IMG/VR virus record: IMGVR_UViG_3300042924_000296
Coordinates: 1 to 34,626 of that record
Source: a virus
Reading direction: 5' to 3' (one strand)
Length of the DNA stretch: 34,626 nucleotides
Position 1 is the stretch's first letter. Each line of letters begins with the position of its first letter. Below, one piece after another: positions 1 to 34,626 of this stretch. The notes beneath the pieces were generated by a model. It searched no databases. It saw only the letters and a list, made by a program, of their open reading frames with translations, and had not been told where the DNA came from. The position numbers were made by a program, and so were the translations under genes.

Positions 1-140
1 CTGCGCTACGGTGAGCGCTGCTTGGAATGCCGTCCAGTCAAGCGGCATATTCTGAAGGCCAAAGCGGTTACCACCGCAATGAGCCGGATGGGGTTCAACG
101 TGCAAGATGCGTTCACCAGTGGTAGTGGCCTTGGTTTCTT
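1..140. repeat. left copy of the redundant contig end
   Basis: These 140 bases recur at 34487-34626 in direct orientation with three differences: T112 versus C34598, G121 versus T34607 and A124 versus C34610. All three fall on third codon positions of the leftward ATPase gene and leave Glu, Thr and Thr unchanged. The repeat is best read as the overlap of a circular contig. A replicating true terminal repeat would be expected to stay identical. Confidence 0.93.
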
Positions 141-741
141 TCTTGGAAAACCCTGCATCGGTCTTGCTAGTGAAGATGCGGTAGCCTGCATAGCCAATGA
201 CATCAGCCCACTCTTGTACAAGACCCGCGGCCTTGTCGTGCAGTTTCAGCACATGGCTGTCATAGCCCTCGGTCAGCGGGTCTTCAATGCGCTTAATCTT
301 GTCGTGCGCAATCAAGATGATGCCCATGCCCTTGGCAGAACGCAGGACTTCTAAGCCAGACAGAAGGTTGCGCCATTCTTCGGCAGCGGCAACGTAGCCC
401 TTACCGAAGCCTGGCGCTTCTATGTTCTTCCAATTGTTCTGCTTGCACACATACTCTTGAATCATTGGCTCTAGCCAATCAAGCGAGTCAATGAACAGCG
501 TTTGAAAGTCATGGTCTTGGTTGATCAGCGTGTCAATGGCTGCATAAACCTCGGGCAAGCTGGCGGCCAGTGGGAAAGCGTTAGCATCAACAGCGTCAGC
601 GCCGTCTTCGGTCAGGATGCCAATGGCGTTGGGGGCCATGGCAGCAAAGGTTGTTTTGCCAATCTTGCCTTGGCCTACCACAACAATCTTGGGTGAGCGT
701 ACACGTTTGGTTTTGGAAATGGATGAGAGATCGAAGGCCAT
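1..741 (-). CDS. Sak4-like RecA-fold ATPase, recombination module (split by the window edge)
   Basis: RecA-fold ATP-binding protein of the phage Sak4 type, predicted to act with an annealing or ssDNA-binding partner in recombination. Visible motifs are Walker A GQGKIGKT at residues 23-30 and Walker B TLFIDSL with Asp85. The start ATG is at 741, just after the TAA of the upstream gene at 743-745. No stop codon occurs inside the window. Joining position 1 to 34486 continues the frame for one more codon (Ser) and then TGA at 34481-34483, giving 248 residues. Its operon neighbours, a DUF669 protein and a PD-(D/E)XK nuclease, support a recombination role. The fold is clear; the Sak4 assignment rests on motifs and context. 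Confidence 0.85.
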   Translation of the reverse strand, partial: MAFDLSSISKTKRVRSPKIVVVGQGKIGKTTFAAMAPNAIGILTEDGADAVDANAFPLAASLPEVYAAIDTLINQDHDFQTLFIDSLDWLEPMIQEYVCKQNNWKNIEAPGFGKGYVAAAEEWRNLLSGLEVLRSAKGMGIILIAHDKIKRIEDPLTEGYDSHVLKLHDKAAGLVQEWADVIGYAGYRIFTSKTDAGFSKKETKATTTGERILHVEPHPAHCGGNRFGLQNMPLDWTAFQAALTVAQ

Positions 742-742
742 G

Positions 743-1111
743 TTAGTCTTTCAGTTCAATGGATGGTTTTGCGGGTTTGCTAGTGATGAACACGGCTGCC
801 TTGTTGTAAGCAGCAGGGTCAATTTCTGCGAGGGTGCGAAGGAATGCCAAGTTAACCTCGGCTTTCCAGCGAAATGCGTTCTTGGCGTTGGTTGGCAAAT
901 CTTCGTAATCAGCGGCCAAATGGTCAGTGTTGACTGTACGGTTGAGTTTCCATGTGATGGTGAACTCCTCATCGTTGTGTGAGCCTTCGTTAGATTCGGG
1001 CTTGGCAAACTGGTCTGTGATCAGACCCTCAATGCGTAGGCGTTCGGCCTTGGCATCTGTTTCGGCTTGCTTGGCTTTGCGCAGTTGTGCTGCCAGTTCA
1101 GAGATCGTCAT
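743..1111 (-). CDS. conserved phage protein next to the Sak4-like ATPase, unknown function
   Basis: A 122-residue soluble protein. The N-terminal 30 residues are helical and rich in Lys, Ala and Glu (AQLRKAKQAETDAKAE). The C-terminal half includes WKLNRTV and ends with ITSKPAKPS. Proteins ending with a similar TKPAKPS tail are, from memory, common beside phage recombinase genes, but no activity is known to me. I chose ATG 1111 because the longer frame (to 1183) overlaps the upstream gene and starts with an atypical Cys-rich stretch. With this start the overlap with the upstream gene is 14 bases. It lies in the leftward early operon, one base before the ATPase start. Confidence 0.75.
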   Translation of the reverse strand: MTISELAAQLRKAKQAETDAKAERLRIEGLITDQFAKPESNEGSHNDEEFTITWKLNRTVNTDHLAADYEDLPTNAKNAFRWKAEVNLAFLRTLAEIDPAAYNKAAVFITSKPAKPSIELKD

Positions 1112-1499
1112 TTTTAAAATCCTCAAGTGCGGTGGTTGTAATGTGGTCAACAATGCCCTGCAAGAGCAAATGGCCAATGTCAATGTCTGTGCCTTTCACA
1201 TAAGCATTGACCAGTTCCATAGTTTCGGCGTAGTCAGGCTCACTAGGTAAGCCATCGCCGTCCAGTGAGCCAAGTTCTTCTGGCATGTATTCCAAGTGGC
1301 AAACCAGTTCGACACCCTCAACCTCACATTCAAACTCAGTTATCCCCATGGGGCAAACCGGTGTCGGGTTGATCTTTTGGCGGTTGTGCGCAGCAACCAA
1401 AGTGGCAAAGGCTTCAAGTTCTTCAATGGTAAAGATGGCCAAAGGTGCAGCACCCGTTGCGGCCAGACGCGCCATTCGGACAATATCGTCACGGTTCAT
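1098..1499 (-). CDS. hypothetical protein, acidic, leftward early operon
   Basis: A 133-residue protein that I do not recognise. The N-terminus (MNRDDIVRMARLAATGA) looks helical. The rest is acidic, with two Cys in the middle (VCPMG and FECEVE) and one in VCHLEYM. No signal peptide or membrane segment is seen. Its start ATG (1499) overlaps the TGA of the upstream gene in an ATGA arrangement, and its 3' end overlaps the next gene by 14 bases, so it is translated as part of a tightly packed operon. Function unknown. Confidence 0.72.
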   Translation of the reverse strand: MNRDDIVRMARLAATGAAPLAIFTIEELEAFATLVAAHNRQKINPTPVCPMGITEFECEVEGVELVCHLEYMPEELGSLDGDGLPSEPDYAETMELVNAYVKGTDIDIGHLLLQGIVDHITTTALEDFKNDDL

Positions 1500-2131
1500 G
1501 TGTTCTTCTCCTCAATGTTGTAAAACCAATCGTCACCCGCAGACCACTTGCGTGTGCCGTCCACCGTCCACAAAGACCTTGCGGCTTGGAAGTCAGGAAA
1601 CTTTGTCTCAGCAGGGATCAGGCTCTGGTCATACCAAAGGCATCGGTTATTGGGCTGGCAAGCAAACTGGCCATTGTCCAAGGCAATCCAGTTGAACGAC
1701 TTGTGTTCCTCGGCCTGCTCGGTGAAGCCCGTGTCCAAGTCCATGTTGTCAGCACAGAAGTCCACAGTGAACATGTACCGCCCAAAGTGCCATTCCTTGT
1801 CTTTGCCAAGGAACTTCACGCCAAGGTTGCGCAGGCCAATCTTTTCAAGGATGGTGAACCGGTAGCCCATGCAGTCCCACAGTTGCAAAGTATCAACTGG
1901 CAGATCGCCAGTGTGGTTTTCATGCCAGACGTAGGCATGTATCGGCAGCTTGTCGTAAAGCGCACCATAGGCAGGCAGAAGTGATTCGATGCGAAACACT
2001 TGGCCACGCAAGGCTTTGAGGCTGACCCAAACGGCAGGCTCTAGTTCGCCATGCCCCTTTTCAAAGTTGTAGAGAAATTCTTTGCGTACAAAACATTTGA
2101 TGGGCGGCAAGGATGCAATGATGTAACTCAT
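1496..2131 (-). CDS. conserved phage protein of unknown function (211 aa)
   Basis: A 211-residue protein starting MSYIIASLPPIKCFVRKEFL. I remember closely similar proteins in many unrelated environmental tailed phages, so it is a conserved family without an assigned role. It is rich in aromatic residues (WVSLKALRG, YVWHEN, LQLWDCMGY, FNWIALDNGQF) and has no membrane segment or obvious catalytic motif, which suggests a compact soluble fold. ATGA overlaps at both ends couple it to its neighbours in the leftward early operon. Position beside recombination genes suggests an early role, which is inference only. Confidence 0.8.
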   Translation of the reverse strand: MSYIIASLPPIKCFVRKEFLYNFEKGHGELEPAVWVSLKALRGQVFRIESLLPAYGALYDKLPIHAYVWHENHTGDLPVDTLQLWDCMGYRFTILEKIGLRNLGVKFLGKDKEWHFGRYMFTVDFCADNMDLDTGFTEQAEEHKSFNWIALDNGQFACQPNNRCLWYDQSLIPAETKFPDFQAARSLWTVDGTRKWSAGDDWFYNIEEKNT

Positions 2132-2412
2132 AGTGGCGCGTCCTCATTGTCAAACTCGTTTAATTTTTTTAACCATTGTTTAAACTCTGAAAGTTTGTAC
2201 AAATTTGGTCTGTTGCCAACAAATGAAGTTCTTTTCATTGCAGGTTTTGGCGGCAAAAAAGAATCTTTAAAACTGTTAGCCAACATTTTGGCTCTGATGT
2301 TTTTTTCATCTATTTTTAGTTTGTCAGCAATTTCATGTAACTCGTAAAGAGGCTCACGTTTTACACGATTTTCTTTTTTGTAATCTACATAATTGATTGG
2401 TTTAACAGTCAT
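2128..2412 (-). CDS. small basic protein, possible DNA-binding, AT-rich gene
   Basis: A 94-residue Lys-rich protein. Residues about 22-45 (LYELHEIADKLKIDEKNIRA) resemble a helix-turn-helix in which the first helix selects an alternative DNA-binding state, and a second basic helix follows near the C-terminus (LSEFKQWLKKLNEF). This is pattern recognition only; no family is assigned. The gene (especially 2150-2400) is visibly richer in A and T than its neighbours, suggesting a more recent arrival. The start ATG overlaps the TGA of the 31-residue gene upstream, and its end overlaps the next start (ATGA). Confidence 0.65.
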   Translation of the reverse strand: MTVKPINYVDYKKENRVKREPLYELHEIADKLKIDEKNIRAKMLANSFKDSFLPPKPAMKRTSFVGNRPNLYKLSEFKQWLKKLNEFDNEDAPL

Positions 2413-2504
2413 CTTGGCGCATCCTCAAAGTTGTCAGGGTTGAACTTAGGGACTCGGTTGCCCTTGTCCTTGGAGTTTGGGAATGATGGGAATGGCCAAG
2501 TCAT
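2409..2504 (-). CDS. 31-residue ORF in an ATGA-coupled chain
   Basis: A very short ORF encoding MTWPFPSFPNSKDKG, then a Pro- and Asp-rich tail ending EDAPR. Its ATG (2504) overlaps the TGA of the 47-residue membrane protein upstream, and its TGA overlaps the ATG of the next gene, so it fills the gap between two genes exactly. That packing is the main support. A longer in-frame extension to 2744 exists but would overlap two other genes and has an unconvincing composition. Function unknown; a chance ORF cannot be excluded. Confidence 0.45.
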   Translation of the reverse strand: MTWPFPSFPNSKDKGNRVPKFNPDNFEDAPR

Positions 2505-2644
2505 GCTGACCACCATGCAACTAGTAGGACGGCCAAGCCAACGCCAATGGCAAGGGCCAAGAGAAAACCCAATGCGGCATCGGCCCGTGCATTGATTCTT
2601 TCGTTTTTGATTTCTGGGTAATAAAAATGTTTGCTGTGTTTCAT
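2501..2644 (-). CDS. small single-pass membrane protein (47 aa)
   Basis: A 47-residue protein: a polar N-terminus with many charged residues (about 1-25) and then one hydrophobic segment, LGFLLALAIGVGLAVLLVAW, close to the C-terminus. This is the layout of a one-pass inner-membrane protein. It lies between the gene at 2678-2860 and the 31-residue ORF, whose ATG overlaps this stop (ATGA). A GC hairpin with a TTCG loop (plus strand 2657-2670) sits 13 bases upstream of the start. Such small early membrane proteins may act on host functions, but nothing here shows a target. Confidence 0.6.
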   Translation of the reverse strand: MKHSKHFYYPEIKNERINARADAALGFLLALAIGVGLAVLLVAWWSA

Positions 2645-2656
2645 GTTGTGCTTTCG

Positions 2657-2670
2657 GGGGCCGAAGCCCC
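2657..2670 (-). other. GC hairpin between two small leftward genes
   Basis: On the minus strand the sequence reads GGGGC-TTCG-GCCCC, a five-pair stem with a stable tetraloop. It lies between the stop of the 60-residue gene and the start of the 47-residue gene. No U-tract follows on the minus strand, so it may slow or protect the transcript rather than end it. Confidence 0.45.
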
Positions 2671-2677
2671 GTTTGAT

Positions 2678-2860
2678 TTAGTTTGTAAATTCGTTGTTGA
2701 TAACTGCTTTTTTGGCATCTTTTAAACGCAAGCAAGACCAGCAAAATTTGCCATCAACATGGATTTCCCAACTGGATGACAATGTGTTGCAGCGGAAGCC
2801 ATAGTCCTGAACACGAACAATGGTGATGTTGCCTTGAGTAAAAACTGTTTTGCGGTTCAT
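2678..2860 (-). CDS. small protein with a CxxC pair, unknown function
   Basis: A 60-residue protein starting MNRKTVFTQGNITIVRVQD with a CWSC motif in the C-terminal half and one more Cys earlier (FRCN). The Cys residues could bind a metal, but the usual second CxxC pair is missing. The start ATG at 2860 has a strong AAGGAG ribosome-binding site seven to eight bases upstream, which is the best translation signal in this part of the operon. It follows the 87-residue gene at 2873-3136 after 12 bases. Function unknown. Confidence 0.65.
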   Translation of the reverse strand: MNRKTVFTQGNITIVRVQDYGFRCNTLSSSWEIHVDGKFCWSCLRLKDAKKAVINNEFTN

Positions 2861-2872
2861 GTTGTTTACTCC

Positions 2873-3136
2873 TTAAGCGCGTGTAGAACGTGTACCAATC
2901 AAATCACCATCCATGATTTGGAACATGATGGTCTTGGCAATGTTGAGGGTCTTGCGAGCGCCTTCTGTGTTGCCGTAACCCATTTGCTCTTGAGCATCAG
3001 ACATTAAGCCAGCGACTACCATGTGGCCACCATGAAGTTTGTATGTGATGGATTCTTTAACTTGGTCAATGTAGCCCTCAATATCATTGAAGCCGTACAT
3101 TGATTCGTTGCGTGTTGTTTGTGTTGCGTTTGTCAT
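2873..3136 (-). CDS. first gene of the leftward operon, hypothetical (87 aa)
   Basis: The first gene after the divergent control region. With the start at ATG 3136 it has 87 residues and a good AAAGGAAA ribosome-binding site upstream. The upstream in-frame extension to 3388 runs through the promoter and operators, so I reject it. The protein is helical and mildly acidic (FNDIEGYIDQVKESITYKL), with a Met- and Gly-rich middle, and no membrane segment. I do not recognise a family. As the promoter-proximal gene it should be among the earliest and most abundant leftward products. Confidence 0.7.
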   Translation of the reverse strand: MTNATQTTRNESMYGFNDIEGYIDQVKESITYKLHGGHMVVAGLMSDAQEQMGYGNTEGARKTLNIAKTIMFQIMDGDLIGTRSTRA

Positions 3137-3193
3137 TTCGTTTCCTTTGGCCTTTCGGCGTGATGCCAAGAACAATTTCGTTGGCATGGATGA

Positions 3194-3223
3194 ATTATCT
3201 AGCATCTTGCTAGGTATCGTCAA
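3194..3223 (-). promoter_or_regulatory. leftward sigma-70-type promoter
   Basis: On the minus strand TTGACG (3223-3218) and GATAAT (3199-3194) are separated by 18 bases, close to the sigma-70 consensus. It lies about 58 bases upstream of the first leftward start codon. The spacer contains the palindromic operator-like site at 3198-3214, and a second site covers the -35 box, so binding there would block this promoter. Confidence 0.65.
3198..3214. promoter_or_regulatory. operator-like site 1
   Basis: TCTAGCATCTTGCTAGG contains a perfect inverted repeat CTAGCA-TCT-TGCTAG. It shares the pattern TCWAGCnnnnTGCTAG with two further 17-bp sites in the same region. It lies between the -35 and -10 boxes of the leftward promoter, the expected position for a repressor site. 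Confidence 0.65.
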
Positions 3224-3236
3224 GCGTTTTGCTAGA
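3220..3236. promoter_or_regulatory. operator-like site 2
   Basis: TCAAGCGTTTTGCTAGA. It starts 22 bases after site 1, about two helical turns, and overlaps the -35 box of the leftward promoter. It matches site 3 at 13 of 17 positions, and the differences are all in the central bases. Confidence 0.62.
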
Positions 3237-3282
3237 AATATTTTAATTATTTGTGTAGGTGCTTTCCCTAATGCCGTTTTAC

Positions 3283-3299
3283 TCAAGCAATCTGCTAGA
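3283..3299. promoter_or_regulatory. operator-like site 3
   Basis: TCAAGCAATCTGCTAGA. It ends 11 bases before the ATG of the helix-turn-helix gene, so it could control the rightward transcript, possibly by autoregulation. It starts 63 bases (about six turns) from site 2. No convincing rightward -35 and -10 pair was found in this region. Confidence 0.6.
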
Positions 3300-3310
3300 C
3301 TTTGCGTCCT

Positions 3311-3526
3311 ATGAACACACAAATACCACCAGATGAGCGCCGACAACTGGCAGAAAAAGTTGGCATCAATGAGCAATACCTTTACCAATGTCTTACCGGC
3401 AGGCGTGAAATGTCAGCTTGGGAGGCTGTTCGGGTAGAGCAGCAGACCGAAGGGCGGGTGAACCGCAAGATGGTGTGCCAGGGTAGTTGGCAGTCTATTT
3501 GGCCAGAACTTGTGGAGCAAACGTGA
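3311..3526 (+). CDS. small helix-turn-helix (Cro/YdaS-like) regulator
   Basis: A 71-residue protein. Residues 9-45 (ERRQLAEKVGINEQYLYQCL and on to EMSAWEAVRVE) match the helix-turn-helix layout of YdaS- or Cro-type regulators: a LAEKVGI turn, a recognition helix with QYLYQ, then TGRREMS and a final helix with the A-x-x-VE pattern. It probably binds the operator-like sites just upstream and switches between the two divergent operons. ATG 3311 was chosen; an upstream TTG at 3302 is less likely. No clear Shine-Dalgarno is seen. Its TGA overlaps the GTG start of the methyltransferase (GTGA). No larger CI-like repressor is present. Confidence 0.78.
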   Translation: MNTQIPPDERRQLAEKVGINEQYLYQCLTGRREMSAWEAVRVEQQTEGRVNRKMVCQGSWQSIWPELVEQT

Positions 3527-4255
3527 ATGAGTTGGCACTATTTGCGGGTGCAGGGGGGGGAATCCTCGCAGGACATTTGCTTGGGTGGCGAACCGTGTGC
3601 GCCGTTGAAATCGAAGATTACCCACGCCGAGTTTTACTGCAACGGCAAGCTGATGGATTCTTACCTAAATTCCCTATCTGGGACGACATTTGCACATTCG
3701 ATGGAAAGCCCTGGCGAGGAAAAGTCGACATCGTCACAGGCGGTTTTCCATGCCAGGACATTAGTGCCGCAGGAAAAGGCGCAGGACTTGATGGAGAGCG
3801 ATCAGGACTCTGGGGAGAAATGGCAAGGGTCATTTGCGAAGTACGACCCAGCTACGCATTCATTGAGAACTCACCAATGCTCACTATTCGAGGACTCGAC
3901 AGAGTTTTGTGCGACCTTGCCCAAATGGGGTTTGATGCTGAATGGGGAGTGCTGGGAGCAGCAGACGTTGGAGCATTCCACCAGAGGGATCGAATCTGGA
4001 TTGTCGCCAAACTTGCCCCCCCCCCTCGAAATGGCCAACACCAACAACACCAAGCGGAGGCGGGAATGTAGGCGGCTCTGGAGCGTACAAAAATGCAATC
4101 AAGAATGGAACTCATATTCCACATTCAATCAACCCGAGCCTATACGAATGGTTGATGGGGTGGCCAACAGGGTGGACAGACTTAAGTGCGCGGGTAACGG
4201 CCAAGTGGCCCTTTGCGCAGCAACAGCATGGAAATTACTCAGTGAAAGAATTTAA
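3523..4255 (+). CDS. DNA cytosine-5 methyltransferase, frame broken at a C10 run
   Basis: Cytosine-5 DNA methyltransferase. Visible motifs: I (LFAGAGGG, residues 6-13), IV with the catalytic Cys77 (GGFPCQDIS), VI as ENS (115-117, usually ENV), and VIII (QRDRIWIVA, 154-162). The start is GTG 3523, overlapping the previous TGA, with GGAG six bases upstream. The frame runs into C10 (4016-4025) and would stop at 4071 without motif X. Dropping one C continues into ANTNNTKRRREC and then the motif X-like GNGQV, ending at TAA 4253-4255 with 243 residues. It probably protects phage DNA from host nucleases. Whether the C10 is an assembly error or a real off-state is open. Confidence 0.85.
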
Positions 4256-4262
4256 TGACTAA
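3527..4262 (+). CDS. overprinted ORF on the methyltransferase gene, second frame
   Basis: A second reading frame over the whole methyltransferase. ATG 3527 lies four bases after the GTG start and can use the same GGAG. The frame is open from 3527 and has protein-like features: FAKYDPATHSLRTHQCSLFE, FCATLPKWGLMLNGECWEQ, and, after removing one C of the C10 run, WPTPTT and INPSLYEWLMGWPTGWTDL, ending at TAA 4260-4262 (about 244 residues). I recall phage proteins with these motifs annotated separately or as methyltransferases, which I could not check here. One base deletion restores both frames. Function unknown; it could modulate or complete target recognition. Confidence 0.55.
4016..4025 (+). 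other. C10 homopolymer, shared frameshift point of two overlapping frames
   Basis: Ten consecutive C follow motif VIII of the methyltransferase. With ten, both overlapping frames lose their C-terminal regions. With nine, both regain them. Long C tracts are prone both to assembly error and to slippage during replication or transcription. Confidence 0.85.
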
Positions 4263-6312
4263 CCTAACAACAATATTCCCCAATGGGTTCGCAGCTGCTA
4301 CAGAGAGCCAAGACCTGATCAACCCAGAGGAAGGGTTTCGTAAGCACTGTGAGGCATCTGGCCTGCTGATTAAGGAGATTATTGCTGACGGTGAAATCCA
4401 CCGTGTGGCGCATGTGTCGTCAAAGAAAGGTGCGCTTGATGGTTGGTACATTTTGCACTCCAGCGGCAAGGTTCCTGTGGGCATTGCAGGGTGCTGGAAA
4501 GAGCCAGTGTTTGAGAGTAAATGGGTGGCAGATACTGGCAGGCAAATGTCGTTCACTGAGCGCTTTGAGCATGACAAGTGGATCGCTGAAATCAAGGCCA
4601 AAAAGGAAGCTGACAGGCTGGCTTCGCAGGCCGTGGCAGCAGAGAGGGCAGAAGATGAGGTTGGGACGTATGCAGATGCGTCTGATGACCATCCATACCT
4701 TGTCAGGAAGCACATTGGCGCTCATGGAATCAAGATTGACAGGGCAGGGCGTTTGGTTGTGCCGGTCATTGATCAGGGTGGGGAGATCCTGTCGTACCAA
4801 ACCATTGATGCAGATGGCAACAAGCGGTTCCTAAAAGGTGGCAAGATCGAAGGTGGGTTCTATGAGTTGCGTGGCAATCGCAAGATTGTGTTCATTGGTG
4901 AGGGGTTTGCCACATGTGCATCGATCCATGAGGCGACAGATTACACCGTGCTGGTGGCGTTTGATTGTGGGAACTTGGCCAAGGTAGCCAAGAGCGCCAA
5001 AGAAATGTTCCCAGGCTCCAAGATCATCATTGGCGCAGACAATGACCAGTTCACCGAAGGGAACCCTGGTGTAACAAAAGGCCGTGCCGCGGCTGCTTTG
5101 GTGTTTGGGGAAATTGTTTACCCATCATTTGGGGACTCAGACATGGTGGACAACAAGCCAACAGACTTCAACGATCTACATTGCCTGCAAGGTCTGGATG
5201 CCGTCAAAGAGCAGATCGAGCGCGTGGCAGGCCCAATGCGGGACAAGCTGGCGTTTGAGTTCTCAAGAATTGATAGCCTAGAACTGACCCAAATCAACTG
5301 GATTGTTGACGATTACATTGAGAGTGACTCGCTGGCGCAAGTGTTCGGTGACCCTGGTGGTGGTAAATCGTTCGTATCCATTGACCTAGCCTGTTGCGTG
5401 GCTACTGGCCGTCCATGGCATGGCCATGAGGTTAAGCAAGGCTCGGTGTTCTACATTGCAGGCGAAGGACATAACGGCTTGGCCAGAAGGTTTAAGGCTT
5501 GGCAATTAGGCAATGGCCAGACCCTTGATGGCGCACCGTTGTACAAGAGCCACCGTGCAGCGCAGCTATATGACGCAACAGAGGCAGCAGTGGTGGCAGA
5601 GGCCATCAAAGAGTTGTCGCAACAGGCGGGCACAGTCCCAAGCATGATCATCATTGACACCTTGGCCAGAAACCATGGGGGTGACGAAAACAGCACCCAA
5701 GACATGAATGCGTTCATTCAGCACCTAGACGTGTATCTGCGCCAACCATGGAAATGTTGCGTTTTAGTGGTTCACCATTCAGGCGTGGCTGACAAGGATA
5801 GGTCAAGGGGTAGCACGGCATTGAAGGGTGCGCTGGATGCTGAGTACCGCTGCCAATTGGATGCGGGAACCAAAACCATAGCCTTTGAATCCAAAAAGAT
5901 GAAAGATGCAGAAATGCCTGCACCCAAAAATTTCCAGATCACACAAGTTGATCTGCCCATCCAAGACAAGCACGGCCTGCCAGTTAAGGGTGCTTATTTG
6001 ACCGCCGTAGACATCAGCGGCCTGATGGGTAACATCCAAAAGCGGGTGGTTCTGTCCGGCAACCAGCGCATTGCACTGAACAGTTTAGTGGCCATTGAAG
6101 TCAAACGGGCAGCAGACGGCATTGAGGGTTTTGCTGCCATGGTTGATTACGACGAATGGCGTGATTCAGCCAAAAGCCATGGTTTGAATGCCAGAAGGTT
6201 CAAAGAATCCATTGAAGCATTGGCCAAGAAAAACATGGTTTTGGAGAATTCTGGTGTGTACCGAACTGTACCGAAAAGTACCGAAATCGGTACAGAACGT
6301 ACAGAGGCTTGA
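4255..6312 (+). CDS. primase-helicase: TOPRIM domain plus RepA-like AAA ATPase
   Basis: A 685-residue replication protein. The N-terminal 100 residues resemble the regulatory part of phage and plasmid primases. A TOPRIM domain follows, with Glu216 in FIGEGFAT and the acidic pair in GADND (262 and 264). The C-terminal half is a RecA-fold helicase: Walker A FGDPGGGKS (364-372), Walker B MIIIDT (Asp468) and VVHHSG (505-510), as in RepA and AAA_25 proteins. It should prime and unwind at a replication fork. The ATG overlaps the methyltransferase TAA (TAATG). The last 17 codons are written in the GTACCGAA repeats, so the end of the gene is also part of a probable replication or control site. Confidence 0.87.
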   Translation: MTNLTTIFPNGFAAATESQDLINPEEGFRKHCEASGLLIKEIIADGEIHRVAHVSSKKGALDGWYILHSSGKVPVGIAGCWKEPVFESKWVADTGRQMSFTERFEHDKWIAEIKAKKEADRLASQAVAAERAEDEVGTYADASDDHPYLVRKHIGAHGIKIDRAGRLVVPVIDQGGEILSYQTIDADGNKRFLKGGKIEGGFYELRGNRKIVFIGEGFATCASIHEATDYTVLVAFDCGNLAKVAKSAKEMFPGSKIIIGADNDQFTEGNPGVTKGRAAAALVFGEIVYPSFGDSDMVDNKPTDFNDLHCLQGLDAVKEQIERVAGPMRDKLAFEFSRIDSLELTQINWIVDDYIESDSLAQVFGDPGGGKSFVSIDLACCVATGRPWHGHEVKQGSVFYIAGEGHNGLARRFKAWQLGNGQTLDGAPLYKSHRAAQLYDATEAAVVAEAIKELSQQAGTVPSMIIIDTLARNHGGDENSTQDMNAFIQHLDVYLRQPWKCCVLVVHHSGVADKDRSRGSTALKGALDAEYRCQLDAGTKTIAFESKKMKDAEMPAPKNFQITQVDLPIQDKHGLPVKGAYLTAVDISGLMGNIQKRVVLSGNQRIALNSLVAIEVKRAADGIEGFAAMVDYDEWRDSAKSHGLNARRFKESIEALAKKNMVLENSGVYRTVPKSTEIGTERTEA

Positions 6313-6444
6313 TGTACCGAAGCGTGTACCGAAATGTACCGAAACGTACCGAAATGTACCGAAGCAAACCCTCTTTGATGTACCGAAACGTACCGAAAGG
6401 GTATATAAACCCTTCGGGTTTCGGTACAAAAAAGGTTTCGGTAC
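6258..6444. repeat. GTACCGAA iteron-like array
   Basis: Ten direct copies of GTACCGAA start at 6258, 6268, 6278, 6314, 6326, 6336, 6346, 6356, 6380 and 6390. Inverted copies lie at 6287-6293 (TCGGTAC), 6420-6427 and 6437-6444 (TTCGGTAC). Within blocks the copies are exactly 10 bases apart, so they face one side of the helix. The array begins inside the 3' end of the primase-helicase gene and ends 40 bases before the next start. This is the layout of iterons bound by a replication initiator or of a multi-site operator. Confidence 0.85.
6398..6421 (+). other. two mutually exclusive hairpins within the repeat array
   Basis: AGGGT-ATATAA-ACCCT (6398-6413) and AAACCC-TTC-GGGTTT (6407-6421) share the ACCC arm, so only one can form at a time. 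No U-tract follows, so a simple terminator is unlikely. An AT-rich melting element or an RNA switch between two states are possible readings. Confidence 0.4.
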
Positions 6445-6483
6445 ACGGCGGCGGGTTTTTGAGTGTTTTTAAGGAGAATTGAG

Positions 6484-6789
6484 ATGGGATCAAAAAAGGT
6501 AAAAATGTGGTGCGGAAATCCACCAGATGATCAAATGTGGGTCAAGGTTTGTGACCTTGGAAAGTTTGATGGGATCGGTTGGGAGATGTATTCCAAAGTG
6601 CCTGATGCAGATAGCCCGTGGCAAAGTTACAAGCTGGTGGCTAATGGCGTAGTGCCAGGCAAGGCGAACTACAGGCTTGCATGGAACGGTGAAAGGTTTG
6701 CGGTGCATAAGGACATCGAGGCACTTGAAGAATTTAGGCCAGCATTGGCCAGAGCAGTTAACAGAGCGCTTGATAAGGCCGTTGCGTGA
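6484..6789 (+). CDS. hypothetical protein between primase-helicase and resolvase
   Basis: A 101-residue protein that I do not recognise. It starts MGSKKVKMWCGNPPDDQMWV and has a Trp-rich N-terminal half with a beta-strand pattern (YKLVANGVVPGKANYRLAW) and a C-terminal helix (LEEFRPALARAVNRALDKA). ATG 6484 was chosen because AAGGAG lies seven bases upstream; a GTG at 6463 would place that site inside the gene. Its TGA overlaps the GTG of the resolvase. It sits directly after the iteron-like array, so a role in replication is possible but not shown. Confidence 0.7.
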   Translation: MGSKKVKMWCGNPPDDQMWVKVCDLGKFDGIGWEMYSKVPDADSPWQSYKLVANGVVPGKANYRLAWNGERFAVHKDIEALEEFRPALARAVNRALDKAVA

Positions 6790-7133
6790 TTGAAGTTGAA
6801 ATGGACATGAAAATTGTGTCAGTGGCAAACATGAGACTGCATTGGGCAGCCAAAGCAAGGTTGACCAAAAGCCAGCGACAAAAGACCAGAAATGCGCTGG
6901 CAGCTGTTGCGCAGTCTTTTGGGGTGGAAGTGTTGCCAGTGACCGTTGTGTTGACTAGGGTGGCTCCAAGGCGCTTGGATGGGGATAACCTTCAGTCTGG
7001 GTTTAAGGCAGTGCGTGATGGCGTGGCTGATTGGCTTGGCGTGGACGATGGCAATGGCTTGGTGGATTGGCAGTATGCCCAAAGGTCAGCCGGTGCAAAG
7101 GTGTACAAAGTTGAGATCGAAGTGATAACATGA
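6786..7133 (+). CDS. rusA: RusA-type Holliday junction resolvase
   Basis: A 115-residue RusA-like endonuclease that should cut four-way junctions and branched DNA before packaging. The active-site block is clear: RRLDGDNLQSGFKAVRDGVA with Asp65 and Asp67 and Lys74, followed by WLGVDDGNG with the Asp pair at 87-88. The length suits the family (about 120). GTG 6786 overlaps the previous TGA; ATG 6801 and 6807 are alternatives. It complements the leftward recombination genes and lies between replication and packaging genes, the common place for this enzyme in phages. Confidence 0.85.
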   Translation: MIEVEMDMKIVSVANMRLHWAAKARLTKSQRQKTRNALAAVAQSFGVEVLPVTVVLTRVAPRRLDGDNLQSGFKAVRDGVADWLGVDDGNGLVDWQYAQRSAGAKVYKVEIEVIT

Positions 7134-7217
7134 TGCCGTGCGCTACTTTGCAGTTGCCGCATGTTTTGGGGGAAAGCGCCACCGGCGTGAGTACCTCGCT
7201 TTTTTAGGAGTTTACAA

Positions 7218-7733
7218 GTGACTGAAAACTTGGTGTCAGAGATGACAGTGCAAAAACGAGGCGTGGGTAGGCCAACAGTCTTTGGCATTGATAACCCATG
7301 TTGGCAGACCATCTGTGAACAGATGTCGCTTGGCAAAAGTCTAAGCAGTGTGCTTAGATCCAATGACGGTATGCCCTCATACCATGCCGTCATGTTGATG
7401 ATTAAGAGTAGCCCTGAGTTTCGGGGAATGTATGAGAAAGCCATTGAGAACCGCGCAGATCGCTTGGCTGAAGAAATCCTAGAGTTGGCTGACGAACAGA
7501 TGCCAGACGGCTTAGAAGGCCCGTTAGCCAGTGCGTGGGTACAACAAAAGCGTATGCAAGTTGATGCCCGTAAATGGGTGGCCTCTAAACTCAAGCCCAA
7601 AGTCTATGGCGATCGCATTGATGTTGCCGTCACAGATAACCGAATTAGCGTCATGGATGCGCTCAAAGAAGCAAAGCAGCGTGTGTTAAGTGACGACAGT
7701 AACGTAGTAGATGTTGATGCGAAGGAAGCGTAA
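7218..7733 (+). CDS. terS: terminase small subunit, Sf6-like
   Basis: A 171-residue small terminase subunit that recognises phage DNA for packaging. The N-terminus contains GVGRPTVFG and a helix-turn-helix-like stretch with the phrase MPSYHAVMLMIKSSPEFRGM, followed by helices (ENRADRLAEEILELADEQM) and the RMQVDARKWVASKLKPKVYG segment typical of Sf6-type small subunits. GTG 7218 has AGGAG seven bases upstream. An 84-base gap separates it from the resolvase. The gene lies before the large subunit, as usual, but with an unusually large 343-base gap between them. Confidence 0.85.
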   Translation: MTENLVSEMTVQKRGVGRPTVFGIDNPCWQTICEQMSLGKSLSSVLRSNDGMPSYHAVMLMIKSSPEFRGMYEKAIENRADRLAEEILELADEQMPDGLEGPLASAWVQQKRMQVDARKWVASKLKPKVYGDRIDVAVTDNRISVMDALKEAKQRVLSDDSNVVDVDAKEA

Positions 7734-7743
7734 TGAGGCAAGG

Positions 7744-7762
7744 TTATGCGCTTTTCGCATAA
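7744..7762 (+). terminator. hairpin 11 bases after the small terminase gene
   Basis: TTATGCG and CGCATAA form a seven-pair stem around a CTTTT loop. The following bases (ATTCTT) are only weakly U-rich, so a partial terminator or an RNA-stabilising hairpin are both possible. Confidence 0.4.
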
Positions 7763-7790
7763 ATTCTTGTGAACTACGCGCACGCGCACA

Positions 7791-7808
7791 CGTTGCGTTT
7801 ACGCAACG
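7791..7808. other. perfect 8-bp inverted repeat
   Basis: CGTTGCGTTTACGCAACG is a perfect inverted repeat with a two-base centre. It can form a tight hairpin or serve as a binding site for a dimeric protein. It lies 73 bases before the first DnaA-like box. Confidence 0.55.
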
Positions 7809-7880
7809 AAAAGAAGGCTCGTAAAGCAGAAAATACGTTTCTACTTTATACAGTGTCCATTATGTTAAGTTGACCCTAAG

Positions 7881-7969
7881 TTATCCACAGAAAAAAGAAT
7901 GACAAGGTATTACAGTTTAAGTTATGCACAGGCGATTGTGGACAAGTGTGCATAACTGCCTGTGGACAA
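7881..7969. promoter_or_regulatory. cluster of five DnaA-box-like sites
   Basis: TTATCCACA at 7881-7889 is a perfect DnaA box. TTATGCACA lies at 7922-7930 and in reverse at 7947-7955; both fit the consensus TTWTNCACA. Two reversed TTGTCCACA sites lie at 7937-7945 and 7961-7969 and also fit. Five matches in 89 bases, with none noticed elsewhere in the window, suggest that host DnaA binds here. Confidence 0.65.
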
Positions 7970-7996
7970 GGCAAATTCCCACCCGCTAACCGTGGT

Positions 7997-8031
7997 GGGG
8001 GGGGGTAGGGCCGGAGGGAAAGGGCCGCGGG
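7997..8031 (+). other. G-quadruplex-forming motif
   Basis: Five G-runs of three or more (7997-8005, 8008-8010, 8016-8018, 8022-8024 and 8029-8031) are separated by loops of 2, 5, 3 and 4 bases. This fits the usual G3-N1-7 rule. It lies between the DnaA-like boxes and the AT-rich tract. Confidence 0.6.
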
Positions 8032-8076
8032 AACGGTAGCCCCGCGAACATTTTTAAATTTTTTTTTAATAAATAA

Positions 8077-9603
8077 ATGCAAACCACAATTTACAAACCC
8101 GAAGATGAGCAGGAACTGATGGCCACGCTGTGGACACCGGCGATCGCAGACGACCCCGAAGCCTTCGTGCTGTTTGCCTTCCCTTGGGGTCAGGAGAACA
8201 CGCCTTTGGCCAACTTCAAAGGCCCGCGCAAGTGGCAGCGCGAAGTCCTACGGGACATTGCAGCGCACGTCAAACGGCAGCAAGGCCGCATAAATTTTGA
8301 GACTTTGCGCCAAGCCGTGTCGTCTGGCCGAGGGATCGGCAAATCAGCCCTCGTCAGTTGGCTTACCATTTGGATGCTGTCCACGCGCATTGGCTCGACA
8401 ACGATCATTTCGGCCAACTCGGAAGCCCAGCTGCGGGCGGTGACATGGGCTGAAATCACGAAGTGGTTGGCCATGAGCATCAACAGCCATTGGTTTGAGG
8501 TAAGTGCGACAAAAGTAGCGCCTGCAAACTGGCTGACTGAACTGGTTGAAAAAGACTTGCGCAAGGGAACTCGTTATTGGGCGGTTGAGGGCAGGCTTTG
8601 GTCTGCTGAGAATCCTGATTCTTACGCTGGTGTTCACAATCACGATGGTGTGATGGTGATTTTTGATGAGGCCAGCGGTATTGATGACTCGATCTGGGCT
8701 GTGACGGCTGGATTCTTTACTGAGAACACCCCTAACCGCCTGTGGTTGGCGTTCTCCAATCCACGGCGTAATACGGGTTACTTTTATGAGTGTTTTAACT
8801 CAAAGAGGGACTTTTGGACAAACAAGGTGGTGGATGCCAGAACGGTTGAGGGCACAGATAAACAGGTTTACCAAGGCATCATTGATGAATATGGCCAAGA
8901 CAGTGCCCAGGCGCACGTTGAGGTTTACGGCATGTTCCCGTCTGAGGGTGATGACCAGTTTATTCCGGCGAATATTGTGGATGAGGCCATGGTGCGGCCT
9001 AAGTACAAGGATCAAACCGCGCCAATCATCATTGGAGTTGACCCTGCGCGCTTTGGCGCTGATGCTACGGTGATTGCGATACGTCAAGGGCGCGATATTG
9101 TGCGCATTGACCGCCATCGAGGTGATGACACCATGACGGTGGTTGGGCACATTATTGAAGCGATTGAGGAATTTAAGCCAACGCTGGTGGTGATTGACGA
9201 AGGTGGGCTTGGTGCTGGTATTGTTGACCGTTTGAAGGAACAAAGGTACAAAATCAAAGGTGTCAACTTTGGCAATAAATCGGCAAATCCGATCATGTAT
9301 GGCAATAAAAGGGCCGAAATGTGGGGAAAAATGAAGGATTGGTTGAAAAGTGCAAGTATCCCAAAAGATAGGTTCTTGAAAACTGATTTAATTTCGCCTA
9401 TGATCAAGCCGGATTCAAAAGGCACGATCTTTTTGGAGTCGAAGAAAGACATGAAGGCTAGAGGCTTGGCCTCGCCTGATGCGGCTGATGCAATATGTGT
9501 GACTTTTGCTTTTCCTGTTGCACATCGTGAGTACAATGAGAGTACCCAGCGCAGGGCTTATGCTGGCAGCGCTGGGGTTACAACTTCTTGGATGGGGTCT
9601 TGA
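8077..9603 (+). CDS. terL: terminase large subunit
   Basis: A 508-residue packaging motor. The ATPase domain has Walker A SGRGIGKS (83-90) and Walker B VMVIFDEAS with Asp197 and Glu198. The RNase H-like nuclease domain has Asp322 in IIIGVDPARFGAD, Asp374 in LVVIDEGG and a third acidic site in SPDAADAICV. It drives DNA into the prohead and cuts it. ATG 8077 follows an AT-rich stretch with no Shine-Dalgarno, so translation may start weakly or depend on an unstructured leader. The gene is followed after two bases by the next start. Confidence 0.95.
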   Translation: MQTTIYKPEDEQELMATLWTPAIADDPEAFVLFAFPWGQENTPLANFKGPRKWQREVLRDIAAHVKRQQGRINFETLRQAVSSGRGIGKSALVSWLTIWMLSTRIGSTTIISANSEAQLRAVTWAEITKWLAMSINSHWFEVSATKVAPANWLTELVEKDLRKGTRYWAVEGRLWSAENPDSYAGVHNHDGVMVIFDEASGIDDSIWAVTAGFFTENTPNRLWLAFSNPRRNTGYFYECFNSKRDFWTNKVVDARTVEGTDKQVYQGIIDEYGQDSAQAHVEVYGMFPSEGDDQFIPANIVDEAMVRPKYKDQTAPIIIGVDPARFGADATVIAIRQGRDIVRIDRHRGDDTMTVVGHIIEAIEEFKPTLVVIDEGGLGAGIVDRLKEQRYKIKGVNFGNKSANPIMYGNKRAEMWGKMKDWLKSASIPKDRFLKTDLISPMIKPDSKGTIFLESKKDMKARGLASPDAADAICVTFAFPVAHREYNESTQRRAYAGSAGVTTSWMGS

Positions 9604-9605
9604 GC

Positions 9606-9866
9606 ATGGCGACAAAGAAAAATGTATCGTTAAGTGTTGGCCGCGGTGAGAAATTGCCAGTGTCTAAGGGTGCGGGCTTGACCGAAAAGGGCCGCGCTAA
9701 GTACAACCGCGAAACGGGCAGTAATTTGAAAGCGCCAGCGCCTAATCCGAAGACCAAGGCTGACCAAAATCGCAAGGATTCATTTTGTGCAAGAATGGGC
9801 GCTGTTGCGGCCAACGCCAAGGACGGCGAACGCGCTAAAGCGGCTCTTAAACGATGGAAGTGTTAA
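9606..9866 (+). CDS. small basic protein, DUF6321-like
   Basis: An 86-residue Lys-, Arg- and Ala-rich protein (SVGRGEKLPVSKGAGLTEKG, then YNRETGSNLKAPAP and a Cys-containing FCARMGAV). The composition and phrases match small phage proteins that I recall as DUF6321, found in other phages next to terminase and portal genes, with no known role. ATG 9606 lies two bases after the terminase stop; an in-frame upstream start at 9588 would overlap terminase. It may be a DNA- or capsid-associated protein because of its charge, which is inference. Confidence 0.7.
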   Translation: MATKKNVSLSVGRGEKLPVSKGAGLTEKGRAKYNRETGSNLKAPAPNPKTKADQNRKDSFCARMGAVAANAKDGERAKAALKRWKC

Positions 9867-9869
9867 ATC

Positions 9870-10034
9870 ATGGCAACTAAACCTGGCCTTTATGCCAACA
9901 TTCACGCAAAACAGGCTCGTATCAAAGCAGGCTCTGGCGAGAAAATGAACAAAGTTGGCAGCAAAAACGCGCCAACAGCCAAAGATTTTAAAGAGTCAGC
10001 GAAGACGGCAAAGCCTGCCAAGAAGGGGAAATAA
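9870..10034 (+). CDS. 54-residue basic phage protein
   Basis: A short Lys-rich protein starting MATKPGLYANIHAKQARIKA, with GSGEKMNKVGSKNAP and a Lys/Ala tail ending KKGK. Nearly identical small proteins occur, from memory, before the portal gene of many P22-like and environmental phages, so I treat it as real despite its size. It begins three bases after the previous stop and is followed after one base by the next ATG. Function unknown; the charge suggests nucleic-acid or capsid contact. Confidence 0.7.
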   Translation: MATKPGLYANIHAKQARIKAGSGEKMNKVGSKNAPTAKDFKESAKTAKPAKKGK

Positions 10035-10035
10035 C

Positions 10036-10464
10036 ATGGCGAATACCAAACCTATTGGCGTTGCGTACGAAGATCAAAACATCATCAACGCGGATATTGT
10101 CAAAGCCACCGACATTGCTTGTACTAGCACGATTGGTTATGCGGCCAGTGCTTTTGGCACGGTAACTCAAACCAACAACAAGACCACGGCGGTAACAATC
10201 AACACGCCCTCTGGCCAGATTACTACGGCCAATGCGCAGATGGCCCCCGCTGCCAATGCTGTGTTTGTGGTGAATTGCAGCACAGTCAGTACCAAAGATG
10301 TGGTGGTCATTAGCGTGGCTTCTGGCGGTACTTTGGGCGCGTATAACGCTTTTATTGCTGCTGTTGCTGATGGCTCATTTACAGTAGAACTTAAAAATGT
10401 GACTAATAATGCGTACAGCGAAGCAATTAAGTTGAACTACGCTATTTTCCACACGGAGAGTTAA
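10036..10464 (+). CDS. decoration- or fibre-like structural protein (142 aa)
   Basis: A 142-residue Thr-, Ala- and Val-rich protein without Cys clusters or membrane segments, apparently mostly beta strand (TTAVTINTPSGQITTANAQM, FVVNCSTVSTKDVVVISVAS). Its first residues, MANTKPIGVAYED, match the start of the protein at 18846-19310 (MPNTKAVGVAYSD), suggesting a shared docking segment on the virion. ATG 10036 follows the previous TAA by one base. Likely a minor head protein; family not identified. Confidence 0.68.
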   Translation: MANTKPIGVAYEDQNIINADIVKATDIACTSTIGYAASAFGTVTQTNNKTTAVTINTPSGQITTANAQMAPAANAVFVVNCSTVSTKDVVVISVASGGTLGAYNAFIAAVADGSFTVELKNVTNNAYSEAIKLNYAIFHTES

Positions 10465-10465
10465 C

Positions 10466-10609
10466 ATGCCACTGGTCAAATCAAAATCACCCGAAGCCTT
10501 CCGCAAGAACGTGAAGGCTGAAGTTGCCGCAGGCAAGCCTGTCAAGCAGGCCGTGGCCATTGCTTACTCGGTTAAGCGCGAAGCTGCCAAACCAAAGGCC
10601 AAGAAATGA
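10466..10609 (+). CDS. 47-residue protein, DUF6496-like
   Basis: MPLVKSKSPEAFRKNVKAE followed by AAGKPVKQAVAIAYSVKR and a basic Lys-rich tail. This pattern is well known to me from small phage proteins of the DUF6496 type, with no assigned activity. It follows the previous TAA after one base, and its TGA overlaps the ATG of the GroES-like gene (ATGA), so the two are probably translated together. Confidence 0.72.
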   Translation: MPLVKSKSPEAFRKNVKAEVAAGKPVKQAVAIAYSVKREAAKPKAKK

Positions 10610-10878
10610 ATTTCAAGCCGTTAAAAGATTGTGTTTTGATTGAGCAAGAAATTGAAAAGCAAGGGTTGATTGTTGTGCCGCAGTCCAAACTGGCGCAAGG
10701 TTTTGTTCGAGCAGTTGGCCAAGGCAAGCGCACAGAAGACGGCGCTTTGATCCCGATGGACATCCAAGTTGGCGATCATGTGCTGTTTGGTGAGTTTTCA
10801 GGACAAAAAGTTAAGCACGAAGGCAAAGAATACCTTATGATGCGTGAACCCGATGTGATTGGAGTCCTTAATGGCTGA
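10606..10878 (+). CDS. phage-encoded GroES-like co-chaperonin
   Basis: A 90-residue Cpn10 protein. It starts MNFKPLKDCVLIEQ as GroES proteins do (PL.D.V), has a mobile-loop region with GLIVVPQSK around residues 24-32, then GFVRAVGQGKRTEDGALIP, VGDHVLFGEFSGQKVK and KEYLMMREPDVIGVL, all Cpn10 signatures. It should cap host GroEL and change its substrate choice. P22-type coat protein is known to need GroEL/GroES to fold, so a link to coat folding is reasonable. No GroEL gene is present. It overlaps both neighbours, directly before the portal. Confidence 0.88.
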   Translation: MNFKPLKDCVLIEQEIEKQGLIVVPQSKLAQGFVRAVGQGKRTEDGALIPMDIQVGDHVLFGEFSGQKVKHEGKEYLMMREPDVIGVLNG

Positions 10879-13105
10879 TCCTACCGGCATCGTAGCCGCA
10901 GCAGCAGTTGCTGTTGGCGGTTCGGCCAAAGACAAAAGTAACGCTGACATTCTGGCGACTGCCCGATCACGTCTTGACATGGCAATGTCTGCATTGTCAG
11001 AGTCACGCGAGGACGAAATTGACGATTTGCGCTTTTATGCTGGATCGCCTGACAACCAGTGGCAGTGGCCTGCCGATGTGTTGGCTACTCGCGGTGCGGT
11101 GCAGGGTCAAACAATCAACGCACGTCCCTGCCTGACAATCAACAAACTGCCACAACACGTTCGTCAAGTGACGAATGACATGCGCCAGAATAGACCAGGC
11201 GCGAAGGTAATCCCCGTAGACGACAAAGCTGACCTACAAGTGGCTGAAATATACAACGGCATGATTCGCCACATTGAGTACATTTCTGACGCTGACGTTG
11301 CATACGACACGGCTTGCGAGAACCAAGTGGCTTATGGTGAGGGCTATATCAGGTTGTTGACCGAGTATTGTGATGACGACAACTTTAATCAAGACATTAA
11401 GATTGGCCGAGTTCGCAATAGCTTTTCGGTTTACATGGATCCAACAATCCAAGACCCAACGGGTGCAGATGCCAAGTATTGCTTTGTGACCGAAGATGTG
11501 TCCAGAGAAGACTATGAACGCATGTACCCAGATGCAGCGCCCATTACAACTTTGCAATCTTTGGGTGTAGGCGATCAGTCAATTTCTAATTGGCTCAATG
11601 AAGACACGATCCGCATTGCGGATTATTACTACATTGAGTATGACCGTGCTACGCTGAATTTGTACCCTGGCAACACAACCGCATTTGACGGCACACCCGA
11701 AGACAAGATGCTTCGTCAAGCCTACGGCAAGCCCAAGCGCACACGCGAGTCTGATCGCCCCCGTGTTCGGTATTGCAAGATCAATGGATACGAAATCCTT
11801 GAGCAAAACGAATGGGCTGGCAAGTACATTCCCGTGGTTCGCATTGTTGGCAATGAGTTTGAAGTTGACGGCAGAATCTACATCAGTGGCTTGGTGCGTA
11901 ACGCTAAAGATGCCCAACGCATGTATAACTATTGGGTTTCACAAGAAGCTGAAATGTTGGCTCTGGCTCCCAAAGCACCGTTTATTGGTTATGGTGGCCA
12001 GTTTGAGGGTTATGAGGAAAAATGGAAGACGGCCAATACAAACAACTGGCCTTATCTTGAAGTTAACCCTGATGTAACCGACGGCCAAGGCGCAGTTTTG
12101 CCCTTGCCCCAACGCGCACAGCCACCAATGGCTTCGTCTGGTTTGTTGCAAGCTAAAGCTGGCGCATCTGAAGACATCAAGTCCACAACGGGTCAGTACA
12201 ACGCATCATTGGGTCAAGGCGGTAATGAGCGTTCTGGCAAAGCCATTCTTGCGCGTCAGCGTGAGGGTGATGTTGGCACTTACCATTATGGTGACAACTT
12301 GACTCGCGGTGTGCGCCACATTGCCCGCCAACTGGTTGATCTGATCCCCAAAATCTATGACACGCAACGTATTGCCCGCATTATTGGGGAAGACGGCGTG
12401 ACAAAGATGGCTAAGATTGATCCAGAGCAGGAAATGCCGGTGCGTGAAATACGCGACCAAGAGGGCATTTTGATCGACAAGATTTATAACCCCGGCGTTG
12501 GTAAGTACGACGTTGTGGCTACCACGGGGCCGGGCTACGCTACCAAACGCCAAGAGTCACTTGAGGCAATGGGCATGTTGTTGCAGGGCAACCCTCAATT
12601 GTGGTCAGTGGCTGGTGATTTGTTTGTGAAGAACATGGATTGGCCTGGCGCTCAAGAAATGGCCAAACGCTTTGCCAAAACCATTGATCCAAAATTCCTC
12701 AATGATGGTGAAGATTCACCTGAGTTGCAGGCAGCTCAACAGCAAATTCAAGCAATGAGCCAGCAGATGGATCAATTGGTTGGAATGATCGACAATGTAA
12801 ACAGTTCTGAAATTGTTCGCACAAATGAGATCAAAGAGTTCGAAGCCATGATTAAAGCGTATGCGGCTGAGACACAACGTATTTCTGCGGTTCAAGCTAG
12901 TATGTCGCCAGAGCAGATTCAAGACATCGTTATGGGTACAGTTCACGGCATGATCACAAGCGGTGATCTTGTTGGCGAGATGCCAGGCCGTGAGATGCAA
13001 ATGGAAAACATGGGTGAAATGCAACAAATGGGTATGCCACCAGAAGGTATGCCATTAGAAAGTATGCCGCCCGAAGGAATGCCACCACAAGGAATGCCAC
13101 AATGA
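10871..13105 (+). CDS. portal protein, P22-like
   Basis: A 744-residue portal of the P22 family, the dodecameric channel for DNA at one capsid vertex. Supporting segments are SPDNQWQWPADVLATRG, INKLPQHVRQVTNDMRQNRP, YDTACENQVAYGEGYIRLL and VYMDPTIQDPTGADAKYCF. The length is near that of P22 gp1 (725). ATG 10871 has GGAG six bases upstream and overlaps the GroES gene end by eight bases; TTG 10859 is less likely. The C-terminus has Gln- and Met-rich helices that may form a barrel, ending with five MPxxGMP-type repeats (from about 13031). Confidence 0.92.
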   Translation: MADPTGIVAAAAVAVGGSAKDKSNADILATARSRLDMAMSALSESREDEIDDLRFYAGSPDNQWQWPADVLATRGAVQGQTINARPCLTINKLPQHVRQVTNDMRQNRPGAKVIPVDDKADLQVAEIYNGMIRHIEYISDADVAYDTACENQVAYGEGYIRLLTEYCDDDNFNQDIKIGRVRNSFSVYMDPTIQDPTGADAKYCFVTEDVSREDYERMYPDAAPITTLQSLGVGDQSISNWLNEDTIRIADYYYIEYDRATLNLYPGNTTAFDGTPEDKMLRQAYGKPKRTRESDRPRVRYCKINGYEILEQNEWAGKYIPVVRIVGNEFEVDGRIYISGLVRNAKDAQRMYNYWVSQEAEMLALAPKAPFIGYGGQFEGYEEKWKTANTNNWPYLEVNPDVTDGQGAVLPLPQRAQPPMASSGLLQAKAGASEDIKSTTGQYNASLGQGGNERSGKAILARQREGDVGTYHYGDNLTRGVRHIARQLVDLIPKIYDTQRIARIIGEDGVTKMAKIDPEQEMPVREIRDQEGILIDKIYNPGVGKYDVVATTGPGYATKRQESLEAMGMLLQGNPQLWSVAGDLFVKNMDWPGAQEMAKRFAKTIDPKFLNDGEDSPELQAAQQQIQAMSQQMDQLVGMIDNVNSSEIVRTNEIKEFEAMIKAYAAETQRISAVQASMSPEQIQDIVMGTVHGMITSGDLVGEMPGREMQMENMGEMQQMGMPPEGMPLESMPPEGMPPQGMPQ

Positions 13106-13464
13106 AAGCCGCTGAATTTATAGGTTTGTTGTTTTTAGCTAGGGATGTCTCGCACAGTGTGCATCTGAACACACGCAGCTATTCCAAACATAAAGCGTTA
13201 AACATCTTTTATGACCGCATCATTGGTGTAGCCGATGACTTTGCTGAAGCCTATCAAGGCAGGCACGGCCTGATTGGGCCAATTACGCTGCACTCTGTCA
13301 AAAAGACAAACAATATCATTGAATTCTTGGAAGATTCGCTCAAACAGATCGAAGATGCAAGGTATGAAGTGTGTGATAAGTCTGACAGTTCATTGCAACA
13401 GTTGATTGACAACATCATTGAGGTTTATTTGCGAACCCTTTACAAGTTAAAATTTTTGGCGTAA
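13102..13464 (+). CDS. helical phage protein, DUF5856-like
   Basis: A 120-residue all-helical protein: AEFIGLLFLARDVSHSVHL, then FYDRIIGVADDFAEAYQGRH and IIEFLEDSLKQIEDARYEV. The His and Glu spacing and four-helix layout recall ferritin-like folds, and I recall the family as DUF5856 in environmental phages and their relatives. No iron or DNA-binding function is proven. The ATG overlaps the portal TGA (ATGA), and the usual neighbour is the portal or head genes. A role in virion or host stress is speculation. Confidence 0.75.
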   Translation: MKAAEFIGLLFLARDVSHSVHLNTRSYSKHKALNIFYDRIIGVADDFAEAYQGRHGLIGPITLHSVKKTNNIIEFLEDSLKQIEDARYEVCDKSDSSLQQLIDNIIEVYLRTLYKLKFLA

Positions 13465-13484
13465 TTTAAACGCTATGGTATATT
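13456..13484 (+). promoter_or_regulatory. rightward sigma-70-type promoter before the fibre genes
   Basis: TTGGCG (13456-13461) and TATATT (13479-13484) are 17 bases apart, matching four and five of six consensus bases. The -10 box lies 20 bases before ATG 13504, which has its own AAGGAG. The -35 box overlaps the end of the upstream gene. Confidence 0.5.
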
Positions 13485-13503
13485 TAAGGCATAAGGAGCC
13501 ATC

Positions 13504-13806
13504 ATGGAACTTTTAAAACCACTAGCCGACACGGTATTTCCTGCTGCGACTGTTGCATATACCGGCACGGCTGGCTCAACTAGCACTTGGGCGGCTGGCC
13601 CTCAAGGTGTCGTAGTTTGGTCAACAACACCCGCTTACGTTGTAGTCGGCGAAGGTGTTACGGCTACCACTGCAAGCACCCCGATCCCCGCATTTACACC
13701 CATCCCGTTCAGTGTGCCCGCTGGCACAGGCGCTCCTTGGCGCGTCAGCGCAATCCAAGTTAGCGCGGGTGGTTCAATTTATTGCAAAGCGATAAATATC
13801 CAATGA
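13504..13806 (+). CDS. small beta-rich structural protein (100 aa)
   Basis: A 100-residue protein rich in Ala, Thr, Val and Pro (TVAYTGTAGSTSTWAAGPQG, VVVWSTTPAYVVVGEGV). The pattern suggests a compact beta sandwich, such as a head decoration or fibre-attachment protein; no known family assigned. AAGGAG at 13493-13498 gives a strong ribosome-binding site, and a promoter candidate lies just upstream, so this may be the first gene of a transcription unit. Its TGA overlaps the next ATG. Confidence 0.68.
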   Translation: MELLKPLADTVFPAATVAYTGTAGSTSTWAAGPQGVVVWSTTPAYVVVGEGVTATTASTPIPAFTPIPFSVPAGTGAPWRVSAIQVSAGGSIYCKAINIQ

Positions 13807-13967
13807 GTTTTGGAATTGCGGTCAGAAATGCTGTGTCAATTGGGCTTGGCGGCATCGCCACGCTTTTTTCAGGCACAATTGACAGCAGCTTGACAGTAGA
13901 TAATTTACTGACGGAATCTGATGCAAACCTTGTGCAAGAAAATGGCGACTATATCCTTTTGGAGTGA
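13803..13967 (+). CDS. 54-residue protein with a TESD-ENGD motif
   Basis: MSFGIAVRNAVSIGLGGIAT, then a C-terminal block with NLLTESDANLVQENGDYILL. The same block occurs in the gp10-like connector (SLLTESNEIIVQENGDFMYI). The N-terminal half is mildly hydrophobic with Gly repeats. The ATG overlaps the previous TGA. Likely a small virion component; function unknown. Confidence 0.65.
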   Translation: MSFGIAVRNAVSIGLGGIATLFSGTIDSSLTVDNLLTESDANLVQENGDYILLE

Positions 13968-13971
13968 TTAA

Positions 13972-14619
13972 ATGGCTGACTTAAAAATTTCCCAGTTGCC
14001 AGCGGCAACGACCCCGCTTGCAGGCACTGAAGTTCTGCCAATTGTCCAATCAGGTACAACCAAACAAGTGTCTATTGACAATTTGACAGCAGGTAAAGCT
14101 GTTTCAGCGTCTACTGTATCGGCCACCACGGTCACGGCCACCACGGTCAACGGTACATTTGACACCAACGTAGCTGCTGCTGGCGTAACCTTGTCGGGTA
14201 CAACACTGGCCGCTGACGGCACTGACACCAACATCAGCGTGACTATCACTCCAAAGGGTACTGGTGTTGTGGCAAACGGGACTACCTACAATGACGTTTA
14301 CGGTAAAGTTCGCGCCATTTCGCAATCCGGTTCAGCTAAAACAACAGCGTATACATTGGCCGTGACCGATGTTGGGCGTTTTATTGAAGTGGGCGCAAGT
14401 GGCTCAATTGTTGTTCCCGATGCAACATTCTCGGCAGGTGATGCTGTTGTTCTCGTCAACAACACATCTGGATCAATCACCATCACTTTGTCAATTACGA
14501 CAGCTTACAAGGCTGGTACAAACACAGATCAAGCAACTCTTTCTCTTGCCACCCGTGGTGTAGCAAACGTGTTGTTCCTTAGTGGAACAGTTTGCGTTGT
14601 TGCTGGAAACGTGTCATGA
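13972..14619 (+). CDS. fibre-like structural protein (215 aa)
   Basis: A 215-residue Thr-, Ala- and Val-rich protein. The N-terminus MADLKISQLPAATTPLAGTE is a familiar phage fibre start (ISQLPAAT..L.GTE..P). It continues with degenerate repeats of the VSATTVTATTVNG type, coded by a near-tandem DNA repeat around 14118-14152, and then a beta-rich C-terminal domain. It probably anchors or forms a fibre or head spike. It ends with an ATGA overlap to the adhesin gene, so the two may be made together. Confidence 0.75.
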   Translation: MADLKISQLPAATTPLAGTEVLPIVQSGTTKQVSIDNLTAGKAVSASTVSATTVTATTVNGTFDTNVAAAGVTLSGTTLAADGTDTNISVTITPKGTGVVANGTTYNDVYGKVRAISQSGSAKTTAYTLAVTDVGRFIEVGASGSIVVPDATFSAGDAVVLVNNTSGSITITLSITTAYKAGTNTDQATLSLATRGVANVLFLSGTVCVVAGNVS

Positions 14620-15443
14620 GTGGCATTCTTTGCGCTTTTATGGCAAGTGGTGGTGATCCAGCCCCTACAGCCGTTGAGTATCTTGTAGTTGCTGGCGGCG
14701 GCGGCGGCGGCGGTGGTAGTAACCGAGGCGGCGGCGGCGGTGCTGGCGGCTTTAGAACTGACACGGGGCTTGCTGTTTCTGTTGGTTCTCCAATTACCGT
14801 AACAATTGGCGCAGGCGGCGCCCTTGGTAGTTTTAATACACCGGGCACTGACGGTTCAAATTCTGTTTTTAGTTCTATTACATCTACTGGCGGTGGTGGT
14901 GGTGGCTCAAATCCAAATACAGGCCGTGCCGGTGGCTCTGGCGGCGGCGGCGCGGGAAATTCTAGCGGCGGCGCTGGCGGCTCTGGAACGGGCGGTCAGG
15001 GTAATAACGGCGGCAACGGTAATGACGGCGGCAACTATAACGGCGGCGGCGGCGGCGGGGCTAATAATTCTGGTGGTTCTGCTAGCACCAATGCCGGTAA
15101 CGGCGGCGCAGGAACAGCATCGTCTATTACTGGGTCTTCAGTAACCTACGCCGGTGGCGGTGGCGGCGGTGGCGGTAGTGGTGCCTCTGGAACAGGCGGT
15201 GCCGGTGGTGGCGGGGATGGTGGGAATCCGGGCGTAAATGGAACTGCAAACACCGGTGGTGGCGGTGGCGGTGGCGCTGACTCTGGAGGAAAAGCAGGTG
15301 GGGATGGTGGTTCCGGTATCGTGGTTATCCGTTACGCAAGTTCCTTTGCGGCTGCTTTGTCCACAACAGGTTCCCCAACAGTGACTGTTGCAGGTGGCTA
15401 CCGTGTCTACACATGGACCGGTTCCGGTTCCATCACGTTCTAA
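14616..15443 (+). CDS. glycine-rich adhesin-like protein
   Basis: A 275-residue protein, about half of it glycine. It begins MSGILCAFMASGGDP and then EYLVVAGGGGGGGG, with many GGxGG blocks, and ends GGSGIVVIRYA and TWTGSGSITF. This matches the glycine-rich adhesin type that caps tail fibres, in which glycine sandwiches carry variable receptor-binding loops. Receptor binding is therefore likely but inferred. The DNA is a GC-rich GGC/GGT repeat, prone to recombination and assembly error. The ATG overlaps the stop of the fibre gene (ATGA). Confidence 0.75.
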   Translation: MSGILCAFMASGGDPAPTAVEYLVVAGGGGGGGGSNRGGGGGAGGFRTDTGLAVSVGSPITVTIGAGGALGSFNTPGTDGSNSVFSSITSTGGGGGGSNPNTGRAGGSGGGGAGNSSGGAGGSGTGGQGNNGGNGNDGGNYNGGGGGGANNSGGSASTNAGNGGAGTASSITGSSVTYAGGGGGGGGSGASGTGGAGGGGDGGNPGVNGTANTGGGGGGGADSGGKAGGDGGSGIVVIRYASSFAAALSTTGSPTVTVAGGYRVYTWTGSGSITF

Positions 15444-15451
15444 GGAAAGAC

Positions 15452-15814
15452 ATGGCGCACTTTGCACAACTCGATGAAAACAATGTGATCACGCAAGTCA
15501 TTGTGGTTCACAACAATGAATTGCTTGACGAAAACGGTCAGGAAAGTGAGTCTCAGGGCATAGCTTTTTGCAAATCGTTGTTTGGTGAAAACACAACGTG
15601 GGTTCAAACAAGCTACAACAAGACCTTTCGTAAAAACTACGCCGGTGTTGGTTACCAGTACGATTCCGTGCGTGATGCGTTCATCTCACCACAGCCATAT
15701 CCAAGCTGGGTGTTAGACGAAGATATTTGCCAATGGCAATCACCTGTCGCATACCCAGATGACGGTAAATCCTATGCTTGGGATGAGGCACTGGTAAGCT
15801 GGATTGAGGTGTAA
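15452..15814 (+). CDS. conserved environmental phage protein (120 aa)
   Basis: MAHFAQLDENNVITQVIVVH, then CKSLFGENTTWVQTSYN, FRKNYAGVGYQYD and PYPSWVLDEDICQWQ. I recall close relatives in many marine and freshwater phages, often near fibre genes, without a proven role. Aromatic and acidic content with a W-x-x-P repeat style fits a virion or fibre-assembly protein. AAGGAAAG upstream of ATG 15452 is a good ribosome-binding site. It stands between the adhesin and a tailspike-head-like protein. Confidence 0.75.
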   Translation: MAHFAQLDENNVITQVIVVHNNELLDENGQESESQGIAFCKSLFGENTTWVQTSYNKTFRKNYAGVGYQYDSVRDAFISPQPYPSWVLDEDICQWQSPVAYPDDGKSYAWDEALVSWIEV

Positions 15815-15816
15815 TC

Positions 15817-16302
15817 ATGACGCAAAATGTCACGCTGTCACCTTCACCCAAGATGCAGTTTTTTACTGCTGCTGGGGTGCCCCTTGTTGGCGGCAAACTG
15901 TATACCTATGCCAGCGGCACAACAGTACCGCTTGCCACGTACACCGACAGTTCGGGAAACTTTGCCAATGCAAATCCGGTAATTTTGGATTCTCGTGGCG
16001 AAGCAAGCGTGTGGTTTGGTCCGTCCCGCTACACGCTGGTGCTCAAAGATTCTTTGGACAATTTGATCTGGACCGCCGACGGCGTCAACACCACCCAAGG
16101 TGTTCAAAACCCAGCAACCGTAGCCACAGCAGGGCAGACTGTGTTTACAGTGCCCGAATATGGCCTTGGCGGGTATCTGATGGTAATTGTCGATGGGCTA
16201 GTCAAAGAGTTCAGCGTAGACTATACTGAAACCAATACGACAACAATTACTTTTGCAACTGGTCTAACGGCTGGTCAAAGAGTTGTTACTCGAATGCTTT
16301 AA
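15817..16302 (+). CDS. tailspike head-binding-domain-like protein
   Basis: A 161-residue protein with the signature of the P22 tailspike N-terminal head-binding domain: KMQFFTAAGVPLVGGKLYTY, GTTVPLATYTDSSG, ANPVILDSRGEASVWFG and YTLVLKDS. In P22 that domain (about 110 residues) fixes the spike to the connector. Here the enzymatic beta-helix is missing and only about 50 extra residues follow, so it is more likely an adaptor for another fibre. It starts two bases after the previous stop. Confidence 0.75.
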   Translation: MTQNVTLSPSPKMQFFTAAGVPLVGGKLYTYASGTTVPLATYTDSSGNFANANPVILDSRGEASVWFGPSRYTLVLKDSLDNLIWTADGVNTTQGVQNPATVATAGQTVFTVPEYGLGGYLMVIVDGLVKEFSVDYTETNTTTITFATGLTAGQRVVTRML

Positions 16303-16308
16303 ACCTTA

Positions 16309-16340
16309 CCGGTGAGGTTCACCGGGAACTCAACAGAGTT
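16309..16340 (+). terminator. two consecutive hairpins before the scaffold gene
   Basis: CCGGTGA-GGT-TCACCGG (16309-16325) and AACTC-AACA-GAGTT (16327-16340) are perfect stems in the short gap between two genes. No U-tract follows, so they may process or protect the mRNA, or weakly terminate it, rather than act as a full terminator. Confidence 0.45.
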
Positions 16341-16345
16341 AAAAC

Positions 16346-17119
16346 ATGACTGAAGAAGTCCAAGTCCTAGCGGAAGTAGACTCCGCGCCAACGAAGGATG
16401 TGACGGCCACACCTGAAGTTGCAGTATCTTCGCCGGAAGTAGCTGATAACCAGCCTGCCAAGACATTCTCGCAAGAGGAACTTGACGCTGCTATTGGCAA
16501 GCGCCTCGCAAGAGAACAGCGCAAGTGGGAACGTGAACAAGCCGCACGGCAAACCGTGCCAGTTGCTCCTAGAGAAGTACCGTCGATTGACAATTTTGAA
16601 AGCACTGATGCCTATGCGGAAGCACTGGCCCTCAGAAAAGCCGAAGAATTGCTTGCTCAACGGGATCGCCAAAAGGAACAAGCTGAAATTGTAGAGGCTT
16701 ACAGCGAACGTGAGGAAAAGGCTCGGGACAAATACGACGATTTTGAAGATGTCGTGTACAACCCCAAGCTGCGAATCACCGACGTAATGGCTGAAACAAT
16801 TCAGTATTCTGATCTTGGGCCTGATTTAGCTTATTGGCTAGGTTCAAACCCCAAGGAGGCTGAACGCATTGCTCGTTTGTCACCTATTTTGCAGGCAAGG
16901 GAAATCGGAAAGATTGAAGTCAGATTGTCTGACAATCCTCCGGTGAAGAAAACAACTTCTGCGCCAACACCTATTAGTCCGGTGACTGCGCGGTCTTCGG
17001 GAAGCCCGAGCCATGACACGACTGACCCAAGGTCAATCAAAACCATGTCTACCTCGGATTGGATCGAAGCCGAACGCAATCGCCAGATTCGTAAGTACGA
17101 AGCGCAACGCAACCGTTAA
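16346..17119 (+). CDS. scaffolding protein
   Basis: A 257-residue acidic, charged protein directly before the coat gene, the usual place of a scaffold. The N-terminus is disordered and acidic (VDSAPTKDVTATPEVAVSSP); the middle is coiled-coil-like (LREQRKWEREQ-type stretch, then RDRQKEQAEIVEAYSEREEK); the C-terminus is basic and helical (DWIEAERNRQIRKYEAQRNR), like the coat-binding end of P22 gp8. It guides procapsid assembly and leaves before DNA entry. ATG 16346 has only a weak Shine-Dalgarno. Confidence 0.83.
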   Translation: MTEEVQVLAEVDSAPTKDVTATPEVAVSSPEVADNQPAKTFSQEELDAAIGKRLAREQRKWEREQAARQTVPVAPREVPSIDNFESTDAYAEALALRKAEELLAQRDRQKEQAEIVEAYSEREEKARDKYDDFEDVVYNPKLRITDVMAETIQYSDLGPDLAYWLGSNPKEAERIARLSPILQAREIGKIEVRLSDNPPVKKTTSAPTPISPVTARSSGSPSHDTTDPRSIKTMSTSDWIEAERNRQIRKYEAQRNR

Positions 17120-17139
17120 TCTTTTGAAAGGACTTTTAA

Positions 17140-18351
17140 ATGTCTAATAGTATTCTGACGATCGACATGATCACCCGTAAGGCTCTCGAAATTCTTGAGA
17201 ACAACCTTGTAATTACCCGTAACGTGAACCGCCAGTATGACGACAGTTTTGCTGTTGAAGGCGCTAAAATCGGTTCTACACTGCGTATTCGCTTACCCGA
17301 TCGCGCTTTGGTAACTGATGGTGCTGCCTTGCAAGTGCAAGACGACAACGAACAGTTCACAACTTTGTCTGTTGCTAATCAAAAGCACATTGGTGTTAAC
17401 TTCACCTCTGCTGAATTGACAATGCAGTTGGACGACTTTGCAGAGCGTGTGCTTAAGCCTCGTATCAGCCAGTTGGCATCTTCTATTGATGCTGACGTTG
17501 CCAATGCGTACAAAACCATTGGTAACACTGTTGGTACACCTGGCACAACCCCCGCCACTTCTTTGGTCTTGTTGCAAGCCCAACAGAAGCTGAACGAAAA
17601 CGCTGCTGTGATGTCTCCACGTTACGCTACCGTAAACCCTGCTGCTAACGCTGGCTTGGTTGAAGGCATGAAAGGTCTGTTTAACCCAACAGACACTATC
17701 AGCAAGCAATTCAAGAACGGCATGATGGGCATGGGCGTGTTGGGCTTTGAAGAAGTCAACATGTCTCAGTCTATCAAGCAGCACACAACTGGTTCACGCA
17801 GCGCTTCTGCTTCTACATTGGTTAAGACCCCCGGCGTTACTTCCGAAGGTTCATCAACCATTCTGTTGGAGCAAGGTTCTGTAACAACAACAATCAATGC
17901 TGGTGACGTGTTCACTATCAGCGGTTGCAATGCTGTTAACCCACAGACTCGCGAGTCTACTGGTTCATTGTTCCAATTCGTGGCTTTGACTACGGCTACT
18001 GCCTCGTCTGGTACTTGGACTGTGACTGTTGCTCCTATGTACTCTGCTACACACGCTTTGGCTACTATGAGCGCATTGCCTGCAACTGGTGGTGTCGTGA
18101 CCTTTGTGGGCGCTGCATCCACTCAGTACGCACAGAACTTGGTTTATCACAAAGATGCGATCACATTTGCGACCGCTGACTTGTTGTTGCCCCAAGGCGT
18201 TGACATGGCTGCCCGTGCCGTTCATAACGGTATCAGCTTGCGTGTGGTTCGCCAGTACGACATCAACAACGATCGTTTGCCTTGCCGTATTGACGTTTTG
18301 TACGGTTTCAGCACAATTCGTCCACAAATGGCCTGCCGTATCTGGGGCTAA
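17140..18351 (+). CDS. major coat protein, P22 gp5-like
   Basis: A 403-residue coat protein with the P22 gp5 layout: N-terminal arm MSNSILTIDMITRKALEILE, then NRQYDDSFAVEGAKIGSTLR, the FTSAELTMQLDDFAERVLKP region and SQLASSIDADVANAYKTIG. The C-terminus RVVRQYDINNDRLPCRIDVL completes the HK97-fold core. Length is close to P22 gp5 (430). A strong GAAAGGA site precedes ATG 17140, and a stem-loop terminator follows, as expected for a highly expressed gene. Confidence 0.93.
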   Translation: MSNSILTIDMITRKALEILENNLVITRNVNRQYDDSFAVEGAKIGSTLRIRLPDRALVTDGAALQVQDDNEQFTTLSVANQKHIGVNFTSAELTMQLDDFAERVLKPRISQLASSIDADVANAYKTIGNTVGTPGTTPATSLVLLQAQQKLNENAAVMSPRYATVNPAANAGLVEGMKGLFNPTDTISKQFKNGMMGMGVLGFEEVNMSQSIKQHTTGSRSASASTLVKTPGVTSEGSSTILLEQGSVTTTINAGDVFTISGCNAVNPQTRESTGSLFQFVALTTATASSGTWTVTVAPMYSATHALATMSALPATGGVVTFVGAASTQYAQNLVYHKDAITFATADLLLPQGVDMAARAVHNGISLRVVRQYDINNDRLPCRIDVLYGFSTIRPQMACRIWG

Positions 18352-18358
18352 TCTGAAT

Positions 18359-18379
18359 GCCCCCTTGGGGGCTTCATTT
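18359..18379 (+). terminator. terminator after the coat gene
   Basis: GCCCCC-TT-GGGGGC is a perfect six-pair stem followed by TTCATTT. The U-tract is interrupted, so read-through to the downstream genes is likely. Confidence 0.7.
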
Positions 18380-18405
18380 CGTAACATCTTTTAAAGGAAA
18401 ATATC

Positions 18406-18804
18406 ATGGCTCTCCCTAATGGTGCTGGTGGCTACCAGCTTGGCGACGGTAATATCGGCGAAGCACAACTGTTTGTTCAAGGCGCTCCTACAGCCGTAGC
18501 TGCTGCTGCGACAATGACAACTGCTGAATTAGCAAATGGTTTGTTTGTATTTGACGGCGCTGCTGGCAACTTGACATTGCCAACAGTGGCTTTGGTTGAA
18601 GCAGACATTTCTAGTGCTTCTAAAGTAAACGCAGCGTTTGACTTTTTTATCATCAATATTGACTCATCTGGTTCTGACTCAGTCACTTTGGCTGTTGGCA
18701 CTGGTTGGACAATTGTTGGTGTTGCTGCTGTAGCGGTTAATACTTCGGCCCATTTCCGCGCTCGTAAAACAGGCGACGGCACTTGGACTGCTTACCGCAT
18801 TTAA
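18406..18804 (+). CDS. capsid decoration-like protein
   Basis: A 132-residue protein, MALPNGAGGYQLGDGNIGEA, followed by Ala-, Thr- and Val-rich beta strands (LFVFDGAAGNLTLPTVALVE, FDFFIINIDSSGSDSVTLAV). I recall proteins with this N-terminus just after coat genes in environmental phages, where a decoration or head-fibre role is assumed. AAAGGAAA precedes ATG 18406. It sits between two terminators, so its level is probably set separately from the coat gene. Confidence 0.7.
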   Translation: MALPNGAGGYQLGDGNIGEAQLFVQGAPTAVAAAATMTTAELANGLFVFDGAAGNLTLPTVALVEADISSASKVNAAFDFFIINIDSSGSDSVTLAVGTGWTIVGVAAVAVNTSAHFRARKTGDGTWTAYRI

Positions 18805-18811
18805 ATTAAAT

Positions 18812-18832
18812 GGGGGCTTCGGCCCCTGTTTT
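18812..18832 (+). terminator. terminator after the decoration-like gene
   Basis: GGGGC-TTCG-GCCCC, a five-pair stem with a stable tetraloop, followed by TGTTTT. A typical rho-independent terminator of moderate strength. Confidence 0.75.
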
Positions 18833-18845
18833 AAAAGGAAACATC

Positions 18846-19310
18846 ATGCCAAATACAAAAGCTGTAGGAGTTGCGTATAGCGACCCTGAATTTGAAAGCG
18901 TAACCGTAACTGGCGCGTCAGCGTTGCAAACGGTAACTGCTACGACCATAACCGCTACAACCGTAACCGGCAATTCAACCGGCACGTCAACTGGCGCTAT
19001 TCGTCTTCCTGTTGCTGCTGTTGCGGCGGCTGGCAGTAATCAAGGCAATGCTGCTGCACTAGCTGAAGGTATCAATGTCGTTTCGGCGGCAGATGGCACT
19101 AAAGGCGTAATTTTGCCTACAGCGGTAGCTGGTATGGTAATTATTGTTAAAAACACCGCTGCTGGCGCGTTGAATATTTATCCCGCCACTGGCGGGGCAA
19201 TCAATGCGGTTGCGGCTAACGGTGCGTATAGCATTACAAACCTTACCAGTTCATTGTTGGTAGCGTCTTCTACTACTCAGTGGTATTCTGTTCCATTAGT
19301 GGCATCCTAA
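18846..19310 (+). CDS. head fibre- or decoration-like protein
   Basis: A 154-residue protein. The first residues MPNTKAVGVAYSDPEFESV match those of the protein at 10036-10464. Then come Thr-rich degenerate repeats (TVTATTITATTVTGNSTGTS), and a C-terminal beta domain with INVVSAADGTKGVILPTAVA and a final SSTTQWYSVPLVAS. The C-terminal style is common in phage head and fibre proteins, where it covers a surface. An AAGGAAA site precedes ATG 18846. A strong terminator follows. Confidence 0.72.
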   Translation: MPNTKAVGVAYSDPEFESVTVTGASALQTVTATTITATTVTGNSTGTSTGAIRLPVAAVAAAGSNQGNAAALAEGINVVSAADGTKGVILPTAVAGMVIIVKNTAAGALNIYPATGGAINAVAANGAYSITNLTSSLLVASSTTQWYSVPLVAS

Positions 19311-19312
19311 CC

Positions 19313-19340
19313 AAAAGGGGGCTAATCACCCCCTTTTCTT
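19313..19340 (+). terminator. strong terminator before the connector genes
   Basis: AAAAGGGGG-CTAATCA-CCCCCTTTT, a nine-pair stem, is followed by CTT. It is the best rho-independent terminator in the window and separates the head genes from the connector genes. Being A-rich on one side and T-rich on the other, it could also act on the opposite strand. Confidence 0.8.
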
Positions 19341-19343
19341 AAT

Positions 19344-19553
19344 ATGAACATTTATCTTAGCCACCCAGTTCATGGCTGTAAAGTTGCCACAATGGAACTT
19401 GAAGCCGAAGCAGATGAAAAAAATGGCTGGACACGCTACAATGTAGACACGCCTTCGGACTCCGAAGATGCGGCCCCCGTAAACGTATTGGGGACAAAAC
19501 GCAAATCTACCCGTCGAACTCAAGTTGTCGAGGGTGCAACCGAAGGAGTCTGA
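19344..19553 (+). CDS. small protein before the connector genes
   Basis: A 69-residue protein, MNIYLSHPVHGCKVATMELE, followed by acidic residues, WTRYNVDTP, and a basic tail with TKRKSTRRTQ. I recall short proteins of this kind between coat and gp4-like genes in P22-like environmental phages; role unknown. The start lies right after the strong terminator, with no good Shine-Dalgarno seen. It ends two bases before the next ATG. Confidence 0.6.
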   Translation: MNIYLSHPVHGCKVATMELEAEADEKNGWTRYNVDTPSDSEDAAPVNVLGTKRKSTRRTQVVEGATEGV

Positions 19554-19555
19554 GA

Positions 19556-20272
19556 ATGGCAACGTACACCGCTGGCGAACAAATCAACCGAGCATTGCGC
19601 TTGCTAGGTGTACTGGCTGAAGGTGAAACACCCTCGGCAGACATGTCAAATGACGCGCTAACTGCGCTCGATCAGATGATTGATTCATGGAACACCGAGC
19701 GACTGTCGGTGTTTGCCACACAAGATCAAATATTTACTTGGCCTGCGGGTCAAATTACCCGCACTCTTGGCCCATCTGGTAACTTTGTGGGTCTGCGCCC
19801 CGTGTTGCTAGATGATGCAACGTATTACCGTGACCCTGGCACAAACGTGTCGTTCGGTATTAAGTTTATCAATCAGCAACAGTATGACGGCATTGCGGTT
19901 AAAACCGTGACATCTACATACCCGCAAGTTATTTTTGTCAATAACACATACCCCAATATCACCATGACGGTGTACCCCCAGCCCACACGGGACTTGGAGT
20001 GGCACTTTATTTCGGTTGAAAAATTAAACCAGCCTGCTACGTTGGCAACACAAATGTTGTTTCCACCAGGCTATTTGCGGGCGTTTACCTACAACTTGGC
20101 GATGGAAATTGCGCCTGAGTTTGGCGTTGAGCCAAGCCCACAAGTTCAACGAATTGCCATGACTAGCAAACGCAATCTCAAGCGCATCAATAACCCAGAC
20201 GATGTGATGTCGTTGCCTTATGCGATTGTGGCAACACGCCAGCGTTTCAACATTTACGCCGGTAACTACTGA
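19556..20272 (+). CDS. head-tail connector, P22 gp4-like
   Basis: A 238-residue connector. The N-terminus, TAGEQINRALRLLGVLAEGE, and the LDQMIDSWNTERLSVFATQD region match the P22 gp4 (tail accessory factor) family, which binds under the portal ring and closes the packaged head. It continues with an FPPGYLRAFTYNLAMEIAPE stretch typical of the family. Longer than P22 gp4 (166). It overlaps the next gene by one base (TGATG). Confidence 0.85.
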   Translation: MATYTAGEQINRALRLLGVLAEGETPSADMSNDALTALDQMIDSWNTERLSVFATQDQIFTWPAGQITRTLGPSGNFVGLRPVLLDDATYYRDPGTNVSFGIKFINQQQYDGIAVKTVTSTYPQVIFVNNTYPNITMTVYPQPTRDLEWHFISVEKLNQPATLATQMLFPPGYLRAFTYNLAMEIAPEFGVEPSPQVQRIAMTSKRNLKRINNPDDVMSLPYAIVATRQRFNIYAGNY

Positions 20273-21921
20273 TGAAAACACCGATTCTGGGCGGCACTTA
20301 TGTTGCGCGATCGGTAAATGCTGCCGATGCCCGCATGGTCAATCTTTTCCCCGAGGCCGTACCCGATGGCGGTAAAGAGCCAGGATTTTTAAACCGCGCG
20401 CCGGGGCTGCGTCTTTTGGCAAACATGGGCGATGGCCCTATACGTGGGCTATGGCAGTTTGGCGGCTATGGTTACGCTGTATCTGGCGAAGTGCTGTATA
20501 GAGTTGACAGTCTTTGGCATGTGTTTCCAATTGGCACTGTTTCAGGATCGTCTGGCCCTGTCAGTATGTCCGACAATGGCACGCAGCTATTCATTGCTTG
20601 TAATGGCCCCAGTTTCATATACAACAGTCTGACGTTAGAGTTCAAGCAAATCACTGACCCCGACTTCCCCGGTGCGGTCACGGTAGGCTACATCAACGGC
20701 TACTTTGTGTTCAATGAACCAAACAGCCAGCGAATATGGATTACAACTCTGTTTGATGGTGCATCCATAGACCCGTTGGATTTTGCAAGCGCTGAAGGCT
20801 CGCCTGATGGTTTGGTATCGCTTATTGTTGACCACCGCGAGGCATGGTTGTTTGGGACTAACTCGGTTGAAGTTTGGTATGACTCTGGCGCTGCTGACTT
20901 TCCATTAACACCCGTTCAAGGCGCGTTTAATGAGGTGGGATGTATTGCTGCATTTTCGGTTGCTAAACTTGACAACGGTATTTTTTGGTTAGGTGCTGAT
21001 GCGCGTGGCCGTGGTATTGTTTACCGCGCCAATGGCTACACGGCCCAGCGCGTGTCTACCCATGCTGTTGAATGGCAAATTCAGCAATACGGCAATTTGT
21101 CAGACGCAATTGCATACACATACCAGCAAGACGGCCATTCGTTTTATGTGCTTATTTTCCCATCAGCCAATACCACATGGGTATTTGATGTATCAACAAA
21201 TTTGTGGCATGAACGAGCAGCGTTTATCAACGGGTCATTTACCCGCCATCGGTCAAACTGCCAAATGTCGTTTAACAACGAAATTGTTGTGGGCGACCAT
21301 GAACTTGGCAACATTTATGCTTTTGATTTAGAAGTGTTTTCGGATGACGGTGCAGTGCAAAAGTGGCTTCGGTCATGGAGGGCGCTGCCAGTCGGCACAA
21401 ATGATTTAAAGCGTACCGCCCAGCATTCGCTTCAACTTGACGCTGAAACTGGCGCTATTGAAAATAGCGTGACAACAACACCCATTATTGTTGATCTATC
21501 AAATCCAAATGACACATTGTTAACGGAAGCTGGCGATGTTTTAGTATGGGAGCTTCCCGGAACTGATTCATTGCTGACTGAAAGCAACGAAATTATTGTG
21601 CAAGAGAACGGCGATTTTATGTATATCGACGGCGGGCCTACCGTCATCGGTGGCGCTATTCTTATCGAAGTTGCGTCAATTGAAGCCTTTGCTATTGATC
21701 CACAGGTCATGTTGCGATGGTCAGATGATGGCGGGCACACTTGGAGCAATAGTCATTGGCGGTCAATGGGTAAAACTGGCGCGTATGGCACCCGTGTTAT
21801 CTGGCGTCGATTAGGTATGACGCTGAAGCTGCGTGATCGCGTTTATGAAGTGTCGGGTACTGACCCGATCAAGATTGCCATCATGGGTGCTGAACTTAAC
21901 GTAAGCGCAACCAATGCCTAA
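20272..21921 (+). CDS. tail hub / packaged-DNA stabilisation protein, P22 gp10-like
   Basis: A 549-residue gp10-like hub. It has MKTPILGGTYVARSVNAADA, RMVNLFPEAVPDGGKEPGFL, then a blade-like beta pattern with VEVWYDSGAADFPLTPVQGA, as in the P22 family that stabilises DNA in the head after packaging. The C-terminal third carries an insert with the DSLLTESNEIIVQENGDF block shared with the 54-residue protein at 13803, and the usual VMLRWSDDGGHTWSN ending. It overlaps its neighbours, forming the connector operon. Confidence 0.87.
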   Translation: MKTPILGGTYVARSVNAADARMVNLFPEAVPDGGKEPGFLNRAPGLRLLANMGDGPIRGLWQFGGYGYAVSGEVLYRVDSLWHVFPIGTVSGSSGPVSMSDNGTQLFIACNGPSFIYNSLTLEFKQITDPDFPGAVTVGYINGYFVFNEPNSQRIWITTLFDGASIDPLDFASAEGSPDGLVSLIVDHREAWLFGTNSVEVWYDSGAADFPLTPVQGAFNEVGCIAAFSVAKLDNGIFWLGADARGRGIVYRANGYTAQRVSTHAVEWQIQQYGNLSDAIAYTYQQDGHSFYVLIFPSANTTWVFDVSTNLWHERAAFINGSFTRHRSNCQMSFNNEIVVGDHELGNIYAFDLEVFSDDGAVQKWLRSWRALPVGTNDLKRTAQHSLQLDAETGAIENSVTTTPIIVDLSNPNDTLLTEAGDVLVWELPGTDSLLTESNEIIVQENGDFMYIDGGPTVIGGAILIEVASIEAFAIDPQVMLRWSDDGGHTWSNSHWRSMGKTGAYGTRVIWRRLGMTLKLRDRVYEVSGTDPIKIAIMGAELNVSATNA

Positions 21922-22594
21922 TCCTCAAAACATAACCAAAATCCCTTCGGCGCGGGTTGCGTTAATTGAACCTAATACGGGGTTAATTTCGCGCGAGTGG
22001 TTTAGGTTTTTGAACAACATTTATGTCGTGTCAGGCGGTTCAACTTTGGGTGTTGCTCAAATTGAAAACGGTGGTACAGGTGCGGATAACGCAACGCAAG
22101 CCCGTATAAATTTAGGCGTGGGCACTGGCAACGGTAGCGTTTCACAAGTAACAGGGGCAGGCAACGTAAACGGAATTACTTTAACTGGCGATGTAACAAC
22201 TATTGGCGCGCTTACGTTAGGTGGCACGTTGTCAGATGTTGAGTTAGCAGCTCAAGTTACGGGTATTTTACCCATTGAAAATGGCGGTACGGGTTTAAAC
22301 ACGCGCCCTACAATTGCCACCAAAATAGCCGATTTTGGGCTTGCCCCTTCTGAAGCATGGGTTATCAACAACAAGTCGGGATCGACTTGTACAGTCACTT
22401 TACCCATAGCGTCTTCATGGACGGGCCGTGCGGTAACATTTAAAAACTTGCAGGCCCAGACGTTGGTGTCAGCGTCTAGCAATGTTGCGCCTATCGGCAG
22501 CGCCACGCCGGGCACAGCAATTCTTGCCGCAAGCGTAGGCGCATGGGCTACGCTAGTATCTGACGGCACAAACTGGGTAATCATGGCATCATGA
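21914..22594 (+). CDS. tail fibre-like protein with IENGGTG repeats
   Basis: A 226-residue protein. A short adaptor N-terminus (SREWFRFLNNIYVV) is followed by two ENGGTG repeats (AQIENGGTGADNATQARINL and ILPIENGGTGLNTR), typical of phage fibre shafts, and a beta-rich tip that ends TLVSDGTNWVIMAS. It is likely a tail fibre or needle-like part attached to the gp10 hub. Its start overlaps the hub gene by eight bases and its stop overlaps the next gene. Confidence 0.78.
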   Translation: MPNPQNITKIPSARVALIEPNTGLISREWFRFLNNIYVVSGGSTLGVAQIENGGTGADNATQARINLGVGTGNGSVSQVTGAGNVNGITLTGDVTTIGALTLGGTLSDVELAAQVTGILPIENGGTGLNTRPTIATKIADFGLAPSEAWVINNKSGSTCTVTLPIASSWTGRAVTFKNLQAQTLVSASSNVAPIGSATPGTAILAASVGAWATLVSDGTNWVIMAS

Positions 22595-23148
22595 TCACAT
22601 ACGCACCATCCTCAGTAACATACGGCAAAGGCTTTGCTGTTGCTGATCCTGAGCGCGTCAAAGTTGAATTTCGAGAGAAAATCTTGATTATTGAAAAAGG
22701 TTTGCAAGATTTGATCGACAGCGGTGTGGCTCAGTCAACCCTTGAAGATTGCACCCTAACCCATTACTTTACGCCAAAAGACGAAAAGTATGGATGCTGC
22801 ACTTATGCCCGCGAAATGATGATCCCAAAAGGAACATTGATTATTGGCAAGATTCATCGCCACCAGCATTTGAATTTTATTGCCAAGGGTAAAGTGACCG
22901 TTTTTACAGAATTTGGTCAAAAACACCTACAAGGCCCGTGTACTTTTGTGTCTGAAATAGGTTTAAAACGTGCAGTTTACGCTGAAGAAGATACACTATG
23001 GACAACTGTCCATTTAACCGAGTTCCAATCTGAAGCAGAACTGGATAAAATCGAGCAAGAAGTCATTTCACCGTCGTATGATGAAATGGGTTTAATTGCA
23101 TCTATTGACGCTTTGCCGAAACTGACGGCGCAAGGAGATAAATTATGA
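22591..23148 (+). CDS. cupin-fold protein in the tail operon
   Basis: A 185-residue protein whose middle is a cupin barrel: CTYAREMMIPKGTLIIGKIH, HRHQHLNFIAKGKVTVFTE, FGQKHLQGPCTFVSEIG and EEDTLWTTVHLTEFQSE. The His pair in KIHRHQH, a downstream His in KKHL-like position and a Glu/His near TVHL could hold a metal ion. Such cupins sit in structural operons of some environmental podoviruses, where they could be virion parts or modify host or fibre surfaces. Enzyme activity is not shown. It overlaps both neighbours by four bases. Confidence 0.75.
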   Translation: MITYAPSSVTYGKGFAVADPERVKVEFREKILIIEKGLQDLIDSGVAQSTLEDCTLTHYFTPKDEKYGCCTYAREMMIPKGTLIIGKIHRHQHLNFIAKGKVTVFTEFGQKHLQGPCTFVSEIGLKRAVYAEEDTLWTTVHLTEFQSEAELDKIEQEVISPSYDEMGLIASIDALPKLTAQGDKL

Positions 23149-24620
23149 CATGGGGTCTTGTAGCCGTAGCCGGCGCCATTACAGTTGGCGCAGTGACATC
23201 ATCAAAAGCCGCTAAAAGTGCGGCAGACACTCAAGTTGCTGGCGCTGAAAAAGCAGGCGACGTATCGTTAACGATTGCAGAAAAACAAATTGCTGCGCAA
23301 AAAGACGCATTAGCGTTACAACTTGCTGCCGACAAAGACAGTGTTGACAAGCAAATTGCGGCGCAACAAAATACATTAACACAAACGCTTGCCGCCCAAA
23401 AAACAGCCGCAGATGCTGGTAACGCTGCTGCGGCTGCAGCACTTGACAAACAACTTGCGGCGCAAAAAGCGGCGTTAGATCAGACTTTAGGTTTGCAACG
23501 CGAATTGTTTAACAAGCAAGTTGAAAACCTTAGTTCGTTTAAAGAAGCGGGTGAAACTGGCCAAGCTAGGATGATGGATCTTCTTGGCTTAAGTGGTAAC
23601 ACAAAAGCCCCAGGTTATGGTTCAGCAGCCGCTGCATTTAAAGTGGAAGGGTTTGATCCCAACACGTTGTTTGAGCAATTTAACGCCAAACAAATGGAAG
23701 AAGACCCAGGTTATGCGTTTCGTTTAGCCGAAGGTCAAAAAGCCATTGAACGCTCAACGGCAGCCAAAGGCGGTTTGCAATCTGGTTCTGCACTTAAAGC
23801 CGCTGCTCGATATGGTCAGGAAATGGGTTCTCAGGAATACCAAAATGCTTTTAACCGTTTTCAAGCCAACAAAGCATTTCAAGCCCAAGAGTACGGCAAC
23901 GCTTTTAATCGCTTTACTACTGAGCGTCAAAACCAACTTGCGCCTTTGCAAGCCTTGACAGCTAGTGGTCAGGCTTCAGCGGCAGGCCAAGCCGCTGCTG
24001 CTGGTAATTTTGCATCTGGCGCGTCACAAGCCATTCAAAATGCTGGTGCTGGCGCAAGCACTGCTTACGGTAATTACGGCGCAACCGCTAGTGATATTGC
24101 CGCACGAACTGGCGCAGGCGCATCTGCTGCGTATGGTAATTACGGCGCTGGTACGTCAAACACGTATGCTGGCTCTAACGCTGCGCGTCAAAGCGCGTAT
24201 GGTGGGTATGGAAGTAATTTGACTAACATCTATGGCACTCAAGGCGCTAACCAAATCAATGCAATTACTGGTGCAGCCAACGCTAGAGCCGCAGGGCAAA
24301 TTGGTTCGGCAAACGCAATTTCCAATGCTTTGGGCCAAGCCACTAGCGTGTATGGTATGTATAACCAAAATCAATTGTTAAATAGATACCTTAATCCAAC
24401 TGGTTCTGATATTTCAATTAAAGAAAACATTCGACAAATTGGCGTATTAAGCAATGGCCTTGGTGTGTACGAATATGAGTACAAGCCTGCGTACAAAAAC
24501 ACATGGGGGCATGGCCAACAAATTGGTGTTATGGCGCAAGAAGTTGAGAAGATTATTCCAGAGGCCGTTAGTGTCCATTCTGACGGCTACAAGATGGTTG
24601 ATTACTCAAAAATCCATTGA
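23145..24620 (+). CDS. DNA ejection-type virion protein with C-terminal S74 chaperone domain
   Basis: A 491-residue protein. Residues 30-125 are an Ala-, Gln- and Lys-rich coiled coil; then the DPGYAFRLAEGQKAIERSTA and EYQNAFNRFQANKAFQAQE segment found in phage DNA-transfer proteins; then AYGNYGA-type repeats. The C-terminus is a peptidase S74 (intramolecular chaperone) domain with the SDISIKENI Ser-Lys site, GVMAQEVEKIIPEAV and KMVDY. Such domains cut themselves off after trimer folding. Fusion to an ejection protein rather than a fibre is less common but known. It overlaps the cupin gene by four bases. Confidence 0.82.
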   Translation: MTWGLVAVAGAITVGAVTSSKAAKSAADTQVAGAEKAGDVSLTIAEKQIAAQKDALALQLAADKDSVDKQIAAQQNTLTQTLAAQKTAADAGNAAAAAALDKQLAAQKAALDQTLGLQRELFNKQVENLSSFKEAGETGQARMMDLLGLSGNTKAPGYGSAAAAFKVEGFDPNTLFEQFNAKQMEEDPGYAFRLAEGQKAIERSTAAKGGLQSGSALKAAARYGQEMGSQEYQNAFNRFQANKAFQAQEYGNAFNRFTTERQNQLAPLQALTASGQASAAGQAAAAGNFASGASQAIQNAGAGASTAYGNYGATASDIAARTGAGASAAYGNYGAGTSNTYAGSNAARQSAYGGYGSNLTNIYGTQGANQINAITGAANARAAGQIGSANAISNALGQATSVYGMYNQNQLLNRYLNPTGSDISIKENIRQIGVLSNGLGVYEYEYKPAYKNTWGHGQQIGVMAQEVEKIIPEAVSVHSDGYKMVDYSKIH

Positions 24621-24634
24621 TTTAAGGAATAGAC

Positions 24635-26206
24635 ATGCCACTTGATCCCAACATTATTCTTGGTGCAAAACCAGCACAAATTGATTTTGCACAGTTTTCG
24701 CCAATCAATACGTTGATGACTGCGATGAAGTTTAAGCAACTTGACCAAGAAGGTCAATTAAATGCACTTACGCTAAAAGAACGTAAAGACTTGCAAACTT
24801 TTATGGCTGAAAATCCCGATTTAACTAAGCCAGAAACTCGTTATAAGTTGGCAACCCAGTTTGGTGAAAGCGGCCGTAAACTTTCTACTGGTGTAACTGA
24901 AATTGGTAAGGCTCAAACCGAAGAAGCCAAACGCCGCGATGAGTTAACAGTGTCTAAAACGGCTCAATACCGTGACGCACTTCGTGATGTGACCGACCAA
25001 CGTGGTGCGCTTAAATGGCTTCAAACCCAACAACAAGACCCAGACATGGCAGGCTCTCCTGTTACCAAGGTTTCCATCATGGACGCTGCGCGAGCAATTC
25101 CTGCTGACCCTGAAGGTTTTGCCGATTGGAAAAACAAAGCCGCGTTAGGTTTGAGTGAGTACATCAAACAAAACAAACCAGTTACTTTTGCTCAAGATTT
25201 AGGCCCTACTGGACGTGTCCTTTCAAGGCCAGGGTTAGGCGGCCCAGCCACTCTTGTGCCCGGCAGCGACTACACCAAAGGCAAAACATTTGCTGACCTT
25301 ACCGCAGAAAGACAAGCATCTACTTCTGCTGGTCAGCTTGGATTGGCTCAACGCAAATTTGCTTGGGAGCAGGCAAACCCAGGCTACGAAATCAAAGAAG
25401 CCGAAGACGGCTCAATTGTGGGTGTTAATAAACGCACATTGCAAGCATTTCCTGTTTCCCTTGGTGGCCCTGCTCCAGCAGCTGCACCAACAGAGCCAGC
25501 GGCTGGCACGGGTATGCCTGGCGCTCGCGCACCAGCGGCTAGTGCTGTTGTGCCAGCAATCCCTGGCATGACTAGCGTCTTGGATCAAAGAGCGCCAGCA
25601 ACGGCTCCCGTGGCCGGTACGCCATTGATGGGTAAAGGCACGGCAATGACCGAAACCCAAAGCAATGCAGCCATGTTTGGCGGTGCAATGAATCAAGCAC
25701 AAAACACCATTAAAGAGTTGGAAAAATCAGGCACTGTTAGAAATGCAGTTGTGCCTGGCCTTTTGACCGGATTGGCGCAATTAGTTCCATTTGGCGTTGG
25801 TGAAAACATGGGAAATGTTATTCAATCAACATTTAATGCAGACCCAACTGGCTTAGTTGGCCCAAATGCGGCTCAACAAAAATTAGCGCAAGCACAGTTG
25901 GCTTTTGCTACTGCTTATTTGCGTAAGACTTCTGGCGCTGCTTTTGGTGCGTCTGAGGTGGCTAATACAATTAAAGAGTTTTTCCCCTTAGTTGGTGAAG
26001 GTGAAAAAGTAATTGCACAAAAAACAGCTGCTAGAGAACGTGCTGTTGAAGGTATGAAAATTTCTACCACCAAAGAAGGTAGAAAATACATTGAAAATTA
26101 TGGCGGTGGAAACGCTCCTGCTGCCGCAGGCGGTGGTGGTGGGGCTATACCCAACGCAACGGCAACCAATCCATTGGGGCTGACATTACCTGGAGTCAGA
26201 AGATAA
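24635..26206 (+). CDS. candidate ejection (internal virion) protein 1
   Basis: A 523-residue protein. The N-terminal third is helical and Lys/Glu-rich (MKFKQLDQEGQLNALTLKER), followed by a Pro- and Ala-rich linker around residues 270-330. The C-terminal domain (MTETQSNAAMFGGAMNQAQN through FATAYLRKTSGAAFGASEVA) I recall from inner proteins of P22-like and other short-tailed phages. No enzymatic motif is seen. It is likely carried in the head and ejected with DNA to form a channel. It lies 14 bases after the previous stop, with AAGGAA upstream. Confidence 0.72.
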   Translation: MPLDPNIILGAKPAQIDFAQFSPINTLMTAMKFKQLDQEGQLNALTLKERKDLQTFMAENPDLTKPETRYKLATQFGESGRKLSTGVTEIGKAQTEEAKRRDELTVSKTAQYRDALRDVTDQRGALKWLQTQQQDPDMAGSPVTKVSIMDAARAIPADPEGFADWKNKAALGLSEYIKQNKPVTFAQDLGPTGRVLSRPGLGGPATLVPGSDYTKGKTFADLTAERQASTSAGQLGLAQRKFAWEQANPGYEIKEAEDGSIVGVNKRTLQAFPVSLGGPAPAAAPTEPAAGTGMPGARAPAASAVVPAIPGMTSVLDQRAPATAPVAGTPLMGKGTAMTETQSNAAMFGGAMNQAQNTIKELEKSGTVRNAVVPGLLTGLAQLVPFGVGENMGNVIQSTFNADPTGLVGPNAAQQKLAQAQLAFATAYLRKTSGAAFGASEVANTIKEFFPLVGEGEKVIAQKTAARERAVEGMKISTTKEGRKYIENYGGGNAPAAAGGGGGAIPNATATNPLGLTLPGVRR

Positions 26207-28107
26207 TGGCCACACTTGCAGAGTTTCGCGCACAGTATCCACAATATGATGATGTGCCAGATGTTGCTCTGGCCGACTCATTGCATGAAAAATTTTATTC
26301 AAAAATACCCAAAATGGACTTTTACAAGACCATTGGGTTGGGTTCTGCTGCGGCAATACCGGGTGCTGAAAATGTTGTAACTGGTAAAAAAGAACCAGAA
26401 GTATCAATGCGTGACCGCATCATGGGTGCGATTGAAACTCCATTTGCAGTTGCCGCTACATTGGGCGGCGCTGCTATTGCACCAATTGTTGGCGTTGCTG
26501 GCACTTTGGCTAGTGGCAAATACGGCACTCAAGAAGGCATTCGCGCTGGCGAAGAAGCTGCCAAGTCTGTCATGTATCAACCACGCACACAAACGGCTAG
26601 ACAGGCTTTGGGTGCTGTTGGTGAGTTCTTGCAACCAGTTACAAGTGCTTTGCCACCAACACTTGGCGCAGCTGGGACAACGCTGAATGCGTTGGCTCCC
26701 GCAAGCGCAATGCAAGTTAATGCGCTTGCCCGTCCTATTGTAAGACAGGCAACAGTGCCAGTTCAAAATGCCTTGGCCAATGTAATGACACGCGAACAAC
26801 CGCCTTCTATGGTTGGCATGGGCGCTGCCAGCACTGATGAAGCCTTAATGCGTCAAGAACGCCTTAACCGTTTTAATATCCCTGCAACAGCTGGTGAACG
26901 CACTAAAAACTTGGCACAACAACAATTTGAGGCAGAAGTTGGGCGCGGTGTAGTAACGGGCATTTCTGAAGAAGCCAAAACTAAATTGGCCGAGCAAATG
27001 GGTGGTTTTAAAGCAAACCAACAAAAAGCCATTGTGCAAAACTTTGAGCGCATGACCAATGAGGTAGGCGCTGAAGTGGCTGATCCAACTCAAATGCGCG
27101 CTGTTGGCAAGATTGTTGACAAAGCACTTAATGATGAGTACACCAAAAAATATAACGCATACAAAGCGTTGTACAAAACAGCAGATGAGGCTGGCGAAAC
27201 ATTACAACAAGTGCCCTATCAAAGTTTGCTTGACTTTATTGAAACCAAAACGCCAACACAACGTCAAAAATTAGACCCAATTTTGGACTCTGTAGCTGAG
27301 TCATTAAGAATGAATGACCCGCAAGGCACTGGAGCAATTTCAGTTCGAGCGCTTGAAGACATTTACCAACAAATTGGCACGGTCAAAGACTCAGCAAATG
27401 CCAAGCCTATGAAAAACATCATTACCCAAATAGGTGAAGGTGCTGGAGGTGAGTTTTATCAAAAAGCAAGGGCAGCCAGAGCGCAGTTGGCCAAAGAGTT
27501 TGAAGATGTTAGACGTGTGGACAAGTTGCTTGGCACAAAAGCTGGTTACGCTGACCGCCAAGTGGCGCTTGATGATGTGTATAAGTATGTGGTGCTTGAC
27601 GGCTCATTGGAAGAAATGCGCACAGTCACCAAATTACTTAAAAAAGGCGGTAAACAGGGTGAGCAGGCGTATGCAGAGTTAAAAGGCCAAACTATTCAGA
27701 ACATGAAAGACATGTTAATTAAAAGCGATCAACCGTCTTTTAGAAACCTTAACACCCTTGTTAATCAACTTGATGCCGAAGACAAATTGGTCTACATGTT
27801 TGGCAAAAAAGGGCGCGATGAAATTATGGACTTGCGCGATGCTGTTCAAGATGTTTTAGTTAAACAGCCTGGCGCTGTAAATTACAGCAACACCTCTGGT
27901 GCTGTCTTGCGTGGCCTTGAGGCTTTGCAGTCAATAAGGTTTCCAGGCGCTAAACCAGCTGCTGAATTTGCCCGTACCCGCGAAGTAACTGGCAAAGTGC
28001 AGGAAGCCCTAAAACAACCCAATCAGTTGGCTCCAAAACAAACTAACGAGAACGCATTGGCAAACCAACCTTTCCGCATAGAAATTCGTGGAACGGGTAA
28101 AAAATAA
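26206..28107 (+). CDS. candidate ejection (internal virion) protein 2
   Basis: A 633-residue protein starting ATLAEFRAQYPQYDDVPDVA, followed by LADSLHEKFYSKIP, a short domain that I recall at the start of many phage inner virion proteins. Residues about 40-110 contain Gly- and Ala-rich hydrophobic stretches (FAVAATLGGAAIAPIVGVAG), possibly membrane-active; the rest is long, charged helices. No lysozyme or transglycosylase motif is clear. Together with the two genes before it, it should form the ejected channel. Its ATG overlaps the previous stop (TAATG), and it ends in TAATG with the next gene. Confidence 0.72.
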   Translation: MATLAEFRAQYPQYDDVPDVALADSLHEKFYSKIPKMDFYKTIGLGSAAAIPGAENVVTGKKEPEVSMRDRIMGAIETPFAVAATLGGAAIAPIVGVAGTLASGKYGTQEGIRAGEEAAKSVMYQPRTQTARQALGAVGEFLQPVTSALPPTLGAAGTTLNALAPASAMQVNALARPIVRQATVPVQNALANVMTREQPPSMVGMGAASTDEALMRQERLNRFNIPATAGERTKNLAQQQFEAEVGRGVVTGISEEAKTKLAEQMGGFKANQQKAIVQNFERMTNEVGAEVADPTQMRAVGKIVDKALNDEYTKKYNAYKALYKTADEAGETLQQVPYQSLLDFIETKTPTQRQKLDPILDSVAESLRMNDPQGTGAISVRALEDIYQQIGTVKDSANAKPMKNIITQIGEGAGGEFYQKARAARAQLAKEFEDVRRVDKLLGTKAGYADRQVALDDVYKYVVLDGSLEEMRTVTKLLKKGGKQGEQAYAELKGQTIQNMKDMLIKSDQPSFRNLNTLVNQLDAEDKLVYMFGKKGRDEIMDLRDAVQDVLVKQPGAVNYSNTSGAVLRGLEALQSIRFPGAKPAAEFARTREVTGKVQEALKQPNQLAPKQTNENALANQPFRIEIRGTGKK

Positions 28108-28328
28108 TGGACACGCAAGTTCTTTTTAACATTGCGGTCAGTTTGGCAGGCTTTTTAGGCGGCTGGGTGTTGAACAACATCTATCGTTCGCTTGAGCGCC
28201 TTGACACCGACGTGCGGGCAATGCCTTTGAACTATGTTAGCCGCGACGATTACCGCGCTGACATGCGCGACATCAAAGAAATGCTTGGCAAAATCTTTGA
28301 TAAACTGGACAACAAGGTAGACAAATGA
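28107..28328 (+). CDS. single-pass membrane protein at the start of the lysis block
   Basis: A 73-residue protein: one N-terminal membrane segment (VLFNIAVSLAGFLGGWVLNN) and then a charged helix with LPLNYVSRDDYRADMRDIKE-like spacing and a Lys-rich end (FDKLDNKVDK). Small proteins of this type precede holin genes in many phages and may be holin-like or spanin-linked, with no proven function. Its ATG overlaps the TAA of the ejection protein gene and its TGA overlaps the next ATG. Confidence 0.68.
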   Translation: MDTQVLFNIAVSLAGFLGGWVLNNIYRSLERLDTDVRAMPLNYVSRDDYRADMRDIKEMLGKIFDKLDNKVDK

Positions 28329-28420
28329 AAGATTGGGCCGAAGCAATTATTGCGGCGGTCTTTGTTGTGGCCTTTGTCATTTTTAGCCTTTATACAATTG
28401 CATGGAGTTGGGCGTGGTAA
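28325..28420 (+). CDS. 31-residue membrane protein
   Basis: MKDWAEAIIAAVFVVAFVIF followed by SLYTIAWSWAW. Nearly the whole chain is one membrane helix. The ATG overlaps the previous TGA (ATGA), and the next ATG follows the TAA without a gap. The strict packing in a lysis block supports it. It could be a small holin, an antiholin or a holin accessory peptide. Confidence 0.6.
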   Translation: MKDWAEAIIAAVFVVAFVIFSLYTIAWSWAW

Positions 28421-28708
28421 ATGCGTTGGCTCATTCTGTTACTGCTGTTGGGGCTAGTTGGAGCCGTAGCCAAGAATGGCTGTCATGTGCGCGAGTTTTG
28501 GTCAATTGCTTACACAATTCACAACCCGTCCGAGCGCCATCAACAGATGTCTATGTGGCTAACAAACAATGCGCAGCACTGTCGATCCCAAGATTATGTG
28601 GTGATGTGGAACAATTTATCAGAGTGGGCTGGCGCAGCAGATTCAGCAGAACTTAGAACTAAAGTCATTCATGGATACAAAGACGCGCTTGATCGGGAAA
28701 AGAAGTGA
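28421..28708 (+). CDS. secreted or membrane-anchored small protein in the lysis block
   Basis: A 95-residue protein with an N-terminal hydrophobic stretch (MRWLILLLLLGLVGAVA) that looks like a signal peptide or anchor, followed by a soluble part with Cys at about 21 and 54 (KNGCHVREF, AQHCRSQ). No clear lipobox is seen because Lys-Asn-Gly precedes the Cys. It might be an outer-membrane or periplasmic lysis partner, but it does not look like a standard spanin. It overlaps the next gene through GTGA. Confidence 0.62.
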   Translation: MRWLILLLLLGLVGAVAKNGCHVREFWSIAYTIHNPSERHQQMSMWLTNNAQHCRSQDYVVMWNNLSEWAGAADSAELRTKVIHGYKDALDREKK

Positions 28709-28944
28709 AGATCAGTTTCGACAAATGGTATCCAGTGGTGCTGCCGCAAGTCAATTTGCAGGCAGAAGTTTTTGCCAAGCGGGTAGATAAGTTAAACGCT
28801 GAACGTGCGGTTCAAGTGCAAGTGGATCAACAAGTCAAAAAGTTCCACCAGTATGAGTATGAGATTTACGAATATAGAATGCGACAGATCACGATAAACA
28901 TTGACATTACCAATCTGAAACGAAAAATTGATGCCCTTGTATGA
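28705..28944 (+). CDS. small helical protein in the lysis block
   Basis: A 79-residue protein starting MKISFDKWYPVVLPQ (GTG start at 28705 inside the previous stop). It has coiled-coil-like stretches (FAKRVDKLNAERAVQVQVDQ, FHQYEYEIYEYRMRQ) and no membrane segment. I do not recognise a family. Position suggests a virion or lysis-related role. The stop overlaps the next ATG (ATGA). Confidence 0.55.
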   Translation: MKISFDKWYPVVLPQVNLQAEVFAKRVDKLNAERAVQVQVDQQVKKFHQYEYEIYEYRMRQITINIDITNLKRKIDALV

Positions 28945-29222
28945 CCAAGAAACCGATACCCAAAACTCCCTTGAAGCCCACACCGGACACAAGGGACAAG
29001 CTGACGTTGTACGTCACACTCATGGTAAGCACAACCCTATGTATCTCCGTGTTAGCCATGGTGGTCAGCTTTATGTTGGGGCTGTGGGCCAAAGAGGTGG
29101 ACAACGCCGAGATTTTCAAAATGATTTCACCCGCTTTTTCTACTCTTATCGGCGGCATGATTGGATTCCTGTCTGGTATCAAACTCATGCAAAATGACGA
29201 CTCTAAGGACAAAAAATGCTGA
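28941..29222 (+). CDS. two-pass membrane protein, holin candidate
   Basis: A 93-residue protein: a charged, Pro-rich N-terminus (TKKPIPKTPLKPTPDTRDK), one strong membrane segment (LMVSTTLCISVLAMVVSFML), a short loop and a second, weaker one (FSTLIGGMIGFLSGI), then a charged tail (DDSKDKKC). Two segments with short charged ends are the layout of class II holins. It overlaps the holin-family gene downstream by seven bases, so the two may act as a pair. Confidence 0.6.
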   Translation: MTKKPIPKTPLKPTPDTRDKLTLYVTLMVSTTLCISVLAMVVSFMLGLWAKEVDNAEIFKMISPAFSTLIGGMIGFLSGIKLMQNDDSKDKKC

Positions 29223-29731
29223 CATTACTATCAACCCTGATCTCTTTCCTGATGGGCGGCTTGCCCAAGTTGCTGGATTTTTTCCAAGACCGCGCTGACA
29301 AAGTCCATGAGTTGGCGCTGGCGCAGATGCAAATCACCCGCGAGTTGGAATTGCGCAAAGCAGGCTTTGAGGCTCAAGAGCGCATTGAAAATATCCGGTC
29401 AGACCAGTTGGCAACCGAAAGCGCAGCCAACACCCAGCAAATCCTAATTGGCGCGCAGCAGGCCGAAATGCAGGCCATCTACGCCCACGACACAAGCCTA
29501 AATGAAGGCACAAGCCAGTGGATGAAAAACCTACGCGCCAGCGTTCGTCCTGTCATTACTTACGGTTTTTTCTTTTTGCTATTGTTTGTGGATGTTGGCC
29601 TGTTTGCCTACGGCTGGCATAGCGGTGCTACATTTGTGGAGTTGGCCGAAATGCTTTGGGATTCTGACACCCAAGCGTTGTTTGCCAGCATCATTGCGTT
29701 TCACTTTGGTGGCAGAGCTTTTGGCAAATGA
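29216..29731 (+). CDS. holin of the 3-TM family
   Basis: A 171-residue protein: hydrophobic N-terminal helix (LTLLSTLISFLMGGLPKLLD), a long charged region with ALAQMQITRELELRKAGFEA, then WMKNLRASVRPVITYGFFFL, a second segment (LLLFVDVGLFAYGW) and a final one ending SIIAFHFGGRAFGK. This matches the three-segment holin family found in gene-transfer agents and phages (Holin_3TM), which lets endolysin cross the membrane. Its stop overlaps the endolysin ATG (ATGA). Confidence 0.78.
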   Translation: MLTLLSTLISFLMGGLPKLLDFFQDRADKVHELALAQMQITRELELRKAGFEAQERIENIRSDQLATESAANTQQILIGAQQAEMQAIYAHDTSLNEGTSQWMKNLRASVRPVITYGFFFLLLFVDVGLFAYGWHSGATFVELAEMLWDSDTQALFASIIAFHFGGRAFGK

Positions 29732-30204
29732 ACGTCAGCCCCAAAACCATTGAAATGATCAAACACCATGAGGGTGTTCGATTTAAACCATACCAGTGCC
29801 CAGCCAAGCTGTGGACAATAGGAGTAGGCCATGTTCTTTACCCAAATCAAGGCAAGATGCCAATTGATCAAAGAGGCGGTTTCCAACTGGCTCAAGAAGA
29901 TAACCGATCGTTTTCAAAAGACGAAGTAAATGCGATTCTTAGGGCAGACCTTGCTCGGTTTGAGAAAGGCGTGGCTACTTATTGCCCTGTGCCTCTTACT
30001 CAAGGACAGTTTGACGCACTTGTATCATTTTCATTCAATGTTGGGCTAGGTACACTGCAACGCTCAACCATGCGCCAAAAAGTTCTTCGTGGCGACATGG
30101 CTGGTGCTGCCGAAGAACTTCTAAAATACTGCATGGCTGGCGGCAAAGTCTTACGGGGACTCCAGAACCGGCGCATCGATGAGCGCGCCTTGTTCCTTAG
30201 TTAA
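29728..30204 (+). CDS. endolysin, T4-type lysozyme (GH24)
   Basis: A 158-residue GH24 lysozyme that cuts the peptidoglycan sugar chain. The catalytic pattern of T4 lysozyme, Glu-8-Asp/Cys-5-Thr, is met by Glu15, Cys24 and Thr30 in KHHEGVRFKPYQC and LWTIGVGH; Cys replaces the Asp of T4 (Asp20). The C-terminal lobe has FDALVSFSFNVGLGTLQRST and GLQNRRIDERALFL. No signal peptide or membrane anchor is seen, so it should need the holin upstream. Its last 54 bases overlap the leftward gene on the other strand. Confidence 0.92.
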   Translation: MNVSPKTIEMIKHHEGVRFKPYQCPAKLWTIGVGHVLYPNQGKMPIDQRGGFQLAQEDNRSFSKDEVNAILRADLARFEKGVATYCPVPLTQGQFDALVSFSFNVGLGTLQRSTMRQKVLRGDMAGAAEELLKYCMAGGKVLRGLQNRRIDERALFLS

Positions 30205-30351
30205 GGCTCGGTAGGCTTCAATGGCCGTCTTCAGATCGCATTGAAGATGCTGGATGCGGTCATCTTGCTCACACAACTTGGCGTAAGATTCGTCAGCAAA
30301 CTTGGCCAAGTTAGCTTGGCTCCATGTCTGAAAGTCTGGCCTGTTAATCAT
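30151..30351 (-). CDS. hypothetical protein, last gene of the leftward operon
   Basis: A 66-residue protein with a coiled-coil-like middle (QANLAKFADESYAKLCEQDD, LQCDLKTAIEAYRALTKEQG). It is the last gene of the leftward operon and overlaps the endolysin 3' end by 54 bases in convergent orientation. The start ATG (30351) overlaps the end of the next gene. Family unknown; a role in early functions is assumed from position. Confidence 0.6.
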   Translation of the reverse strand: MINRPDFQTWSQANLAKFADESYAKLCEQDDRIQHLQCDLKTAIEAYRALTKEQGALIDAPVLESP

Positions 30352-30535
30352 TGCTTTCTTTCTTAGACGGCGCGTCTAATTCACGGCGGTAATACTTGGC
30401 TGGCATCTTGGCTTTTTTATCCAATTCTTTGCGCAGCCATTCAGCGCCGCCAAGTTCTTGCAAGATCATCCAATGTCTGTCAGACATTCGGACTTGTCGG
30501 CCTAATAGGGGTTCAGGTGGTTTTGGTCTTGGCAT
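30344..30535 (-). CDS. hypothetical small protein
   Basis: A 63-residue protein: MPRPKPPEPLLGRQVRMSDR, then HWMILQELGGAEWLRKELDK and a Lys/Arg-rich tail. Rather like small DNA-binding or helical regulatory proteins (RMSDRHWMILQELGGAEWLR), but no family is assigned. It overlaps the previous gene by 23 bases and the next by eight, in the leftward operon. Confidence 0.6.
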   Translation of the reverse strand: MPRPKPPEPLLGRQVRMSDRHWMILQELGGAEWLRKELDKKAKMPAKYYRRELDAPSKKESND

Positions 30536-30701
30536 CTTGTCTCAGGTGTTTACCAGTTGTTCGTCTAACCCAACAAAGTTGGCAGTGCCACTTTGCGCCC
30601 ATTTCAACACCGCCCTCTGGCGGTTTGCTTTCTTGGCACTTGGTGCAAAACTTTAGCCGATGCACAGGCGTGGTTCTGCCCATTTGAATTGCAGGCATCA
30701 T
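30513..30701 (-). CDS. small zinc-ribbon-like protein
   Basis: A 62-residue protein with two CxxC pairs, FCTKCQ and HCQLCW, 17 residues apart. This is a typical small zinc-binding knuckle pair, seen in many small phage proteins that contact DNA or RNA. The start ATG (30701) overlaps the TAA of the upstream gene, and AGGAG lies nine bases upstream. Function unknown. Confidence 0.65.
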   Translation of the reverse strand: MMPAIQMGRTTPVHRLKFCTKCQESKPPEGGVEMGAKWHCQLCWVRRTTGKHLRQDAKTKTT

Positions 30702-30889
30702 TAGCGCACTCTCCTCAAAGGCTCAATGTATTTTTCTGCTGGTGGTGGCGGCGGGGTCATAGTCTCAGACGGCGGTGTCCAGCCGTACTTACGCCAAATG
30801 GCTTGGACATCTGAACCAGACTCCCATTTAAAATCCTTGTTTGGCACAGAGGGATAACTGATCTTTGAATAAGGTGGTTTTTCTAACAT
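30701..30889 (-). CDS. hypothetical Pro-rich small protein
   Basis: A 62-residue protein: MLEKPPYSKISYPSVPNKDF, WESGSDVQAIWRKYGWTPPS and a PPPPP stretch. A Trp-containing helix (VQAIWRKYGWTPPS) lies between flexible ends. AGGAG seven bases upstream of ATG 30889 is a good ribosome-binding site. I recall short proteins with DVQAIWRKYGWTPPS in other phages, with no function. Stop overlaps the next start (TAATG). Confidence 0.65.
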   Translation of the reverse strand: MLEKPPYSKISYPSVPNKDFKWESGSDVQAIWRKYGWTPPSETMTPPPPPAEKYIEPLRRVR

Positions 30890-30898
30890 GTTGTCTCC

Positions 30899-31099
30899 TC
30901 AAAAGGGAATTTGATCCCACTCCCAATGTTCGCACTCAACCGTGCCAGTAATCCACTCTAACGGTGGTTTTGCTCCAAACTGCTTACAAATGCCTGTCTC
31001 AAAGTTGTTGCACTGTCGGCAATTTACTTGTATCAAATTTACTTGTTTGACTTGGCTGTCCAAATGTCTCTTGATTGCGTTTAATTCTATTAAATTCAT
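30899..31099 (-). CDS. small Cys-containing protein overlapping the helicase 3' end
   Basis: A 66-residue protein with CRQCNNFETGICKQFG and a C-terminal GTVECEHWEWDQIPF. The CxxC and later Cys spacing suggests a metal site. I recall the family (Cys, then C-K-F-G, then C-x-E-W-E-W-D) as common small phage proteins. It starts inside the helicase gene in another frame and overlaps it by 101 bases; AGAGGT lies eight bases upstream of ATG 31099. Function unknown. Confidence 0.65.
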   Translation of the reverse strand: MNLIELNAIKRHLDSQVKQVNLIQVNCRQCNNFETGICKQFGAKPPLEWITGTVECEHWEWDQIPF

Positions 31100-32699
31100 A
31101 ATCTTTTACCTCTGTATATTTTCCATTTTTACGGGTTGCAATTTTGGCTGGTTCTTCAATGTCGTGAAATTCAAGCCACTCAAGCGCTTCTTGCGTGTTT
31201 GATGGCATAGATTTGTTCTCCCTGCGCATCCACCAGTTCTCGGCTTTTTGCCTGGCATAGCCCACATGGTTAAAACAAATCCATTCGCTGGCCATTCGCA
31301 AAATGCCTGCATAGTAGTCAACCCGCATAGAGTCTGGCTTGCCTTCTTTCTGGTGCAACTTGTAGTCAACCCGTGACACGTCATGCCAAACCAGTTCAGC
31401 CATAGCTGCTTGGCTTGACAAAAGCGCAGCATAGGAAACCTTGGCATCCATTGGCTTGGCTTCTTCTTCCCTAATCTGGCCACCACAATGGACACACACA
31501 AGCGCAGCTGGTGCGTTGCGTTCACCGCAATCTGGGCAAATGCTATATGGCGCTTCTTGTGGGCCTGACCTTTTCTTAGCCCTGCCTTGGATTGTGTCCA
31601 CCGGCCCCAAACGCTCTACGGTGTCGGTAAAGTCAAGCACTAGGCAGTCATCTTTGCCGTCTGCAATGCGTGTGCCCCTGCCCATGCCCTGCACATAAAG
31701 CACCGGCGACTTCGTTGGCCTGCACCAAACAATGCAATCCACGTCTGGCACATCAAAGCCAACCGAGAGCGCCAGCACGGTGACTAAGCAATGAATCTGG
31801 TGATTCTTAAACTTACGAATCAAGTCTTCGCGCTCTTGCTTGGGTGTTTCACCGCACACAACGGCGCTCACAATGCCAAGCGCGTTCAGCTTGTCAGACA
31901 GGCTTTCCGCGTTGGCGACACTCGGTGTAAAGGCGATCCATTTCTTGCGCTCTGAGGCGATTCTGGTGGCTTCTACGGCTACTTTGGCAAGGTATTTCTC
32001 AACTTCACGGGATAATTCGCCAACTTTATAGTCACCATTGGAAATGCCAACATGACTAGCATCAATGCGAGTCTCAATGCGCTCGGTTGGTGGAACCAGT
32101 GGGGCAATAAACTTGGCATCAAGCAATTCACGCATGGACACTCGGCTTGCGATGCCAGTAAACAGCGGATCGTCGCCATCGGTCAGCCAGATCTGATTGC
32201 CCCTAAAAGGCGTGGCGGTCATGCCAACGGTTCTGAACTCGCACAATTCACCTAGCTTGGACAAGAAGTTGCGGTACATGCCTGCATCGTTTGCCTTCTG
32301 GCTCACTAGGTGAGCCTCATCAATCACCACGGCCTTGATGTTGCCAAGCAAGTGCGCAGCCTTGTGGATGCTGCCAATGGTGGCCACAATCACATCAGCG
32401 TTGTACTTCTTTGTGCCCAGGCTTGCGCTGACATAGCCCACGCTGATGGTATGGGGTAGCAATGCCCTAAGTTTGGCCGCATTCTGCTCGGCTAGTTCTT
32501 TGGATGGAACTAACACCACAGTGCGGGGGTGGTAGTCTGGCCACTGATCCCACATCTGGCGCACAATCTCAGCGCAAATCACCGACTTGCCCGCGGCGGT
32601 GGGCAACACCAACAAGGGAATGTCGGCATCCCCTTGGTGCTTTGTCCACCAGCCAAACAGTTCGGTAACTGCGCGGGATTGATACTCACGCAAGATCAC
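30999..32699 (-). CDS. DEAH superfamily 2 helicase
   Basis: A 566-residue SF2 helicase, RecG/UvrB-like fold. Motif I is LPTAAGKS (32-39), motif II DEAH (127-130), motif III TATP (161-164) and motif VI QGMGRGTR (337-344). A zinc knuckle, CPDCGERNAPAALVCVHCGG, follows at 388-407. It should unwind or remodel branched DNA in phage recombination. The GTG start at 32699 has AGGAG seven bases upstream; an in-frame ATG at 32723 exists but lacks such a site. It belongs to the recombination operon, after the 54-residue gene. Confidence 0.88.
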   Translation of the reverse strand: MILREYQSRAVTELFGWWTKHQGDADIPLLVLPTAAGKSVICAEIVRQMWDQWPDYHPRTVVLVPSKELAEQNAAKLRALLPHTISVGYVSASLGTKKYNADVIVATIGSIHKAAHLLGNIKAVVIDEAHLVSQKANDAGMYRNFLSKLGELCEFRTVGMTATPFRGNQIWLTDGDDPLFTGIASRVSMRELLDAKFIAPLVPPTERIETRIDASHVGISNGDYKVGELSREVEKYLAKVAVEATRIASERKKWIAFTPSVANAESLSDKLNALGIVSAVVCGETPKQEREDLIRKFKNHQIHCLVTVLALSVGFDVPDVDCIVWCRPTKSPVLYVQGMGRGTRIADGKDDCLVLDFTDTVERLGPVDTIQGRAKKRSGPQEAPYSICPDCGERNAPAALVCVHCGGQIREEEAKPMDAKVSYAALLSSQAAMAELVWHDVSRVDYKLHQKEGKPDSMRVDYYAGILRMASEWICFNHVGYARQKAENWWMRRENKSMPSNTQEALEWLEFHDIEEPAKIATRKNGKYTEVKDYEFNRIKRNQETFGQPSQTSKFDTSKLPTVQQL

Positions 32700-32850
32700 G
32701 TTCGCGCTCCTCAAGCATGGCATCGGCTATTTTGTAGGCATCCCGTGCCAACTGGTAGACATTGGGATGGCTCTCAGTAAGTAAGCCAATGACCGCTTGG
32801 GCGGCAAAATAATCTCTCAAAGTAATGTTGTCAATTGGTGGGGTGTTCAT
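32686..32850 (-). CDS. 54-residue protein between nuclease and helicase
   Basis: MNTPPIDNITLRDYFAAQAV, then IGLLTESHPNVYQLARDAYK and IADAMLEERERDLA. This pattern (LRDYFAA...AY..ADAML..R) is familiar from many phages in recombination or early regions, without known function. The ATG overlaps the nuclease TGA (ATGA), and its end overlaps the helicase start by 14 bases. Predicted helical and acidic. Confidence 0.72.
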   Translation of the reverse strand: MNTPPIDNITLRDYFAAQAVIGLLTESHPNVYQLARDAYKIADAMLEERERDLA

Positions 32851-33935
32851 ACAAACCGTCCATTATGTTGTTTGCGTAGATCCAAGGCAAATTTGTCCAC
32901 CAAAGCGGTCTTGTCTGCGCAGGCATGGATTTCAACGCTGCTGATGTAGTTAGGATTGACCTCTGGGTCACCATTGACAAACTGCTTGCCGTCTGCCATC
33001 TGATAGACAACACCATTATCAGACGTGCTGTCAACTGGCGTAGCTGTCTTGGCAAGCAAGATCGGAATGTAACGGTGGTTGCCGCAACCCTTACGCTGTT
33101 GTTCTGTCTCTAAGTCAGTGCCGTGGGATGCGCATGACCACCGGCCTTGGCCATCTAGTTCTGGTGTGGCATGGACGCATGACCGGCAAGTTGTTGCCGG
33201 TACGTCTGTGCCGTGGCAAATCGCTTGGTAATCACAAAACTTGCACTCAAACCATGTTGGGTCAGTAGACACCCCAACTGGTGGCTCAACACTGGTGATC
33301 ACCGCCATGGCCTTGTCAACCAGTGCTTGCGCTTCTTTAGCATCAAACTCTAAGCGCTCGGTGTAAATGTCATCGTTGTCTTTGTTCACCACAAAGTACA
33401 GTGCCCGTCGGCAGCCATCGTCCCCAAACTGGTCAATTGACCACTTCATGTATATTTGCATCTGCGCATAGTGTTCGGGCTTGGCTTTCTTTACGCCAGA
33501 TTTCTGCATTTCCTTAAACATCTTGTCAGATGCTGTTTTTATTTCCAGTAAATGCGGTGACTTGGGAGCCTGTGGCAAACCAGTAATGATGCCGTCAGCG
33601 TTGCCTTGAAAGTGGTGGCCAGTAGATGGTTCAGTAAATGACCACTGCTTGCCAGTGGCAGGGTTGATTTGGTAGACCGTGCAGCCAATGCTAGACAAAT
33701 CAGCATAAACCCTTGGCTCTTGTAAATGGCCAGACTGAAAGACTCGGTACAGGCGGCCAGAGAACTGCGCAGGCTTAGACCACCGAAATGAGTACCAGTG
33801 CTGGCGCAGGCAAGGCTTACCAATGGCAGAAGCGCCAAGGTAAGGGCGTTGTGCTTCCACGCCATACTTTGCCTTGTAATAGGCAAAGATGGCATCGGCC
33901 ACAGGATCAGTAACTGATTGTGGAAGTAAAGCCAT
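32847..33935 (-). CDS. PD-(D/E)XK exonuclease, Cas4/RecB-like
   Basis: A 362-residue nuclease of the PD-(D/E)XK superfamily. The core is SGHLQE with Glu73, GNADG with Asp114 and LLEIKTAS with Glu131 and Lys133, the metal-binding and catalytic set. Cys42 (KPCLRQHW) together with ECKFCDYQAIC downstream suggests the iron-sulphur cluster found in Cas4- and AddB-type nucleases. It should resect DNA ends to give substrates for the Sak4/DUF669 recombination pair. ATG 33935 overlaps the preceding TAA; TTG 33950 is less likely. Confidence 0.85.
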   Translation of the reverse strand: MALLPQSVTDPVADAIFAYYKAKYGVEAQRPYLGASAIGKPCLRQHWYSFRWSKPAQFSGRLYRVFQSGHLQEPRVYADLSSIGCTVYQINPATGKQWSFTEPSTGHHFQGNADGIITGLPQAPKSPHLLEIKTASDKMFKEMQKSGVKKAKPEHYAQMQIYMKWSIDQFGDDGCRRALYFVVNKDNDDIYTERLEFDAKEAQALVDKAMAVITSVEPPVGVSTDPTWFECKFCDYQAICHGTDVPATTCRSCVHATPELDGQGRWSCASHGTDLETEQQRKGCGNHRYIPILLAKTATPVDSTSDNGVVYQMADGKQFVNGDPEVNPNYISSVEIHACADKTALVDKFALDLRKQHNGRFV

Positions 33936-34441
33936 TATTTTCTGGCCCAAGCTGGTGCTTTAGATTTAGCGGCTTCTTGCTCGGCTGTTGGCCATGCAGG
34001 GGTTTCAGCAACGGGCGCGGGTGCAGCAGCTGGTGCGCTTACACCACCACCGGCAGACTCATAGCCCTTGATGTTGTTGTTGGCCTTGTAGATGCCTTGG
34101 GCTTCACGCACGGTCACATTGATGCGAACTGGCTTGAAGTGCAGGGCAGCAGTGTCCATCAACTTGATCACGTTCACCGCATGGCAAAGCGCAGACAACT
34201 GGCTTTGTGCAATGCGTTGTGTGTCTTCGCTACTGTGGCGAATGTTAAGGTTCTCCCACACACGGCGGCCTTTGAACTGGCCATCAATGATTTCAAACGT
34301 CAGCTTCAAGCCTTCGCCATTGCCAGACTTCAAAGGCTGCACATCAGATTCGGTGATGTGTGCCAAATAAGTGCCAGCAGGCAGTGGGCCTGTAGATGCT
34401 TGGGGGGCGACGGTAGATGCGTCAAAATTAAACTGAGCCAT
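33935..34441 (-). CDS. DUF669 protein, likely ssDNA-binding partner of the recombinase
   Basis: A 168-residue DUF669 protein: MAQFNFDASTVAPQASTGPL, GTYLAHITESDVQPLKSGNG, LKLTFEIIDGQFKGRRVWEN and LCHAVNVIKLMDTAALHFK. The Ala- and Pro-rich C-terminal tail (APAPVAETPAWP) and an acidic/basic end resemble ssDNA-binding proteins. In other phages DUF669 genes sit beside Sak4-type ATPases and are thought to bind single strands for them. AGGA lies nine bases upstream of ATG 34441. The gene follows the Sak4-like gene after the circular join. Confidence 0.83.
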   Translation of the reverse strand: MAQFNFDASTVAPQASTGPLPAGTYLAHITESDVQPLKSGNGEGLKLTFEIIDGQFKGRRVWENLNIRHSSEDTQRIAQSQLSALCHAVNVIKLMDTAALHFKPVRINVTVREAQGIYKANNNIKGYESAGGGVSAPAAAPAPVAETPAWPTAEQEAAKSKAPAWARK

Positions 34442-34480
34442 GATAAATTTCCTAAAAAGTTAAGTTACGAACTGGTGTGA

Positions 34481-34626
34481 TCAAGACTGCGCTACGGTGA
34501 GCGCTGCTTGGAATGCCGTCCAGTCAAGCGGCATATTCTGAAGGCCAAAGCGGTTACCACCGCAATGAGCCGGATGGGGTTCAACGTGCAAGATGCGCTC
34601 ACCAGTTGTCGTGGCCTTGGTTTCTT
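34481..34626 (-). CDS. C-terminal end of the Sak4-like ATPase with its stop codon
   Basis: This is the continuation of the gene at 1-741 on the other side of the contig cut. The stop TGA is at 34481-34483. The last 46 codons before it repeat the first 140 bases of the window, with three synonymous changes, and one further codon (Ser) lies outside the overlap. It is not a second gene. Together with the left part it completes a 248-residue protein. Confidence 0.92.
   Translation of the reverse strand, partial: ETKATTTGERILHVEPHPAHCGGNRFGLQNMPLDWTAFQAALTVAQS
34487..34626. repeat. right copy of the redundant contig end
   Basis: Direct copy of 1-140 with three base differences, all at synonymous third codon positions. 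It marks the overlap at which the circular molecule closes. Confidence 0.93.

Follow-up and report, generated by a model that had tools for sequence, protein, structure and literature searches.

The dual-coded gene

The window, by which we mean the whole 34,626-nucleotide stretch of viral DNA analysed (IMG/VR record IMGVR_UViG_3300042924_000296), comes from a phage with a P22-like portal and an Sf6-like small terminase. As seen in its sequence and ORF translations, two forward frames are open over one 740-base stretch at 3523-4262. Frame A (alpha) starts with GTG at 3523 and begins MNELALFAGAGGG, followed by GGFPCQDIS, ENSPML and QRDRIWIVAK; its motif I reads FAGAGGG, and PCQ, ENSP and QRDR are also present. 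Frame B (beta) starts with ATG at 3527, +1 relative to frame A, and is open up to a run of cytosines and past it. This C10 run (4016-4025) pushes both frames out of register by +1 in the window record: as the sequence stands, frame A ends at 4071 and the N-terminal part of frame B passes into the frame that holds motif X of A (stop 4253-4255). With nine C instead of ten, A has 243 amino acids and B has 244. The first-pass annotation had described two overlapping open frames on a methyltransferase gene, had placed motifs I, IV, VI, VIII and X in the first and had proposed that one C at 4016-4025 be removed; the frames are open as it described, the motifs are present in frame A, and the correction restores both proteins. 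The features of the gene are as follows.

3514..3529, + strand: shared start region, with GGAG at 3514-3517, GTG of A at 3523 and ATG of B at 3527 (from the sequence)
3523..4015, + strand: frame A (alpha), catalytic part; PF00145 E 2e-28, phrog_363 E 1e-65, and M.HhaI/M.HaeIII by sequence and fold
3541-3561, 3742-3756, 3865-3876 and 3979-4008, + strand: frame A motifs I, IV (PCQ), VI (ENSP) and VIII (QRDR)
3527..4015, + strand: frame B (beta), N-terminal part, residues 1-163; phrog_1008 E 2.6e-14
3553..3560, + strand: G8 run over motif I, in frame in the window; G10-G17 at about the same place in relatives
3833-3961, + strand: conserved FAKYDP...RTHQCSL...LPKWGLMLNGECWEQ of frame B, where synonymous sites of A are conserved at 0.75-0.83
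4016..4025, + strand: C10 run directly downstream of motif VIII, where the catalytic and recognition parts meet; the closest relatives have C10-C13
4026..4262, + strand: C-terminal part of frame B, which the window record has in its third frame; phrog_26627; stop 4260-4262
4032-4049 and 4146-4184, + strand: frame B WPTPTT and motif IX-like EWLMGWPTGWTDL; aligns with the single-chain Ramsey enzyme; synonymous sites 0.885
4026..4255, + strand: frame A, C-terminal part, a low-complexity linker and motif X (GNGQVALCAATAW from 4193); phrog_363 covers it to residue 239

The two starts are 4 bases apart, with GGAG 5 and 9 bases upstream of them, and the arrangement xTGAATGAG, with the ATG of B at a +4 offset from the start of A, is found in 74 of 90 distinct relatives. 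A small helix-turn-helix (HTH) gene lies just upstream (3302-3526), its TGA at 3524-3526 overlapping the start of frame A (GTGA); its product is YdaS/Cro-like, under the Pfam cut-off, and matches the repressor family phrog_35.

Protein-level constraint on the second frame

Relatives were gathered with B as the query and, against sampling bias, with A alone, which gave 80 loci. Over the gene, frame B is stop-free in these 80 loci, with two exceptions: L169 has one stop, and in a few loci whose extrapolated start is one or two bases out the first codons contain stops. The +2 frame of the same loci has 7-22 stops. When synonymous codons were shuffled with the A protein and codon use kept (500 shuffles per gene, 49 genes), 5.8 stops in B were expected on average. 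All 49 genes have none, a value that no more than 1 of the 500 shuffles attained for any gene. Extra open frames are common in GC-rich phages, and even the +2 frame lacks stops in the alpha genes of Poompha and TelAviv, which would suit a second frame opened by chance or codon bias. Given the stops in the +2 frame of the window family and the suppressed synonymous divergence described below, such an origin is hardly credible, and the A-only set of loci together with the permutation test rules it out for practical purposes. The many second-frame stops in homologues that the first-pass annotation had held up as counterevidence were found only in the first part of distant split or fused actinophage genes and are absent from the window family.

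The double frame is genuine and under strong selection, with constraint on B at the protein level. The window and the related loci L001, L019 and L032 all carry the same downstream primase-helicase gene. Among these four, 1-18% of the fourfold sites of A (residues 1-163) differ, compared with 24-45% in the primase-helicase gene (pairwise Fisher tests, p 1.6e-4 to 1.1e-7); synonymous divergence in A is lower than in this neighbouring gene by a factor of 2.3-20. Recent recombination or transfer was considered as the source of this low divergence and rejected because, between the window and L001, amino-acid change in A (7 of 163) exceeds that in the primase-helicase (11 of 688). The comparison of synonymous and amino-acid change in related phages, which had been suggested at the outset, thus found suppressed synonymous sites in A and a constrained B.

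Across 23 divergent relatives, fourfold identity is 0.54-0.61 at about B residues 1-95, 0.75-0.83 under the YDP...WGLM...GECWE block of B and 0.885 under EWLMGWPxGWTDL, as motif IX reads in the B family, against an expectation at saturation of 0.26-0.27 with the codon use of the flanks or 0.32-0.36 with that of the genes themselves; the 0.46 at B residues 146-165 gauges the share that may be plain relatedness. A-silent changes are conservative for B at residues 106-145 (BLOSUM +1.57 over alternatives, compared with +0.13 for frame C). This tendency is weak at 2-60 and 146-205, and it is absent from 61-105 and from the few sites that vary within 206-246; constraint on about residues 60-105 of B is weak. 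The relatives' pairs in the fourfold-identity, BLOSUM and shuffling tests are not independent, so the BLOSUM-test p-values are indicative only. A shuffling test of B conservation by region is not phylogeny-aware and also gives frame C high scores, and the fourfold-site tests were used in its place.

Relation to split and single-chain methyltransferases

Frame A is a cytosine-5 DNA methyltransferase (Dcm), with the SAM-binding motif I, the PCQ nucleophile loop, the ENV/ENS motif VI, the QRxR motif VIII and the GN of motif X. Two features of the monomeric form, motif IX and the recognition domain, are absent from chain A, and motif IX is found in B. In the AF2 model of the L001 alpha, residues 168-215, between motifs VIII and X, are disordered and are followed by the motif X helix at 216-245; judged by this model, the segment is too short for a recognition domain, and the predicted fold has none.

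The suggestion of the first-pass annotation that the second frame resembles separately annotated phage proteins was borne out when the database search it proposed was run: frame B matches phrog_1008 ('DNA methyltransferase') and phrog_26627, and its relatives include the second genes of actinophage pairs. Profile searches gave no Pfam or NCBIfam model for B. Modelled on its own with AF2, B gives a poor structure (pLDDT 46.5) that has no PDB match by Foldseek, and the recognition role of B is for this reason putative and rests on sequence.

Five actinophages (Cookiedough, TelAviv, Sebastisaurus, Andrew and Relief) have two adjoining genes, each annotated as DNA methylase or methyltransferase, with the second gene +1 to the first in 5/5 and overlaps of 23-239 bases. 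Motifs I-VIII lie in the first gene, and most second genes carry SETWPTSGMxRNG, LPTPxAxD repeats, motif IX (EWMMGWPDGWVTD) and motif X (GNGVCPQQA). Both window-type B proteins and these actinophage betas are taken in by phrog_1008; the B of Acinetobacter phage ABMM1 aligns with TelAviv gp5 (E 1e-14), and positions 212-374 of phrog_116 are matched by A and 375-491 by the actinophage betas. Mycobacterium phage Ramsey gp69 (L260) holds the same alpha and beta families in one chain and one frame, its residues 1-442 matching phrog_363 and 289-446 phrog_1008, with a further match to phrog_116. Because the C-terminal half of the Ramsey chain gave no Pfam or PDB alignment, motif IX was assigned by motif and PHROG links. 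Based on the phrog_1008 and phrog_116 matches and the natural fusion of both families in Ramsey, A and B are predicted counterparts of the two halves of one enzyme.

We therefore favour the reading, with a probability of roughly 0.85, that the two proteins from this stretch are the catalytic and recognition parts of one heterodimeric methyltransferase that would work like M.EcoHK31I. We infer that both frames are translated: one mRNA could give both chains, because the two starts share one ribosome-binding site. Alpha would provide SAM binding, the catalytic cysteine and motif X, and beta the target-recognition region and motif IX; the two would assemble on DNA into one active enzyme, which would probably methylate the phage's own DNA against host restriction. 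Self-protection appears the likely role because no restriction gene was noticed among the scanned ORFs, a part of those in the window. That the window copy is itself out of frame counts against this explanation.

Two other readings have to be weighed against the heterodimer. B might be a separate protein with its own function (e.g. anti-restriction) that arose de novo by overprinting of an ordinary methyltransferase gene, as its annotation on its own as 'hypothetical protein' in some phages (Vibrio phage 1.291.O and Pseudomonas phage phPA-G) and the absence of any counterpart to its N-terminal 100 residues in single-chain enzymes could suggest. However, the C-terminal half of B has its homologue in the C-terminal half of single-chain enzymes, which holds the recognition region and motif IX, exactly the parts missing from alpha, and B has homologues outside the overlap, as a de novo orphan would not; we consider an independent protein unlikely. 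The earlier proposal of dual coding over a whole enzyme gene thus stands, but its second part, birth of the second protein by overprinting, does not hold in the sense of a new protein with a separate function. Slippage or frameshifting at a homopolymer could instead yield one protein that joins the catalytic part of A to the recognition part of B, as in single-chain enzymes. In L019, L032 and L036, which have C11, motifs I-VIII of A do continue into the C-terminal part of B, and run lengths differ among near-identical genes; yet the fused product would be without motif X, and 51 of 98 distinct relatives have no G/C run of at least 8, although both frames stay open gene-wide in the family and beta's own ATG is conserved. 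A single fused protein is therefore very improbable, and the heterodimer remains our preferred reading.

As a kind, the two-polypeptide enzyme has been known since 1995. The small polypeptide of M.EcoHK31I is encoded in a different reading frame within the gene for the large one, and beta of the window likewise lies in another frame of the alpha gene. In M.EcoHK31I (YGGCCR; Lee, Kam and Shaw 1995) the large chain has motifs I-VIII and X and the small chain motif IX (PMC3404938), a division that the window family shares. The recognition domain of M.EcoHK31I is predicted in the large subunit (PMC3404938), whereas the window alpha has only a short, disordered segment between VIII and X, and it is beta that has the recognition-like repeats; the window frames, unlike those of M.EcoHK31I, are nearly co-extensive. 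By description the window gene would work alike, but it is not filed as a member of the M.EcoHK31I type because the recognition domain is not in the large subunit. M.AquI (CYCGRG) consists of two subunits split after motif VIII within the variable region (PMC3404938); its small subunit holds motif IX as well as motif X, whereas motif X of the window gene is in alpha, which sets the gene apart from that type as well. The actinophage pairs (L173-L177), with motif X in their betas, do resemble M.AquI. The ShiLan element is a further case of out-of-frame coding within a mycobacteriophage methylase gene (PMC11855218), but what is hidden there is an HNH homing endonuclease, an insertion and not a part of the enzyme. 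The open-licence papers searched yielded no description of overlapping alpha/beta methyltransferases in phages, nor of the co-extensive overlap, its breadth or the hypermutable runs described below. The overlap would be among the broadest long same-strand overlaps known outside small viruses, each of its frames encoding one of two interlocking halves of an enzyme.

Spread of the overlap and homopolymer runs

Contigs with the +1 pair come from Acinetobacter, Pseudomonas, Halomonas, Chromobacterium, Rhizobiales, Planctomycetota and Dictyobacter and from archaeal MAGs. Vibrio phage 1.091.O (L089 3652-4563) carries, besides the dual-coded gene, another cytosine methylase gene about 1 kb farther downstream. 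In the distant split or fused actinophage genes, +1 stops occur only in about the first 120 codons (codons 30, 74, 107, 112 and 116 in Ramsey; 9, 73, 78 and 111 in Cookiedough); in Spikelee, BF1-TP2, S72 and phiGT1 they are confined to roughly the first 40 codons and the region near the end, and the +1 frame of the window family is without stops. This pattern is a graded series of overlap. Presumably A is ancestral in the 5' half and the recognition region of B in the 3' half, and overprinting was probably reciprocal, with the N-terminal part of B laid over the catalytic domain of A and the linker of A over the recognition domain of B. Since single-chain, split, partly and wholly overlapped forms coexist, the route of gene splitting and overprinting would be directly readable. 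Gordonia phage JKSyngboy (L261 1132-2196) has the catalytic part and motifs IX and X in one frame, with unannotated recognition repeats (PTPQASD...LPTPEAK) in +1 over the linker. As automatic annotation retains one frame only, beta subunits are left out or 'hypothetical' in many phages, and orphan methyltransferases assayed as alpha alone may look inactive.

Among 97 relatives, G/C runs of at least 8 number 49 in 79.6 kb of methyltransferase genes versus 3 in 421 kb of flanks, a density about 87 times higher in the gene, and such runs are present in 47 of 98 distinct genes. They lie over motif I, at about base 253, at the end of motif VIII and at about base 600. Their lengths differ in near-identical genes (G10, G11, G12 and G15 in one cluster; C12/C13; C10/C11), and both frames are intact at the C run in L001 and L002. 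Bacterial genomes and named phages have only a small excess (4 in 81 kb versus 9 in 463 kb), and the abundance of runs is therefore a trait of the window clade and not of dual coding as such. The variation in length reflects either slippage switches or sequencing noise. A tentative and rather doubtful extension of the heterodimer is a frame switch in the reciprocally overprinted enzyme, in which the G/C runs would slip among three states: the heterodimer, a fusion of alpha catalytic and beta recognition parts, and a fusion of the beta N-terminus with motif X. If this were true, methylation of the phage DNA would be phase-variable.

The C11 loci read as a single chain, alpha catalytic part in frame with beta recognition part and no motif X. 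In one bacterial contig, from a Gallionella MAG (L245 3001-3984), the frames are swapped: the N-terminal part of beta lies in the frame of alpha and joins it at a G9 run (3246). The window has three G/C runs of at least 7, two in the methyltransferase gene (3553-3560 and 4016-4025) and one outside it, a G9 at 7997-8005 that is followed by a T9 at 8059-8067 just before the large terminase gene.
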